DNA of 64,000 nucleotides from Oxalobacter sp. (GTDB lineage Bacteria; Pseudomonadota; Gammaproteobacteria; Burkholderiales; Burkholderiaceae_D), in NCBI GenBank assembly GCA_003605115.1, contig QZKY01000013.1:1-64000 (forward strand), written 5' to 3'. Within the stretch, counting starts at the first letter, position 1. Each line of letters begins with the position of its first letter. A model generated the notes under the pieces. The model was not told where the DNA came from. It made no database searches and saw only the letters and a list, made by a program, of their open reading frames with translations. Position numbers and translations under genes: made by a program. Below are positions 1 through 64,000 of this stretch, piece after piece.

Positions 1-21
1 TTTGCTTGTTATGCTGTTCAT
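1..21 (-). CDS. Start of a further MSHA gene, probably mshQ (cut by window edge)
   Basis: Only seven codons are visible (MNSITSK, continuing past position 1). The ATG at 19-21 overlaps the TGA of the preceding gene by one base (TGATG), the usual sign of translational coupling in a pilin operon. In known MSHA loci mshQ follows mshP, so the position suggests mshQ. The identity rests on gene order alone; no protein signature can be seen. Confidence 0.4.
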
Positions 22-503
22 CAGCAATTCGCTCCACTTGCTTTTCTGCATGTCCCCACAGTCACCGTTATCTGCCGATCAACGCGTGAGGCTGTCCCCA
101 CATTTCCAAAAGTTGCGGTGGACGTAATCCGGTAAATTCTGATCGTGTCGCCACCTTCGGTGTCCACGCCATTCGTGCAAGACACTGCTACTGAAAATCC
201 TGTCAAGGTGTTCCCCAACGCTGCCAGCGGCGATCCGGCCATCGCCCCAGCACAGGCATATGGTGCCGTGAAGCCTGCGGTTTTGTTGTAATTGTCGTTT
301 TCCGGTTTCATAATTTGGTACACACCCCACTCCACACCCGCACGCGCTGCTTGATACGCGCGCGTGCCCTGCACATCCTGTGCCGATGTTGTGTGCTGCA
401 CCGACGAAATCACCAGCATGAAAGCGCCAAGCGCTGCCAACACCACCAGCAAAAAAATTGCGGTGGGCAAGGCAAACGCGCGCTGCGTTTTCAGATGCGC
501 CAT
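21..503 (-). CDS. mshP: MshP-like minor pilin-like protein of the MSHA pilus
   Basis: A 160-residue protein with a short basic leader (MAHLKTQRA) followed by a hydrophobic helix beginning FALPTAIFLLVVLAALGAF, as in MshP/PilX-type proteins. I chose the ATG at 501-503 rather than upstream starts because it gives a normal short prepilin leader and leaves 25 bp after mshO instead of an overlap. The processing site is atypical: Ala rather than Gly at -1, and Thr rather than Glu at +5, which is common in this subgroup and suggests a structural role rather than a major subunit. Four cysteines lie in the C-terminal half. It is the last complete gene of the minus-strand pilin operon, after mshO. The family call is from the N-terminal helix and gene order. 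Confidence 0.75.
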   Translation of the reverse strand: MAHLKTQRAFALPTAIFLLVVLAALGAFMLVISSVQHTTSAQDVQGTRAYQAARAGVEWGVYQIMKPENDNYNKTAGFTAPYACAGAMAGSPLAALGNTLTGFSVAVSCTNGVDTEGGDTIRIYRITSTATFGNVGTASRVDRQITVTVGTCRKASGANC

Positions 504-528
504 CCCAGTGGCGCAAACCGATTCGCGC

Positions 529-1320
529 TCAGGGAATATTGCTGACATGGACTTCATGGTACAAATTCACGTTTTCATTGTTACGGGATAAGGTCAAGCT
601 CATCGACACCAGCCCCCAACGCTGGTTCACGATGTTTTGCTCGTAATTAAACAGGCAGTTGGTCACATTCTCCGCGATGATCGCGTTCTGCCCCCCTGCG
701 GGAGGATCCGGTTGTGCACTGGCAATGGCATACCCCCAGTACCGTCTCAAGACGCCGTTTTCACAGCGATACGTCACCGGGGTATCCACTACATGAAAGC
801 GGTTGCCGGGTGATGCTAGGGGAAACAGCTTGCTTCCCGTCAGCGTAATGCTGCCCGCATCGGCACTGTCAATCTCGGCGCGATTGCCGCCATCGTAAGC
901 ATTGGCACCTGTAATGCCCAGGTTGTACACGACCACCTGGTCGCCAGGCACCGGCAATACCGGCATGCCACCAAGCACGTCAAACGTTACCGCAGCAACT
1001 TCTCCCGGTTGCAAGGGATTGCCCGCATCGCCTTCGGCACGGTAGCGTCCGCCCGTACGTGTCTGCAAAAACTCTACTGCCGTTGCCGTGGCGTTAACGC
1101 GCACACTGTTGGGCAAGGCCAATCGCAAATCCCGACCAATGCGCCGCATCGCGGTATCCGCCGCATCCGTCATCCCTGCACGCGACTCCAGATCAAAATA
1201 GCCTTGCACCGGCGCGCGGATGAACACGGCCACCATCGCGCCGACGACGCCGATGATGACGATGACAAGCACCATTTCAAGCAGCGTGAAGCCGCGCATG
1301 TGGTGAGGACGATGTGTCAT
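529..1320 (-). CDS. mshO: MshO-like minor prepilin
   Basis: A 263-residue type IV prepilin-like protein. The leader MTHRPHHMRG ends in Gly and is followed by FTLLEMVLVIVIIGVVG, with the conserved Glu at +5 needed for prepilin peptidase/methylase processing and assembly. The rest is a large periplasmic domain with cysteines (around RCENGV and TNCLFNYE), matching the size of MshO, a minor subunit thought to prime pilus assembly. Start 1318-1320 overlaps the mshD stop as ATGA, so the two genes are translationally coupled; an in-frame start 93 bp upstream would lie inside mshD and give an abnormal leader. Order D-O-P is as in characterised MSHA loci. Confidence 0.8.
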   Translation of the reverse strand: MTHRPHHMRGFTLLEMVLVIVIIGVVGAMVAVFIRAPVQGYFDLESRAGMTDAADTAMRRIGRDLRLALPNSVRVNATATAVEFLQTRTGGRYRAEGDAGNPLQPGEVAAVTFDVLGGMPVLPVPGDQVVVYNLGITGANAYDGGNRAEIDSADAGSITLTGSKLFPLASPGNRFHVVDTPVTYRCENGVLRRYWGYAIASAQPDPPAGGQNAIIAENVTNCLFNYEQNIVNQRWGLVSMSLTLSRNNENVNLYHEVHVSNIP

Positions 1321-1877
1321 GGCACCGCCCTCGGTGCGTAGCGGCAGCGGTATCCATCCAGGGTAATCGACTCGGCCGCCGGTGCCGTGACCGTCACCGC
1401 AATGCGCAAGCAATCGGCAGCGGGCGCGCCCAGCGTTTCTGCCGTGATGGCAACGTTGGCGTTATACGCTCCCAGCCCACCAATGGCCGCACCATCTTCC
1501 AGCCGCTGAATCCCAATCATGCTGAAGCCATGATAGTCGCCCACATTGTTAAAGCGCGGTTCGGCGTAGCGGGTCTGTCCGGCCGTTGCACCTATCCCTT
1601 GTACCAATGCCGGGGTGCAATCGGCTGCCGAAGCAGCGGTAGCGGCATTCGGATCAGTCGGGTCGCAAAACGTAAACGGTTGCAGCATGATTTCTTCGAG
1701 CAAGGATTCCGCAATCGCCAGCGCCTGCTTGCGCACCATCGGATCGGCGCTATAACGCGTGGTAATGTTCATGACGGACAGAATGCCGGCAACGCCGACG
1801 CTGACAATCACGATGAAAAGAATCAACTCGATCAGCGTGGTTCCGACTTGGCGCGAGCGATGGAGCTTAGCGCACAT
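1317..1877 (-). CDS. mshD: MshD-like minor prepilin
   Basis: A 186-residue prepilin with leader MCAKLHRSRQVG and mature N-terminus TTLIELILFIVIVSVGVAG (Gly at -1, Glu at +5). It is followed by the sequence MVRKQALAIAESLLEEIMLQPF, typical of MshD/PilV-type minor pilins, and a region with several Cys. It should sit in the inner membrane until built into the pilus tip complex. It overlaps mshC upstream by 11 bp and mshO downstream by 4 bp. The assignment rests on the helix motif and on the gene order C-D-O-P. Confidence 0.78.
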   Translation of the reverse strand: MCAKLHRSRQVGTTLIELILFIVIVSVGVAGILSVMNITTRYSADPMVRKQALAIAESLLEEIMLQPFTFCDPTDPNAATAASAADCTPALVQGIGATAGQTRYAEPRFNNVGDYHGFSMIGIQRLEDGAAIGGLGAYNANVAITAETLGAPAADCLRIAVTVTAPAAESITLDGYRCRYAPRAVP

Positions 1878-2382
1878 AGCCGGTCTCGCTTTCTACGGTG
1901 ATGGGACGATTCATGTTGTCGCCTTGAACGACAAGCGTCACTGCCGCTGCCAAGCTTGAAGTTGGAAATGTATCTCCTGCTGCGTAGGGTTTGCCCAATC
2001 CATCAAAGCAAAATTGCCGACCCGCTTCAAAACTTACGCCTGACGGTGCATTCACGATGAAGTTCTGCCCGTTCGCTGGATTGAGCACGAATCCTGCGAG
2101 TGCCGTGCAAGTTGCAGCAGAGGCGTAGTTCACGGAAAGCGTATTGGCCGTCACCGTCACAAATACCGGTGTGCGCTGCGCAATGGCAGCCTTTTGTGCG
2201 TAGCGGATGGTGGATTTGGCTTGGTCGAAAAAACCTAAAGAGTCGAATGTCTCTTTTCCCGTAAACCGCGGAACAGCAACCACCGCGATAATGCCAAGCA
2301 TTATAGTTACCGCAATCAACTCTACCAGAGTAAAGCCTCTCTCGGTATCTGCATTTGCATCATGTCGCACCCTTGCACCCAC
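1867..2382 (-). CDS. mshC: MshC/GspH-like minor prepilin
   Basis: A 171-residue prepilin. The leader ends ...DTERG, then FTLVELIAVTIMLGIIAVVAVPRF, with the canonical Gly-1/Glu+5 processing signature. The body resembles GspH/FimT-type minor pilins and has two well-separated cysteines that may form the C-terminal disulfide loop. The start is GTG at 2380-2382, supported by an AGAGGA ribosome-binding site seven bases upstream; no ATG gives a sensible leader. It is separated from mshA by 128 bp containing a perfect 16-bp hairpin, and overlaps mshD by 11 bp. Confidence 0.75.
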   Translation of the reverse strand: MGARVRHDANADTERGFTLVELIAVTIMLGIIAVVAVPRFTGKETFDSLGFFDQAKSTIRYAQKAAIAQRTPVFVTVTANTLSVNYASAATCTALAGFVLNPANGQNFIVNAPSGVSFEAGRQFCFDGLGKPYAAGDTFPTSSLAAAVTLVVQGDNMNRPITVESETGYVR

Positions 2383-2427
2383 GCTCTATTCCTCTGCAAG
2401 CAACGTTGGGAACGCGCAAAACACCAT

Positions 2428-2462
2428 GCCCGGAAATCGGCTTATCAAGCCGATTTCCGGGC
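2428..2462 (-). terminator. Perfect 16-bp hairpin between mshA and mshC (attenuator or mRNA stabiliser)
   Basis: Arms 2428-2443 and 2447-2462 (GCCCGGAAATCGGCTT and its exact complement) enclose a 3-base loop. The hairpin lies 48 bp downstream of the mshA stop in the transcribed direction. The sequence after it is only weakly U-rich (TGGTGTTTTG), so it is a poor full terminator. Partial termination or 3'-end protection of the mshA message is the likelier role, letting the major pilin be made in excess over the minor pilins. Confidence 0.65.
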
Positions 2463-2510
2463 AATCGCAGTACTCAAGTCGGCAAACCATTAGCCGACCA
2501 CTGAATAAAT

Positions 2511-2951
2511 TTAGTTAGTGCAAGGCACGTACGCGGTGGCTGTTTTGCCGCCATTGCTAGTTATGGTGCACGAGATAGTCGTTCCAGCGGCACACACACC
2601 ACCCGAACCAACTTGATATTCGTTGCTGTTCGCAGGAGCTGCCGTTACCAATGAAACACTACCAGTCACCAGGGTTGCGCGATTGGCATGTACACTGTTA
2701 GCAGCGCCTGCGCATGCGTTTGTAGCATCTGATATCGCCACGGCACCCGTCGATGTCCCACCTGCAGCTTTATATTTGGCATAGTTGATGTGCGCCCCGC
2801 CAGTAATCGCCGCCGCCACGCCCTGAACAGCTCCTGTTTCCGCTTCGCCAGTCAAGTCAACAAACTTTGGCACCGCCACCGCCGCCAAAATGCCGAGGAT
2901 GACAATCACCACCACCAGTTCAATCAAGGTAAAACCCTTTTGCTTTTCCAT
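2511..2951 (-). CDS. mshA: MSHA major pilin-like prepilin (MshA)
   Basis: A 146-residue prepilin: leader MEKQKG, mature start FTLIELVVVIVILGILAAVAVPKFVDL, with Gly-1 and Glu+5. The C-terminal half carries four cysteines and a small, Ala/Gly/Thr/Ser-rich globular domain, as in MSHA major pilins. The start at 2949-2951 is preceded by GGAG six bases upstream; an in-frame ATG four codons earlier overlaps that Shine-Dalgarno sequence and is rejected. It sits second in the operon after mshB and just before a strong hairpin, as expected of the subunit made in largest amount. Which of the two adjacent prepilins is the major subunit is inferred from order B-A-C and from size. Confidence 0.8.
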   Translation of the reverse strand: MEKQKGFTLIELVVVIVILGILAAVAVPKFVDLTGEAETGAVQGVAAAITGGAHINYAKYKAAGGTSTGAVAISDATNACAGAANSVHANRATLVTGSVSLVTAAPANSNEYQVGSGGVCAAGTTISCTITSNGGKTATAYVPCTN

Positions 2952-3104
2952 GTTCCACTCCATTTAAAAAAATGACCTGCAAAAAATGTATGTCCTGCTT
3001 TATTGCTTTTGTTCTGTCCTGCGACTGCTATCCAACCTGCCTGTCTCCAGCCACGACAGGAAGTGTCGCCCCGTCGAAAACCACGCGGCCCATTCCGCCG
3101 CCAG

Positions 3105-3623
3105 TCAACTGCAATTGTCAACGGTCAGATTTGTCGTGACGTAGGTTGGTTGCGTATTGACTCCTGCCGCTTCGGTGTAGGTAAACGTGCAGTTGGTGGT
3201 TCCGCCAACATGACTGGCATCCGGTGCCAGTGTCAACACACCGGCCGCATTGCTTACCACGTAATAATCACCCACCGCAGCAGAACCTGCACCGGTCGCC
3301 GCCGTGCCGCCAACGCCAGCGAGCGGCAGAATGGTGGAGGATGAGGGATACCCTTGAACGTAAATGGCATTGACGCCCTCAACATTTATATCAGGTGCGG
3401 CCGGATCACCCGTGTAATTCGTAGCGTATTGGTTCGCCAGCAGCAACGCATGTGACATGACAGCAGCCGACTTCATCGCCCCCAATGCGCCATTCATCTT
3501 CGCGATGCGCGCCTGCGCCTGCAAGGCGGCAAAACGCGGCAAAGCCACCGCCGTCAAAATTGCCAGGATGGCAATCACCACCACCAGCTCGATCAGGGTA
3601 AAACCAGATTGCGACTTACGCAT
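3105..3623 (-). CDS. mshB: MshB-like prepilin
   Basis: A 172-residue prepilin with leader MRKSQSG and mature start FTLIELVVVIAILAILTAVALPRF, followed by AALQAQARIAKMNGALGAMKSAAVMSHA, the long alpha1 helix typical of MshB/MshA. Two cysteines near the C-terminus (TTNCTF and VDNCS) probably form the D-region disulfide. The start at 3621-3623 has GGAGAG five bases upstream; the longer in-frame start gives a poor leader. It is the first gene of the minus-strand pilin operon. It may be a second structural subunit or a minor pilin; the symbol follows gene order. Confidence 0.72.
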   Translation of the reverse strand: MRKSQSGFTLIELVVVIAILAILTAVALPRFAALQAQARIAKMNGALGAMKSAAVMSHALLLANQYATNYTGDPAAPDINVEGVNAIYVQGYPSSSTILPLAGVGGTAATGAGSAAVGDYYVVSNAAGVLTLAPDASHVGGTTNCTFTYTEAAGVNTQPTYVTTNLTVDNCS

Positions 3624-4007
3624 CGCTGCTCTCCAATTCAGGTAGTGCATCAAATAATAAACACTTCATATTTCAGGCTAATTACGTCGCGCGGATGTAG
3701 GACATTTCCTGACGCAAACAATTCCGCGAGGTAATAATAACATGGCTATTTTCTTTATGATTACCCGATGTCAATATCATGTTTTTTTCTTGCCCCTATT
3801 GCAAAAAAGAGACAGGGGCGCACATTTTTTCACCGATTTGGCGCGATTTTTCCTTGTAAATCAGCAGACTGCGCAATGTTGTCGCCATGCACATTTTTTT
3901 GTGGCGTTTGTTGGCTTTAAACAAATACTAACAAGCAATAGGGGTTAAATTGTCTTACAATGCAAAATCATAATTTGTTGCATTGCGGCATTTTTTAAGG
4001 GGATGGC
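3624..4007. promoter_or_regulatory. Divergent intergenic region between the pilin operon and mshE
   Basis: 384 bp with no credible gene. It is clearly richer in A and T than the flanking genes, with several T-runs around 3780-3900, and must contain promoters for both mshB (leftward) and mshE (rightward). I could not pick a convincing -35/-10 pair on either strand. The mshE end carries AAGGGG eight bases before its ATG as ribosome-binding site. Confidence 0.5.
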
Positions 4008-5711
4008 ATGACGAGGCCGGAAAAAATTCGCTTGGGCGAAATGCTGCTGCGGCAACGTCTCATTTCTGAAGAACAATTACAGGCCGCACTCGCTGAGCAA
4101 AAACGCAGCGGGCGCAAACTGGGACGGGTTTTCGTCGAAAACGGATTTGTCACGGAAGATGTCATTTCCGGCGCGCTGGCGCGCCAAATGAACATTCCTT
4201 TCATTCACCTCAAGCAATACAATCTCAAACTCCAGATCGTGCGGATGATGCCGGAAATGCAGGCGAGGCGCTTTCGCGCCATGCCGCTTGAAGATCAAGG
4301 GGATCATATTCTGGTCGGCATGGCGGATCCGACTGATTTGTTTGCTTACGATGAAATCGCGCGCGTGCTCAAGCGCAACATCAAGTTAGCGGTGGTCAAT
4401 GAAAACGATTTGCTCCAGGCGATTGATCGCCTGTACCGCCGCACCGAAGAAATCACGACACTGGCGCGGGAGCTGGAACAGGATCTCGGTGACAACGTCA
4501 TCGACTTTACCGCCCTGGGCATGTCGGCCGGGATTGAAGATGCGCCAGTGGTTCGTCTGCTGCAAACCATTTTTGACGATGCCACGCAGGTGGGCGCGTC
4601 AGACATTCACATCGAGCCGCAAGAGCGCAGTCTGCACATTCGCTTTCGGATTGACGGCGTCCTGCACCTGCAAACCGAAGCAGACATCCGCATCGCCCCT
4701 TCGCTGGCCTTGCGCCTGAAGCTCATTTCGGAATTGCAGATTTCTGAAAAGCGTTTGCCGCAAGATGGGCGTTTTTCGATCACGGTTCGCAGACAGTTGA
4801 TCGACGTGCGTATTTCGACCATGCCCACCCAGTACGGCGAATCGGTCGTGATGCGCTTGCTGAATCAAAGTGGCGGCATTCTGGACTTGGCCAAGATTGG
4901 CATGCCGCCCGACATTTTGCGCCGCTTCCGTGCCATCATTCATCGCCCCAACGGCTTGGTACTCGTCACGGGCCCGACCGGCAGCGGCAAAACCACGACG
5001 CTCTACGGTGCGTTGACGGAGTTGAATGACGCTTCCAAAAAGCTGATCACGGTGGAAGATCCGGTGGAATACCGATTATCTGGCATCAACCAGGTACAGG
5101 TGAATGAAAAAATCGATTTGTCTTTCTCTCGCGTACTGCGTTCCGCGCTGCGACAAGACCCGGATATTGTGCTCGTGGGTGAAATGCGCGATCCGGAAAC
5201 GGCGCAGATCGGGATGCGCGCGGCGATGACCGGTCACATGGTGCTTTCCACATTGCATACCAACGACGCTATCAGCACGCCGGTGCGATTGCTGGATATG
5301 GGTGTGCCACATTTCATGGTGGGCAGTTCGCTCCAGGCTGTACTGGCGCAGCGCCTGGTGCGCGTGATTTGCGAAAGCTGTCCTGATCCCTTTCCACTGC
5401 AACCCAATGAACATGAATGGTTGCGCGGCGAACTGGGCGACAAAGTAGACGATTACGAATACATGCATGGACGGGGCTGCACACATTGCAACGGCACGGG
5501 GTATCGCGGGCGCACGGGCGTGTATGAATTACTCGAAATGACCAACGAACTGGCCACCGCTGCAACACACGATGATCTGCCGCGTTTCATGCAACTCGCA
5601 CAGACGCAAATCGGGGGCAACACCTTGCGCCGCCATGCTGTCAGGCTGGTACTGGAAGGCAAAACCACGGTTAGCGAAGCCATGCGCGTGACCAACCAGT
5701 TCGAAGACTAA
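4008..5711 (+). CDS. mshE: MshE, MSHA pilus extension ATPase with c-di-GMP-binding N-domain
   Basis: 567 residues, GspE/PilB family. The N-terminal MshEN domain (about residues 7-60) has two tandem copies of the c-di-GMP-binding pattern: RLGEMLLRQRLISEEQLQAA followed by LAEQ, then KLGRVFVENGFVTEDVISGA followed by LARQ; the first copy has Arg where Gly is usual. The ATPase domain has Walker A GPTGSGKTT (about 322-330), Asp boxes (DIHIEP, EDPVEY), Walker B (ILRS-type region DPDIVLVGEMRD) and His-box (STLHTND). A four-Cys zinc motif follows (CESC near 454, CTHC near 491). It is cytoplasmic and should power pilus extension at the inner membrane with MshG, encoded next. Pilus extension is probably responsive to c-di-GMP, by homology to Vibrio cholerae MshE. 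Confidence 0.9.
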   Translation: MTRPEKIRLGEMLLRQRLISEEQLQAALAEQKRSGRKLGRVFVENGFVTEDVISGALARQMNIPFIHLKQYNLKLQIVRMMPEMQARRFRAMPLEDQGDHILVGMADPTDLFAYDEIARVLKRNIKLAVVNENDLLQAIDRLYRRTEEITTLARELEQDLGDNVIDFTALGMSAGIEDAPVVRLLQTIFDDATQVGASDIHIEPQERSLHIRFRIDGVLHLQTEADIRIAPSLALRLKLISELQISEKRLPQDGRFSITVRRQLIDVRISTMPTQYGESVVMRLLNQSGGILDLAKIGMPPDILRRFRAIIHRPNGLVLVTGPTGSGKTTTLYGALTELNDASKKLITVEDPVEYRLSGINQVQVNEKIDLSFSRVLRSALRQDPDIVLVGEMRDPETAQIGMRAAMTGHMVLSTLHTNDAISTPVRLLDMGVPHFMVGSSLQAVLAQRLVRVICESCPDPFPLQPNEHEWLRGELGDKVDDYEYMHGRGCTHCNGTGYRGRTGVYELLEMTNELATAATHDDLPRFMQLAQTQIGGNTLRRHAVRLVLEGKTTVSEAMRVTNQFED

Positions 5712-5769
5712 TACTTGAACTTGAAACTTCGTTGCGCAAAATTAAGGGCGTGCACCACAAAGGATATTG

Positions 5770-6999
5770 ATGGCATTTTTTGAATACAAGGCGCGCAATT
5801 CTCGTGGCGAACTGGTCGAGGGTATCCTTGAAGGCGCCGACTCGAGCGCCATTGCGACGCAATTATTCAATTCCGGCGTCACCCCGGTGCACATCAAGGA
5901 AACCCGTCGCAAAACCGCGCGTCAGGAAACCGGCTGGTGGGCGCGATTATTTGAACCCGGCATCTCTTCCCTGGACGTGCAACTTTTTAGCCGTCAAATT
6001 TTTACCTTGATCAAGGCGGGCGTGCCCATCATGCGTGCGCTCTCGGGTTTGCAAGCTTCTGCAACCAACACGGCTTTTGCGCGCGTGATCCAAAGTTTGC
6101 GTGAATCACTGGACTCCGGTCGCGAACTTTCTGCCGCCATGCGCCAACACCCCAAAGTGTTTGCCCCGTTTTATCTCAGTATGGTCACGGTGGGCGAAGT
6201 GTCGGGGCGACTGGAAGAAGTGTTTCTCAAGCTTTTTGATCAGATGGAATTCGAGCGCGACATGAAGCAGCGCGTGAAGTCTGCCTTGCGCTATCCGATG
6301 TTCGTGCTGATTGCCATGACGGTTGCCATTGCGATTGTCAACATCTGGGTCATCCCGGCCTTCGCAAAAGTTTTTGCGGGCTTCAACACCCAACTGCCCT
6401 TGATGACCCGCATCCTGATCGGCACGTCGGATTTTTTTGTCGACTACAAGTTTTCCCTGCTCGGCTGTCTGGTGGGCGCAGTAATGCTTTTTAGAATGTA
6501 CATTGCATCGCCCGGCGGCCGTTACACATGGGATCGTTTCAAGCTGCGCATTCCCATCGTCGGGAAAATTATTCTGAAGGGATCGCTGGCGCGATTGTGC
6601 AGCAGTTTTTCAATCGCGGGCAAGAGCGGGGTGCCGATCATCCAGGCCTTTCATGTCGTGGCACAAACCGTGGATAACGTCTATATCGCCCGCCGCGTGG
6701 AGCAAATGCGCGATTCCATCGAGCGCGGCGAAAGCATTTTGCGCGCCGCCACCACTGCCGGTGTTTTCACCCCGGTTGTGCTGCAAATGATCGCTGTCGG
6801 CGAAGAGACCGGGATGCTGGACGACTTGATGGCAGAAGTCTCTCAAATGTATGAACGCGAGCTGGATTACGAACTCAAGACGCTAGCGTCGCAAATCGAG
6901 CCACTGCTCATTGTGGCGCTGGGTGTGCTGGTGCTGATCCTGGCGCTGGGCATTTTCCTGCCGCTCTGGGATTTGAGCAGCGTGATGCTCAAGAAATAA
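5770..6999 (+). CDS. mshG: MshG, inner-membrane platform protein of the MSHA pilus
   Basis: 409 residues, GspF/PilC family with two T2SSF domains. Hydrophobic segments are seen after MKQRVKSALRYPMFVLIAMT (about 175-200), in the middle (FSLLGCLVGAVMLF) and at the C-terminus (LLIVALGVLVLILALGIFLPLWDL). Each repeat has the conserved G(E/V)xSGxLxxVF-like stretch (VGEVSGRLEEVF and VGEETGMLDDL). It should anchor MshE at the membrane. The ATG at 5770 has AAAGGA five bases upstream; a TTG one codon earlier is possible but unnecessary. The gene follows mshE after 58 bp and is probably cotranscribed. The remaining assembly genes (mshI-N, mshL) are not in this window. Confidence 0.88.
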   Translation: MAFFEYKARNSRGELVEGILEGADSSAIATQLFNSGVTPVHIKETRRKTARQETGWWARLFEPGISSLDVQLFSRQIFTLIKAGVPIMRALSGLQASATNTAFARVIQSLRESLDSGRELSAAMRQHPKVFAPFYLSMVTVGEVSGRLEEVFLKLFDQMEFERDMKQRVKSALRYPMFVLIAMTVAIAIVNIWVIPAFAKVFAGFNTQLPLMTRILIGTSDFFVDYKFSLLGCLVGAVMLFRMYIASPGGRYTWDRFKLRIPIVGKIILKGSLARLCSSFSIAGKSGVPIIQAFHVVAQTVDNVYIARRVEQMRDSIERGESILRAATTAGVFTPVVLQMIAVGEETGMLDDLMAEVSQMYERELDYELKTLASQIEPLLIVALGVLVLILALGIFLPLWDLSSVMLKK

Positions 7000-7039
7000 G
7001 GCTTTCTCATCAAACCGGCCTGTCCGTCTGGCGATGCGG

Positions 7040-7045
7040 TACAAT
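7040..7045 (+). promoter_or_regulatory. -10 element (TACAAT) for the SRP RNA gene
   Basis: TACAAT lies seven bases before the predicted 5' end of the 4.5S RNA, the correct spacing for a sigma70 -10 box. No good TTGACA-like -35 is present at 16-18 bp upstream, so the promoter call rests on the -10 and its position. Confidence 0.6.
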
Positions 7046-7052
7046 GACGCCC

Positions 7053-7148
7053 GGCGGGCCCCTGCGCATTGTGGCTTGGTGAATCTGGTCAGGTCGGGAA
7101 CGAAGCAGCCATGTCCAAATACTGCAAGTGCCGCAGACAAGGCTCGCC
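7053..7148 (+). ncRNA. ffs: 4.5S signal recognition particle RNA
   Basis: The conserved apical SRP domain IV is plain: GGTCAGGTCGGGAACGAAGC followed by AGCC (7088-7110), close to the Escherichia coli GGTCAGGTCCGGAAGGAAGC. The ends GGCGGGCC (7053-7060) and GGCTCGCC (7141-7148) pair to close the molecule, giving about 96 nt, the normal size of a proteobacterial 4.5S RNA. A T-rich tract follows (TTTGCTTTTT), and a -10 box sits just upstream. The RNA binds Ffh to target membrane proteins to the translocon. It ends 28 bp before the efflux adaptor gene. Confidence 0.93.
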
Positions 7149-7176
7149 TTTGCTTTTTCCTTTCACCCGGTAAAAG

Positions 7177-8355
7177 ATGGCAAAAAGCTGGTCAATCAAC
7201 ACGAATCGCCGCACAAAGACCTGGCTGATCGCTGCGCTGGCATTGGCGGTTATCATCATTGCCATTGTTCTCATTCGCCATTTCTTTTCTCCTGCGGCCA
7301 AACGCGCCCGCGACAACACGCAAACCGTTAAAACCGCACAGGCGGAAAAAAAGACCGTGCCTGTCACGATCCGCGCCAATGGCTATGTCACCGCGATCCA
7401 AACCGTGGAAGTCCGCCCGCAAATCCAGAATGTGGTGCGCGCCATCCACGTCAAGGAAGGACAGGATGTCAAAGTTGGTCAATTGCTTTTTACGCTGGAT
7501 GCCCGCAATGAAGCCGCCAACGTGGACAAGGCGCAAGCGCAGCTCGCGCGCGACAAGGCAGACCTGGCTGATGCCGAAGCCATCTGGAAACGCAACCAGG
7601 AACTCTTCGCAAAAAAATTCATTTCGCAAGCCGTGGTCGATACCTCGAAAGCGAAAGTCGATGCATTGCGCGGCACGACGCGCGCCGACATGGCATCGCT
7701 TGACGCCAGTCGCGTGACGCTCGGATACAACCGCATCACCGCCAGCATCAGTGGGCGCATCGGCGCAATCAATGTGCATCCCGGCAGCCTGGTGCAACCC
7801 AACGGCGCGCCCATGCTCACGATTGCACAACTCGACCCTGTTCACGTCAGCTTCACGGTTCCAGAAGCGGAACTCACACACATCGTCGCTTCTTACCCGA
7901 AAGGCGGCGCGCCCGTTTCCATCCAAATTCAAAATAAAGAGGAATGGGATGGCAAGCTGGTGTTTATCGATAACGCGGCCGATCAGCAAAGCGGCACGAT
8001 CCGCATGAAAGCGGCATTCGAAAACAAGGACTACCGCCTGTGGCCGGGCGCGTTTGTGAGTGTGCGCCTGATTTCCCGCAGCTTGCCGGATGCAACCGTC
8101 ATTCCATCACAAGCCATCGTCACGGGACCGAAAGAGCAGTTTGTGTATGCCGTGCAAGCTGACAGCACGGTACAGGCTGTGAAAATCTCGCAACTCACGA
8201 GTGATGACGGCTTCGCTGCCGTCGCCGGTTTGCCGCCTGGCACGCGCGTGGTGATTGAAGGCACGCACAACCTGCGTCCCGGCACCAAGGTGCGCGAGGC
8301 AGGGACAGGGGCGAGCAAAGCCGCTTCTGCGCCTGCCAACAAACCCAAGCCATGA
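7177..8355 (+). CDS. RND efflux periplasmic adaptor (HlyD/MdtA-type membrane fusion protein)
   Basis: 392 residues. One N-terminal transmembrane segment (about 15-35: TWLIAALALAVIIIAIVLI) anchors the protein. It is followed by a barrel-sandwich/lipoyl half (VRPQIQNVVRAIHVKEGQDV), an alpha-hairpin coiled coil (about 110-170, KAQAQLARDKADLADAEAIW), the second lipoyl half (YNRITASISGRIGAINVHPG), a beta-barrel and a C-terminal membrane-proximal domain. The tail is Ala/Lys/Pro-rich. It should bridge the inner-membrane pump encoded next to an outer-membrane channel, which is not encoded nearby. Its TGA overlaps the pump ATG as ATGA, so the two are coupled. Substrate cannot be predicted. Confidence 0.88.
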   Translation: MAKSWSINTNRRTKTWLIAALALAVIIIAIVLIRHFFSPAAKRARDNTQTVKTAQAEKKTVPVTIRANGYVTAIQTVEVRPQIQNVVRAIHVKEGQDVKVGQLLFTLDARNEAANVDKAQAQLARDKADLADAEAIWKRNQELFAKKFISQAVVDTSKAKVDALRGTTRADMASLDASRVTLGYNRITASISGRIGAINVHPGSLVQPNGAPMLTIAQLDPVHVSFTVPEAELTHIVASYPKGGAPVSIQIQNKEEWDGKLVFIDNAADQQSGTIRMKAAFENKDYRLWPGAFVSVRLISRSLPDATVIPSQAIVTGPKEQFVYAVQADSTVQAVKISQLTSDDGFAAVAGLPPGTRVVIEGTHNLRPGTKVREAGTGASKAASAPANKPKP

Positions 8356-11300
8356 ACATCTCCGAACTCTGCATTCGCCGCCCGGTCATGACCGTGCTGC
8401 TCTCGCTTGCAGTCGTAGCGCTTGGCTTGTTCGCTTATTTCAAACTTCCGATTGCGGCGCTCCCGAACTACAACACGCCCATCATCAGTGTCACCGCCGT
8501 ACTACCCGGCGCCAGCCCGGAAATCATGGCGTCTTCCGTTGCTCGTCCGCTGGAAAAACAATTTTCGATGATCGCTGGTCTCGCAACGATCAGCTCAACC
8601 AGCGTCAACGGCAGCACGTCCATCACCCTGGAATTCAATTCGGATCGCGATATCGATGCCGCTGCGGTGGACGTGCAAGCTGCGCTACTGCGTGCGCAAC
8701 GCAACCTGCCGCCGGAAATGACGACCATGCCGGATTACCGCAAGGTGAATCCTGCCGACTACTCCGTACTGATTATTGCGCTCGCCTCCCCCTCGCTTTC
8801 ACTGGGCGAAATTAACGACTACGCGGAAAACCTGATTTCGCCTTCGCTCTCTACGCTCGATGGTGTTGCGCAAGTAACGGTATTCGGCCAGCGCCGTTAT
8901 GCAGTGCGCATCAAGGTGCGTCCGGATCAGCTCGCCGCCCGTAACATGACGCTGGACGAACTGGCGAGCGCAATCAAAAGCGCCAACTCGAATAGTCCGG
9001 TGGGCATACTCGACGGCCCACGCCAAAGCCTGACCATTGAAGCCAACAAGCAATTGCCCAATGCCGCTGCATTTTCAAACTTGATCATCGCCTCACAAAA
9101 TGGCGCATCGATGCGCCTGAAGGATGTGGCGGAAGTGGAAGACAGCATCGAGTCGCTCAAAACGGTGAGCTGGTTCAACAAGGAACCGTCGATCATCATG
9201 GGCGTGCAGCGCCAGCCAAACGCCAATACCGTTGCCGTGGTGGATGCTGTGCGCGCCAAACTCCCGCTGCTCAAATCACAAATGCCGGAATCAATCAGCG
9301 TGCAGGTGCTCAATGACCGTTCGATGTCGATACGCGAATCGATCCTGGATGTCAAAATCACACTGCTGTTCACCATTGCGCTGGTCGTGCTGGTCATTTT
9401 TCTTTTCCTCAAACGCGCCACGGCCACCATCATTCCGGCACTGTCGCTGCCGATTTCGCTCATCGGCTGCTTCGCATTGATGAAGTGGCTTGACTACAGC
9501 ATGAACAACATTTCACTTCTCGGCATCACGATTGCCGTGGGGCTGGTAGTGGACGATGCCATCGTGGTGCTGGAAAATATCGTGCGTCACATGGAAAAAG
9601 GCATGACCCCGATGGCGGCCGCGCTGCGCGGTGCGCGTGAGGTGGGGTTCACCATCGTGTCGATTTCCCTTTCGCTGGTAGCGGTGTTTATCCCGATCTT
9701 TTACATGCCGGGCGTGATTGGTTTGCTGTTTCGGGAATTTGCAGCGGTGGTGTCGCTCTCCATTTTGGTATCGGCGGTGGTGTCACTTTGCCTCGTGCCG
9801 ATGCTGTGCAGCCGTTTTTTGAAGCAGGAAACGCACAAAAAAAATAACCTTGTCAGCCGCGGATTTGAAAAGGTGTTCAATACGTCATTGGCCTTTTATG
9901 AACGCGTGCTGGACTGGTGTTTGAAAAACAGCCACATTACTTTGCTGATCGCACTGGCGACATTTGTCGGCACCGGCCTTTTGTTTGTCTCGGCTCCAAA
10001 GGGATTTTTCCCGAGCGAAGACATCGGGCAAATCCGCGCCACCATTGAAGGCCCGCAGGACGCTTCGTATCCCCTGATGTCTGAACTAGTGGGGAAGGCG
10101 GCAGATATTGTCGCCAACGACCCCAACGTGTACAGCGTTGCTTCACGCGTACGGGAAGCCAATTCCGGCTTTATGTTCATCGGGCTGAAAGCGCGCAGCG
10201 AACGACAACACATGGATCAGGTGCTGGAGGGCTTGCGCAAAAAAACACGCGAAGTTCCCGGCTTGAACGTGTACTTTGCGCCGGTGCAAAACCTGCAACT
10301 GGGCGGCAAGCTCAGCAAGAGTCGTTATCAGTACGTCTTGCAAAGTGTGGGCGGACAGGAACTGTACGATTGGGCGGGCAAGATGGAAGAAAAAATTCGC
10401 GCCGACGCATTGTTCCGCGACGTCACCAGCGATTCGCAAATGAAAGGCTTGCAAGCGGTGGTGGACATCAACCGCGACCGCGCCAACGAAGCGGGCGTCA
10501 GCATCCAGGACATTCGCACGGCACTCTATAGCGCGTTCGGCGACCGGCAGGTTTCCACCATCTTCACCAGCAGCAACAGCTATCAAGTCATTTTGCAAAG
10601 CGCAGGATCGGGGGAGCAGGATGAAAACGATCTGTCAAAAATTTATGTGCGCAACAAGTCCGGTACCCTCGTGCCGCTGATGGGACTGGTCATGGTCAAA
10701 CGCACGGCAGGGCCCATTTCCGTCAATCACCAGGGGCAGTTACAAGCCGTGACCATCACCTTCAACCTGGCACCGGGCGTGCCGCTCGGGAACGCCAGCG
10801 ACCGCATCGCCGAAATCAAGGCCTCGTTTAACCTGCCGCCCAGCATCATCACCTCTTACACTGGCGATGCTGCCGTGTTTCAATCGTCCAAAACCAGTCA
10901 GATTGCGCTGCTGCTGCTGGCACTCGTCGTGATTTACATTTTGCTGGGTGTGCTTTACGAAAGCTACATTCATCCGCTCACCATTCTCGCGGGCTTGCCC
11001 TCCGCCGCCATCGGCGCATTGCTGACGCTACGGCTGTTCAACATCGATCTCACGCTGATCGCCACCATCGGCATCCTGATGCTGATCGGCATCGTGAAGA
11101 AAAACGCCATCATGATGATCGACTTTGCGCTGGACGCACAACGCAACGACGGCATGGCGCCCCACGTGGCGATCCGCACTGCCTGCCTGCTGCGTTTTCG
11201 CCCCATCATGATGACCACGCTCGCAGCGCTGATGGGTGCACTCCCTATCGCGCTGGGCTTGGGCGCGGGCGCGGAATTGCGTCAGCCGCTGGGGTTGGCG

Positions 11301-11423
11301 ATTGTGGGCGGCCTGATTTTCTCGCAGGCCATTACGCTTGTGATCACGCCTGTTATCTATCTGGCACTGGACAAATACAGCGGCGATGGGCCGCTGAAAG
11401 TCGAACCCGTGACCGGCATCTAA
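8352..11423 (+). CDS. RND multidrug efflux transporter, HAE1/MdtB-AcrB type inner-membrane pump
   Basis: 1023 residues, the usual length for this family. It begins MNISELCIRRPVMTVLLSLA, a standard RND N-terminus with TM1. Two large periplasmic loops follow TM1 and TM7, and the TM4 motif GLVVDDAIVVLENIVRH (about 397-413) has the paired Asp residues of the proton relay. The second-half motif GIVKKNAIMMIDFALDAQRN is also present. It should export drugs or other amphiphiles at the expense of the proton gradient, as a trimer with the upstream adaptor. Sequence flavour is closest to MdtB/MdtC pumps. No outer-membrane factor or regulator gene lies beside it, so a TolC-like protein from elsewhere is probably used. 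Confidence 0.9.
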   Translation: MNISELCIRRPVMTVLLSLAVVALGLFAYFKLPIAALPNYNTPIISVTAVLPGASPEIMASSVARPLEKQFSMIAGLATISSTSVNGSTSITLEFNSDRDIDAAAVDVQAALLRAQRNLPPEMTTMPDYRKVNPADYSVLIIALASPSLSLGEINDYAENLISPSLSTLDGVAQVTVFGQRRYAVRIKVRPDQLAARNMTLDELASAIKSANSNSPVGILDGPRQSLTIEANKQLPNAAAFSNLIIASQNGASMRLKDVAEVEDSIESLKTVSWFNKEPSIIMGVQRQPNANTVAVVDAVRAKLPLLKSQMPESISVQVLNDRSMSIRESILDVKITLLFTIALVVLVIFLFLKRATATIIPALSLPISLIGCFALMKWLDYSMNNISLLGITIAVGLVVDDAIVVLENIVRHMEKGMTPMAAALRGAREVGFTIVSISLSLVAVFIPIFYMPGVIGLLFREFAAVVSLSILVSAVVSLCLVPMLCSRFLKQETHKKNNLVSRGFEKVFNTSLAFYERVLDWCLKNSHITLLIALATFVGTGLLFVSAPKGFFPSEDIGQIRATIEGPQDASYPLMSELVGKAADIVANDPNVYSVASRVREANSGFMFIGLKARSERQHMDQVLEGLRKKTREVPGLNVYFAPVQNLQLGGKLSKSRYQYVLQSVGGQELYDWAGKMEEKIRADALFRDVTSDSQMKGLQAVVDINRDRANEAGVSIQDIRTALYSAFGDRQVSTIFTSSNSYQVILQSAGSGEQDENDLSKIYVRNKSGTLVPLMGLVMVKRTAGPISVNHQGQLQAVTITFNLAPGVPLGNASDRIAEIKASFNLPPSIITSYTGDAAVFQSSKTSQIALLLLALVVIYILLGVLYESYIHPLTILAGLPSAAIGALLTLRLFNIDLTLIATIGILMLIGIVKKNAIMMIDFALDAQRNDGMAPHVAIRTACLLRFRPIMMTTLAALMGALPIALGLGAGAELRQPLGLAIVGGLIFSQAITLVITPVIYLALDKYSGDGPLKVEPVTGI

Positions 11424-11440
11424 TACAGTAAAATACGCGG

Positions 11441-13168
11441 ATGTCATACCTCGTCCTCGCCCGCAAATACCGCCCGCGCAACTTCGAAACGCTCGTTGGC
11501 CAGGAGCACGTCGTTCGTGCGCTGACGCATGCGCTCGATTCGCAGCGCCTGCATCATGCCTACCTGTTTACCGGTACACGCGGCATCGGTAAAACAACAC
11601 TCTCGCGCATTCTGGCGAAATCCTTCAATTGCGAAAAAGGCATCACCTCCACCCCCTGCGGTGTCTGCGAAGCCTGCACTGCCATCGATGCGGATCGCTT
11701 TGTCGATTACATCGAAATGGATGCGGCCTCGAATCGCGGCGTGGACGACATGCAGCAATTGCTGGAACAGGCGATGTACGCCCCATCGAATGCGCGCTTC
11801 AAGGTTTACATGATCGACGAAGTGCACATGCTGACGAATCACGCATTCAATTCAATGCTGAAAACGCTCGAAGAACCGCCGGAATACATCAAGTTCATTC
11901 TCGCCACGACCGATCCGCAAAAACTGCCGGTCACGGTTCTTTCGCGCTGCCTGCAATTCAATTTGAAGCAAATGCCACCGCCACAGATCATCAGCCACCT
12001 CGAAGACATCCTCACACAAGAAAAGGTGGCATTTGAAATTCCGGCGCTGCGTTTGCTCGCGCAAGGCGCGCGCGGTTCGATGCGCGATGCCCTCTCGCTG
12101 ACGGATCAGGCAATTGCCTACGCTGCGGGCAAGATCACGTTGGATGCCGTGCAAACCATGCTGGGTGCGCTGGATCAAACTTTCCTCGTCCGGATGATGG
12201 ATGCCCTGGCCGTGAAGGATGGCGCGGCGTTAATCGCCATCGCCGACGAAATGGCCGCGCGCGGTTTGTCTTACGGTGTTGCCCTGCAAGACTTGGGCAC
12301 ACTCTTGCATCGCATCACACTGGCGCAAACCGCGCCGTCTGCATTGCCGGACGATTTGCCGGAACGCGAAGACATTCTGCGTCTGGCGGGATTGTTCGAT
12401 GCCGAGGAAATTCAGCTCTTCTATCAAATAGCCGTGCATGGTCGCAATGAGTTGCATCTTGCGCCGGACGAATATGCCGGTTTCACGATGACGCTGCTGC
12501 GCATGCTGGCCTTCCGTCCCAGCGGAACAAACGAAACGAACGGCAGCACGCCGCCGCCGAAGAAAGCTGCCCCGACATCCGCACCATCTGCACCTTCGAC
12601 CGGTTCGCGTGCCAGCGGAACCAGCCCCGCCAAAGCGGCGCTGGAAGCTGCGCGCGCCAAACCCAAAGCGGTTGCAGCGGCTCCAACTCCAACGCCAGCG
12701 TCAACATCACCGGTCACGTCGGCTTCACCCGCCGCGACAAGATCTGCGCCTAACGCCCAGGCACCTGCCACCGGAACCCCCCTCGACTGGGATGGCAATT
12801 GGCCGCAGCTCGCTGCGCAACTGCCCCTGCGCGGCGTTGTGCAGCAATTGGCGCAACAGACTGAATTGATCACGTGGGAAAGTACTGGCGGCGGTGCAAG
12901 TTTTCATTTGCGTTCGCCGCTAGAAACACTGTCCTCGCCCGCCAATCTGGATCGTCTCGGCACTGCACTGAGCGAGCATTTCGGTGTATCTGTCCGCGTG
13001 ACCGCAGAAGTCGGCAAGGTTGAGCAAACCGCCAACAAGAAAGCGATGGATGAACGCGCTGCGAAGCAGCGGCAAGCCGAGCAAACGATACAGAGTGATC
13101 CCTTCGTACAATCCATGATGCGCGAATTCGGTGCGACGATTGTGCCGGGATCGATCAAGTCAAACTAA
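11441..13168 (+). CDS. dnaX: DNA polymerase III subunits gamma and tau
   Basis: 575 residues. AAA+ clamp-loader ATPase with Walker A GTRGIGKTT (residues 45-53), a four-Cys zinc site (C64, C73, C76, C79), Walker B (VYMIDEVHML) and sensor-1 region (FILATTDPQKLPVTVLSRCL). Domain III follows, then a Pro/Ala/Ser/Thr-rich linker (about 365-445) and a tau-type C-terminal domain (about 446-560). It loads the beta clamp and couples polymerase to helicase. The linker DNA has no clear A-AAA-AAG slippery heptamer, so a programmed frameshift giving gamma is not evident. The ATG at 11441 has no strong Shine-Dalgarno. It is the first gene of the familiar dnaX-ybaB-recR set. Confidence 0.95.
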   Translation: MSYLVLARKYRPRNFETLVGQEHVVRALTHALDSQRLHHAYLFTGTRGIGKTTLSRILAKSFNCEKGITSTPCGVCEACTAIDADRFVDYIEMDAASNRGVDDMQQLLEQAMYAPSNARFKVYMIDEVHMLTNHAFNSMLKTLEEPPEYIKFILATTDPQKLPVTVLSRCLQFNLKQMPPPQIISHLEDILTQEKVAFEIPALRLLAQGARGSMRDALSLTDQAIAYAAGKITLDAVQTMLGALDQTFLVRMMDALAVKDGAALIAIADEMAARGLSYGVALQDLGTLLHRITLAQTAPSALPDDLPEREDILRLAGLFDAEEIQLFYQIAVHGRNELHLAPDEYAGFTMTLLRMLAFRPSGTNETNGSTPPPKKAAPTSAPSAPSTGSRASGTSPAKAALEAARAKPKAVAAAPTPTPASTSPVTSASPAATRSAPNAQAPATGTPLDWDGNWPQLAAQLPLRGVVQQLAQQTELITWESTGGGASFHLRSPLETLSSPANLDRLGTALSEHFGVSVRVTAEVGKVEQTANKKAMDERAAKQRQAEQTIQSDPFVQSMMREFGATIVPGSIKSN

Positions 13169-13226
13169 AAATTCGACTTTTATAAATGATTGCAGCCTTT
13201 ATTTTTAACGTGAAACTCAAACTGTC

Positions 13227-13246
13227 ATTCCAGCGCAAGCTGGAAT
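13227..13246. repeat. Small dispersed palindrome ATTCCAGC-GCAA-GCTGGAAT
   Basis: An exact 8-bp inverted repeat with a GCAA loop, embedded in TGTCATTCCAGC...GCTGGAATCCAG. This type of ATTCC-N-GGAAT palindrome is a familiar dispersed intergenic repeat in betaproteobacteria (compare dRS3 of Neisseria). It lies 58 bp after dnaX and just before a larger REP-like palindrome. Only one copy is seen in the window. Confidence 0.6.
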
Positions 13247-13258
13247 CCAGTGTCTTTC

Positions 13259-13362
13259 GGAAAATTCGGGGCAACGTCAACGGAACAAATGGGGTCAGAG
13301 TAAATTTCGCTGCGCGAAATAAAACTGCTGACCCCCTTTATTCCTACTGACTCCGATTTTCC
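13259..13362 (+). repeat. REP-like palindrome, copy A (dnaX-ybaB gap)
   Basis: Core GGGGTCAG (13291-13298) pairs with CTGACCCC (13328-13335). Inside is a smaller hairpin, ATTTCGC-TGC-GCGAAAT. Outside the core the flanks GGAACAAAT and its counterpart (reverse complement GGAATAAAG) remain nearly complementary. A second, more diverged outer pair, GGAAAATTCGGGG (13259-13271) and the complement of GGAAAATCGGAGTCAG (13347-13362), extends the palindrome to 104 bp. It ends 19 bp before the ybaB start. Confidence 0.85.
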
Positions 13363-13381
13363 TCGTCCACAAGGAACATAC

Positions 13382-13705
13382 ATGAAAAACCAACTCGCAG
13401 GGCTGATGAAACAAGCCCAGGCCATGCAGGCCAACATGGAAAAAATGCAGCAGGAACTCGCCAAAACCATCGTCGAGGGGCAATCCGGTGCCGGACTGGT
13501 GAACGTACTGATGTCCTGCAAATACTACGTCTCGCGCGTCTCCATCGACCCCTCCCTGATGGGAGATGACAAGGAAATGTTGGAAGATTTGCTGACCGCC
13601 GCGCTGAACGATGCCGTGCGCAAGGTTGAAGCGACCACGCAAGAAAAAATGGCAAGCGTCACCGCCGGCATGCCCATGCCACCGGGCATGAAGATGCCAT
13701 TCTGA
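13382..13705 (+). CDS. ybaB: YbaB/EbfC family nucleoid-associated protein
   Basis: 107 residues. It has the typical N-terminal coiled region [20 protein letters not shown] followed by KMQQELAK, the central beta strands ([20 protein letters not shown]), and helix [22 protein letters not shown]. The tail is Met/Pro/Gly-rich. The family forms dimers that bind DNA and associates with RecR-dependent repair. It lies between dnaX and recR, the standard arrangement. AAGGAA precedes the ATG by five bases. A REP-like palindrome fills the gap to dnaX, so coupling to dnaX transcription may be reduced. Confidence 0.93.
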
Positions 13706-13748
13706 CGCCAGCAATGCGCTCTTTTTTGCAGCGCTTCCCACCCCGGTC

Positions 13749-14345
13749 ATGAAATCGCCCACCAGCCTTGAACTGCTCACCGATGCTTTGCGCCGTCTGC
13801 CGGGCATCGGTCCCAAGTCGGCGCAGCGCATCGCGTATCACATGCTGCAGCATGATCGCGACGGTGCCCTGCGTCTCGGCCACGCTTTGTGTCATGCGGT
13901 CGAAAACATTCATCACTGTGCGCGTTGCAACACCTTCACCGAAGATGAAATCTGCGCCACCTGCCTCGATCCCAAGCGCGATGCAACGCTGCTGTGTGTT
14001 GTCGAGACCCCCGCAGATCAATTGATGATCGAACAAACGCTCACCTACAAAGGGCTTTACTTCGTGTTGATGGGCAGCCTTTCGCCGCTGGATGGCATCG
14101 GCCCCAAGGAAATCCATCTTGATCGCCTGATCACCCGTGCCACGGACAATGGCGTCACCGAAGTGGTTCTGGCGACCAACTTCACCAACGAAGGGGAAGC
14201 CACGGCGCACGTCATCAGCGAAATGCTCAAGCCGCGCGGCCTGAAGGTCAGCCGACTGGCGCGTGGCGTTCCGGTCGGTGCGGAATTGGAATATGTGGAT
14301 GCGGGCACCATCGCACGCGCCATGCTGGATCGCAAAACGGCTTGA
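13749..14345 (+). CDS. recR: Recombination protein RecR
   Basis: 198 residues, the normal length. An N-terminal helix-hairpin-helix region ([20 protein letters not shown]) is followed by a four-Cys zinc finger (C57, C60, C69, C72) and a Toprim domain ([15 protein letters not shown]; the later [13 protein letters not shown]-type region reads [15 protein letters not shown]). RecR acts with RecF and RecO to load RecA on gapped DNA. It follows ybaB after 43 bp and is probably in the same transcript. Confidence 0.95.
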
Positions 14346-14683
14346 GTTCTTGCGCAGAGCTCTCCGCGCCACCCTGCCTGCTTCACCCCCTGCCACTCCG
14401 TCAAGAACCCGTTTTTCGCATGGTTTGGAGCACTTTCCTCTGAAAATGGATGCGAATTGACGAAAGTGAGAAGGTTCTGGGGTCTGGATGCCACAATCTC
14501 GCCTCAGAAGCGCGTGCTTAAGGTATGATTTTTAGACAGAAGACAACACTTTGCTTCACAGAAAGCCTGTCTTCGGCTAATCTGCGAATGACTGCCCTAT
14601 CCACACAATACGCCACCCCATGCGCCAGCGCGTGCGCCAGTCTGTGCGATTGGAGTGAGATTCCTTATTTCGGGAGATTGACC
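14346..14683. other. Intergenic region between recR and the TPR gene
   Basis: 338 bp. No credible gene and no clear terminator for recR is visible. TATGAT at 14524-14529 resembles a -10 box but lacks a partner -35. The end holds GGGAG eight bases before the downstream ATG. Confidence 0.4.
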
Positions 14684-15796
14684 ATGCGTTACCTGATCAT
14701 TGCGCTGCTACTGACCTGTGCCACAGCCAGCGCACAAACCGTTAGCGATAAACCGCCTTCGATCAACCCGTCTTCAACGCAGGAAGCCATCGACTCCGAT
14801 CAAAAGATCATGGAGGCCGCCATCAAAGCGGCGGGCTCCAGAGAAGCCGCTGCCCGTCTGGAAATCGCGAGTGGCTGGAAGCAACTCAAACAGGGTGATC
14901 TTGATGTGGCGGTACAAAGTTTCACGCGCGCTTACAAGCTGGATCCGAAAAACATCGAAGTGTACTGGGGGCTGGGCAATGCGATGACGCACCAAGGCAA
15001 GTATGCCGCCGCCACCGCTTACTATGAGCGCGCCACCAAGATCGATCCGCAAAATCCGAAACTGATGGCGGACATCGGTCTCTCCCAAACTTACAGCGCA
15101 CACAAGAGTACGCCTGATCCGGAAAAACAGGCGCAACGCGTCAAGGAAGCGGCGCAATGGTTTGACAGCGCGGAAAAACTTGATCCGAACCGTCCCGAAA
15201 TTTATGCCAATCGCGCGATTGCGCTCTATTTGCTGAAAAATTACGATGAAGCGTGGAAGAATGTGGCAAAGGCCGAGTCGCTTGAGCGCACGAGCGTCGA
15301 TCCGCGCTTCCTGGAAGATTTGACGGCCAAGCAGGCGCGTCCTGAATCCAAGAAGCCTGCTGCCAATGGCGAAGTCACTGTCAAGACTGAAGCCGTCAGC
15401 ACGCCGCCCGCCGTACAAAAAGTTGAGGCCAAGGAGAAGAACGAAGCGGCTCCCATGCCAAGCACCAAGCTCTCGCCCGCCATTCGTGAAGTAGGCAAAG
15501 CAGCAGACAAAGTAAAGACGACGCCTCAAGTTTCAACCGAGGCTTCTCCCAAGGCTGCACCGGCTGCAGCAGGTGCTCCAACAACCGCTCCAGCGAAAGA
15601 GCGCGCGCCCACGCAAGCTCCCGACAAAGCGACACAGGCCAGCGACAAACCCGCCGCTCCGGTCGCCAAGGATGCAAAGCGTCTGGAGATCCAGCAAGAC
15701 AAAGCCCTCCCACAGATTGGCAAGGATAAGCGCAATTGTCTTGATCTGAAAACGAACGATGAAATTCACCGCTGCGTGTATCCCGGGAAAAAATAA
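14684..15796 (+). CDS. Exported tetratricopeptide-repeat protein with Ala/Pro/Lys-rich tail
   Basis: 370 residues from the ATG at 14684, chosen because it is preceded by GGGAG and begins a clean signal peptide (MRYLIIALLLTCATASA, cleavage before Q). Longer in-frame starts add an unlikely N-terminal extension. Two to three TPR units are seen at about 60-180 (GDLDVAVQSFTRAYKLDPKN; GKYAAATAYYERATKIDPQN; NRPEIYANRAIALYLLKNYD). The region 215-345 is low-complexity, rich in Ala, Pro, Lys and Thr, and two Cys lie in the last 20 residues (NCLDLK, HRCVY). It is probably periplasmic or lipid-free secreted and may act as a scaffold; function unknown. It has a strong terminator directly behind it. Confidence 0.75.
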   Translation: MRYLIIALLLTCATASAQTVSDKPPSINPSSTQEAIDSDQKIMEAAIKAAGSREAAARLEIASGWKQLKQGDLDVAVQSFTRAYKLDPKNIEVYWGLGNAMTHQGKYAAATAYYERATKIDPQNPKLMADIGLSQTYSAHKSTPDPEKQAQRVKEAAQWFDSAEKLDPNRPEIYANRAIALYLLKNYDEAWKNVAKAESLERTSVDPRFLEDLTAKQARPESKKPAANGEVTVKTEAVSTPPAVQKVEAKEKNEAAPMPSTKLSPAIREVGKAADKVKTTPQVSTEASPKAAPAAAGAPTTAPAKERAPTQAPDKATQASDKPAAPVAKDAKRLEIQQDKALPQIGKDKRNCLDLKTNDEIHRCVYPGKK

Positions 15797-15814
15797 TACT
15801 GTGCTTCACGCAAG

Positions 15815-15845
15815 AAGGGCGGCTCTGAAAGCCGCCCTTTTTTTT
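15815..15845. terminator. Rho-independent terminator between convergent genes
   Basis: A 9-bp GC-rich stem AAGGGCGGC / GCCGCCCTT (15815-15823, 15831-15839) with a 7-base loop, followed by eight T residues on the plus strand and preceded by AAGAA on the minus side. It serves the TPR gene and may also stop transcripts from the convergent helicase gene. Confidence 0.88.
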
Positions 15846-15856
15846 GATTTGCCTCG

Positions 15857-18124
15857 CTATTTTTTTTCCAGCTTCGCAATACTCAAATCCAGCAGCTTCA
15901 TGCCTGACTTGCCGAAATTGATATTGGCTCGCGCATTCTCGCCGCTGCCTTCAAGATTCACGATCACGCCCTCGCCGAATTTGGCATGCGCCACTGTTTC
16001 ACCGATACGCCAGCCCGTACTTTTTTCGCTCACCCTGGTGGCAACCTTGTTTTGCCGGGACGGCGCAAAATCTGCAACCACGTGTTGATGCCTCGGCCAC
16101 ATCGGTTCAAACTTCGGCGTGAGCCATTTCAGGGAATCTTCCGGCAATTCGTCAAAGAAACGGGACCGCACGTTGTAACGCGTTTGTCCGTGCAACATGC
16201 GTGTTTGCGAAAAACTGAGATAGAGCCGACGCTTGGCGCGGGTAATCGCCACATACATGAGGCGACGCTCTTCTTCCAAGCCCCCCTCTTCCTGCATGCT
16301 GTTTTCGTGCGGGAACAGCCCCTCTTCCAACCCTGTGATGAACACGGCATCGAATTCCAGCCCTTTCGCGGAATGCACTGTCATCAATTGCATGGCATCC
16401 TGCCCTTCCTGTGCCTGATTGTCCCCCGCCTCCAACGAGGCATGCGCGAGGAAGGCGGACAGCGGCGACATGGTTTCAGACAGCGGCACATCGGCATCGA
16501 CAATCTCGAACTCGCCGGAAGCGATCAACCCATCGCTGGCCTCGACAACAGTGGGCCCCAGCTGCGCAGGCGCGCCCAGCCCATACCCTTCTTCCGACAC
16601 AAACACCTCGGCAGCAGCAACCAACTGCTCCAGATTTTCGATGCGATCTGCGCCTTCTTTTTCATTGCGGTAGTGCGCAATCAAATTGCTGCGATCGATC
16701 ACCACCTGCACCAGTTCCGGCAAAGGTAACGGCTGCGTCTCGGCACGTGCGCCTTCAATGAGCCGGATAAACGCGGTCAATGCAGTGCCTGCCTTGCCCG
16801 CCACGTAAGGCACGGCTTCGTACAACGAAAGGCTGTATTGCTTCGCCGCATCCTGCAATTGCTCCAGCGAGCGCGCACCGATGCCGCGCGTTGGAAAATT
16901 CACCACGCGCATAAAGGCGGAATCATTATGCGGATTGTCGATCAACTGCAAGTAAGCCATGGCGTGCTTGATCTCGGCACGCTCGAAAAAACGCAAGCCG
17001 CCATACACGCGATACGGAATGCCCGCAGAAAACAGCGCATGTTCAATCACGCGGGATTGTGCGTTGGAACGATAGAGCACTGCCATCTCGCTGCGCAGCA
17101 TGCCTTCGGCAATCAAGCTCTTGGCCTCTTCCACCATCCATTGCGCCTCGCGCAAGTCAGAGGGCGCTTCCACCACGCGCAGCAATTCGCCATGACCGGC
17201 ATCCGTACGCAAGTTCTTGCCGAGACGTTTTTGATTATGCGCAATCAGAATGTTGGCCGCGTCGAGAATGTGACCGTGCGAACGATAATTCTGTTCCAGG
17301 CGAATGATGTTTTCAACGTGGAACTCCCGTTCAAACGCCGCCATGTTGCCGACATTCGCGCCACGGAAGGCGTAGATGCTTTGGTCGTCGTCGCCCACGG
17401 CAAATACCGCTGCATTTTTTCCGGCGAGCAGTTGCAGCCATTTGTATTGCAAATCATTGGTGTCCTGGAATTCATCGACCAGAATATGACGGAACCGATT
17501 CTGGTAGTGCTCACGCAAAGCTTGATTACGCGAGAGCAGTTCATAGGAGCGCAACAGCAACTCGGCAAAATCGGTAACACCTTCTCGTTGACATTGCTGC
17601 TCGTACAATTCGTACAGCTCGATGAACTTGCGGTTGTAATCATCATTCGCGTCCACCGCCCCGGCACGCAAGCCCTGTTCCTTCGCATTATTGATGAAGT
17701 GCATCAGGTTGCGCGGCGGGTATTTTTCATCGTCGATATTGTTCGATTTCAGCAAGCGTTTGATGGCGGAAAGCTGATCCTGGGAATCGAGAATCTGGAA
17801 AGTTTGCGGCAAGGCGGCCGCTTGATGATGCGTGCGCAACAAACGATTGCACAAGCCGTGAAAGGTGCCTATCCACATGCCGCGCGTGTTGATCGGCAGC
17901 ATCGCGGAGAGCCGTGCAAGCATTTCTTTCGCAGCCTTGTTGGTGAAGGTCACCGCAAGCACGCCCTGCGGCGAAACCTGGCCAGTCTGGATCAACCAGG
18001 CGATGCGGGTGGTGAGCACGCGGGTCTTGCCGGAACCGGCGCCAGCAAGAACAAGGGCTGATTGGGCGGGAAGGGTGACGGCGGCGAGTTGCTCGGCGTT
18101 GAGGTTATTCAGAATATGGGTCAT
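15857..18124 (-). CDS. uvrD: UvrD/PcrA-type superfamily I DNA helicase
   Basis: 755 residues. The helicase motifs occur in order: Walker A AGAGSGKTRVLTTRI (near residue 27), motif Ia VTFTNKAAKEM, motif II VDEFQDTN, motif III GDDDQSIYAFRGA, motif IV region RLEQNYRS, motif V TVHSAKGLEFDAVF and motif VI YVAITRAKRRLYLS. The C-terminal tail (GETVAHAKFGEGVIVNLEGS) is the Tudor-like UvrD/PcrA C-terminal domain. The enzyme unwinds DNA 3' to 5' in mismatch and nucleotide excision repair. It is transcribed alone, toward the terminator shared with the TPR gene. PcrA and UvrD belong to one orthologous group here; I use the proteobacterial name. Confidence 0.92.
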   Translation of the reverse strand: MTHILNNLNAEQLAAVTLPAQSALVLAGAGSGKTRVLTTRIAWLIQTGQVSPQGVLAVTFTNKAAKEMLARLSAMLPINTRGMWIGTFHGLCNRLLRTHHQAAALPQTFQILDSQDQLSAIKRLLKSNNIDDEKYPPRNLMHFINNAKEQGLRAGAVDANDDYNRKFIELYELYEQQCQREGVTDFAELLLRSYELLSRNQALREHYQNRFRHILVDEFQDTNDLQYKWLQLLAGKNAAVFAVGDDDQSIYAFRGANVGNMAAFEREFHVENIIRLEQNYRSHGHILDAANILIAHNQKRLGKNLRTDAGHGELLRVVEAPSDLREAQWMVEEAKSLIAEGMLRSEMAVLYRSNAQSRVIEHALFSAGIPYRVYGGLRFFERAEIKHAMAYLQLIDNPHNDSAFMRVVNFPTRGIGARSLEQLQDAAKQYSLSLYEAVPYVAGKAGTALTAFIRLIEGARAETQPLPLPELVQVVIDRSNLIAHYRNEKEGADRIENLEQLVAAAEVFVSEEGYGLGAPAQLGPTVVEASDGLIASGEFEIVDADVPLSETMSPLSAFLAHASLEAGDNQAQEGQDAMQLMTVHSAKGLEFDAVFITGLEEGLFPHENSMQEEGGLEEERRLMYVAITRAKRRLYLSFSQTRMLHGQTRYNVRSRFFDELPEDSLKWLTPKFEPMWPRHQHVVADFAPSRQNKVATRVSEKSTGWRIGETVAHAKFGEGVIVNLEGSGENARANINFGKSGMKLLDLSIAKLEKK

Positions 18125-18216
18125 GGCGTATTATCTCAAGAAACACCCCCTCCCTGTTGACTGAGCGTGAGATAAAGGCAAATCGGCGCCGCGCACGCGG
18201 TGCCGCCTTGGTGTTG

Positions 18217-19689
18217 CTATCCCCCCGTTGTCGGCGGCACCAGGGCTTCCGTACGATTGCGCCCCGCGTTCTTGGCGCGATACAGTGCCTGATCCGCGCG
18301 TGCAAAGAAATTGTCCTGCGATTCGCCGACCAGTAATTGCGTGACCCCCAGGCTGAGCGTGATGCGCAAGGAATCCGCGCCCCATTTGAATTCGTGCTCT
18401 GCGATGTTGGTGCGCAGCTTCTCAGCCAGTTCCATGCCTTTCGGCAAAGGACAAGCCTTGAGCAGAATCAGAAACTCTTCTCCGCCCCAGCGACAGATAA
18501 CATCGCTCTCGCGGAAGGTGCCGCGGATCAATTGCGCGATCTCGCGTAGCACATCGTCTCCCGCGAGATGCCCATGACGGTCATTAACTTGCTTGAAATG
18601 GTCGATGTCAAACAGGATGGCTGACATCGGCGCGCCCGAACGGCTTGCGTCAAGCACTGACTGATTGAAGACGATATCGAAAGCCTGACGATTCAGCAAA
18701 CCTGTTATCGGATCCGTCGCTGCCATGCTTTCAAGACGATTCTGAAAACGCTTGACCGCAAACAGAACAATCATGAGAACCAGCAGGGTAATCCCGGCGC
18801 TGATAAGGAGATTGACCATCAAGGCTTGCCGTATCGGTCTGATGTCATCCTCGACATTCTGTTCCACGATGAGATACCAACCCAGTTCTGGAATGAAGCG
18901 GGAATGCACCAGCGTCGTCTCTCCTTTCAGCACATACTCCAGTCGCGTCGGTCTTGCGTCGTGGTTCAGCACACTGTCCGCGACATCTGCAATCCCGGGT
19001 TGGCTGCGAATCGATCCTCGCATCTTGTCCATCGCCTTCCCGGCAAGGGTGATGTCGCCCTGCTTGTCGACGAAATATATGTTGCGGCGGAATCGTTGCT
19101 GGTAGCTGTCGATCAAGCCCACCATCGTATCCAGCGTCAACCCCACACCAATCGCAGCGATGAAGTTATCTCGAAAATCCTTGACGCGATAATTGATGAA
19201 GATGGTCATCTTGTCACGATTGGCCATGTCGGGGTCCACATTCGTCTCGTAATCCGGTGTCATCTGTCGCACACGGAAAAACCATGCATCGCGCGGCGCG
19301 GCTTCTCTGACCGTTTTCAGCACGCCATCCACGTAATAATAGCGCCGCGTTTTTTCTGACACCATGAAGCTGGTGACCACGCCATATTTCTGCTTGACCT
19401 CGTTCAAGTAACGCGCAATTTTCTTCGGATTCTTTTCCCCGCCGATAATCCAGTCGCGCACGAAAGTGTCGTGCGCCATCATTGACGAAATGAACACAGG
19501 CCGCAAAATATCTTTCTGGATTTCAGAATATATTGTGTCGCCGGTCAGGGGCAGCGCGCCATCGCCAATGCTGTGACGTACCGACTTGATTGACACAAGG
19601 TATCCAACGATGCTGGTGGCCAGAAAACCGGCGACCAGCGCAGCCCCGATCCAGACAAGCAAGCGATATTTTTTCAGCAATGGATTCAT
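18217..19689 (-). CDS. Membrane diguanylate cyclase with extracytoplasmic sensor domain
   Basis: 490 residues. TM1 is at about 11-33 and TM2 at about 290-312, enclosing a roughly 255-residue periplasmic domain of dCache type (YYYVDGVLKTV; DNFIAAIGVGLTLDTMVGLI; IYFVDKQGDI; GWYLIVEQNV). A GGDEF domain follows (about 325-485) with the active-site motif GGEEF at 402-406, and an RxxD inhibitory site (R393-D396) exactly five residues ahead of it. The protein should therefore make c-di-GMP and be feedback-inhibited by it, in response to an unknown periplasmic ligand. It is a single-gene unit. A functional link to the c-di-GMP-binding MshE in this window is possible but unproven. Confidence 0.9.
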   Translation of the reverse strand: MNPLLKKYRLLVWIGAALVAGFLATSIVGYLVSIKSVRHSIGDGALPLTGDTIYSEIQKDILRPVFISSMMAHDTFVRDWIIGGEKNPKKIARYLNEVKQKYGVVTSFMVSEKTRRYYYVDGVLKTVREAAPRDAWFFRVRQMTPDYETNVDPDMANRDKMTIFINYRVKDFRDNFIAAIGVGLTLDTMVGLIDSYQQRFRRNIYFVDKQGDITLAGKAMDKMRGSIRSQPGIADVADSVLNHDARPTRLEYVLKGETTLVHSRFIPELGWYLIVEQNVEDDIRPIRQALMVNLLISAGITLLVLMIVLFAVKRFQNRLESMAATDPITGLLNRQAFDIVFNQSVLDASRSGAPMSAILFDIDHFKQVNDRHGHLAGDDVLREIAQLIRGTFRESDVICRWGGEEFLILLKACPLPKGMELAEKLRTNIAEHEFKWGADSLRITLSLGVTQLLVGESQDNFFARADQALYRAKNAGRNRTEALVPPTTGG

Positions 19690-20119
19690 GTTTTTTGTGC
19701 TTCCTGAAGTTTGCCCTGCTCAATATACCCTGCGGCATGTTGTCTTCCTCGTCAACGCACACCCCCATCACGCCTTCCACCAGCATGGCTGACAGGATGC
19801 CCCCCAGAGAAATTATTTGGATCTCGACATTATCGCAATATTTACCTTTTTTAGTTTTAATCAAATGTCGCGCTTGCCAAAAAATTACCCCAAAAGGTTT
19901 TCCTGCCACCATGCTTGCCATCCGACCAGCACTGTCGGCGCACTCAAACTGTTGGCATGAAATCACTCTTGCTTTTTTACTTCGTGACACCTCATCAATA
20001 AAGCGTTGTAGAAATATCGCGTGTTGATTTTTTTGTGCGAAAGCGCAAACGCATTCTGCATTGCAAGCTTTTCCTGGCTTTATACTCAACACACCAATGC
20101 CACTTATGAAAGGGGTTGC
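19690..20119. other. Divergent intergenic region before the DNA methyltransferase
   Basis: 430 bp, AT-rich in its middle part (about 19810-20040). Long open frames crossing it are extensions or shadows without codon bias or family signatures. A TATACT near 20082 is a possible -10 for the methyltransferase, but no -35 is properly spaced. It must also hold the promoter of the leftward cyclase gene. No restriction endonuclease gene is present. Confidence 0.45.
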
Positions 20120-21004
20120 ATGCGGAGGTATGATTCCTTGCAGGCTCCTGAAAGCGCTTTCGATATTGCGCTTCCCCCTTCCGCGCAATCTCCCAACCAG
20201 TGCGTCTTTCGACATGCCGATCGCGGCATCTGGCTCTACCACGCCAATTCCATGGAAATCATGGATGTCCTTGGTGAGCAGCACCCGAATGGCGTTTTCG
20301 ACATGATTTTTGCGGATCCGCCCTATTTTCTTTCCAACGACGGGATCACCTGCCAGAACGGCAAGATGGTCAAGGTGAATAAAGGACGCTGGGATAAATC
20401 ACAAGGTTCGGCACGCAATCATGCATTCAATCTTGACTGGCTCTCCCGCTGCCAAAAACTGCTCAAGCCGAACGGCACGCTCTGGGTCACCGGCACACAG
20501 CACGTCATTTACTCTGTCGGTTTCGGCATGCAGCAAATCGGCATGCGCATTCTTAACAACATCACCTGGGAAAAGCCCAACCCACCGCCAAACCTTTCCT
20601 GCCGGTATTTCACCCACGCCACAGAAACCATTCTCTGGGCGGCCAAGGCAGAAAAAGCAAAACACAAATTCAATTACGAGGCCATGTGTGAATTGAATGA
20701 TGGCAAGCAGATGAAAAGCCTGTGGAAAGTCGGCATTCCCAAAAAGGAAGAAAAACAGTTCGGCAAGCATCCCACGCAAAAACCGGTGTCGCTTCTCAAT
20801 CGCATTTTGCTGGCTTCGACCGAGCCGGGCGATTGGGTGTTCGATCCTTTCTCAGGAAGTTCAACGACCGGCGTGGCTGCAACTAAACTGGGAAGGAAAT
20901 TCGTCGGCTGCGAGTTGGATGAAGAAGCCATTGCGGTTTCGGTGAAGCGGCTGACGAAGGCGGTGGAGGATGCCTCAACAGATTTGGCCAAGGAGCAGCG
21001 GTAG
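20120..21004 (+). CDS. Solitary site-specific DNA methyltransferase (N6-adenine/N4-cytosine type)
   Basis: 294 residues. The catalytic motif DPPY (66-69) comes first, followed by FLSNDGITCQNGKMVKVNKG, then HPTQKP (217-222), with the SAM-binding motif DPFSGSSTTG (242-251) last. This order is that of beta-group amino-methyltransferases. The stretch after DPPY resembles MboII/DpnA-like adenine methyltransferases. Start 20120 is chosen for its AAAGGGG ribosome-binding site five bases upstream. There is no endonuclease or specificity gene on either side, so it looks solitary and may act in epigenetic regulation or protection. The recognition sequence cannot be predicted. Confidence 0.85.
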   Translation: MRRYDSLQAPESAFDIALPPSAQSPNQCVFRHADRGIWLYHANSMEIMDVLGEQHPNGVFDMIFADPPYFLSNDGITCQNGKMVKVNKGRWDKSQGSARNHAFNLDWLSRCQKLLKPNGTLWVTGTQHVIYSVGFGMQQIGMRILNNITWEKPNPPPNLSCRYFTHATETILWAAKAEKAKHKFNYEAMCELNDGKQMKSLWKVGIPKKEEKQFGKHPTQKPVSLLNRILLASTEPGDWVFDPFSGSSTTGVAATKLGRKFVGCELDEEAIAVSVKRLTKAVEDASTDLAKEQR

Positions 21005-21010
21005 TTTTGT

Positions 21011-21048
21011 CCCCTCTCCCCAACCCTCTCCCGCAAGGGGAGAGGGGG
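21011..21048. repeat. CCCTCTCCC-GCAA-GGGAGAGGG dispersed intergenic repeat
   Basis: CCCCTCTCCCC at 21011-21021 and CCCTCTCCC at 21024-21032 are both complementary to GGGGAGAGGGG at 21037-21047, so two alternative hairpins can form. This CCCTCTCC/GGAGAGGG palindrome is a familiar dispersed repeat of proteobacterial intergenic DNA. It starts 6 bp after the methyltransferase stop and may terminate its transcript. Confidence 0.65.
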
Positions 21049-21141
21049 TATTTATCTTTAATAATCAGCACCCACTATCCGTTGACCCACCACTTTATCT
21101 GTTTGCTTCGAGCATTATTTTCGCATTCGTAACCCACGAAA

Positions 21142-21203
21142 GGAAAAATTCGGGGTCAGAGTAAATTCGCTTCGCGATATTTGACTGCTGACCCCGGTTT
21201 TGC
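21142..21203 (+). repeat. REP-like palindrome, copy B (downstream of thiE)
   Basis: Core CGGGGTCAG (21151-21159) pairs with CTGACCCCG (21188-21196). The inner hairpin is reduced to TCGC-TTC-GCGA, and the flanks GGAAAAATT and the complement of GCAAAAC are partly complementary. It lies between the convergent methyltransferase and thiE genes. This is the most diverged inner hairpin of the five copies. Confidence 0.82.
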
Positions 21204-21225
21204 TGCGTCTGAATGGCGTTAAGCT

Positions 21226-21837
21226 TTAATCGTACATCTCCGCAAACTTGCGCGCGGCAGCTTCCGGATCGTCCGCAAAATACACGCTGCTGATCACGCA
21301 AATCATGTCGATGCCGCGCTCCACGAGCGGCACCGCATTTTCGTGATCGATGCCGCCTATGGCACAGCTTGGCAACTTAGGGATTTCCTGTTTCATTTGT
21401 TTGACGATATCCAGCTCGGTGGTCACTGGATATTTCTTGATGCGCGAAGGATAGAAACCGCCGAAGGCGATATAGCTTGCGCCGGCCTTGTGCGCCTTGC
21501 GGACGAGTTCCATATCGCCATAACACGATGCGCCGACGATTTTGTTCGGCCCCACGATTGCGCGCACCTTCCCAATCGCTTCATCACTTTCGCCAACGTG
21601 GACGCCATCAGCATCCAGCTCCATTGCAAGGTCTACGTGATCGTTGATGATGAATGGCACCTTATACTGTTTGCAAACCGCCTGTAGGGCTTTGGCTTGC
21701 TCACGACGCAATTCCGGTGACGCGGTCTTGTGACGATATTGCACAATCGTCGCGCCACCCTTCAGCGCTTTCTCGGTAACATCAACCAGTTTGGCAGTGT
21801 CATCCCAATCGGGCGTGACGATGTAAAGACCTTTCAT
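21226..21837 (-). CDS. thiE: Thiamine-phosphate synthase
   Basis: 203 residues, TIM-barrel ThiE. Visible signatures are QYRHKTAS (pyrimidine-pyrophosphate binding, QxRxK), INDHVDLAMELDADGVHVGE, ASCYGDMELVRKAHKAGASY and AIGGIDHENAVPLVERGIDM. It joins HMP-pyrophosphate to the thiazole phosphate carboxylate to give thiamine phosphate in the cytoplasm. It is the last gene of the minus-strand thi operon. A REP-like palindrome (copy C) separates it from thiD, so its expression relative to the upstream genes may be reduced. Confidence 0.93.
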   Translation of the reverse strand: MKGLYIVTPDWDDTAKLVDVTEKALKGGATIVQYRHKTASPELRREQAKALQAVCKQYKVPFIINDHVDLAMELDADGVHVGESDEAIGKVRAIVGPNKIVGASCYGDMELVRKAHKAGASYIAFGGFYPSRIKKYPVTTELDIVKQMKQEIPKLPSCAIGGIDHENAVPLVERGIDMICVISSVYFADDPEAAARKFAEMYD

Positions 21838-21875
21838 GTTTTCTTTCCAAGCATTAAATTTTGAAATTTTGCCTC

Positions 21876-21953
21876 GGCAATAATAGGGTCAGAGTAATTT
21901 ACGCTTCGCTTAAAAAAACGCTGACCCTATTATTCCTCCTGACCCCTTTTTCC
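21876..21953 (+). repeat. REP-like palindrome, copy C (between thiD and thiE)
   Basis: Arms AATAATAGGGTCAG (21879-21892) and its exact complement (21921-21934) give a 14-bp perfect outer stem. The inner sequence TTTACGC-TTC-GCTTAAA is an imperfect hairpin. The right side carries an additional tandem unit, CTGACCCCTTTTTCC (21939-21953), without a left partner. The core reads AGGGTCAG instead of GGGGTCAG, and the change is compensated on the other arm. It ends 5 bp before the thiD stop codon. Confidence 0.85.
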
Positions 21954-21958
21954 TACAG

Positions 21959-22753
21959 CTATTCCCCCATGCCAACATGTCGGTTGGGAATCCGCTGCCC
22001 CGGCGCAATGTGATACGACGTTTCCAGTGCCTTGTGTGCATATTGCTGCGCGCGTGTGAGGGCTTCTCGCATCGGACGGCCTTGCGCCAATAATCCCGCA
22101 ACAGCAGACGCCAACGTACAGCCGCTGCCGTGGAAAGCTCCCGGCAAGCGCTGCCATGTCCATGCATGGCCTTCGCCCTCGGTAATCCAGCGATTGACAA
22201 CATCATGATCTTCCGCGCCATGACCGCCTTTGATCAAAACATGTTTGGCGCCGGAGGACATCAAGGCTTGCGCTTGCGCCTCTACCGTTTGTATGCCTTC
22301 ACACAGGCGCTCGGCTTCAATCAGGTTGGGTGCCACCAGTGTTGCCAATCCAAGCAAAGGGCGCAAGGTATGGTTGGGATGATCTTCGGACAGCGCATCC
22401 CCGTGCCCGCTGGCCAGCACCGTATCCAGAACAACGGGTAAATCGGGCTGGCGTTTGCGCAGACGAGAAATGATTTCCGCAATGGCTTGCGCGTTGGCGC
22501 GATTGCCCACGATGCCGATTTTTACTGCGGAGATGGCAATCTTGTCGATCAAGACTTCTGCCTGGCGACGCAAGATGTTGGCATCGACCGGGTTGACCGC
22601 GAACACATTGTCATTGTCTTGCACCGTCAATGCCGTCACGACCGGGAGCGCGTGCGCACTCATCGCGCCAATGGCTTCAATGTCCGCTGAAATGCCGGCG
22701 CCGCCGCTGGGGTCGAGTCCTGAAAAAACCAACACCGTGTGTCGCGTACGCAT
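21959..22753 (-). CDS. thiD: Hydroxymethylpyrimidine/phosphomethylpyrimidine kinase
   Basis: 264 residues, ribokinase-like fold. FSGLDPSGGAGISADIEAIG (HMP-binding N-terminus), VKIGIVGN, VVLDTVLASGHGDAL, LIKGGHG and GSGCTLASAVAG (anion hole and catalytic region; the base is usually Asp or Cys, here Cys in GSGC) are all seen. It phosphorylates HMP and HMP-P to HMP-PP for ThiE. The start at 22751-22753 has GGAGG six bases upstream; an in-frame ATG eight codons earlier overlaps this site and is rejected. It lies 88 bp after thiG in the operon. Confidence 0.92.
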   Translation of the reverse strand: MRTRHTVLVFSGLDPSGGAGISADIEAIGAMSAHALPVVTALTVQDNDNVFAVNPVDANILRRQAEVLIDKIAISAVKIGIVGNRANAQAIAEIISRLRKRQPDLPVVLDTVLASGHGDALSEDHPNHTLRPLLGLATLVAPNLIEAERLCEGIQTVEAQAQALMSSGAKHVLIKGGHGAEDHDVVNRWITEGEGHAWTWQRLPGAFHGSGCTLASAVAGLLAQGRPMREALTRAQQYAHKALETSYHIAPGQRIPNRHVGMGE

Positions 22754-22841
22754 ACTGCGCCTCCGTTTGGTTGACAATACTGCTTCACGCGCTGTCGTCC
22801 GCCCGCCTACTGCACAAGCGGATGACTGCTGAATGGCTCAA

Positions 22842-23630
22842 TTAAACAAAGCGCCCCGCCATCGGCGACGACGGCGACGCCGCAAATTTGCGCGGCATAC
22901 GACCCGCCAGATAGGCATCACGTCCCGCAACAATCGCGTTCTTCATCGCGCGTGCCATGCGGATCGGATCTTTTGCCAGTGCAATCGCAGAATTCATCAG
23001 CACACCGTCGCAACCCAACTCCATTGCAATCGCGGCATCTGACGCCGTGCCCACACCAGCATCGACGATAATCGGCACTTTCGCTTGATCGATAATCAAC
23101 GACAGATTCCACGGATTCAATATGCCCATGCCCGAACCAATAAGTGAAGCCAGGGGCATGACCGCGCAACAGCCGATGTCTTCCAGCATCTTCGCTTGAA
23201 TCGGATCGTCGCTGCAATAGACCATGACGTCGAATCCATCCTTGACCAGCACTTCCGCTGCCTTCAGGGTTTCCGGCATATTCGGGAACAGCGATTTTTC
23301 ATCGCCCAACACTTCAAGCTTCACCAACTTGTGACCGTTCAGCAATTCGCGCGCCATTTGCAGCGTGTAAATCGCATCTTCGGCGTTGTAGCAACCCGCC
23401 GTGTTCGGCAGAATCGTGTACTTGGACGGCGGCACAAAATCCAGCAGACTCGGCGCTTTCGGATCTTGGCCGATGTTCACGCGACGGATCGCTACGGTGA
23501 TGATCTCGGAGCCGCTAGCTTCGGTCGCGTCGCGAGTTTGTTCCAGACTGGCATATTTGCCGCTGCCCACCAGAAGGCGGGAACGATAGGTTTTTCCTGC
23601 AATCGTCAAAGTATGATCTTGTGCGCTCAT
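22842..23630 (-). CDS. thiG: Thiazole synthase
   Basis: 262 residues, TIM-barrel ThiG. Signatures: [54 protein letters not shown] (the Lys forms the imine with deoxyxylulose phosphate), [17 protein letters not shown] and [25 protein letters not shown]. It builds the thiazole phosphate from deoxyxylulose 5-phosphate, dehydroglycine and ThiS thiocarboxylate. No thiO, thiH or thiF gene is in the window, so the dehydroglycine source and the ThiS-activating enzyme are encoded elsewhere. It follows the thiS-like gene after 33 bp. Confidence 0.95.
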
Positions 23631-23663
23631 TTTCTTTTCCTTGGTTGACCTAATAAAACAGTT

Positions 23664-23885
23664 TTACATTGGGACGGTAATACAGGAATGCGGGATCGAC
23701 AGCCCAATTTCAATACGATCCCCGGCCTGTATGGCTTGCTGCCAATCTTTCCGCATCAGCCTTTTTCCGTTGACCTTGATGGTCACTGGCGTGTTGTTCA
23801 GCTCCAGTTCCTTCAGTAATCCATTCAGGTGGGTGCCTTGGGGCATGGTGCTCGGTTCGCCGTTTAGGGTGAAGTCAACTGACAT
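23664..23885 (-). CDS. ThiS-like ubiquitin-fold protein lacking the C-terminal Gly-Gly
   Basis: 73 residues. The body is clearly ThiS-like (MSVDFTLNGEPSTMPQGTHL; TPVTIKVNGKRLMRKDW; AIQAGDRIEI), but it ends IGLSIPHSCITVPM, with no GG for adenylation and thiocarboxylate formation. Neither alternative reading frame restores a GG end. The start at 23883-23885 has AAAGGA six bases upstream; the longer open frame runs backward through a REP palindrome and is not credible. It lies between the true thiS and thiG, so it is probably a diverged duplicate. It may be non-functional as a sulfur carrier or may have a structural role with ThiG. Confidence 0.7.
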   Translation of the reverse strand: MSVDFTLNGEPSTMPQGTHLNGLLKELELNNTPVTIKVNGKRLMRKDWQQAIQAGDRIEIGLSIPHSCITVPM

Positions 23886-23907
23886 TTCATTTCCTTTAAA
23901 TTGCCAG

Positions 23908-24008
23908 AATAAATGGGGGCATTCAACTCGCGGAAAAGCGGGGTCAGAGTAATTTACGCTGCGCGTAAAAAAACTCTGACCCCAGTTTTCCGCTTTACCC
24001 CCATTATT
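23908..24008 (+). repeat. REP-like palindrome, copy D (between thiS and the thiS-like gene)
   Basis: Core GGGGTCAGAGT (23940-23950) pairs with ACTCTGACCCC (23973-23983). The inner hairpin TTTACGC-TGC-GCGTAAA is perfect. The flanks GCGGAAAA (23930-23937) and TTTTCCGC (23986-23993) pair exactly. Further out AATAAATGGGGG (23908-23919) pairs imperfectly with CCCCCATTATT (23998-24008), making a 101-bp inverted repeat that touches the thiS stop codon. It is the most complete copy. Confidence 0.88.
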
Positions 24009-24213
24009 ATCCCCCACCAATCGCGCGAACGATCTCCACGCGATCACTGGCCTGAAAAATTTTCTGTTGCCACGACGCGCGCGGCACCACCTGACGGTTG
24101 ACCGCCACCGCAAGCGCCTGCCCCGTCAAGCCGAGTTGATCGACCAGTTGCTGCACATTGTGTCCGGCGGGGAGGCTATGCGCCTCCCCGTTTAAGGTGA
24201 TTTCAATCGTCAT
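24007..24213 (-). CDS. thiS: Sulfur carrier protein ThiS
   Basis: 68 residues: MTIEITLNGEAHSLPAGHNV at the N-terminus, AVAVNRQVVPRASWQQ in the middle, and DRVEIVRAIGGG at the end. The C-terminal Gly-Gly(-Gly) is the adenylation and thiocarboxylate site needed to donate sulfur to ThiG. It starts 10 bp after the thiC stop. It has the usual beta-grasp length and is the functional carrier of this operon, in contrast to the GG-less paralogue downstream. Confidence 0.92.
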   Translation of the reverse strand: MTIEITLNGEAHSLPAGHNVQQLVDQLGLTGQALAVAVNRQVVPRASWQQKIFQASDRVEIVRAIGGG

Positions 24214-24223
24214 GGTCTACCCA

Positions 24224-26155
<1,932 letters not shown>

Positions 26156-26212
26156 TCAGTAGGCCAGCAAAGGAACCCCGAGCTTGCGGCACGATTTGGC
26201 CGCAGTACTTCA

Positions 26213-26293
26213 GTGCTTCCCTTCGCTGGCATTACCCAGATCAGGTTCAGAGGGTGTCTCTCGCCCGGCGATGTTTTGCCAGAACCCCTAGCG
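26213..26293 (-). promoter_or_regulatory. TPP riboswitch (THI box) upstream of thiC
   Basis: Reading the minus strand, AGGGGTTCTGG opens the aptamer, GCGAGAGACACCCTCTGAAC closes P3, CTGATCTGGGTAATGCCAGC is the thi-box core, and GAAGGGAAGCA ends it. Both the CUGAGA-type pyrimidine-sensing loop (here GCGAGA) and the ACCUGAUCUGG core are present. It sits between a TATAAT box and the thiC start, so it probably represses translation or transcription of the thi operon when TPP is bound. Confidence 0.95.
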
Positions 26294-26324
26294 CTTGTTA
26301 CAGCATAATAATACAAACTTTTGC

Positions 26325-26330
26325 ATTATA
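26325..26330 (-). promoter_or_regulatory. -10 element (TATAAT) for the thi operon
   Basis: A perfect TATAAT on the minus strand, about 32 bp upstream of the riboswitch aptamer. No clear -35 lies 16-18 bp further upstream. A second AT-rich stretch (TATTAT) lies nearer the aptamer, so the exact start point is uncertain. Confidence 0.5.
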
Positions 26331-26418
26331 AGGTATTCCCCCAGTTTTTCGGCGGGAATTGCTCATTTTTTCCGCACATCAAGCCAATATCTCACCCCCA
26401 GCGCAGACTGAGCTACAG

Positions 26419-26436
26419 GTCGCCCCTTCGGGCGAC
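26419..26436. repeat. Short hairpin GTCGCCC-CTTC-GGGCGAC in the thi/valS gap
   Basis: A 7-bp perfect stem with a 4-base loop in the divergent region between the thi operon promoter and valS. It is nearly identical in arms and loop size to the hairpin at 38610-38627 before secA. No T-tract follows, so it is not a terminator. Confidence 0.55.
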
Positions 26437-26499
26437 AGTACCGCACGCGCCTTCCTGAAAGGCGGCCGACACGCCACTGAATTCCTCCGCTCAAGCCCG

Positions 26500-26505
26500 T
26501 ATAAT
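26500..26505 (+). promoter_or_regulatory. -10 element (TATAAT) for valS
   Basis: A perfect TATAAT 27 bp before the valS ATG, giving a leader of about 20 nt. No convincing -35 hexamer is found at the right distance. Confidence 0.5.
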
Positions 26506-26532
26506 GACAAGCTTCACAAAAAGGCAGATAAC

Positions 26533-29346
26533 ATGGAATTAGCCAAGTCATACGAACCCTCCGAGATTGAACAATACTGGCGCGCCGAGTGGGAAAATCG
26601 CGGGTATTTTGCCCCCACCACCGACCCCAACAAACCCTCGTTCTGTATCCAGTTGCCCCCGCCCAACGTCACGGGCACACTGCACATGGGACATGCCTTC
26701 AATCAGACCATCATGGACGGCCTCACGCGCTATCACCGTATGCGCGGATTCAATACGCTGTGGGTGCCGGGCACCGATCATGCCGGTATTGCAACGCAAA
26801 TTGTTGTTGAACGCCAACTGGAAGAAAAAAAACAAAATCGCCACGACATGGGGCGCCCGGAATTTCTGAAAAAAGTCTGGGAATGGAAAACCGAATCCGG
26901 CAACACCATCACCAGCCAAATGCGCCACATGGCAGCCAGCGTCTCCTGGGAACACGAATACTTCACAATGGACGAAAAACTCTCGACCGTTGTCACGGAT
27001 ACCTTCGTCAAGCTATTTGAGGAAGGCTTGATCTATCGCGGCAAGCGTCTGGTGAACTGGGATCCGGTGTTGAAATCTGCCGTCTCCGATCTGGAAGTGG
27101 AAAGCGAAGAAGAAGATGGCTCCATGTGGCACATCCGATACCCCTTGTCAGATGGTACGGGGCATCTCGTCGTCGCCACCACGCGTCCGGAAACGATGCT
27201 GGGTGATACCGCCGTTGCCGTTGATCCGACCGATGAACGCTACCAGCACCTGATCGGCAAGATGGTGAAGCTGCCCTTGTGCAATCGCGATATTCCGATC
27301 ATCGCTGACGATTACGTGGACAAGGAATTCGGCACGGGCTGCGTGAAGATCACACCTGCGCATGACTTCAATGACTATCAGGTTGGGCAACGTCACAACC
27401 TGCCGCAAATTAACATCTTTACCCTGGATGCCAAGATCAGCGAGAACAGCCCCGTTGAATATCAGGGTATGGATCGTTTCATCGCACGCCGTCATATCGT
27501 TTCCGATCTGGAGAAACTTGGCTTGCTGGTGGAAGTCAAACCACACAAGCTGATGGTGCCGCGTTGCGGACGCACGGGTCAGATCGTCGAACCGATGTTG
27601 ACGGATCAATGGTTCGTCGCGATGACGAAAGCGAGCAAGGATGGCAAGAGCATCGCGCAAAAAGCGATTGATGTGGTGGAATCCGGCGAAGTGCGCTTCG
27701 TGCCCGACCAATGGGTGAACACCTATAACCAGTGGATGAAAAATATTCAGGACTGGTGCATCTCGCGTCAACTGTGGTGGGGGCATCAAATCCCGGCATG
27801 GTATGGCGAAAACGGTGAAATTTTCGTGGCGCGCAATGAAGCGGATGCCCGTGTCAAAGCGGACGCTGCGGGATACAAAGGCACCCTCACCCGCGACGAA
27901 GATGTGCTGGACACCTGGTATTCCTCCGCACTCGTGCCGTTCTCCACGCTCGGCTGGCCAGAAAAAACGATTGAACAGGATTTGTTCCTGCCTTCATCGG
28001 TACTGGTCACCGGTTTTGACATCATTTTCTTCTGGGTCGCCCGCATGATCATGATGACGAAACACTTCACTGGCAAGGTGCCCTTCCGTCATGTGTACAT
28101 TCACGGTCTCGTGCGCGATTCGCAAGGCAAGAAAATGAGCAAGAGCGAAGGCAATGTGCTCGACCCGGTCGATTTGATTGACGGCATCGAACTCAAGCCT
28201 TTGTTGGAAAAACGCACCACCGGCTTGCGTAAACCGGAAACCGCACCGAGCGTGCGCAAGTCGACGGAGAAAGAATTTCCGACTGGCATTCCGGGTTACG
28301 GCGCGGACGCACTGCGCTTCACCTTTTCCGCACTCGCCACACTCGGTCGCAACATCAACTTCGACAGCAAGCGTTGCGAAGGTTACCGCAACTTCTGCAA
28401 CAAGCTGTGGAATGCCACGCGCTTCGTGATGATGAATGTGGAAGGACATGACTGTGGTTTCGGCGAGGGTGACAAATGTTCCTGCGAAGCGGGCGGCAAT
28501 CTCGAATTCTCGCAGGCTGACCGCTGGATCGTTTCGGAATTCCAGCGCGTGGCCGCAGAAGTGGAAAAAGGTTTCGCTGAATACCGCTTCGATAATGTCG
28601 CCACTGCGCTGTATCAATTTATCTGGGATGAATATTGCGACTGGTACGTCGAAATCGCCAAAGTGCAAATTCAGAATGGCGATGCAGCGCAACAGCGCGC
28701 TACGCGTCGCACCTTGTTGCGCGTGCTCGAAGCTGTACTGCGTCTCGCACATCCGATCATCCCGTTCGTCACCGAGGCCTTGTGGCAGACGGTGGCGCCG
28801 CTGACCGACCGCGCGCCACAATCTGACACCAGCATTATGGTGCAGGAATATCCGCTGGCACGCCCGGACATGATCGATGCAGATGCCGACGCATGGATGA
28901 CGCAGTTCAAGGCGATGACCGATGCCTGCCGTGCGCTCCGGGGCGAGATGAACCTCTCGCCTGCACAAAAGGTGCCGCTGATCGTTGAAACGACTGACAA
29001 AGCACGCACGCAATCCTTCACCGCCGCACTCGAAGCGCTGGCGCGTTTGGCAGAAGTGCAAATTGTTGAGAAACTCCCGAACTCGCCCGCACCGGTTTCC
29101 ATCGTCGGCGAATCGCGGCTGATGCTGAAAGTGGAAATCGACATCGCTGCCGAGCGTGCGCGTCTCGCAAAAGAAATGGCGCGCATCCAGGGCGAAATCG
29201 ACAAGATCAACACCAAACTGGGTAATGAAGGTTTCGTTGCCAAAGCGCCCGAAAAAGTCGTCGCACAGGAACGCGAACGTCTCGTCAATTTTGCTGCGAC
29301 GCTGGATAAACTCAAAGAGCAGGACACGAAGCTGGTGCAGGCCTAA
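26533..29346 (+). CDS. valS: Valyl-tRNA synthetase
   Basis: 937 residues from ATG 26533. This start follows an AAGGCAG ribosome-binding site and gives the family N-terminus [16 protein letters not shown]; a longer open frame starts 58 codons earlier but runs through the promoter. Class I signature HMGH at residues 51-54 ([14 protein letters not shown]), CP1 editing domain ([16 protein letters not shown]), KMSKS at about 533-537 and a C-terminal anticodon-binding domain ending in a coiled coil (about 870-935, [20 protein letters not shown]). After KMSKS there is an insertion of about 40 residues ([20 protein letters not shown]...) relative to the E. coli enzyme as I recall it. It charges tRNA-Val in the cytoplasm. 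Confidence 0.96.
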
Positions 29347-29376
29347 CCATTGCCGCACCACTTGAGCCGAAGCTCT

Positions 29377-29438
29377 GAGAAAACGGGGTCAGCGTAATTT
29401 ACGCTGCGCGTAAAAAAACCCTGACCCCGAATTTTCTC
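29377..29438 (+). repeat. REP-like palindrome, copy E (downstream of valS)
   Basis: CGGGGTCAG (29384-29392) pairs with CTGACCCCG (29421-29429). The inner hairpin TTTACGC-TGC-GCGTAAA matches copy D exactly. The flanks GAGAAAA (29377-29383) and TTTTCTC (29432-29438) pair exactly, with two extra bases on the right. It is located 30 bp after the valS stop, in the gap to the rhomboid gene. Confidence 0.87.
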
Positions 29439-29592
29439 GTGTTACATCGCCACAGACTGACACGTTTGGCGTGTCAGTCTGTTCTTTACAACAGCGGCTC
29501 CCTTTCTGACCAAATAATATTGTCACGCGAAAAACATGCGTGATAGATTGGTTCGCGTTGACACTTTCTCGCACATCCCCCTCGGAATAGGC

Positions 29593-31095
29593 ATGGATCC
29601 ATTTAGCCAGAATGATCGTCTTTTCTTTAAGACCAGTCAGTCTTATCTCGTTTTAACAAACGACGCTATCGAGTCCCCCGATTTAACGGGCGACCGAAAA
29701 ATCATCCGCTGGACAGAGATTGCAGACATTGGCACACAACGTGTCAATCACAAAACTTTGCTGAAAATCACGCTCAAAGATATCCCCGGCCAGACGACGA
29801 AGCGACCCTGGTGGCGCTTTGGTTCCGCTGCGCAACCCACGCTGGACTTGACTGTTTATGAGAAGGCCGATCGTGAAAAAATTCTGGATGAGGCTAGCGC
29901 ACGATTTAGCCGCGTCACACGCACCTGGGATTCCACTGCTGCACCGAGTCAGTTAGCCGCCGAACGCGAATTCGACAAGCGCATGCAATCGCTCGCCCCG
30001 CACCCCTGGATGATTTATGCGTTGATTGCAATGAATGTCCTCGTTTTTGTCGGGACGCTTGTGCTGGGCGCAAACTTCATGCAGATTCCTGCTGACAAAT
30101 TATTGCGATTTGGCGGCAACGCCGCTTCGGAAGTGCAACGAGGTCAGTGGTGGCGTCTTCTCTCGTCCATGTTTTTGCATGGCGGGATTATGCATTTGCT
30201 TCTCAACATGTACGGACTGTATGTTTACGGTGCCGTCGTCGAGCGAATTTATGGGAAGCGCTTGACGGCACTGATCTATCTGGGTTCAGGCCTGATGGGT
30301 AGCGCATTGAGTCTGCATTTTTCCGCGCAACACGCTGTGTCCGTTGGTGCTTCCGGTGCTGTCTTTGGTATTGCGGGCGCACTGCTGGTCGCGGTGTATC
30401 AGCACCGCGAAAAATTGCCAAAAGTGTTCAGCTCGCAAATGATGGGGATGGGCATTTATATTGTCTACGCACTCTTTCAGGGCTTCACCAACGCGGGCAT
30501 TGACAACGCGGCACACGTTGGGGGCATGATCGGTGGAGGCATAATCGCGTACATTTTGCCGGAACGATTTGACATGGCTTCCTTTCGCGCCAGCTTTTCC
30601 AACCGCGCTGTAACGGCTATGGCTGTCGCCTGTATTGGCATCCTTGGCCTTGCCGCGACGGCACCGAAGGCGACCGTCGACATAGGTCGCATCAGCGAAA
30701 CCGCGCTTCTTTTTGAACGAGGATCGAAGCGCTTCGACGATGCCATCACAGCGATGCAGCAACTTTTTCAGCGCAGTCAGGCGGAAAAAATGACTGAATG
30801 CGACACAGCAAATGCCGCACGTCTAAGCATCGCGCCAATGTTCAAGGCTGCGGCCGATGATTTGTCTCAAGTTGTCTTGCGCGCCAACGACCCACGCACC
30901 AAGCTGCTTGAACATTCTCTTCATTTGTCCAAACTCATGCATGAGTCATTTGCGATGAAAACAATCTGCGAATCGGGAAACCGCAAGTTGATCCCAGCTA
31001 ACCCTGCCAGAAGGACAGAACTCCAGGCGGAAATTGTGCGCACGGCAAAGCTGCTCAATCAAGAGGTCGAAACGCTGAAAAAGAAAAGGCCTTGA
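29593..31095 (+). CDS. Rhomboid-family intramembrane serine protease
   Basis: 500 residues from ATG 29593, which has GGA six bases upstream; an in-frame start 19 codons earlier is possible. A cytoplasmic N-terminal domain (about 1-135) precedes a rhomboid core: QRGQWWRLLSSMFLHGGIMH, NMYGLYVYGAVVERIYGKRL, catalytic Ser254 in GASGAVFG and His308 in NAAHVGGMIGGG. At least six membrane segments are seen, then a seventh near residues 334-353 and a C-terminal soluble region of about 140 residues with predicted helices. Both catalytic residues are present, so it should cleave membrane proteins; substrates are unknown. It precedes a Yip1-type membrane protein gene. Confidence 0.87.
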   Translation: MDPFSQNDRLFFKTSQSYLVLTNDAIESPDLTGDRKIIRWTEIADIGTQRVNHKTLLKITLKDIPGQTTKRPWWRFGSAAQPTLDLTVYEKADREKILDEASARFSRVTRTWDSTAAPSQLAAEREFDKRMQSLAPHPWMIYALIAMNVLVFVGTLVLGANFMQIPADKLLRFGGNAASEVQRGQWWRLLSSMFLHGGIMHLLLNMYGLYVYGAVVERIYGKRLTALIYLGSGLMGSALSLHFSAQHAVSVGASGAVFGIAGALLVAVYQHREKLPKVFSSQMMGMGIYIVYALFQGFTNAGIDNAAHVGGMIGGGIIAYILPERFDMASFRASFSNRAVTAMAVACIGILGLAATAPKATVDIGRISETALLFERGSKRFDDAITAMQQLFQRSQAEKMTECDTANAARLSIAPMFKAAADDLSQVVLRANDPRTKLLEHSLHLSKLMHESFAMKTICESGNRKLIPANPARRTELQAEIVRTAKLLNQEVETLKKKRP

Positions 31096-31343
31096 CCCGA
31101 ACCCCGATAATGCTGCCGATGCTGAGATCAAAAATACGACAGACTGGAACCAAATATCCTCTTTTGCAAGCCTTCCTGTAACAACAGGTGCTAGACTTGT
31201 TTGGCATGTTGAGTTTATGCAACAAATTTTGCCGCCATCTTTCCAGATTTTTTGCTGCAGGGATCTCCGCCGTGAACATCATTCATCGCCTGCGAAATCG
31301 ATTCTCCAGGCTCAAGCAAGCCAAGCCAACGCAAGTACGGCAA

Positions 31344-32474
31344 ATGGACTTGTTTACCCGCGCCAAGAACGTCTTGCTCAAGCCGCAGCATTATCTGGTT
31401 ATCGTTGCTTTCGAAAATGCCACGGTTTCTGGCATCACCCTGAACTACCTGCTGATCCTTGCAGTCATTCCCGCGCTTTGCGCTTTCCTCGGCATGGTAG
31501 GCGTCGGCGTCGGCGGACTCACCACAAGCGTGCCAGTCCCCATCATGTTTGCCTTGCTGATGGCACTCGTCTGTTATGCCCTGACCTTGGCGATGATCTT
31601 TGTCCTGGGCTTGGCGATCAATGCGCTGGTGCCGCGCTTTGACGGCCAAGAAAATTTTTTGCGCGCTTTCAAGTTGGCTGCTTATGCCTCAACACCCGCG
31701 CTCCTGGCGGGCGTCTTCGGCATGGCGCCTATCCTGAGCATACTCAGCGTGCTTTGCGCACTGTACGGCGTGCGTTTAATTCGCATGGGCTTGCCCATTT
31801 TGATGAAAGTACCGTCTGAAAAAGTTTTGTCATGCACGCGGTACCTGCTACCCGTCGCCCTGTGCAGCGGTGCCGTCATGTTTTTTTGTCTGACGCTGGC
31901 CGGTTCGCTATTCGGATCTGGCAGCGCTCAGTTAAGCCGTGACAGCGAAGCGTACATCGTTCTGGATCCCTACAAGAAAGCGGAGGCTCCTCGGGCGCAA
32001 CGCGCCGCTGACCCCCCACTGCCTATGCCGCTGCCGCACGGTTCTCAAAACACGCTGCGCGCGCCCTTTTCCGTTGATACCCTCAAAGGGTTTTTGCCTT
32101 CGCAGCTTGGTCCATTCTTGCGCACAACACTCGAAGGCAGCAGCATCGCAGGCAGTGCGCCCGTGTCCGTTGCGTTGGCTCATTATGAAGTCGGCAGTCA
32201 AAAAATGGTGGTGTCAATCATCGATACCGGTGGGCTTGTCGGTGAAATCCCTCTGCGAAATACCGAAACCAACACCACCGTCGAGAAAACCTGGCGGGAA
32301 AGCGGTCGTATTTTTTATCACAAGTACGAAAAGCATGGCGGCCAGGCGGAACAAAAGCTCACGCTACGCAATGGCGTAACCATTATGATGGAGGGCACAC
32401 GTGTCTCGTCCGATTTGATGCACGCTTTGTCCTTGAAACTGGCGCTCGCCGAGTTGGAACGCACGTCGCGTTAA
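31344..32474 (+). CDS. Yip1-domain multi-spanning membrane protein, function unknown
   Basis: 376 residues from ATG 31344, giving MDLFTRAKNVLLKPQHYLVI, a typical Yip1-domain N-terminus; the longer frame adds an unlikely basic extension. The Shine-Dalgarno sequence is weak. The N-terminal half (about 25-195) has five hydrophobic segments (LLILAVIPALCAFLGMVGVG; IMFALLMALVCYALTLAMIF; AAYASTPALLAGVFGMAPIL). The C-terminal half (about 200-376) is soluble with no hydrophobic segment and no family I recognise (VALAHYEVGSQKMVVSIIDT; NGVTIMMEGTRVSSDLMHAL). It may shape membranes or bind lipids. The 248-bp gap to the rhomboid gene suggests its own promoter. Confidence 0.65.
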   Translation: MDLFTRAKNVLLKPQHYLVIVAFENATVSGITLNYLLILAVIPALCAFLGMVGVGVGGLTTSVPVPIMFALLMALVCYALTLAMIFVLGLAINALVPRFDGQENFLRAFKLAAYASTPALLAGVFGMAPILSILSVLCALYGVRLIRMGLPILMKVPSEKVLSCTRYLLPVALCSGAVMFFCLTLAGSLFGSGSAQLSRDSEAYIVLDPYKKAEAPRAQRAADPPLPMPLPHGSQNTLRAPFSVDTLKGFLPSQLGPFLRTTLEGSSIAGSAPVSVALAHYEVGSQKMVVSIIDTGGLVGEIPLRNTETNTTVEKTWRESGRIFYHKYEKHGGQAEQKLTLRNGVTIMMEGTRVSSDLMHALSLKLALAELERTSR

Positions 32475-32511
32475 AACCTTGTATGCATCCTCTTGCCCCA
32501 CAGTGGAAAGA

Positions 32512-33345
32512 CTAGGGTGTCATCGCAATATTCAGCCCCGTCAAATCCAGCCCCGCATATACCGTTTGCCAAAACTCCCCCGGCGCAACCGGCCTGGCAT
32601 CGTTCCATGAACCAGTGGTAATAATTTCTCCTGCGGAGAGTGTCGGAAAGCGTGTCTGGTTTTGCAGCATCTGGTGCAAATGCCACAATGCATGCAATGG
32701 ACTGTTGAGAATATCGCTGCCAAATCCTGCCGTCAGCAAGACTTCATTGCATGAGACAGAAACGGAAACGCCGCGCATCATCGAAGCCAGATGACTGCGA
32801 CTCGATGCGGCGAGCGTCTTGGGTTCGCCAATCACCAGCAAGCCATGCAATCCGAAAGCTGCAATGGCATCTGGCGTTTCGAATTTCCAGTCGGGATAAG
32901 GACAGGACGTAATCTCGACACCATGCGCCATCCACTCAATGCATTCTGCCAAATCCTGCATGGTCGACTTTTCCGATGGTGCGCATTTCAGTCGAAAGAC
33001 AATTTCTGCTTCAAACCGAGGTTGGGTCAATCCATTGAGACTCACCGATGCAAAATTGTTTTTCGCCGTTTTGACGCTTGATTGAAATATCGGCGTCCAT
33101 ATGGGCGTATGTATCGTGGGCTGTTCTGCCTTTTTTGGCCAGACGACGCGATTGACGAACCCGATCTTGCGTCCTGTCAGCATTTCCCCTTCTGCGATAC
33201 GCACATCATATATACGACGCGCAATATCGTATGCATCATCCTGTGTCAGTTTTTCTGATTTGGAAAGGGGTGAGAGCTGGCGTGCGCCAGCGCGCGCATC
33301 AAGCAGTTGGTGCGCATAACGGTTGACTTGGGAGGCCATCAGCAT
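32512..33345 (-). CDS. Fumarylacetoacetase-fold hydratase/decarboxylase (2-keto-4-pentenoate hydratase type)
   Basis: 277 residues. The signatures KIGFVNRVVW, RFEAEIVFRLK (metal-binding acidic residues), MAHGVEITSCPYPDWKFETP, DAIAAFGLHGLLVIGEPKTL, LHALWHLHQML and AGEIITTGSWNDARPVAPGE are those of the MhpD/2-oxopent-4-enoate hydratase and oxaloacetate-type decarboxylase group, which act on 2-keto acids with a divalent metal. The start at 33345 follows AGGAG by six bases. No aromatic-degradation genes are nearby, so a role in a catabolic pathway is not supported here. The substrate is unknown. Confidence 0.75.
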   Translation of the reverse strand: MLMASQVNRYAHQLLDARAGARQLSPLSKSEKLTQDDAYDIARRIYDVRIAEGEMLTGRKIGFVNRVVWPKKAEQPTIHTPIWTPIFQSSVKTAKNNFASVSLNGLTQPRFEAEIVFRLKCAPSEKSTMQDLAECIEWMAHGVEITSCPYPDWKFETPDAIAAFGLHGLLVIGEPKTLAASSRSHLASMMRGVSVSVSCNEVLLTAGFGSDILNSPLHALWHLHQMLQNQTRFPTLSAGEIITTGSWNDARPVAPGEFWQTVYAGLDLTGLNIAMTP

Positions 33346-33467
33346 AGTCGGCTCCTGCGAAAAGCGTCACGTCTGTATTGTTTGACAACGGGGACACTTT
33401 ACGCCAGCCACGCCAACTTGAACTGCGATTTATCAATACTTGTGCGTCATCCGGAAAGCGATGACGC

Positions 33468-34340
33468 TCACTTCATCCGACCGACATGATCTTTCGCAAA
33501 TTGCCAGGCGATGCGCCCGGAGCGCGAGCCGCGTTGCAAGGCCCAGCGCAGTGCCTCGGTACGCGCCGCTTCCACCGCTGCGTCCGCACAACCAAAAGCA
33601 CGCAGCCAGTTGGCCACGATATCCAGATACTCGTCCTGACTGAACGGGTAAAACGACAGCCAGATGCCGAAACGTTCTGAAAGAGAGATTTTTTCTTCCA
33701 CCGTTTCGCCCGGATGCAAATCACCATCCTGACCGCGCGACACTTCCCGATTGTCGGACACGCGCTCCGGCATCAAATGACGACGGTTCGATGTCGCATA
33801 AATCAAAACATTATTTGATTGCGTTCCAACGCTGCCGTCCAAGGCGACCTTCAATGCCTTGTAGCTGGTATCACCTTCTTCAAACGACAGATCATCGCAA
33901 TACAGAATAAATTTTTCATGACGATCCGCCACCAAATCGACGATATCCATCAAATCTGCGAGATCGCCTCTGTCCACTTCGATGAGCCGCAAGCCCTGTG
34001 GCGCAAAATGGTTCAGGCAAGCTTTGACAAGTGAAGACTTCCCGGTGCCGCGCGATCCTGTGAGCAAAACATTGTTGGCCGGCTTGCCTGCAACAAACTG
34101 CTGCGTGTTTTGTACGAGCACCTGTTTTTGCCGATCGACATGCTGCAAGTCGTGCAGCGATATTGCAGAAATGTGTTTGACGGCTTGCAAAAATGCGCTG
34201 CCGGGTTGTCCACGGCGTGTACGCCAGCGGAACGCCGTGCTGGCTTGCCAGTCCACCACCGGCGTCGCTGGCGGCAGCATCGTTTCCACCCGCGCCAGCA
34301 ACGTCTCGGCGCGGCTCAGCAGTTTTTCAAGCGCGTCCAT
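33468..34340 (-). CDS. DUF815-family AAA-type ATPase
   Basis: 290 residues. Walker A GSRGTGKSS (95-103), Walker B-like FILYCDDLSFEEGD (144-157) and NNVLIYATSNRRHLMPERVS (sensor-like) are seen. It ends with FGIWLSFYPFSQDEYLDIVA and a short helical C-terminal domain. A conserved, uncharacterised family usually found beside argJ and secA in betaproteobacteria. It follows argJ after a 9-bp gap and is probably cotranscribed. Confidence 0.82.
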   Translation of the reverse strand: MDALEKLLSRAETLLARVETMLPPATPVVDWQASTAFRWRTRRGQPGSAFLQAVKHISAISLHDLQHVDRQKQVLVQNTQQFVAGKPANNVLLTGSRGTGKSSLVKACLNHFAPQGLRLIEVDRGDLADLMDIVDLVADRHEKFILYCDDLSFEEGDTSYKALKVALDGSVGTQSNNVLIYATSNRRHLMPERVSDNREVSRGQDGDLHPGETVEEKISLSERFGIWLSFYPFSQDEYLDIVANWLRAFGCADAAVEAARTEALRWALQRGSRSGRIAWQFAKDHVGRMK

Positions 34341-34349
34341 TTACAATTC

Positions 34350-35588
34350 TCATGAACGGTAGTCCGCATTGATTGACACATAATCGTGCGAAAAATCGCA
34401 GGTCCACACCGTGGCTGCTGCCTCGCCACGCGCGAGTGTCACGCGCACCGTGATCTCGCTTTGCTTCATCACACGCTGCCCCTGTTCTTCTTTGTATTCC
34501 GGATTGCGTCCGCCATTTTTGGCGACCCACACATCATCCAGATACAGATTAAGTTTACTGACATCCAGATCCTCTACCCCTGCGTAACCAATCGCTGCCA
34601 GAATGCGGCCGAGGTTGGGATCGGATGCGTAGAACGCGGTCTTGACCAATGGCGAATGGGCGATCGAATACGCAATGCGACGACATTCCTCAACGGACTG
34701 CCCCTGCTCCACCGTAATGGTCATGAACTTGGTAGCGCCCTCGCCATCACGCACAATCATCTGTGCCAGCTCCTGCGAAAGGCTGATGACGGCTGCGGAC
34801 AGCGCCGCATACTCCGGCGACTCGATGGCAACGAGGCCAATGTCTTTCTGCCCCGTTGCAATCAGCATGAAAGAATCGTTCGTTGATGTGTCGCCATCGA
34901 TCGTAATGCAATTGAAGGATTTGTCTGCTGCCTCACGCACCATGACATCAAGAATGCCTTGCGGCACTTTCGCATCCATCGCAAGGTAGCCCAGCATCGT
35001 GGCCATGTTCGGCTTGATCATGCCCGCCCCTTTGCTGATGCCGGTCATCGTGATCTCTTGACCACGAATGGTGACCGTGCGCGATGCCGCTTTCGGTTGC
35101 GTGTCGGTGGTCATGATCGCCTCGGCTGCGTTGAGCCAATTATCTTCTTTGAGATTGGCAATCGCATCGGGCAAGCCTGCAACGACGCGATCAACCGGCA
35201 AGGGTTCCAGAATCACGCCGGTGGAATATGGCAAAATTTGCGATGGTGCACAACCGAGTTGCTCTGCCAGCGCGACGCAAGTCGCGTTCGCGGCAATCAT
35301 CCCCGCATCGCCCGTTCCGGCGTTGGCGTTGCCGGTGTTGATGAGCAGCGCGCGAATCGGCAAAGCATTTTTGCCAGCGTCTTCCAGATGCGCTTTGCAT
35401 ACCTGCACTGGCGCAGCGCAAAAGCGATTTTTTGTAAACACGCCTGCCACTGTTGCCGTTGGTGCCAGTCGCAAGACCAGCAAATCCTTGCGATCCTGTT
35501 TGCGGATGTTGGCTTGGGCAAAACCCAGTTCAATGCCCGAGACTGGCTTGAGGCTGGAAGCAATGGGAAGAGGGAGATTGACGGCCAT
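34350..35588 (-). CDS. argJ: Bifunctional ornithine acetyltransferase/N-acetylglutamate synthase
   Basis: 412 residues. ArgJ signatures: [37 protein letters not shown], the autocleavage region [19 protein letters not shown] (cleavage between Ala and Thr gives alpha and beta chains), [19 protein letters not shown], and the C-terminal half with [15 protein letters not shown]. It transfers acetyl groups between N-acetylornithine and glutamate in arginine synthesis (cyclic pathway). It lies downstream of the secA terminator, so it is probably a separate transcript with its own promoter in the 107-bp gap. Symbol is certain by family. Confidence 0.96.
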
Positions 35589-35640
35589 ATTGTCTGCTCT
35601 TAATAAAAATATGAATCATTGTAAACCGTTCGCTTCAATC

Positions 35641-35680
35641 AAAAAAAGGCGGCACACCTTTTGGTACACCGCCTTTTTTT
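35641..35680 (-). terminator. Terminator after secA
   Basis: AAAAAAAGGCGG...CCGCCTTTTTTT at 35641-35680 forms a GGCGG/CCGCC stem with an internal loop (CAC/ACA) and an inner ACC/GGT pair, flanked by A- and T-runs on both sides. It lies 15 bp after the secA stop and is bidirectional in form. Confidence 0.8.
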
Positions 35681-35695
35681 GATGTGCGCGAATAC

Positions 35696-38467
35696 TTATT
35701 GTAGTTTTCCGTGACACTGCTTGAACTTCTTGCCGCTGCCACACGGGCAAGGCTCGTTGCGCCCCACCTTCGGCACGGCGTTCACAATGGGCTTTTGCTT
35801 TGCTTCCGAAGGCTTCCCGGTTGGCGACAACAATTCTTCCGGCGTTGCATCCGGATCAGGTTCGGCATGCTGGTATTGCAGATTTTCAATACGCGCATTC
35901 ATCATCTGCTCTTCCAGGGCGTCAATTTCTTCCTGCGACTGGATGCGCACAAGCATGATGGTTTGAATGACATCTTCGCGGATGACATCCAGCAAGGTGG
36001 CAAACAGTGCAAACGCTTCGCGCTTGTATTCCTGTTTCGGATCCTTTTGCCCGTAACTGCGCAGATGAATACCTTTACGCAAGTAGTCCAAGGCGGAAAG
36101 ATGTTCGCGCCAATGCGAATCAATGCTGTAAAGCATTACGTTGCGCTCAAAACCGCTAAACGCTTCTCTGCCAACCAGCGCGACTTTGCGATCATAAACA
36201 GTATCGACTTCTTCCAGAATGCGCGTCAGCAAGTCGTCGTCTGTCAGGTTGCTTTCATGTTTGAGCATCCAAGACAAGTCCAAACGGAGCTGCCATTCAT
36301 TCGCCAGCACAGTTTCCAGTCCTTGAACATCCCACTGCTCTTCAACAGACTCTTCAGGAATATATTCGCGGAACAAATCAGTGAAGACCCCGTGCCGTAA
36401 AGAGGTGATCAGATCCGTGATGTCTTCCGATTCCAGCAAGTCGTTGCGTTGTTCGTAAATCACCCGACGCTGGTCATTAGCCACGTCGTCGTATTCGAGC
36501 AATTGTTTGCGGATATCGAAGTTATGTGCTTCAACTTTGCGTTGTGCGGACTCAATGGAGCGCGTCACGATACCTGCTTCAATCGGCTCCCCTTCCGGCA
36601 TGCGCAAGCGATCCATGACGGCGCGCACGCGGTCACCCGCAAAAATGCGCAACAAAGCGTCATCCAGGGACATGTAAAAGCGCGAAGCGCCCGGATCACC
36701 TTGGCGCGCAGAACGACCGCGCAACTGGTTATCAACGCGACGGGATTCATGGCGTTCGGTACCGACAATGCGCAAGCCACCAGCGGCAATCACATGATCG
36801 TGCAAGGATTGCCACTCACTGCGCAATTTTTCAATGGCCGCCTGCTTTTGCGTTTCGGTCAGCTTGGTGTCTTCTTCAATGAATTGCACCTGCTTTTCGA
36901 CATTCCCGCCCAGCACAATATCCGTACCGCGACCCGCCATATTGGTCGCAATGGTGATCATTTTGGGGCGTCCCGCTTGCGCCACAATTTCCGCTTCGCG
37001 CTCATGCTGTTTGGCATTAAGTACGTTATGCGGCAAGCCTGCTTTCTTCAGCATCTCCGAAATCAATTCGGAATTTTCGATCGACGTTGTCCCCACCAGC
37101 ACCGGCTGCCCGCGTTCGTAGCAATCCCTGATGTCGCGCAACATGGCGTCGTATTTTTCCTGCGTGGTGCGATACACCTGATCCTGAAAATCCTTGCGCT
37201 GATTCGCTCTGTTGTGCGGAATCACGACCGTTTCCAGACCGTAAATTTCCTGGAATTCGTAAGCTTCGGTATCAGCGGTGCCGGTCATGCCAGACAATTT
37301 CGCGTACATGCGGAAATAATTCTGGAAAGTGATGGAGGCCAGCGTCTGGTTTTCATTTTGAATGGTGACGCCTTCCTTGGCCTCTACCGCCTGGTGCAAG
37401 CCATCGGACCAGCGACGCCCCGTCATCAAGCGCCCGGTAAATTCATCGACGATGATGATTTCGTCGTTTTGCACCACGTAGTGCTGATCTTTATGGAACA
37501 GCGTATTCGCGCGCAAAGCAGCATTGAGGTGATGCATCAGCATGATATTCCCTGCGTCGTACAAGGAAGCGCCCTTTGGCAGCATCCCCATATCAGCCAG
37601 AATTTTTTCTGCCTTTTCATGCCCCGCTTCGGTCAGATAAACCTGATGCGATTTTTCATCCTTGATGAAATCGCCCGGCTTTTCAACCTTGCCCTTGCCA
37701 TCTGGCGTCTCTTCACCAATCTGCTCCGTCAGGAGTTTTGATGCCTGATTTATTTTTTGATAAACATCAGTGACCATTTCTGCCTGGCCAGAAATAATCA
37801 GTGGTGTTCTGGCTTCGTCGATCAAAATTGAATCGACTTCGTCAACAATCGCAAAGTTCAACTTGCGCTGTACGCGATCATCAACGTCGTACACCATGTT
37901 GTCGCGCAAGTAGTCAAAGCCAAATTCATTGTTGGTGCCGTAAGTGATGTCTGCGGCGTAAGCAACCTGCTTTTCGTCGTGCTCCATTTCTGTCAGGTTG
38001 ACGCCTGTTGTCAGTCCGAGGAAACTGTAGAGTCTGCCCATCCACTCTGCGTCGCGTTGCGCAAGATAGTCGTTGACCGTCACGACATGCACGCCCTTCT
38101 CGGTGAGTGCATTCAGGTAGGCCGGCAAGGTGGCGACCAGGGTCTTGCCTTCGCCCGTGCCCATTTCTGCGATCTTGCCTTGGTGTAAGGCGATGCCGCC
38201 AATCAATTGCACGTCAAAGGGTCGCATTTTCAATATGCGCTTGCTGGCTTCGCGACACACTGCAAACGCTTCTGGCAGCAAATCATTCAGGGACTCGCCT
38301 TTTTCCAGGCGCGCCTTGAACGCGGGTGTCATGGCCTGCAATTCTGCGTCCGATAATTTTTCAAATTTCGGTTCCAGTGCATTGATTTCGCGAACGGATT
38401 TTCCGTACTGCTTGAGCAACCGCTGATTGCGGCTGCCAAAAACTTTGGTCAGGAAGGACAGTGGCAT
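35696..38467 (-). CDS. secA: Preprotein translocase ATPase SecA
   Basis: 923 residues. Motifs: Walker [19 protein letters not shown] (near residue 102), [20 protein letters not shown] (DEAD-like region near 207), the IRA1 and helical scaffold with GRAGRQGDPGxS-type region (here [20 protein letters not shown]), and a C-terminal zinc-binding tail [14 protein letters not shown] with four ligands, which binds SecB and phospholipids. It drives preproteins through SecYEG. The M23 peptidase gene lies upstream, with a 174-bp gap holding paired hairpins. The gene order lpxC-DUF721-M23-secA resembles the lpxC-secM-secA order of E. coli, but no SecM-like gene is seen. Confidence 0.97.
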
Positions 38468-38559
38468 AGTGGCTACTTGGATTGACGCTTCATTCAGGAC
38501 TTCCGTAATGCAAACCCTGGCTGCGAGCCTTTAAGGAGGGGAATGACAAGGCGGCTACA

Positions 38560-38628
38560 GTCGGCGACAACTCCGAAACGTGGTAAAGAGCGGATTTTAC
38601 CACGCAAGCTGTCGCCTTTCGGCGACAA
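38560..38628 (-). promoter_or_regulatory. secA upstream region with three inverted repeats
   Basis: Reading the minus strand: TTGTCGCC-GAAA-GGCGACA (38628-38610), then GTGGTAAA-8-TTTACCAC (38603-38580), then a second TTGTCGCC (38570-38563). The middle GGCGACA can pair with either TTGTCGCC copy. TAAAAT within GTGGTAAAAT could be a -10 box for secA, in which case the first hairpin would be outside the transcript. Whether this acts as an operator, a terminator for the M23 gene or an attenuator cannot be decided from the sequence. Confidence 0.5.
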
Positions 38629-38641
38629 ATTCCACCAACAA

Positions 38642-39586
38642 TTACAAGCCCTTGGCTTCGGCGTAATTGGCTCCTGCTGCAAGGAACTTGATCGAGTTTT
38701 GGGCTACGCCCTTGACGCGGACTTCGAAGTGCAGATGGGGGCCGGTCGAGCGCCCGGTCGTGCCTACATCGGCAATGTGCTGACCACGCTTTACGATATC
38801 GCCCACGGTGACGTGTACGCGGGCAGCATGCGCATAGCGCGTAACAATTTCGTTGCCATGGTCAATTTCGATCATGTTGCCATATTCGCCGTTGTATTCG
38901 GCCATCACCACAACGCCACCCGCTGCGGCAATGATGTGGGTGCCGTGTGGGGCGACAAAATCGGTGCCTTCATGGCGCGAGTGATCGCCGGTAAAGGGAT
39001 CAAAACGCTTGCCAAAACTGGAGGAAATGTAGCCCCCTTTGACAGGATGAATGGTAGGTAATACACGCGCCTTGATTTTCAGCCCGACGAGCGATGACTC
39101 GACAGCGTTCATGTAGTCTGCACGCTTTTGAATGTCGCTTTCCATCTTGTCAACAAGCTCACTGAACTCAGCGACGGTTACTTCCTTCTCTTTCACGGCA
39201 CTTTTCGCCGTGCCGCCACGCCCTGGCTTTTCCTTAAAATTAAATTCTTCCGGTTTCACACCGGCCAAGCCTTGAACCCGCTCGCCGAGCGCATCCAGTC
39301 GCATGATCTGCGCCTGCATTTCGCCCATGCGCTTGGTCATGACCGCCAAATTTTCTTTCGCCTGCCGCACCTGTATGCCCGCTTCATCCTGCGCGATCGA
39401 AGCAAACATTTCATTCAACACCGGAACGCGATGTGTCGTCGCAAACGCCAACAGCAAATACAGCATAAGTGCCGCACAAGAGGCCACACTCATCATGAAC
39501 AGTGCCGCACCAAAAAAGATGTGCTTGGTGGTCAGTGTGAGCGATTTCGCCTGCGTAAACCTTGGGTGCAACAGAATAACTTGCAT
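38642..39586 (-). CDS. M23-family (LytM-type) membrane-anchored peptidase or amidase activator
   Basis: 314 residues. One transmembrane segment at about 25-47 (FGAALFMMSVASCAALMLYLLLAF), a coiled-coil region (about 75-180, QAKENLAVMTKRMGEMQAQI; VDKMESDIQKRADYMNAVES), and a C-terminal M23 domain (about 185-305) with HSRHEGTDF (first zinc His and Asp), RYAHAARVHVTVGD and the GPHLHFEVR motif (second zinc site). The zinc ligands are intact, so it may be an active endopeptidase of peptidoglycan rather than an EnvC-like activator. It is divergent from the DUF721 gene and precedes secA. Confidence 0.85.
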   Translation of the reverse strand: MQVILLHPRFTQAKSLTLTTKHIFFGAALFMMSVASCAALMLYLLLAFATTHRVPVLNEMFASIAQDEAGIQVRQAKENLAVMTKRMGEMQAQIMRLDALGERVQGLAGVKPEEFNFKEKPGRGGTAKSAVKEKEVTVAEFSELVDKMESDIQKRADYMNAVESSLVGLKIKARVLPTIHPVKGGYISSSFGKRFDPFTGDHSRHEGTDFVAPHGTHIIAAAGGVVVMAEYNGEYGNMIEIDHGNEIVTRYAHAARVHVTVGDIVKRGQHIADVGTTGRSTGPHLHFEVRVKGVAQNSIKFLAAGANYAEAKGL

Positions 39587-39618
39587 ACACTCTCCTACTC
39601 GTGTGATAAGGTTGTCGC

Positions 39619-40128
39619 ATGAAAACGCGTCGCCCTGTCACTGTGAAGCAAAACCCGTCGGTGCCTCGCTCTTTGCGCGGTGCCGCCAGCGTTATGGATT
39701 CCCTTCGCGCCAATGAAAATTTGGCAAGCCTCATGCCAACGGTGGCGCGTCTGGTCGCAATTCAAAAGGATTGCGTCGCAGCCTCGCCCGAGCTATTCGG
39801 CCCTTGTTCGGTGTTGCGATTCGATTCCGGTGAGTTGGTACTCACCGCGCCTAATGCAGCAATGGCATCTCGCGTTAAACAAAAATCGCTTCCACTTCAA
39901 CAAGCGCTGGGCAGGGTTGGCTGGGAGGTTAGCGCAATACGTTGCCGAGTGCAACATATAACTGGTTCCACTCAGCAAATCTTGCCTAAAAATAAGACAG
40001 GATTACCGCCAAAAGCCTTGATGGCTTTTGCTGATTTAGAAAAATCTGTGGAAAAATCGCCAAGAAATGAAGCCTTGAGATCGGCTGTCAATCGCCTCAT
40101 AAACAGGCACAGCAAGGGCTCTACGTGA
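39619..40128 (+). CDS. DUF721 (DciA-like) protein
   Basis: 169 residues. DUF721 region at about 25-110: [20 protein letters not shown] and the preceding [18 protein letters not shown]. DciA-type DUF721 proteins load the replicative helicase in bacteria that lack DnaC, but this identity is by family only. It has a basic N-terminus and a helical C-terminal extension ([20 protein letters not shown]). Its 3' end overlaps the lpxC end by 8 bp on the opposite strand, and its start is 32 bp from the divergent M23 gene. It occupies the place of secM in E. coli. Confidence 0.68.
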
Positions 40129-41056
40129 GCACCCACTCCCTCGCAGGCTGATGCGCATAGGACTGTGGCGCTGATGCGTCATCGGCAAAGCTGACGACTT
40201 CATACGCATCGGGTTGTGCCAGCAAAGCGCGCAACAACTGATTATTGAGGGCGTGGCCGGATTTGTGGGCTGAATACGACGCCAGCAAAGGATGGCCTAT
40301 CAAATACAGGTCGCCGATGGCATCCAGAATTTTGTGTCGAACGAACTCGTCGTCATACCGCAAACCGTCGGAGTTCAATACACGATACTCGTCCATCACA
40401 ATCGCATTGTCGAGTGAGCCGCCGCGCGCCAAACCCATGCCACGCAAGGCTTCAACGTCTTGCATGAAACCGAAAGTGCGCGCGCGCGCCACGTCGCGCA
40501 CGTAGGATACTTTACTGAAATCCACTTCTGCCATTTGCGATGTGCCGTCAATGGCCGGATGCTTGAATTCAATGAAAAAACTCAAACGGAAACCATGATG
40601 CGGCTCCAGGCGAGCCCACTTTTCAGTTGCGCCCTGACCTTCCCGGACTTCAACAGGTTTCTTTACACGGATGAATTTTTTGGGGGCATTCTGCTCTTCA
40701 AGCCCCGCTTGTTGCAGAAGAAAAACGAAGGTGGCGGCCGACCCATCCATGATGGGGATTTCTTCCGCACTGACATCGATATAAAGATTGTCGATGCCCA
40801 AGCCAGCGCAAGCTGACATCAAGTGCTCGACGGTGGAAATCCTGACGCCATCACGCACGAGCGTGGACGCCATGCGTGTATCGCCGACTTCATAGGCGGT
40901 CGCATAAAAATCCACGATGGGGGTCAAATCAACGCGACGGAAAACAATTCCGGTATTCGGAGCAGCAGGACGCAAGGTCAGTTCGACTTTGGTTCCTGAG
41001 TGCAGCCCTACGCCAACGGTCTTGACCAGCTGTTTGATGGTTCTTTGTTTAAGCAT
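40121..41056 (-). CDS. lpxC: UDP-3-O-acyl-N-acetylglucosamine deacetylase
   Basis: 311 residues from ATG 41056 ([20 protein letters not shown], the standard N-terminus). An in-frame ATG eight codons upstream is rejected because it overlaps the promoter. Zinc ligand His78 ([20 protein letters not shown]), [13 protein letters not shown]-like region (here [20 protein letters not shown]), [19 protein letters not shown] with the second His and Asp, and [12 protein letters not shown] with the catalytic His are all present. It catalyses the committed step of lipid A synthesis. No Shine-Dalgarno precedes the ATG; a TATAAT lies 8 bp upstream, so the mRNA is probably leaderless. Confidence 0.95.
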
Positions 41057-41063
41057 GGGGAGA

Positions 41064-41069
41064 ATTATA
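41064..41069 (-). promoter_or_regulatory. Extended -10 promoter (TGC-TATAAT) abutting lpxC
   Basis: Minus-strand TTGCTATAAT carries a perfect -10 hexamer and a TGn extension. The hexamer ends seven bases before the lpxC ATG, so transcription would begin at or one base before the start codon. The -35 region is not consensus, which an extended -10 tolerates. Confidence 0.7.
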
Positions 41070-41188
41070 GCAACATACAAGGCTGTATGTATGACGGCGT
41101 TGCAAGCGCATCATGCCGATTTCGTTTCGATTTGTAACCTGGCACCATGAACAAACTACCCGTGCCGGCCTTCACTATATATATAGGC

Positions 41189-41222
41189 AGAAAACCGCCG
41201 TGGGAGCACACGGCGGTTTTCT
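41189..41222 (-). terminator. Bidirectional terminator after ftsZ
   Basis: A perfect 14-bp stem AGAAAACCGCCGTG / CACGGCGGTTTTCT (41189-41202, 41209-41222) with a 6-base loop. The stem has an A-run on one side and T-run on the other, so it works as a terminator in either direction. It closes the dcw operon 27 bp after the ftsZ stop and insulates lpxC. Confidence 0.9.
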
Positions 41223-41248
41223 GGGCAATATAACAATTCGCCTGCCAA

Positions 41249-42469
41249 TCAATCTGCCTGGCGTCGCAGGAAAGCCGGAATGTCGTACGTTTCCATGCCA
41301 TTCTTTTCCAGCGCTCGTACCGTGTCAGACGCCGATTCACGCCGCCACACTGCCGGCTTTTGCAAACCCTCATACGCTGATGCCTGGGTTTGAGAAGAGA
41401 CCGCCGTTGATGTGGAGGGTGATGTAATGCGATCCGTCACCACCGGAATATTCATCGACGCCACGCTTTCGTTATGCGTACCCGTGCGCAACATGGGCGA
41501 AGACACCAACATCGGTTTCTTCGCACGCCCCAAACCCGTCGCCACGACCGTGACGCGAATTTGATCGCCCATTTCTTCGTTGTACACCACACCGCGTGCA
41601 ATCGTCGCATCCGGTGCAGCAAACGCGCGCACTGCCGCCATGACTTCGCCGATTTCTTTGCCCTTGACGTTCTTGCTTGCGGTGATATTGACCAGTACGC
41701 CGCGCGCACCAGACAAATCCACACCATCAAGAAGCGGAGAAGCCACGGCCTGCTCGGCTGCAATGCGCGCCCGATCAATGCCGGTAGCGGTCGCCGTTCC
41801 CATCATCGCCTTGCCTTGCTCGCCCATGATCGTCTTGACATCCTGGAAGTCCACGTTCATGCGACCCGGCACGTTGATGATTTCTGCAATCCCCGCCACT
41901 GCATTGTTCAGCACGTCATCGGCACGTTGCAGCCATTCATCAAGACTGTCATCTTCATAAATTTCTTCCAGTTTTTCATTCATGATGACAATCAGTGAAT
42001 CGACGTGCTGTGAAAGCGCCTCCAGTCCATCATCTGCCACCTCCATGCAGCGCTTGCCTTCGTAGGAAAATGGTTTGGACACCACCGCCACCGTCAGCGC
42101 GCCGAGCGACTTGGCCACTTCCGCCACCACCGGCGCAGCCCCCGTGCCGGTTCCCTTGCCCATACCCGCGGCAACGAACACCATGTGCGAACCACGCAAG
42201 GCATCTTCGATGCGCGCACGTGACTCTTCGGCCAGACGACGTCCAATATCTGGACGCAGCCCCGCACCCAATCCTGTGTCGCCCAACTGGATGATGTTGT
42301 GTGCGCTGGATTGCGCAAGCGCCTGCGCATCCGTATTCGCCGCGATAAACTCCACGCCGGATACACCCTTGTTGATCATGTGCTGGACGGCATTGCCACC
42401 GGCACCCCCAACGCCCACCACCTTGATCACAGTCCCCTGTGAGGTGTTATCGATCATTTCAAATTTCAT
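41249..42469 (-). CDS. ftsZ: Cell division GTPase FtsZ
   Basis: 406 residues. N-terminal GVGGAGGNAVQHM, the tubulin signature as GMGKGTGTG (102-110), GILTVAVVTKPF-equivalent GALTVAVVSKPFSYEGKRCM, NVDFQDVKTIM (T7 loop), and the conserved C-terminal peptide DIPAFLRRQAD that binds FtsA and ZipA. In the usual signature GGGTGTG the second position is Gly; here it is Lys105 (codon AAG at 42155-42157, equivalent to E. coli G106). It forms the Z ring at midcell. The ATG has AGGAG seven bases upstream. A 119-bp gap separates it from ftsA and may hold an internal promoter. Confidence 0.96.
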   Translation of the reverse strand: MKFEMIDNTSQGTVIKVVGVGGAGGNAVQHMINKGVSGVEFIAANTDAQALAQSSAHNIIQLGDTGLGAGLRPDIGRRLAEESRARIEDALRGSHMVFVAAGMGKGTGTGAAPVVAEVAKSLGALTVAVVSKPFSYEGKRCMEVADDGLEALSQHVDSLIVIMNEKLEEIYEDDSLDEWLQRADDVLNNAVAGIAEIINVPGRMNVDFQDVKTIMGEQGKAMMGTATATGIDRARIAAEQAVASPLLDGVDLSGARGVLVNITASKNVKGKEIGEVMAAVRAFAAPDATIARGVVYNEEMGDQIRVTVVATGLGRAKKPMLVSSPMLRTGTHNESVASMNIPVVTDRITSPSTSTAVSSQTQASAYEGLQKPAVWRRESASDTVRALEKNGMETYDIPAFLRRQAD

Positions 42470-42588
42470 GATGTGCTCCTGTCAAGATGCTGTTCCCAGT
42501 CACCAATTTTCACGCGATGGAAAAACTGGCAACTGACAACTGCGTTAATCAATAAAACTTTTTTGCACCAAATCCAACTTCACTTTCT

Positions 42589-43821
42589 CTAAAAATTACC
42601 CATGAACCATTCCTTCATTCGCTGCCACACTGCGACAGCCGATCCCTGCTGCTGCTTCACGATATTCCCGCGCATGAACTGGTTTTTCGCTTCGAGCAAC
42701 AAGCCCAACACGGTGGCATAGCGCGGACTGCGTACCACATCCGCGAGTTGCCCCTGATAATCCGGCACACCCACACGCGCCGGTTTCAGAAAAACATCTT
42801 CTGCCAACTCGACCATGCCCGGCATCAGCGACGATCCTCCGGTCAACACGATGCCGCTTGACAGCACCTCTTCATAACCGGATTCCCGCACGCATTGCTG
42901 CACCAGTCCAAACAATTCTTCAATACGCGGCTCAATCACCGCTGCCAGCATTTGGCGAGACAACATGCGCGGCGCCCGATCACCATGCCCTGGCACTTCC
43001 AGCATTTCCGCCGGATCGACCAACACCTGCTTGGCAACGCCGTAACGCAACTTGATTTCTTCCGCTTCCGCCGTCGGTGTGCGCAAGGCCATCGCAATGT
43101 CGTTGGTGATCTGATCACCCGCAATCGGCAGCACCGCCGTATGGCGAATCGCACCCTCCGAAAAAATCGCCACATCCGTCGTGCCGCCGCCGATATCCAC
43201 CAGCAGCACGCCCAACTCTCTTTCGTCCGTTGTCAGCACTGCGTCAGCAGAAGCCATCGGCTGCAAAATCAGATCAGAGACTTCCAGCCCACAACGTCGC
43301 ACGCACTTCAATATGTTTTGCACCGCAGAGACTGCGCCTGTGACAATATGTACTTTCACTTCCAGACGAATGCCGCTCATGCCAATCGGCTCACGCACAT
43401 CGCCCTGACTGTCCACAATGAATTCCTGCGGCACGGTATGCAGCAATTGCTGGCCTGTCGGAATGCTTATCGCCTTCGCAGTCTCAATAACACGCGCCAC
43501 ATCGATGGCAGACACTTCCTTGTCCTTGATCGCCACCATGCCTGTCGAATTGAAGCTGTCGATATGACTCCCGGCAATTCCCGCAAACACATTCTTGATC
43601 TTGCAATCCGCCATCAACTCGGCTTCTTCCAGCGCACGCTGAATCGAATCGACCGTGGCTTCGATGTTCACCACCATCCCCTTCTTCAAGCCTCTCGATT
43701 CGTGCTGACCCATGCCAATGATTTCATGGCGACCGTCCGGCTTCACTTCCGCCACGACCGCCACCACCTTGGAGGTGCCAACATCCAAACCAACGATCAA
43801 ATTTTTTGCGTCTTTAGTCAT
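42589..43821 (-). CDS. ftsA: Cell division protein FtsA
   Basis: 410 residues, actin-like. Phosphate-1 motif VGLDVGTSKVVAVVAEV, the 1C domain (KGMVVNIEATVDSIQRALEE), phosphate-2 VLLVDIGGGTTDVAIFSEG, adenosine motif VLTGGSSLMPGMVELAEDVF and a C-terminal amphipathic helix (VWQRMKEWFMGNF) that tethers it to the membrane. It anchors FtsZ filaments and recruits later divisome proteins. It follows ftsQ after 33 bp. Confidence 0.96.
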   Translation of the reverse strand: MTKDAKNLIVGLDVGTSKVVAVVAEVKPDGRHEIIGMGQHESRGLKKGMVVNIEATVDSIQRALEEAELMADCKIKNVFAGIAGSHIDSFNSTGMVAIKDKEVSAIDVARVIETAKAISIPTGQQLLHTVPQEFIVDSQGDVREPIGMSGIRLEVKVHIVTGAVSAVQNILKCVRRCGLEVSDLILQPMASADAVLTTDERELGVLLVDIGGGTTDVAIFSEGAIRHTAVLPIAGDQITNDIAMALRTPTAEAEEIKLRYGVAKQVLVDPAEMLEVPGHGDRAPRMLSRQMLAAVIEPRIEELFGLVQQCVRESGYEEVLSSGIVLTGGSSLMPGMVELAEDVFLKPARVGVPDYQGQLADVVRSPRYATVLGLLLEAKNQFMRGNIVKQQQGSAVAVWQRMKEWFMGNF

Positions 43822-43854
43822 ATCGTTTATGGCATCTTGCCTGTCATTGTTTCT

Positions 43855-44595
43855 TTACACACCACCAGCGCTCACGGCCAATCCATTCGGATAACGCAAA
43901 TCGAGGCTGTCGATCCGCTCTCCAAAATACGCCTTCATCAAGGGATAAATCTGCGTCATGCGTACCACCTGCGTTTTCACCGTTTCCTTGTTGCGATCAC
44001 GCCCTAATTTCAGCTTCACACCGTTATCCAAAGTAATCGTCCACGCATACCGCTCCGACAACGTCATTGCGACAGGTGTCAAACCAATGGGCTTGAGCCA
44101 CTCCTCCAATTCTGCATAGCGCACAAGCACTTCCTTCTCACTGCCATCCGGACCAAAAAATTCGAGCAACTTGTTGTTTTCTTCCGCTTCCGCGAGATTG
44201 GCGACAAACACATCGCCTTTCGTTGATAACAATTGACCTTCCTCTCCCCATGTACCCAAAGCTTGATGTTCTTCTATCGACACCACCAGTTGATCCGGCC
44301 AATCACGCCGCACAGAAGCCTTGCGCACCCAAGGCACGGTTTCAAACGCCGTCCGCACTGCATCGAGGTTGGCGGTAAAAAAATTTCCCTTGATGCGCGG
44401 CAAAGCCGTGCTGCGCACCGTCAACACATTGACATGACGCAGTTCCGCACCCCCCAACCCCTGCACCACAACCCCCCTCAGCGCGAACATCGGTCGCTGC
44501 GCAAGCCATACCAAGGTGCCGGCCAGCAACGCCACACCGCACAGCGCCCACAGAATGCCGCTCACAATGTTCAGGGTTCGTATGTCATGCCACAT
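43855..44595 (-). CDS. ftsQ: Cell division protein FtsQ
   Basis: 246 residues, bitopic. TM segment at about 13-30 (GILWALCGVALLAGTLVWLA), a POTRA domain (about 38-110, FALRGVVVQGLGGAELRHVN; VPWVRKASVRRDWPDQLVVS; EEHQALGTW) and the periplasmic beta domain. It lies 3 bp after ddl and is part of the FtsQLB complex; FtsL is encoded in this same operon, FtsB elsewhere. Confidence 0.93.
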   Translation of the reverse strand: MWHDIRTLNIVSGILWALCGVALLAGTLVWLAQRPMFALRGVVVQGLGGAELRHVNVLTVRSTALPRIKGNFFTANLDAVRTAFETVPWVRKASVRRDWPDQLVVSIEEHQALGTWGEEGQLLSTKGDVFVANLAEAEENNKLLEFFGPDGSEKEVLVRYAELEEWLKPIGLTPVAMTLSERYAWTITLDNGVKLKLGRDRNKETVKTQVVRMTQIYPLMKAYFGERIDSLDLRYPNGLAVSAGGV

Positions 44596-44598
44596 AAA

Positions 44599-45558
44599 TC
44601 AATCCGGTTTCCAGTCACTCGTTGGCGTCATGTCCAGTCTGGCGGTTCTCAATATCTGCATGCACAAATCTTCATAGCTCATTCCTGTCGCACGCGCTGC
44701 CATGGGCACCAGCGAATGATCCGTCATGCCCGGCGACGTGTTGATTTCCAGCAGGAAGGGCTGATTGTCTTTTTCACGCAGCATCACATCCACACGCGCC
44801 CAACCACGGCATCCAACGGCACGATAGCTTTTCAGCGCAATCGCACGAATCTGTAATTCCTGTTCCGGCGGCAGCCCGGATGGGCAAAGGTATTTCGTCT
44901 CTTTGCCAAAATATTTGGTCTGGTAATCGTAATTTGCCCCCGGCGCGACAATGCGAATCAGCGGCAAGGCTTGCGGCTCATCATGCATTTCCAAAATGGC
45001 GCAGGTCAACTCCTTGCCTTCTATAAATGCTTCCGCCATCACATCCTTGTCGAACTTGCTGGCTTGCGCGTACGCGCGTTGCAATTGATCCGCCTGCATG
45101 ACTTTTGACAGCCCCAGTGACGAGCCCTCATGCGAGGCCTTGATAATCAGCGGCAAGCCCAGTTCACCGATAATCTTTTCGCGATTTGACTCCGGCGTCA
45201 GCATCTCAAACTTGGGCGTCGGCAAACCCTCTGCCATCCAGATGCGTTTGGTCATCGCCTTGTCCATCGCAATCGCAGAAGCCATTACGCCGGGGCCCGT
45301 GTAAGGAATTTGCATTTGCTCCAATGCGCCCTGCATCGTGCCGTCTTCACCATAGCGCCCATGCAAGGCAATAAAAACACGGTCAAACCCAGCGGCATCA
45401 AGCGCCGCCAGATTTTTTTGCCCTGTATCGAAACCATGCGCATCCACACCTTTCCGGCGCAGCGCTGCCAGTACGCCATTACCGGATCGCAGCGATATTT
45501 CGCGCTCCGCGGATTTGCCGCCCATCAAAACACCCACTTTACCCAGACGTTTGACCAT
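44599..45558 (-). CDS. ddlB: D-alanine--D-alanine ligase
   Basis: 319 residues, ATP-grasp. [20 protein letters not shown] (N-terminal signature), [40 protein letters not shown] (ATP-binding loop), [20 protein letters not shown] and [20 protein letters not shown] (Mg sites and D-Ala loop). It makes the D-Ala-D-Ala dipeptide used by MurF. It follows murC after 12 bp. The name ddlB is by analogy with the dcw-linked copy of E. coli. Confidence 0.95.
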
Positions 45559-45570
45559 ATGCTCTCGGCC

Positions 45571-46983
45571 TCACTCTTTTTCGTTTTTGTATTGCACCAG
45601 TTTCGCTGGCACACCACTGATGGAGCCTGCACCCATCGTCAGCACCACATCGCCATCACGCACGACACTCATGATGGTTTCCGCCATATCTGCAATTTTT
45701 TCGACGAAAATCGGATCGACTTTTCCTGCTACGCGCAAGGCGCGCGCCAAGCTGCGGCCATCTGCCGCCACAATCGGCTGCTCGCCCGCCGGGTACACTT
45801 CCGCCAGCACCAGCACATCCGCCAGTGAAAGTACACGGACGAAATCTTCGAACAGATCCCGCATCCGCGTGTAACGATGTGGCTGAAACACCAGCACCAA
45901 TCGTCTGCCGGGAAAAGCGCCGCGCGCGGCTGAAACGGTTGCCGACGTCTCTGCCGGATGGTGTCCGTAATCATCGACCAGTGCGAATGTGCCGCCAGGT
46001 TTCCCCTCTCTGGGTGGAATCGCAATCTCGCCATACTGCGTGAACCGGCGACCCGCCCCGCGAAATTCTTCCAAGGCTTTTTGCGTATGCGCATCCGGAA
46101 TGTTCAGCTCGCGCGCCACGGCAATCGCCGCGCAGGCATTTTGAACATTGTGCATGCCAGGCTGATTCAAGGTCACATCCATCGGCGGATATTCTTTTTG
46201 CACCACCGTAAACTGCATGACAGATCCCACTGCTTTGGCATCCACTGCTCGCACTTCGGCACGTTCATGAAACCCGTATGTCGTGATGGGCTTGGACATG
46301 AAGGGCATGATCTCGCGCACATTCTGATCGTCGTAACACAACATCGCGCGCCCGTAAAATGGCAAGCGCTGTGTGAACTCGACAAACGCCTGCTTCAGCT
46401 TGGCAAAATCATGTCCGTAGGTTTCCATGTGATCCGCGTCGATATTCGTAATGACTTCGATTACCGGATACAAATTCAGGAAGGACGCATCGGATTCATC
46501 CGCTTCTGCGACAATGAAATCCCCGGCGCCAAGTTTGGCGTTCGCGCCAATGCTATTTAAGCGTCCGCCAATTACAAAAGTCGGGTCAAGCCCCGCCTGC
46601 GCCAGGATGCTGGCAACCAGGCTCGTCGTCGTCGTCTTGCCATGCGTGCCCGCAATCGCGATGCCGCGCTTCAAACGCATCAACTCTGCCAGCATCAGGG
46701 CGCGCGGCACAATCGGGATTTTTCTTTGTCGCGCAGCGCGCACTTCCGGATTATCAAAAGCCACTGCGGTGGATGTCACCACCACATCCGCGCCCTCGAC
46801 ATACGCAGGATCATGCCCCTGGTACACGCGCGCCCCCAAATCCGCCAAGCGCTTGGTCACGGCGTTGCTGGCCAAATCCGAACCGGAGACGGCATAACCG
46901 AGATTCAGCAACACCTCAGCGATGCCGCTCATCCCGCTGCCACCGATTCCCACAAAGTGAATGTTTTTGATTTTGTGTTTCAT
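45571..46983 (-). CDS. murC: UDP-N-acetylmuramate--L-alanine ligase
   Basis: 470 residues. N-terminal Rossmann [21 protein letters not shown]-loop [17 protein letters not shown] (near 112), [38 protein letters not shown], and the C-terminal domain with DDYGHHPAE and [14 protein letters not shown]. It adds the first amino acid of the stem peptide. It lies 12 bp after the murG stop in the operon. Confidence 0.96.
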
Positions 46984-46995
46984 ATTCCGCTGTTC

Positions 46996-48087
46996 CTAAT
47001 GTGATCTGCCTGCCATTTTTTCCAGGGCATCCGCAATTTTTTCATTCGCATCACGCCGACCGACAGCCCATGCTGCTTCTGCCATCACACGGCATTGCTC
47101 ACGCGTCATTGACTGCAACATCGTCGCCAGTTTTTCCGGCGTCATGTCACTTTGCGGCAAATGTATCGCGGCTTGATGCTGCGCCATAAACATCGCGTTA
47201 TCTCGCTGATGTGACGTACTCGACACCACAAACGGTACGAGCACACTCGCCACACCCGCCGCCGCCAATTCCGAGACCGTGATCGCACCGGCGCGACAAA
47301 TCACCAAATCGGCTTCCGCGTACCGACGATCCATGTCATCAATAAAATCGAGCACCTCTGCTTCCACCTGCGCGCGCGCGCATGCTGCTTTCAATGTTTC
47401 AATATGCTGCTTGCCTGATTGATGCACCACCTGCGGCCGCGTCGCTGGCGGAATCTGTGCCAGCGCAAGCGGCAAGCTGTCGTTCAACACCTTCGCTCCC
47501 AAACTGCCCCCCACAACCAGTATGCGCAGCGAACCGCTGCGATTGGCAAAGCGTTGCGCTGGCGGCGGCACGGCGATGATTTCCTTGCGCACCGGATTGC
47601 CTGTCACTTCTGCCTTCCCGGCAGTCTCACCAAAATCCGCCGGAAAACCGAACAGCACGCGTGTCGCGGATTTGGCTAGCATCTTGTTCGACAAGAGCAG
47701 TCGCGCATCCGCATTCACCAGCGCAAGCGGTATGCCGCGCAACTTTGCCATGTATCCGCCCGGCACCGTCACATAGCCCCCCATCCCCAACACCACATCC
47801 GGTTTACGACGTCCCAAAATGCCATAGCACTTGGCGAAACTGGCGATCATTTTGAATCCGCCTTTCACCATGTGCATCAACCCGCGTCCGCGCATCCCGG
47901 CAAAATCAATCGTGTCCATTTCAATGCCGTGTTGCGGCACGATATCGCCTTCCATACCATGTGCGGTTCCCAACCAGCTCACGCGCCAACCACGCGCACG
48001 CATGGTCTGTGCAATCGCCAACCCCGGGAAGATATGTCCGCCCGTACCTGCGGCCATGATCAGCAGATGTTTCATGCGCCCGCTCAT
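46996..48087 (-). CDS. murG: UDP-N-acetylglucosamine transferase MurG
   Basis: 363 residues, GT28 family. LIMAAGTGGHIFPGLAIAQT (glycine-rich N-terminal loop), LGMGGYVTVPGGYMAKLRG, LRILVVGGSLGAKVLNDSLP, and CRAGAITVSELAAAGVASVL (donor-binding). It converts lipid I to lipid II at the inner face of the membrane. Start 48087 overlaps the ftsW stop as ATGA; an in-frame ATG at 48075 (MKHLLIMAAG) is the common family N-terminus and cannot be excluded. Confidence 0.95.
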   Translation of the reverse strand: MSGRMKHLLIMAAGTGGHIFPGLAIAQTMRARGWRVSWLGTAHGMEGDIVPQHGIEMDTIDFAGMRGRGLMHMVKGGFKMIASFAKCYGILGRRKPDVVLGMGGYVTVPGGYMAKLRGIPLALVNADARLLLSNKMLAKSATRVLFGFPADFGETAGKAEVTGNPVRKEIIAVPPPAQRFANRSGSLRILVVGGSLGAKVLNDSLPLALAQIPPATRPQVVHQSGKQHIETLKAACARAQVEAEVLDFIDDMDRRYAEADLVICRAGAITVSELAAAGVASVLVPFVVSSTSHQRDNAMFMAQHQAAIHLPQSDMTPEKLATMLQSMTREQCRVMAEAAWAVGRRDANEKIADALEKMAGRSH

Positions 48088-49301
48088 GTTCGCACCCCGC
48101 GCATGAGCGCTCTATTCTGAAAATCAATGCGCAGCAAAATTGCGATGGCCACACAATTGGCAATAATCCCGGAGCCGCCATAACTCATGAATGGCAAAGT
48201 CAGCCCTTTCGTCGGCAGCCATCCCAAGTTCACACCGATATTCACGCAGGCCTGGACACCGATCCAAATGCCAATTCCTTTCGCCACCAACCCCGCGAAA
48301 ATTTGATCCATCGCAATCGCTTGCCGACCAATATCAAACGAGCGTTTCACAACCCAGAAGAACAGCGTAATAACCACCAGAACGCCAACCAATCCCAATT
48401 CTTCACCGATAACCGCCAGCAGAAAATCCGTGTGCGGCTCAGGCAGGTAATGCAGTTTTTCGACACTCGCCCCCAGCCCAACGCCAAACAGTTCGCCTCG
48501 CCCAAACGCAATCAGTGATTGGGTCAATTGATACGCTTTGCCGAGCGCATTTTCTTCCGCCCACGGATCGAGGTACGCAAAGAAGCGCTCTCGCCGCCAT
48601 CGCGACAGCATGACCACCGCACTGAAAATACCTGCCAACGTCGCACAAATGCCGGCAAACCATACGCCGTTGATATTCCCTAAAAACAGAATGCCCATCG
48701 CGATACACACAATGACGCCAAACGCGCCAAGATCCGGCTCCAGCAGCAGCAGCAGACCAACCATCCCAACTGCCGCTGCCATGGGCAAGAAACCTTTTGT
48801 CAAGCGATGCATCACCTCCTGTTTGCGAACAGTGTAATCCGCCGCATACAACACAATCGCGAGCTTCATCAATTCGGATGGCTGCGGATTGAACACCCGC
48901 AAATACAACCATCGGCGCGCGCCGTTTACCGCCTTGCCTACTCCCGGGATCAACACCAGCACCAACAACACCAGGGCAAACAAAAACAATCGAGGCGCAT
49001 AACGCTGCCACGTCTGAATGGGAATTCGAAATGCGAGCGCCCCCAGGATCAAGCCTGCAGCGACAAACAGCAACTGCCGCATGAAGAAGTGCGTATTTTT
49101 ATAGCTGGCGTATTTTGGCGAATCCGGCAAGGCAATCGACGCTGAATACACCATCACCAGCCCCAGCAAAATCAGCGACATCACAACCCACATCAGCGGC
49201 TGATCGTAAGACATCATTTTCGAACGCGGCGAAAATCCTGCCGCTTTGAGCTGCTTTGCGCCATCTCTTGCGCCTTTAACAAAGAGGTCTGCCACACTCA
49301 T
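48084..49301 (-). CDS. ftsW: Lipid II polymerase FtsW (SEDS family)
   Basis: 405 residues with about ten membrane segments. SEDS signatures [40 protein letters not shown] (the Glu-Pro-Asp motif with the catalytic Asp), [20 protein letters not shown] and [20 protein letters not shown]. It polymerises glycan at the septum with FtsI. It overlaps murD by 4 bp (start) and murG by 4 bp (end). Confidence 0.95.
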
Positions 49302-50791
49302 ATCGGCACCTCCCCATTTGCCAGTGCAATGTCTTTCACGCTATCGATGAAGACTTGCGCGCGGTGCGCGTAATTCCTGAACATATCCATGCTGGCACAC
49401 GCTGGCGAAAGCAGCACAATGTCGCCCGATTGCACTGTGCCAGCCAGACGTTGCACCGCTTCTTCCAGTGTGGCGCATGACATCATTTCCACACCCGTCG
49501 CTTGCAGTGTTTGACGAATCGTTTCAGCGTCTTTGCCGATCAAGGCAAGGCTATGAACATAATCGGCGACAGGCTTGATTAAGGGAGTGAAATCCTGTCC
49601 CTTCCCGTCGCCGCCAGCGATGAGTGCAATCCGTTTCCGGCCGTCCTTGGCTGCCCCTAATCCTTGCAAGGCTGCGACGGTCGCACCGACGTTCGTGCCT
49701 TTGCTGTCATCAAAATACTCCACCCCGCGCACACTGTTGACCAACTCTACACGATGGGGTTCGCCTTTATATTCACGCAAGCCATGCAGCAAATTTGCCA
49801 TCGATAACCCGATGGCGCGACACAATGCCAGTGCGGCCAGAGCGTTGGCTGCATTGTGACGCCCGCGAATTTTCAGGGCTTCGACTGGCATCAAATGCAT
49901 CATGTGAATCGGCGCATCTGTTGAATCACTCCGTCTGCGCAAGCGCCGTGGGGCTTCTTCAGCAGAAGCCATGGTCAACCAGTGCATGCCGCGTTCTTCG
50001 TGCAAACCAAAGCAGCCGAGTTGCGTTGGCATGTCCAAGCCAAACGTCACAACCGTTCGCTTGGGATGCGTCATCTCCATGACCATCGCGTCATCCCGAT
50101 TCAGCACACGCACAGTTGTTTTGCCAAAAATCCGCGCCTTGTCCGCCGCGTAAGCTTCCGTCGTATCATGCCAGTCGAGATGATCCTGTGTCACATTCAG
50201 CACCGTTGCGACATCTGCGTTAAGGGTGTATGTGCTGTGCAACTGGAAGCTCGACAATTCCAGCACCCACACCTGCGGCAAGCTGTCCTCCGCCAATACG
50301 TCTCGCAACACATCCAGCGCCGCCGGACTGATATTGCCTGCCACTTGCACACTCAATCCGGCGCGCCGACACAACAGCCCGGTCAAACTCGTCACCGTGG
50401 TCTTGCCATTCGTGCCGGTGATCGCAATCACCTTCGGCGCGTACCCGCGCGATTCGCGCAAAGCATTCAGTGCCTGCGCAAACAATTCAATCTCGCCCCA
50501 GACCGGAATTTTTTTCTCGACAGCGACGGGCAAAATCGCCGCCAGTTCCCCCTTCGGCATCAATCCCGGACTCACAGCGACGAAATCCATGCCTTCCAGC
50601 AGCGTCGGCGCAAACGCGCCGCCGATAAAATCGGCAGACGGAACGGCTTCGCGCAACTGCACCAGACGCTCTGGTGCATCACGCGTATCGGCCACGCACA
50701 CGCGCGCACCGCAATGCGCCAGCCATTGCGCCATGGCGAGACCGGACTCACCGAGTCCGAGCACGAGTGCCTGTTTATCGCTGTAATTCAT
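49298..50791 (-). CDS. murD: UDP-N-acetylmuramoyl-L-alanine--D-glutamate ligase
   Basis: 497 residues. N-terminal [21 protein letters not shown]-loop [60 protein letters not shown], and the C-terminal [20 protein letters not shown] (substrate binding) and [20 protein letters not shown]. It adds D-Glu to the UDP-MurNAc-Ala. A 53-bp gap separates it from mraY; it overlaps ftsW as ATGA. Confidence 0.96.
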
Positions 50792-50844
50792 CTTTATTCA
50801 GCTTCACCTTTTTTTAACGCTGCCTCAGCATTAGCGCAACAGCA

Positions 50845-52014
50845 TCAACGCAACTTCAGCGTTGCCAAACCAAACAGCACCAGCATGATCGTGATGATCC
50901 AGAAACGAATCACAACTTGTGTTTCCTTCCAACCCTTTTGTTCGAAGTGGTGATGCAACGGCGCCATCCGCAAGATGCGTCGACCTTCGCCATATTTTTT
51001 CTTTGTGTACTTGAAGTACGACACCTGAATCATCACGGACAATGTTTCGACCACAAAGATGCCGCCCATGATGAACAACACAATCTCTTGCCGCACAATC
51101 ACCGCAATGGTTCCCAATGCGCCGCCCAAGGCCAGCGCGCCCACGTCACCCATGAAGACTTGTGCAGGATGTGCGTTAAACCACAGGAAGGCCAAGCCTG
51201 CGCCCGCCATCGCACCGCAAAAAATCAACAGCTCGCCCGCTCCCGGAATGAACGGGATGAACAAATAACGCGAATACGTGGCATGCCCTGTCAGGTAGGC
51301 AAAGATGCCGAGCGCGGACCCCACCATGACCGTCGGCATGATCGCCAATCCATCGAGACCGTCCGTCAGATTCACTGCATTGCTTGAGCCGACAATCACA
51401 AAATACGTCAGCACGATGAAGCCCCATACGCCCAGTGGGTAGCGAATCGACTTGAAGAAGGGCACGATCAGGTCAGCAGTGCGCGGCAGATCGAGCGTAA
51501 ACCCGGATTGCACCCACGTCACAAACAATTCCCAGACTCTGGCATTGCTGGGCGCTGCAACGCAAAAGACCAAATAGACGGCGGCAGCGATGCCAATAAC
51601 GGATTGCCAGAAATATTTCTCTTTCGAGCGCATACCGTTGGGATCTTTGCGCACCACCTTGCGGTAATCGTCCACCCACCCGATAGCGCCGTAACCAATC
51701 GTCACCACCAGCACGGCCCAGATAAAGCGGTTGGACAAATCAGCCCACAACAAGGTGGCGACGCTGATAGCGATCAGAATCAGCACGCCACCCATCGTTG
51801 GCGTCCCGGATTTCACCAGATGCGTTTGCGGGCCGTCGGTGCGCACTGCCTGCCCCACCTTCATTTTCGTCAACATGCGAATGACGGCGGGTCCCGCAAT
51901 CAAGCCAATCGCCAGCGCGGTCATCGTCGCAAAGACGGCGCGAAAGGTGATGAAGTTGAACAGGCGTAGTACGCCGATGTCCTGTTTAAAATATTGTGCT
52001 ATCCAAACCAGCAT
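50845..52014 (-). CDS. mraY: Phospho-N-acetylmuramoyl-pentapeptide transferase
   Basis: 389 residues with about ten membrane segments. [20 protein letters not shown] (cytoplasmic loop with TPTMGG), [20 protein letters not shown] (DD Mg-binding pair), [20 protein letters not shown] ([10 protein letters not shown] signature) and [20 protein letters not shown] (HHH motif). It makes lipid I from UDP-MurNAc-pentapeptide and undecaprenyl phosphate. It starts 1 bp after murF. Confidence 0.97.
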
Positions 52015-52015
52015 C

Positions 52016-53392
52016 TTATGACGTCCCCTCTGTGTTTTCGTTTTCCAACTGACGCACGACGCGCTCCATCTGCATGAATCGCGAGCCCTTGATCAGCACG
52101 GTGGCCTCTGTCGTCAAGATGGCCTTCAAGGATTGAAGCAGACTTTCCACATCCGCAAAGTGCTGCGCGCCCTCTCCAAATTTTTCAGACGTGTGACGCG
52201 ACAACTCCCCCAGCGTCAGTAAATGATTGATGCCATTTAGCGCGGCGTACGCCCCGACTTCTTCATGAAATGATTTACCCTGTCTGCCCACTTCCCCCAT
52301 GTCCCCCAACACCAGAATTTTGGGAGACGGCGCTTTGGCCAGCACATCGATAGCCGCCAGCACTGAGTCGGGATTGGCGTTGTAAGTGTCATCAATCATG
52401 ACCGCGTTATTGCGCGCCGTCTTGCGTTGCATGCGCCCGCTCACAGGCGAAAATCTTTCCAGTCCACGCGCAATGGTTTCGACGTCGATCCCGACAGCGC
52501 TCGCGCAGGCAATCGCCGCCAACGCGTTGCGCACGTTATGCACGCCTGCCGCAGACAATTTGACGGGCACTTTGCGCCCCATGATGTCGACGGACAAGTC
52601 ACTGCCAAACGCTGTGGGGCGATAGCTGCAAATCACATCGGCATTGCCTTCCAGTCCGAATGTCACGGTTGTGCGTTTTCCGCTGCGTGCCGCCATCTCG
52701 CGCCACAAGGCCGTGTACGCGTCGTCCGCCGGGAACACAGCCACACCGCTTTCCGGAAGCGCCGCAATCACCGCGCCATTTTCTTTGGCCACGGCTTCCA
52801 CGCTTTCCATGAATTCCTGATGTTCGCGCTGTGCGTTATTCACCAGACCGATCGTTGGCTGCGCAATCGCCGTCAGTACCGCAATCTCTCCCGGATGATT
52901 CATGCCCAACTCAACAACAGCCGCACGGTGTTCCGCATTCAATCGCAACACCGTCATCGGTACGCCAATCTCGTTATTGAGGTTGCCGCGCGTCGCCAGA
53001 CAAGCGGCTTCGCCAAACGCTTCGATCAGAATCGCCGCAATCATTTCCTTGACGGTCGTTTTACCGTTGCTGCCGGTAACGCCAACCACCGGCAAATTAA
53101 ATTGCTGCCGCCAACCGCGCGCCATCTCGCCCAGCGCCATGCGCGTATCTGGCACCACCAGCGCGGGAACCGACAATCCGGTCGGCACGCGCTCCACCAC
53201 CACCGCTGACGCGCCCTTTGCAAGGACATCATTCAAAAAATCATGCGCGTCAAATCGTTCACCGCGCAAGGCCACAAATAAATTGCCCGCCGCCACATGC
53301 CGGCTATCCGTTGACACGCCAATGACCGTTGCATCACCCATCAGCTTGGCATTTTCTACCCAGGCTTGCAGTTGGGAGAGTGTTGTGTTCAT
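52016..53392 (-). CDS. murF: UDP-N-acetylmuramoyl-tripeptide--D-alanyl-D-alanine ligase
   Basis: 458 residues. [21 protein letters not shown]-loop [80 protein letters not shown] and [15 protein letters not shown]. It adds D-Ala-D-Ala made by Ddl. It overlaps murE by 4 bp (ATGA). Confidence 0.96.
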
Positions 53393-54912
53393 TCGCTCCC
53401 CCGTTTCATCGCGGCACGCGCCGCCAAGGCCAGTGCGACATGCTCCGCGTCCGCAAAGGCGTATTTCGTGCCTTTCACTTCCTGATAACGCTCGTGTCCT
53501 TTTCCAGCGACCAGGATGACGTCGCGCTTCTGTGCCTGTTTGACGGCTTGCAGGATTGCTGCGGCGCGATCTTCAATGGCCTGCGCCGGTGTCTTCATGC
53601 CGTCCAGAATTTGCTGGATGATCTGCTCCGGCGCTTCGCTGCGCGGGTTGTCGCTGGTGAGAATCACGTGATCTGCGGCTTCTGCCACCGCGCCCATTTG
53701 GGGACGCTTGCCCGGATCGCGATCACCGCCACACCCAAACACGCACCACAACTTCCCTTCTCTGTCTTTTGTCACCTGACGCAAGGCTGAAAGCGCTTTT
53801 TCCAATGCATCCGGCGTATGCGCATAATCGATGACAACCATTGGCGATTCTTTCCCGCCCAGTTGCTGCATGCGCCCCGGCACGGGGGTCAACTTGCTCA
53901 CCGCCTCTATCGCTGCATCCCACGCCATGCCTTTTGCCAGCAATACGCCCAGCACGCCCAACACATTGCTGACATTGAATTGCCCGACAAGATGCGTTGT
54001 CACGCGCGCTGTGCCAAATGGTGATTCAAGCAGGAATTCTGTTCCTGCGACACGCGTGCGAATATTCTTGGCACACAAGGTCAGCACCTCACGAGGCACA
54101 TCTGCATTGAGGGTGTATCCAATGACAGGCACACGTCTGCCGTAATCCTGTACCAGTCGCAGACCCAATGCATCATCCATGTTGATGACCGCGTGCTGCA
54201 ATCCCGGCCATTCAAACAAAATGCGCTTGGCCGCCTCATACACTTGCATGTCGCTGTGATAGTCCAGATGGTCGCGCGAAAAATTGGTGAAGAGCGCCAC
54301 ATCGAAATGCATGCCATTCAATCGCCCCTGATCAAGGCCGATGGAAGACGCTTCAATCGCAAGCGCACGCACACCCTTGCTCTGCAAACCTGCCATTGTG
54401 CGTTGCAGCAATACGGCATCTGGCGTGGTGTACCCTGTTGCCGCGTGTTCTTCGCACGCACGGCCATGACATACACCGACACCCAGCGTACCGATCACCG
54501 CTGCCGGGGCGTCCTGACTGGACAGGGCGCTGGCCAGCCATTGCGTGCAAGAGGTTTTGCCATTGGTGCCCGTCACCGCCACGGTGAACATGTCAGCATC
54601 GGGGTGACGATAGTAGGCAGCCGCGATGGGCCCTGCCATAAATTTCAGGTTCGTTACCGCCAAATGCGGCACCGTCCATTCTTTTTTCCACTGGAAGTCT
54701 GCCGCTTCGTGCACCACGGCTTTGGCGCCAGCCGCTATGGCATGTGCAATGTAATGGCGCCCATCCGCTTCATCACCAGGATAGGCAAGGAAAATCGCAT
54801 CCCCTGCACCAAGCGCGGCAATGTGGCGCGAATCCGAATACAGGTGTGCTCCAGGCGCCGTTGATGCCATCCAGTCGAGAACTTGCGTGATGTGCGGAGC
54901 ATGTGTGATCAT
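53389..54912 (-). CDS. murE: UDP-N-acetylmuramoyl-tripeptide synthetase (meso-diaminopimelate adding)
   Basis: 507 residues. DSRHIAALGAGDAIFLAYPG, P-loop VAVTGTNGKTSCTQWLASAL (Ser replaces the usual second Thr), EASSIGLDQGRLNGMHFDVA, NFSRDHLDYHSDMQVYEAAK, VVIDYAHTPDALEKALSALR, and the DNPR motif in ILTSDNPRSEAPEQIIQQIL that marks diaminopimelate specificity. It adds the third residue of the stem peptide. Its ATG overlaps the ftsI stop by one base. Confidence 0.96.
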   Translation of the reverse strand: MITHAPHITQVLDWMASTAPGAHLYSDSRHIAALGAGDAIFLAYPGDEADGRHYIAHAIAAGAKAVVHEAADFQWKKEWTVPHLAVTNLKFMAGPIAAAYYRHPDADMFTVAVTGTNGKTSCTQWLASALSSQDAPAAVIGTLGVGVCHGRACEEHAATGYTTPDAVLLQRTMAGLQSKGVRALAIEASSIGLDQGRLNGMHFDVALFTNFSRDHLDYHSDMQVYEAAKRILFEWPGLQHAVINMDDALGLRLVQDYGRRVPVIGYTLNADVPREVLTLCAKNIRTRVAGTEFLLESPFGTARVTTHLVGQFNVSNVLGVLGVLLAKGMAWDAAIEAVSKLTPVPGRMQQLGGKESPMVVIDYAHTPDALEKALSALRQVTKDREGKLWCVFGCGGDRDPGKRPQMGAVAEAADHVILTSDNPRSEAPEQIIQQILDGMKTPAQAIEDRAAAILQAVKQAQKRDVILVAGKGHERYQEVKGTKYAFADAEHVALALAARAAMKRGSE

Positions 54913-56687
54913 CAGATGCTCTCCTGAACACGTTTCGTCGGCATGACGATATGCGTCTTGAGTGAATCCGGCGGCACGTTCATGGTTCGCAATGCGTTCG
55001 CAGCAACCGCCGAAAACACCGGCGCGGCCACGTCGCCGCCATAATATTTTCCGCCGGAGGGATCATCGATCATCACGGCAACCACAATTCTGGGATTTGA
55101 CGCTGGCGCAAAACCGACAAACGACGAGACGTATTGTTTAACGTATCTGCCGTTGGCCAGCTTGTGTGTTGTGCCCGTCTTGCCAGCCACGCGGTAACCC
55201 GGCACTTGCGCAAACGGCGCAGTGCCTTCGGGCCCCGCAGCCATCTCCATCATTTTTCTCACGGCATGTGCCGTTTTTTCGGAAATGACGCGTTGCCCAA
55301 TCGGTTGCGTCGCTGTTTTCTGGAAAGTCAGCGGGATGAGATCGCCATTGCGCGCAAATATCATATAGGAACGCGCCACTTGTAAGAGCGATGTGGAAAT
55401 GCCGTGTCCGTAACTCATCGTGGCCTGCTCAATCGGCCGCCAGGCTTCATAAGGCCGCACACGTCCCGCTGCTGCGCCCGGAAAACCAATGCGTGGCTGC
55501 TGACCAAAGCCGATGGTCGTAAACATTTCCCACATATCCTGCGGCTGCATTTGCAACGCCATCTTGGCCATGCCGATATTGGACGACTTCTCGATAACTT
55601 CTTCAACGGTAAGCGTTTCAAACTGATGCGCGTCCCGGATGGTCGCATTGCCCACTTTCATCTTGCCGGAACCTGTCTGAATTTTGGACGTTGGCTTGAC
55701 AATCTCTTTTTCCAACGCCAGTGCAACAACAAACGGCTTGATGGTCGAGCCCGGCTCGTAAGTGTCCGTAATCACACGGTTCCGCAATTGCGGCCCCGTG
55801 AGCAGCTTGCGGTTGTTGGGGTTGTAGGTCGGTAAATTTGCCAGCGCCAGTACTTCGCCCGTTCTCACATCCAGCACCACAATGCCGCCCGCTTTGGCTT
55901 TGTGCGTCTCCACGGCTTCTTTCAACTTGGCGTGCGCAATGTATTGAATGCGGTTATCGATGGACAGCACCAAATCCTTGCCTTCTTTGGGTTCGCGCAC
56001 CGCGCGCATGTCTTCGACGATGTTCCCCAAACGATCCTTGATCACGCGTCGGTTGCCATCCACCCCCGCCAGCATTGCGTGATGCATAAGCTCCATGCTT
56101 TCCTGGCCACGCCCCTCCACGTTGGTGAAGCCGACGACATGCGCCATCACCGAACCTTCCGGGTAATAACGCTTGTATTCTCTTTTGGTCTGCACACCCC
56201 GAATGCCGAGTTTGACCACGGCATCCGCCACATCGGATTCCACTTGCCGCTGGAGATACACGAAGCCCTTGTCGGAGTTAAGCTTTTTATTCAACTCTTT
56301 TTCGCTCATGTCCAGCAACTTGGCAAGCTGGCGCAGTTTGTCTTTGGGCGCTTCCTTGACGTCCTCAGGAATGGCCCAGATGGCTCTCACCGGAATGCTG
56401 GAAGCAAGCACCTGTCCATTGCGATCCAGGATTTTGCCGCGCGTTGCGGGCAATTCAAGCGTGCGCGCAAAACGCGACTCGCCTTTTTTTTGCAGGAAGT
56501 TAGTCGATATGCCTTGCAGCCACACGGCGCGTCCTGCCAACAGCAAGAGCGCAAGAAACAGCACAAATAACACGAAGCGAGAACGCCAAGAGGGAAGTTG
56601 AACGTCCAGCACAGGATTTGCCGCAAAAGGCCTCCCTTTCGCGTTCGCGATGCGTGGACTTCCCCCGATGGTCGCCAGCCGTTTCAC
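54912..56687 (-). CDS. ftsI: Septal transpeptidase FtsI (penicillin-binding protein 3)
   Basis: 591 residues, bitopic. TM at about 34-55 (RFVLFVLFLALLLLAGRAVW), pedestal region with GKILDRNGQVLASSIPVRAI, transpeptidase active site STIKPF (Ser within YEPGSTIKPFVVALALE), SSN motif in VIEKSSNIGMAKMALQ, and KTGTTH (AGKTGTTHKLANGRYV). The periplasmic domain crosslinks septal peptidoglycan with FtsW. It overlaps ftsL by 4 bp. Confidence 0.96.
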   Translation of the reverse strand: MKRLATIGGSPRIANAKGRPFAANPVLDVQLPSWRSRFVLFVLFLALLLLAGRAVWLQGISTNFLQKKGESRFARTLELPATRGKILDRNGQVLASSIPVRAIWAIPEDVKEAPKDKLRQLAKLLDMSEKELNKKLNSDKGFVYLQRQVESDVADAVVKLGIRGVQTKREYKRYYPEGSVMAHVVGFTNVEGRGQESMELMHHAMLAGVDGNRRVIKDRLGNIVEDMRAVREPKEGKDLVLSIDNRIQYIAHAKLKEAVETHKAKAGGIVVLDVRTGEVLALANLPTYNPNNRKLLTGPQLRNRVITDTYEPGSTIKPFVVALALEKEIVKPTSKIQTGSGKMKVGNATIRDAHQFETLTVEEVIEKSSNIGMAKMALQMQPQDMWEMFTTIGFGQQPRIGFPGAAAGRVRPYEAWRPIEQATMSYGHGISTSLLQVARSYMIFARNGDLIPLTFQKTATQPIGQRVISEKTAHAVRKMMEMAAGPEGTAPFAQVPGYRVAGKTGTTHKLANGRYVKQYVSSFVGFAPASNPRIVVAVMIDDPSGGKYYGGDVAAPVFSAVAANALRTMNVPPDSLKTHIVMPTKRVQESI

Positions 56688-56956
56688 TTTGCCTCCGGTG
56701 TGAGATACATCACGCTGTCCGGCCTCACGGTCGTCATGTTCAAATCACGCTTGACGAGTGCTTCAATCCGGGCGTGCTGTGCCAGTCTGGATTGTTCGAG
56801 TTGCAGTTGCCGGCCTTCCACTTCCAGTTGCCGCGACTGTGCCTGCACACGTTCGAGTTCGACAAACAAACGTCGCGCCTGATGCTGCGCATTCACCAGG
56901 AACATGGCGCAAGCCACCAAACACGCCGCAAGAAAGAGATTCAGGCGCGCACTCAT
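56684..56956 (-). CDS. ftsL: Cell division protein FtsL
   Basis: 90 residues, bitopic: short N-terminus, TM at about 5-23 ([20 protein letters not shown]), and a periplasmic coiled coil ([40 protein letters not shown]). Normal length for the family. It overlaps rsmH and ftsI by 4 bp each, showing tight coupling. It joins FtsQ and FtsB. Confidence 0.9.
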
Positions 56957-57912
56957 GGACGCTCCCCGACACGTTCGCAGACGCGCATGATCGCGGATCG
57001 TGCGCGCGGGTTGGAAGCCACTTCCTGCGCAGACGGCTTGCGCTTGGCAATCAATTTCACCTCCGGTTTCGGCAAATCTTTCGCACGAATCGGCAGACGA
57101 CGATCAGGCTGCGCGGCACGTGCCTTCGCCGCCATGAACTGCTTCACCATTCTGTCTTCGAGCGAATGAAAACTGATCACGACCAATCTTCCTTTCGGTG
57201 ACAAATGCCGGTATGCCGTCTCAAGTCCTATCTCCAGATCCTCGAGTTCTTGGTTGATGAAAATCCGTATAGCCTGAAAAGTACGGGTTGCTGGATCCTT
57301 ACCGTTTTCGCGGCTCTTAACTGCGCCAGAGACGATTTCGGCAAGCTGCCGTGTGCCTGAAATTGGCTTGACCGCCCGGCCAGCCACAATCGCCTTTGCA
57401 ATCTGAAAAGCAAACCGTTCTTCCCCATATTCGCGTATCACCTTTTCTATGTTTTGTTCGGTTTCTGTCGCCAGCCATGCCGCCGCTGACCTCCCTCTGG
57501 TGGTATCCATCCGCATATCCAAAGGCCCGTCTTGCCGGAAGCTGAATCCACGCTCGGCTTCATCCACTTGCGGTGACGAAATGCCCAAGTCCAGCAACAC
57601 GCCATCCAGTTGCGTGATGCCGCGCGCTGCCAGCGCGCTTTCCAGCGCAGCAAAACTGTCGTGTACGATTTCAAAACGCGTATCACCGATCCCGCGCGCA
57701 GCGGCGATGGCCTGCGTATCCTTGTCGAAAGCAATCAGGCGTCCCTGCTTGCCGAGTTTTTCCAGAATCTTGCGGCTGTGTCCGCCACGGCCGAAGGTAC
57801 CATCCACATAAGTGCCTTCGGCGCGATCACCCTCTATCGCGAGCGCTTCCACAGCTTCTTCCAGTAACACGGTGCGATGTATCGATTCCGACACCGCTGA
57901 ATTCGTCATCAT
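56953..57912 (-). CDS. rsmH: 16S rRNA (cytosine1402-N4)-methyltransferase
   Basis: 319 residues. [15 protein letters not shown] (N-terminus), [20 protein letters not shown] (SAM motif I), [60 protein letters not shown] and [20 protein letters not shown]. It methylates N4 of C1402 in the ribosomal P site. It starts 5 bp after mraZ. Confidence 0.96.
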
Positions 57913-57917
57913 CGCCC

Positions 57918-58352
57918 TTAAAACGAAAAATCGCGCAGGGCGTCCGGCATGCCCGCAGCAATCGTCGCGGCTTCGCTCTCGTTGTGCTTGGCCTCATCCC
58001 AAATTTCGAAGTGACTGCCCATGCCGAGCATCATCACGTCGCGCGTCAAACCTGCGGCTTGACGCAATTCGGGTGCAATCAAAATACGGCCGGCAGAATC
58101 GAGTTCCACATCCATGGCGCTGCCAAGGAAAATGCGCTGCCAGGCGCGTGCGGCAATCGGCCATGCCGCAATTTCTTCGCGCAGTTTTTCCCAGACAGGG
58201 CGCGGGAAAAGTAAGAGGCAACCATCTGGATGCTTGGTCAGGGTCACACGGCCTTCGCACTGCAGCATCAAGGCGTCACGATGCCGAGCCGGTACGGATA
58301 ACCGCCCCTTCGCATCGAGATTGATTGCAGATGGTCCTTGAAACACGGACAA
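57918..58352 (-). CDS. mraZ: Transcriptional regulator MraZ
   Basis: 144 residues with two SpoVT/AbrB-like DNA-binding repeats: [20 protein letters not shown] at the N-terminus and [20 protein letters not shown] in the second half. It is the first gene of the dcw cluster. MraZ of E. coli and Mycoplasma binds GTG-containing repeats upstream of its own gene. Such boxes are present here, so it probably autoregulates the operon. Confidence 0.96.
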
Positions 58353-58404
58353 TTCTCCTTAACCCAGATTCATTCTGAACACTGCGCCAAATGCAGGCGC
58401 GGCA

Positions 58405-58444
58405 CCCACAAAATTTCCCACAAAAAAACACTTTTTCACACTTT
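58405..58444 (-). promoter_or_regulatory. MraZ-box array in the mraZ leader
   Basis: Minus-strand boxes AAAGTGT (58438-58444), AAAGTGT (58428-58434), TTTGTGGG (58417-58424) and TTTTGTGGG (58405-58413). The GTG of the first three recurs at exact 10-bp steps, the fourth at 12 bp. AAAGTG and TGGG repeats are the recognition elements described for MraZ in Mycoplasma and E. coli. They begin just downstream of the -10 element, where bound protein would block the initiating polymerase. Confidence 0.8.
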
Positions 58445-58449
58445 CGGCC

Positions 58450-58478
58450 ACTTTAGAGTAAGCCATAGGGGCGGTCAA
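58450..58478 (-). promoter_or_regulatory. Sigma70-type promoter of the dcw operon
   Basis: Minus-strand -35 TTGACC (58473-58478) and -10 TAAAGT (58450-58455) are separated by exactly 17 bp. The predicted start point is near 58443, inside the first MraZ box, giving a leader of about 90 nt before mraZ. Confidence 0.8.
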
Positions 58479-58814
58479 GCGATTTCCGTCGTAAAACACG
58501 ATTTTTATCAATGAAGTCAACAACTTAGCGCAGACCCTTGATGCGCATTCTGAGCGCGTTTCCCTCAATAAATTATGGACTTACAGTGCATACTGAATGT
58601 GGAGTCTTAGCTCTGCGCGTGTGAGCGCCTGCAAAAAAAATGGGAATGTGCGCAGGTATCCGTGCCTTGAAGAAAAACAACAAGCCGTGATCAGATCGGT
58701 GTGAAGCCCAAATCACCATGCTTCTCATCAAACCCCCATGCTTTTCATCAAAAATCATTTTTCCCTGCGTGGTATCAAGAAAGCAGCCCGCCCTTAAAAA
58801 CGCGAGGGGACTCC
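58479..58814. other. Intergenic region between the dcw promoter and the TpsA gene
   Basis: 336 bp without a gene. It contains a pair of 17-bp direct repeats (58716-58732 and 58736-58752) described separately. No clear promoter for the exoprotein gene can be named. GAGGGG precedes the downstream ATG by five bases. Confidence 0.45.
58716..58752 (+). repeat. Two 17-bp direct repeats with 20-bp period upstream of tpsA
   Basis: CCATGCTTCTCATCAAA (58716-58732) and CCATGCTTTTCATCAAA (58736-58752) differ at one base and recur at 20 bp, about two helical turns. They lie about 65-100 bp before the exoprotein start, so they may be operator sites for a dimeric regulator. This is inferred from phasing only. 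Confidence 0.55.
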
Positions 58815-61800
58815 ATGAAATCACGCGACCTGAATCACGCTTATCGATTGGTCTGGAGCGATGTTCACCGGATGCTCCTCTCCGTGGCTGAACGGGCGCG
58901 AACCCGAAAAAAACGCAGCGGCGCGCTGCTGCTGTCAGCCGCCTTGCTTGCAAATCTGGCGCAAGCGCAGCAATTGCCCACAGGCGGACAAATCGTCGCG
59001 GGGCAGGGCAATATCGCGAGCGCGGGCAGCACGATGACGGTGACGCAAAATACGGCCAACATGGCCGTCAACTGGCAAAGCTTTTCCATCGCTCAGGGCA
59101 ACACGGTCAACTTCGTGCAACCCTCCGCCTCAGCCGTAGCACTCAACCGCGTGCTGGGCTCCGACATTTCCGTGATCCAGGGCGCGCTGAAGGCCAATGG
59201 CAAAATCTTCCTGATTAACCCCAACGGCGTACTCTTCACCCCCACCGCGCAAGTGAATGTGGGCAGCCTCGTCGCATCGACCCTGAATCTCTACAACGCT
59301 GATTTCATGGCGGGCAATTACCGTTTTGAAGGCGCTTCCAGCAACGCCATCACCAACCAAGGCAACATCACGACTGCCAACGGGGGCACCGTCGCGCTGA
59401 TCGCTGCGCGGATCGTCAACACCGGGAAAATTACCGCGCCGCAGGGCAAGATCCTGATGGCAGCAGGCAGCCAGGTGACGCTGGATCTGGGCGGCCCCGT
59501 CAAGATTCAGATCGAAGAAGGCGCACTCAACGCCGTGATCGAGCAAGGCGGCGGCGTGCGCGCCGATGGCGGCCTCGTGTATCTCACGGCCAAGGCGGCA
59601 GGCGAGCTCGCCACCGCCGTCATCAACCATACCGGGATTACCGAAGCCAGCTCGCTCACGGAAAAAGGCGGCATGATCGTGCTGGAAGGCGACAGGATTC
59701 AACTTGCTGATACAAGCCGCATCGCGGCAACCGGCACCACCGGCGGCGGCGAGGTCTATGTCGGCGGCGGCTGGCAAGGCAGCGGCGATCTCCGTCAAGC
59801 CACCACCGTCACCCTGGCGCAGGGCGCAAGCATCGATGTCTCGGCCACGCAAACCGGTAATGGCGGGACGGCCGTGCTGTGGTCCGACATTCACAACACA
59901 CGCTCGCAAACCCGCGCCCACGGTACGATCTGGGCGAAGGGCGGCGCGGAAAGCGGAAATGGCGGTCGCATCGAAACCTCGGGACATTGGCTCAACGTCT
60001 CAGGACTGCAAACCGCCACCACGGCACCCCAAGGACATGCCGGGTTGTGGTTGCTTGATCCCTTTAACATCACCATCTCCAACGGCACCAGCGGCACCCC
60101 GTTTGCCGACACCCCTGGAGACGACACTTACACCTCTGCCACAACCAGCAGCATCCTCGCCAGTGACATTGCCGCCGCACTGGGCAATGGCAACGTCACC
60201 ATCCGGACCGGCGGCACAACTGGCGATCTGGAAGGTAACGGCAACATTACCGTCGCCTCGAGCATCGCCAAAACGACCGGCGGCGAGACCACGCTCACGC
60301 TCAAGGCGCACGGCAACATCATTATGGAAGGGGGCGCCGGCATCACCTCCAGCAGCGACAAGCTGAACACCATCCTGTGGGCAGACAGCGATGGCCTCGG
60401 CCAAGGTGGCGTGATGCTCAGAAACGGCAGCACGATCAACACCAACGGCGGCCATCTCTGGATCGGGGGCGGCAACGGTTCGGTTGCCTGGAATGGCCTG
60501 ACTGTCGGCAACGGCTATGCCAGAGGCAACTATTTCGGACTGGGCAGCAACGCGCTCGACTACACAGGAATACTGCTGGGCACCACAGGAGGAAGCGGCA
60601 TTTCCCTGTTGTCCCAAGGTGGGGATATCGCCTTGTATGGCGAAAACAGCTCCAATGCGAACAATCATAAACGCGGGATCTTCATTGTCACCGGCCTGAC
60701 CATGAATAGCGGCACAGGAAAAATCGGACTGTATGGCAAAAACTCCAGCAGCATCACGACAGCGGATGCCTTGTATAAAAACGCCATCGAGATAGGCAAT
60801 GGCACGGCGGCAAGCACGACCATCACTTCCGCCAGCACAGCCGCCGATGCCATCACCATTCAGGGGGATGCCAGCACAGCCGACACCCAAAACCCGCAAG
60901 GCATTCAGGGCGTGCAAATTTATGGCGGCACCGTCATCAGCGCAACGGCAGGTGGGGGCATCAGCATCACCGGGAAAACCAATGCTGCCAGCACCGCATC
61001 GGATCGTTCCGATGTAACGCTGGGTTCGGTGTCGATCCTTTCCAACGGCGGCGCGATCATCGTGACGGGGCAGAGCGCGCAAGGCATCCGGTTCGTGGGC
61101 GATGCCTATCTGGGTTACAAGGCAGGCACACTCATCACGGCATCGAGCAGCAACATTTCGCTGGTGTCCGACAAAGCCACGCTGTCTGGCACGGACAAAT
61201 TGCAAAGCAGCGGTGCACTCACCATCAAACCCTACACGGCCGACACCACCATCGGTCTCGGTGGCGGAGCGGGCACGCTACAGCTGGCTGCCAGCTATTT
61301 CAACACCAATTTCACCAACGGCTTTTCCAGCATCACGGTGGGCGATGCCACAGCGGGGGCGATCACCTTTGGCGGCACCACCACCTTCTGGGAAAACACG
61401 ACGCTGCGCAACAATGCCACACTCGCCATCAACGGCGCGGTCACGGCCAATGACAACATGACGCTGACAAGCAACGGTGCGATCTCCCAGACCGGCGCAC
61501 TCAGCGTCACCGGCACCACCACGATCACGGCGGGCGACGCCAACAATGTGACGCTCACCAACGTCGGCAACAGTTTCACTGGCGCAGTATCGGTCGTCTC
61601 CGGCAACAATGTTGCGATCATCGACAGCAACGCCCTGACGCTTGGCGCAGTCATCGTCAGCGGCACCGTTGACATCGCCACCCTCACTGGCAATCTCACT
61701 CTGACGGGCGCCGTCACGACGACCCATGCCAGCGCCAACGCCATCTCGCTCAATGCGAGCAAGAACAGCGCAGCGGGCACATCGACCGGCGGCAACCTTC

Positions 61801-62528
61801 TCATCAGCGGCGGTTCAGTCAACGTGGGGGCAGGCGGCACAGCACAACTGTATTCGGGAAGCCTGTCCGGCAGCACCGGTCTGGCCGCCCTGATCGGCTC
61901 TGGCACCGGCAACTTCCGCTACAACGCCGACGAAACCACGAACTTTTCTGTGGGCGACTGGACTGCACTGGGCGCAGGTCGGCACGCAATCTATCGTGAG
62001 CAGCCAAACCTCACCGTCACCGCCAACAATGCCACCAAAATTCATGATGGCGCAGCGTACAGCGGCGGCAATGGCGTGACACATAGCGGCTTGATTAACG
62101 GCGATACGGCGGCAGCGGCTCTTGGGGGAACCCTGACCTACGGCGGCACCAGTCAGGGCGCAATCACTGTTGGCACCTACGACATCACCCCCGGCGGGTA
62201 CACCAGCAAACTGGGTTACGCGCTGAGCTACGTGGATGGCAGGCTCACGATCACGGTAGCACCACCAACACGTAACGAACCGCAGGATGCCGCCATTCAG
62301 GCGGCTCAAGTGCTGCCTTCAATCAACACTCCCTTGAGGCAGCAGCCGTCCCAAGCTGGCGTTTCGGAGGGACTGGAATTTGTGGAGATCCCTCCCGGAA
62401 CCGATGGCGGGGTAATCCTCTCGAGCGTCTTGCCGCCTGAGGGACGCACGCAAACCCGCGTTGGAAACGTGCGGATATGGGTGGAGGAGGGCGGTATTCA
62501 TCTGCCAACCCGTGCCGAGCGCCAGTAA
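58815..62528 (+). CDS. Filamentous-haemagglutinin-like exoprotein of a two-partner secretion system (TpsA)
   Basis: 1237 residues from ATG 58815, chosen for GAGGGG upstream and for the extended signal peptide it begins: MKSRDLNHAYRLVWSDVHRM, then a basic stretch, a hydrophobic core (SGALLLSAALLANLAQA) and cleavage near residue 51. The TPS domain follows (about 52-300) with NPNG at 135-138 and the usual WQSFSIAQGNTVNF. The body is Gly/Thr/Ser/Ala/Asn-rich beta-helix repeats. An MBG/YDG domain lies at about 1060-1150 (LTVTANNATKIHDGAAYSGG). The tail is Pro/Gly-rich. It should be exported by Sec, then through the TpsB encoded next, and act as a surface adhesin. It is short for a filamentous haemagglutinin. 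Confidence 0.9.
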   Translation: MKSRDLNHAYRLVWSDVHRMLLSVAERARTRKKRSGALLLSAALLANLAQAQQLPTGGQIVAGQGNIASAGSTMTVTQNTANMAVNWQSFSIAQGNTVNFVQPSASAVALNRVLGSDISVIQGALKANGKIFLINPNGVLFTPTAQVNVGSLVASTLNLYNADFMAGNYRFEGASSNAITNQGNITTANGGTVALIAARIVNTGKITAPQGKILMAAGSQVTLDLGGPVKIQIEEGALNAVIEQGGGVRADGGLVYLTAKAAGELATAVINHTGITEASSLTEKGGMIVLEGDRIQLADTSRIAATGTTGGGEVYVGGGWQGSGDLRQATTVTLAQGASIDVSATQTGNGGTAVLWSDIHNTRSQTRAHGTIWAKGGAESGNGGRIETSGHWLNVSGLQTATTAPQGHAGLWLLDPFNITISNGTSGTPFADTPGDDTYTSATTSSILASDIAAALGNGNVTIRTGGTTGDLEGNGNITVASSIAKTTGGETTLTLKAHGNIIMEGGAGITSSSDKLNTILWADSDGLGQGGVMLRNGSTINTNGGHLWIGGGNGSVAWNGLTVGNGYARGNYFGLGSNALDYTGILLGTTGGSGISLLSQGGDIALYGENSSNANNHKRGIFIVTGLTMNSGTGKIGLYGKNSSSITTADALYKNAIEIGNGTAASTTITSASTAADAITIQGDASTADTQNPQGIQGVQIYGGTVISATAGGGISITGKTNAASTASDRSDVTLGSVSILSNGGAIIVTGQSAQGIRFVGDAYLGYKAGTLITASSSNISLVSDKATLSGTDKLQSSGALTIKPYTADTTIGLGGGAGTLQLAASYFNTNFTNGFSSITVGDATAGAITFGGTTTFWENTTLRNNATLAINGAVTANDNMTLTSNGAISQTGALSVTGTTTITAGDANNVTLTNVGNSFTGAVSVVSGNNVAIIDSNALTLGAVIVSGTVDIATLTGNLTLTGAVTTTHASANAISLNASKNSAAGTSTGGNLLISGGSVNVGAGGTAQLYSGSLSGSTGLAALIGSGTGNFRYNADETTNFSVGDWTALGAGRHAIYREQPNLTVTANNATKIHDGAAYSGGNGVTHSGLINGDTAAAALGGTLTYGGTSQGAITVGTYDITPGGYTSKLGYALSYVDGRLTITVAPPTRNEPQDAAIQAAQVLPSINTPLRQQPSQAGVSEGLEFVEIPPGTDGGVILSSVLPPEGRTQTRVGNVRIWVEEGGIHLPTRAERQ

Positions 62529-62560
62529 TTGACTGATCGAAACTAACACGGAGTCTCTCG

Positions 62561-64000
62561 ATGAAGTTCTTGAAAACCACGCTCGCGCTCAGTCTTGCCA
62601 GTGCCCTACCCGCACTGGCGCAGCAAGCCCCGGATGCCGGACGTGTTTTGCGGGAAACCCAAGCGTCTCCGCTCCTTGCGCCGCGCCCAAGCACCGGCAT
62701 TGCCATTCAAAAACCCGTGACCGAAGCGGTTCCCGCCGGCGGTGCCACCGTCACGCTCAAAGCCTTGCGCATCTCCGGCAATACACGCTTCACTGAAAAA
62801 GAATTGCTGCAAGTGATCGGGGCGGTAACGGGCAAATCTTTCGATGTGGCGGGTTTGCGCGCGATAACAGAAAAGATCACCCGGCATTACCACCTGAACG
62901 GCTATCCTTTCGCCCGCGCCTTCCTGCCCGCGCAAAATATCACCGATGGCACCGTGACATGCCAGATCGTGGAAGGCCGGTACGGCAGGGTGCAATCCAA
63001 GGGTGAAGCTGCCTTGAGCGAACGCGCGCAAGATTTTCTGGCGCCACTCCAACCTGGCGCAGTCATCACATCGGGCGCATTGGAACGCACCACGCTGATT
63101 CTCAAGGATCAACCCGGCATCCAGACCACCTCGCTGATTCGTCCGGGGCAAGCGCTGGGCACAGGCGATCTGGTCGTCAACGTCAGCCGCACGCCGCTGT
63201 TTCATGGCGACGTGGGCGCGGACAACTACGGCAACCGCTATACCGGCGCATTGCGTTTGCGCATAAACGCCCAGTTTGACAGCCCCTTCTTGTTCGGCGA
63301 TCAGATCACGGCGCGCGGTATTTACAGCGAGGAAGACCTCTGGCTGGGCAATCTCGGCTACAGCCTGCCGCTGGGGTCATCCGGTCTGCGAGCAAGCGTT
63401 TCATACGCCCACACTTACTATGAACTCGGCGAGGACTTCGCCAGTCTGGATGCGCACGGCACCGCCAAGGTCGCCAGCGCTGGCGTGTCCTATCCTTTGC
63501 TGCGTTCCCAGCAAACCAACCTGACGCTGGGCGCCACCTGGCAGCACAAGAAACTCAACGACCGACAAGACAGCACCAGTACCAACAATGACAAGTCCAG
63601 CCACAGCGCCGTCTTTGCGATGCCCTTCGATCACCGCGACGGTCTGGGTGGTGGTGGCCTCACTTATGGCAACCTTTCTTACACGCTAGGCTGGCTGAAA
63701 CTTGATTCGACGCTGGACGCAACAGATCGCAGCAGCCACACCGACACGCGCGGCGATTTCAGCAAATGGAATCTCGATCTCGCCCGACTGCAAGCGCTTC
63801 CGGCCGACTTCAATCTGTTGGGGCGACTCTCCTTGCAACGCGCCAATAAAAATTTGGACAGCTCGGAAGATTTCAGTCTGGGCGGCCCCAACGGTGTGCG
63901 CGGCTACCCTGTGGGTGAAGGCATCGGTGACGAGGGCTGGCTGGCGCAAATCGAACTGCGCTATCAATGGCAGCGCTTCGCCCCTTACCTTTTTCACGAT
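62561..64000 (+). CDS. TpsB outer-membrane transporter (ShlB/FhaC family), cut by the window edge
   Basis: 480 codons are visible with no stop, so the gene continues past 64000. A signal peptide MKFLKTTLALSLASALPALA is followed by POTRA repeats (VTLKALRISGNTRFTEKELL; LNGYPFARAFLPAQNITDGT; CQIVEGRYGRVQS) at about 65-215, then a beta-barrel. The VRGY signature (GGPNGVRGYPVGEG, near residue 445) that lies in the pore loop L6 is present. It should recognise the TPS domain of the protein encoded 32 bp upstream and carry it across the outer membrane. The ATG has GGAG eight bases upstream. Confidence 0.92.
   Translation, partial: MKFLKTTLALSLASALPALAQQAPDAGRVLRETQASPLLAPRPSTGIAIQKPVTEAVPAGGATVTLKALRISGNTRFTEKELLQVIGAVTGKSFDVAGLRAITEKITRHYHLNGYPFARAFLPAQNITDGTVTCQIVEGRYGRVQSKGEAALSERAQDFLAPLQPGAVITSGALERTTLILKDQPGIQTTSLIRPGQALGTGDLVVNVSRTPLFHGDVGADNYGNRYTGALRLRINAQFDSPFLFGDQITARGIYSEEDLWLGNLGYSLPLGSSGLRASVSYAHTYYELGEDFASLDAHGTAKVASAGVSYPLLRSQQTNLTLGATWQHKKLNDRQDSTSTNNDKSSHSAVFAMPFDHRDGLGGGGLTYGNLSYTLGWLKLDSTLDATDRSSHTDTRGDFSKWNLDLARLQALPADFNLLGRLSLQRANKNLDSSEDFSLGGPNGVRGYPVGEGIGDEGWLAQIELRYQWQRFAPYLFHD

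Follow-up and report, generated by a model that had tools for sequence, protein, structure and literature searches.

A ThiS paralogue without the terminal Gly-Gly is maintained directly before thiG in three species of one genus

The window, a stretch of 64,000 nucleotides from Oxalobacter sp. (contig QZKY01000013.1 of assembly GCA_003605115.1), carries a thi cluster on its minus strand, in which a TPP riboswitch (26201-26299; RF00059, 62.9 bits) is followed by thiC, thiS, thiS2, thiG, thiD and thiE. Matches to Pfam and NCBIfam profiles identified thiC (24224-26137) as the gene for phosphomethylpyrimidine synthase, thiD (21959-22753) as coding for a member of the hydroxymethylpyrimidine (phosphate) kinase family and thiE (21226-21837) as the gene for thiamine phosphate synthase. 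The thiazole synthase gene thiG (22842-23630) was recognized by profile match and alignment, and the catalytic-lysine region KLEVLGD is kept in its product. The canonical sulfur carrier is encoded by thiS (24007-24213), which matches the Pfam and NCBIfam profiles and whose translation ends with AIGGG at the stop codon, as had been stated in the preliminary description of this DNA. The gene thiS2 (23664-23885, minus strand), characterized here by its translation, family scores and conservation, codes for a ThiS-like protein of 73 amino acids, MSVDFTLNGEPSTMPQGTHLNGLLKELELNNTPVTIKVNGKRLMRKDWQQAIQAGDRIEIGLSIPHSCITVPM, followed by a stop codon; it is devoid of the Gly-Gly motif and ends with the tail SIPHSCITVPM. 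The sequence fragments reported previously for this protein agree with our translation.

The ThiS2 protein of the window scores above the cut-offs of both family models, namely 25.9 bits against the gathering cut-off of 22.5 for Pfam ThiS (PF02597) and 40.1 against 37.45 for the NCBIfam thiS equivalog (TIGR01683), with both matches ending ahead of the GG columns. The ThiS2 proteins of two congeners stay below both cut-offs (NCBIfam 24 vs 37.45 bits). Three matches of the ThiS/MoaD type were found in the 2.32 Mb host genome, which correspond to thiS, thiS2 and one gene elsewhere. A Shine-Dalgarno-like AAAGGA (23892-23897, minus strand) is situated 6 nt before the ATG of thiS2, and AAAGGGG is found in its place in the congeners. 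Together with the conservation in the genus, this site is in line with the earlier view of ThiS2 as a real paralogue that is probably translated.

Relatives were sought in genomes that represent one GTDB species each, and two loci with thiS2 were returned, L004 and L005, both from Burkholderiaceae MAGs (genomes G068 and G041). They represent the two other species of the genus that were compared, and the genus sample including the window hence comprises three species. In all three, thiS2 is located between thiS and thiG and ends 33 nt before thiG. A search for conserved Gly-Gly-less ThiS genes beside thiG had been proposed in the preliminary description, and such a gene is present in both congeners. 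Their ThiS2 proteins are 66-69% identical to the window copy. The tail reads IPHSC[IV]T without Gly-Gly in each of the three proteins, and P65-H66-S67-C68 as well as T70 are identical though the ends of the proteins differ, a conservation that is based on three species and thereby on effectively two independent lineages.

The substitution pattern of thiS2 is that of a constrained protein-coding gene. Its dN/dS was 0.107 between L004 and L005, and 0.128 and 0.221 between the window and each congener, the latter two being rough values since dS is near saturation; the corresponding values were 0.06-0.11 for thiS, approximately 0.15 for thiD, 0.07-0.10 for thiE and 0.01-0.03 for thiG. The nucleotide differences in thiS2 fall preferentially on third codon positions (p=0.0007 for L004/L005 and p=0.0006 for window/L004), and among the six frames of the locus the amino-acid conservation is best in the sense frame. 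Selection on an antisense frame was also considered, because one such frame is open in all three species, but the sense frame is conserved better (69% vs 60%, window/L004). A chance open reading frame can be dismissed because the same gene, with the same place and the same Gly-Gly-less tail, occurs in both congeners, and because of the third-position bias and the dN/dS of 0.11-0.22. Relatives with a Gly-Gly-ended version at this place, a frameshift or relaxed selection had been named beforehand as signs against a functional protein; the outcome was the opposite. Hence, thiS2 is a real ThiS paralogue and more than a chance open reading frame, and it is functional, under purifying selection and not decaying.

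Several non-coding elements surround thiS2. The 33-nt spacer between thiS2 and thiG (23631-23663, minus strand) contains the thiG ribosome-binding site and has the same length throughout the genus. It is about 82% identical between the window, L004 (2787-2819) and L005 (5226-5258), though synonymous divergence exceeds 1, and it may hold more than the ribosome-binding site. Upstream of thiS2 a long hairpin (23912-24005, minus strand) is formed by a palindromic repeat with the core GCGTAAATTACTCTGACCC, for which 55 sites were counted in the present 2.3-Mb genome and none in the two congeners, pointing to a recent species-specific expansion. Within the window the repeat is found at 13292, 21886, 23941 and 29386 on the minus strand; one copy parts thiS from thiS2 and another one parts thiD from thiE. 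In the congeners, the position of the repeat hairpin between thiS and thiS2 is taken by a terminator-like hairpin, which in L005 (4942-4965) comprises 9 pairs followed by a T-rich tail and which is found at the corresponding place in L004. The predicted fold of this hairpin is not clearly stronger than that of shuffled sequences. It may lower the expression of thiS2-thiG relative to thiC-thiS, and its presence in two relatives makes the co-transcription of thiS2 less than certain.

For the analysis of residues, 60 canonical ThiS proteins served as reference, among which 13 columns are invariant or conserved in 59 of 60; all canonical ThiS sequences that were fetched have terminal glycines. The core and turn positions N8, L23, L29, N39, R45 and D56 are kept in ThiS2, while A35 is replaced by T, V61 by G and GGG by PHS in all three species. 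Positions 9 (G) and 63 (A) are variable in ThiS2, the latter being S, A and A. At position 37, A or E occurs in 59 of the 60 canonical proteins and K in all three ThiS2 proteins. Judged from the alternation with the buried residues 34/36/38 and 58/60, the side chains of residues 35, 37, 61 and 63 would be exposed on one face of strands 3 and 5. This face presumably matches the recognition patch known from ubiquitin-like proteins and the face by which normal ThiS docks to ThiF and ThiG. The changes to T35, K37 and G61 would thus argue against docking of ThiS2 on ThiG in the manner of ThiS. AlphaFold2, run with a six-row alignment, predicted a beta-grasp structure with a mean pLDDT of 81 in the top-ranked of five models, against averages of 61-64 for the other four, and with a poorly defined tail (pLDDT about 50-56). 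The best PDB matches of this model in Foldseek were the ThiS structures 3cwi and 1zud_2; ThiS2 is accordingly predicted to have the ThiS beta-grasp fold.

It has been described that ThiF and MoeB adenylate ThiS and MoaD, and that sulfur is carried as thiocarboxylate of the terminal glycine (PMC1779556). On chemical grounds, a protein that lost the Gly-Gly would be expected neither to be adenylated like ThiS nor to offer a site for the usual thiocarboxylate. The absence of Gly-Gly from the tail in all three species bears out the previous claim that ThiS2 is unable to act as usual thiocarboxylate carrier. Compared with known ThiS (TIGR01683, PF02597; structures 1f0z, 1zud, 3cwi and 1tyg), ThiS2 shares the fold, the residues N8, L23, N39, R45 and D56, the gene neighbourhood and the size; it differs by the missing Gly-Gly, by a tail that is about six residues longer (PHSC and following residues) and by the replacement of A35, A/E37 and V61. 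A normal ThiS, an E1-like enzyme of the MoeB/ThiF type and ThiG are all encoded in the genome, so the carrier role seems to be filled already and ThiS2 is probably not a replacement of the carrier.

Outside the genus, a profile built from the three ThiS2 proteins was searched against 394 genomes of the family, 399 of the order, 369 of the class and 399 of the phylum, samples that overlap. It revealed no other Gly-Gly-less ThiS copy in these genomes. Only weak matches were obtained, and those fetched were canonical ThiS proteins with terminal glycines; patterns derived from the profile gave no match in plasmids or viral contigs. Within the sampled genomes, ThiS2 therefore appears to be restricted to the genus and to be a genus-level addition to the usual gene order of the family, which is thiC-thiS-thiG. 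Larger thiS-thiG gaps in the family were inspected for hidden Gly-Gly-less ThiS genes, but the gaps examined consist of repeats or, in two cases, of a DUF559-like stretch. In these two loci (L091 and L092, other Burkholderiaceae) a DUF559 open reading frame or a stretch resembling one is situated between thiS and thiG, with a Pfam match for the L092 copy, and the family seems to be prone to insertions at the thiS-thiG gap. In the open-licence literature, no description of a free-standing Gly-Gly-less ThiS encoded beside thiG was found. Phylogenetic analysis of 63 sequences placed ThiS2 in a single clade (support 100/100), the stem of which has a length of 1.39 changes per site and the later branches of which are much shorter, a pattern that fits rapid change and subsequent constraint. 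The grouping of the genus ThiS with the ThiS2 clade was not rejected by the AU test (p-AU 0.498, 69 columns), and with only 69 columns the parent gene of ThiS2 cannot be named.

Two features of the thiazole branch were also considered as possible correlates of ThiS2. ThiO and ThiH gave no match above the curated cut-off in the genus or in seven other genomes of the family, and this search does not reveal from where ThiG obtains its dehydroglycine. Their lack can hardly be the reason for ThiS2, because near relatives without ThiS2 are also without matches above the cut-off. The ThiG proteins of the genus show only two genus-specific substitutions, D28S and L231N. At residue 28, the three species of the genus have Ser, and each of the 35 sequences compared from elsewhere in the family has Asp; Ser is found in Bacillus subtilis ThiG as well. 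A co-change of ThiG with ThiS2 was rejected on account of the small number of substitutions and of this shared Ser28.

We tentatively favor the explanation that ThiS2 is a neofunctionalised, non-carrier duplicate of ThiS that acts on thiazole synthase as an accessory or modulatory partner, an assignment to which we give somewhat less than an even chance and in which ThiG is suggested as target by the gene position. According to this model, the thiS gene would have been duplicated and one copy would have diverged quickly before the genus radiated, whereby the Gly-Gly at the C-terminus and a part of the exposed face used for docking were lost. Purifying selection would now maintain the product as a beta-grasp protein without carrier function, which may bind ThiG or the ThiG-ThiS assembly non-covalently and stabilize or tune it, as the inactive paralogue does in prozyme systems. 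The position of thiS2 immediately ahead of thiG in all three species makes the thiazole synthase complex the most likely target; with its altered exposed face, ThiS2 need not bind where ThiS binds. An inhibitor or assembly partner of ThiG, as suggested in the preliminary description, is plausible in view of where the gene lies. Co-transcription and translation of thiS2, contact between ThiS2 and ThiG and a modulatory effect are all presumed in this model. A more specific version, in which ThiS2 is a ubiquitin-like third protein added to ThiS-ThiG, with its PHSC tail entering or gating the ThiG complex or with a persulfide on Cys68, is regarded as unlikely.

Among the alternatives, it might be possible, although rather unlikely in our estimation, that ThiS2 is maintained for a role outside thiazole synthesis, with the beta-grasp scaffold now serving another partner, which could be RNA, a cysteine desulfurase or an E1-like enzyme, and with the thi cluster providing co-expression only. 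The scaffold is kept while the putative ThiF/ThiG-docking residues are altered, stand-alone prokaryotic ubiquitin-like families beyond ThiS/MoaD such as RnfH and TmoB are known (PMC1779556), and the thiS-thiG gap accepts unrelated inserts elsewhere in the family. However, the strict position just before thiG in all three species, the conserved spacer and the homology to ThiS itself point back to the thiazole pathway.

A dead mimic, which would limit thiazole synthesis by competing with ThiS for binding to ThiG or to the adenylating enzyme, appears improbable. Such a protein should share the presumed docking residues, which are changed here (A35 to T, A/E37 to K, V61 to G), and the PHSC tail is bulkier than a Gly-Gly that threads into active sites, even though the ThiS fold and core sequence are kept without the reactive tail and ThiF and ThiG are already known to compete for ThiS (PMC1779556). 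Quite improbable is also a sulfur carrier with another chemistry, in which a persulfide on Cys68 would deliver sulfur to ThiG or ThiS. Cys68 is located just past the former Gly-Gly within the identical PHSC motif, and the sulfur donor of THI4 enzymes is a protein cysteine (PMC8454699). A precedent for a cysteine replacing the terminal Gly-Gly is the halobacterial beta-grasp family arCOG00539 of ubiquitin-like proteins, which ends in Cys-Cys (PMC2948915); it is archaeal with a CC motif, whereas ThiS2 is encoded beside thiG and has only one Cys, located six residues ahead of its end, and the two are likened by description and not by sequence. Against a carrier of this kind stand the normal ThiS and E1-like enzyme that are already present, the small number of lineages in which Cys68 is invariant, the low confidence of the predicted tail and the finding that no partner sulfurtransferase is linked to thiS2. 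The suggestion of a decaying duplicate is hardly credible, because the faster evolution of thiS2 compared with thiS (dN 0.22-0.24 vs 0.10-0.11, window vs relatives) is outweighed by intact frames without frameshift and good ribosome-binding sites in all three species, a dN/dS well below 1 and similar to that of thiD, and the third-position bias.

The accessory-partner model has parallels in other systems. In operons of the Campylobacter jejuni type, some ThiF proteins carry at their N-terminus a fused ubiquitin-like domain that differs from ThiS and for which a non-ThiS role has been proposed (PMC1779556). Like ThiS2, this domain is a second ubiquitin-like module beside a stand-alone ThiS in a thiamin operon, whereas ThiS2 itself is stand-alone and encoded before thiG; here, too, the likeness is one of description and not of sequence. 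In trypanosomatids, deoxyhypusine synthase is activated by a catalytically dead paralogue, the prozyme (PMC3663545). The proteins are unrelated, and the proposed common logic, for ThiS2 as a proposal only, is that an inactive paralogue is kept to activate or tune a complex.

For genome annotation ThiS2 represents a trap, because the window protein scores above the NCBI cut-off for ThiS and would be annotated as sulfur carrier although it is unable to serve as one in the usual manner. As a natural example, ThiS2 shows cleanly how a ubiquitin-like sulfur carrier can lose its chemistry and still be maintained by selection within its pathway of origin, with the working ThiS alongside as internal control. 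A gating of ThiG by the PHSC tail or a persulfide on Cys68 would, if true, represent a novel mechanism of thiamin synthesis, and if ThiS2 modulates ThiG, it would add a new layer of thiamin control.
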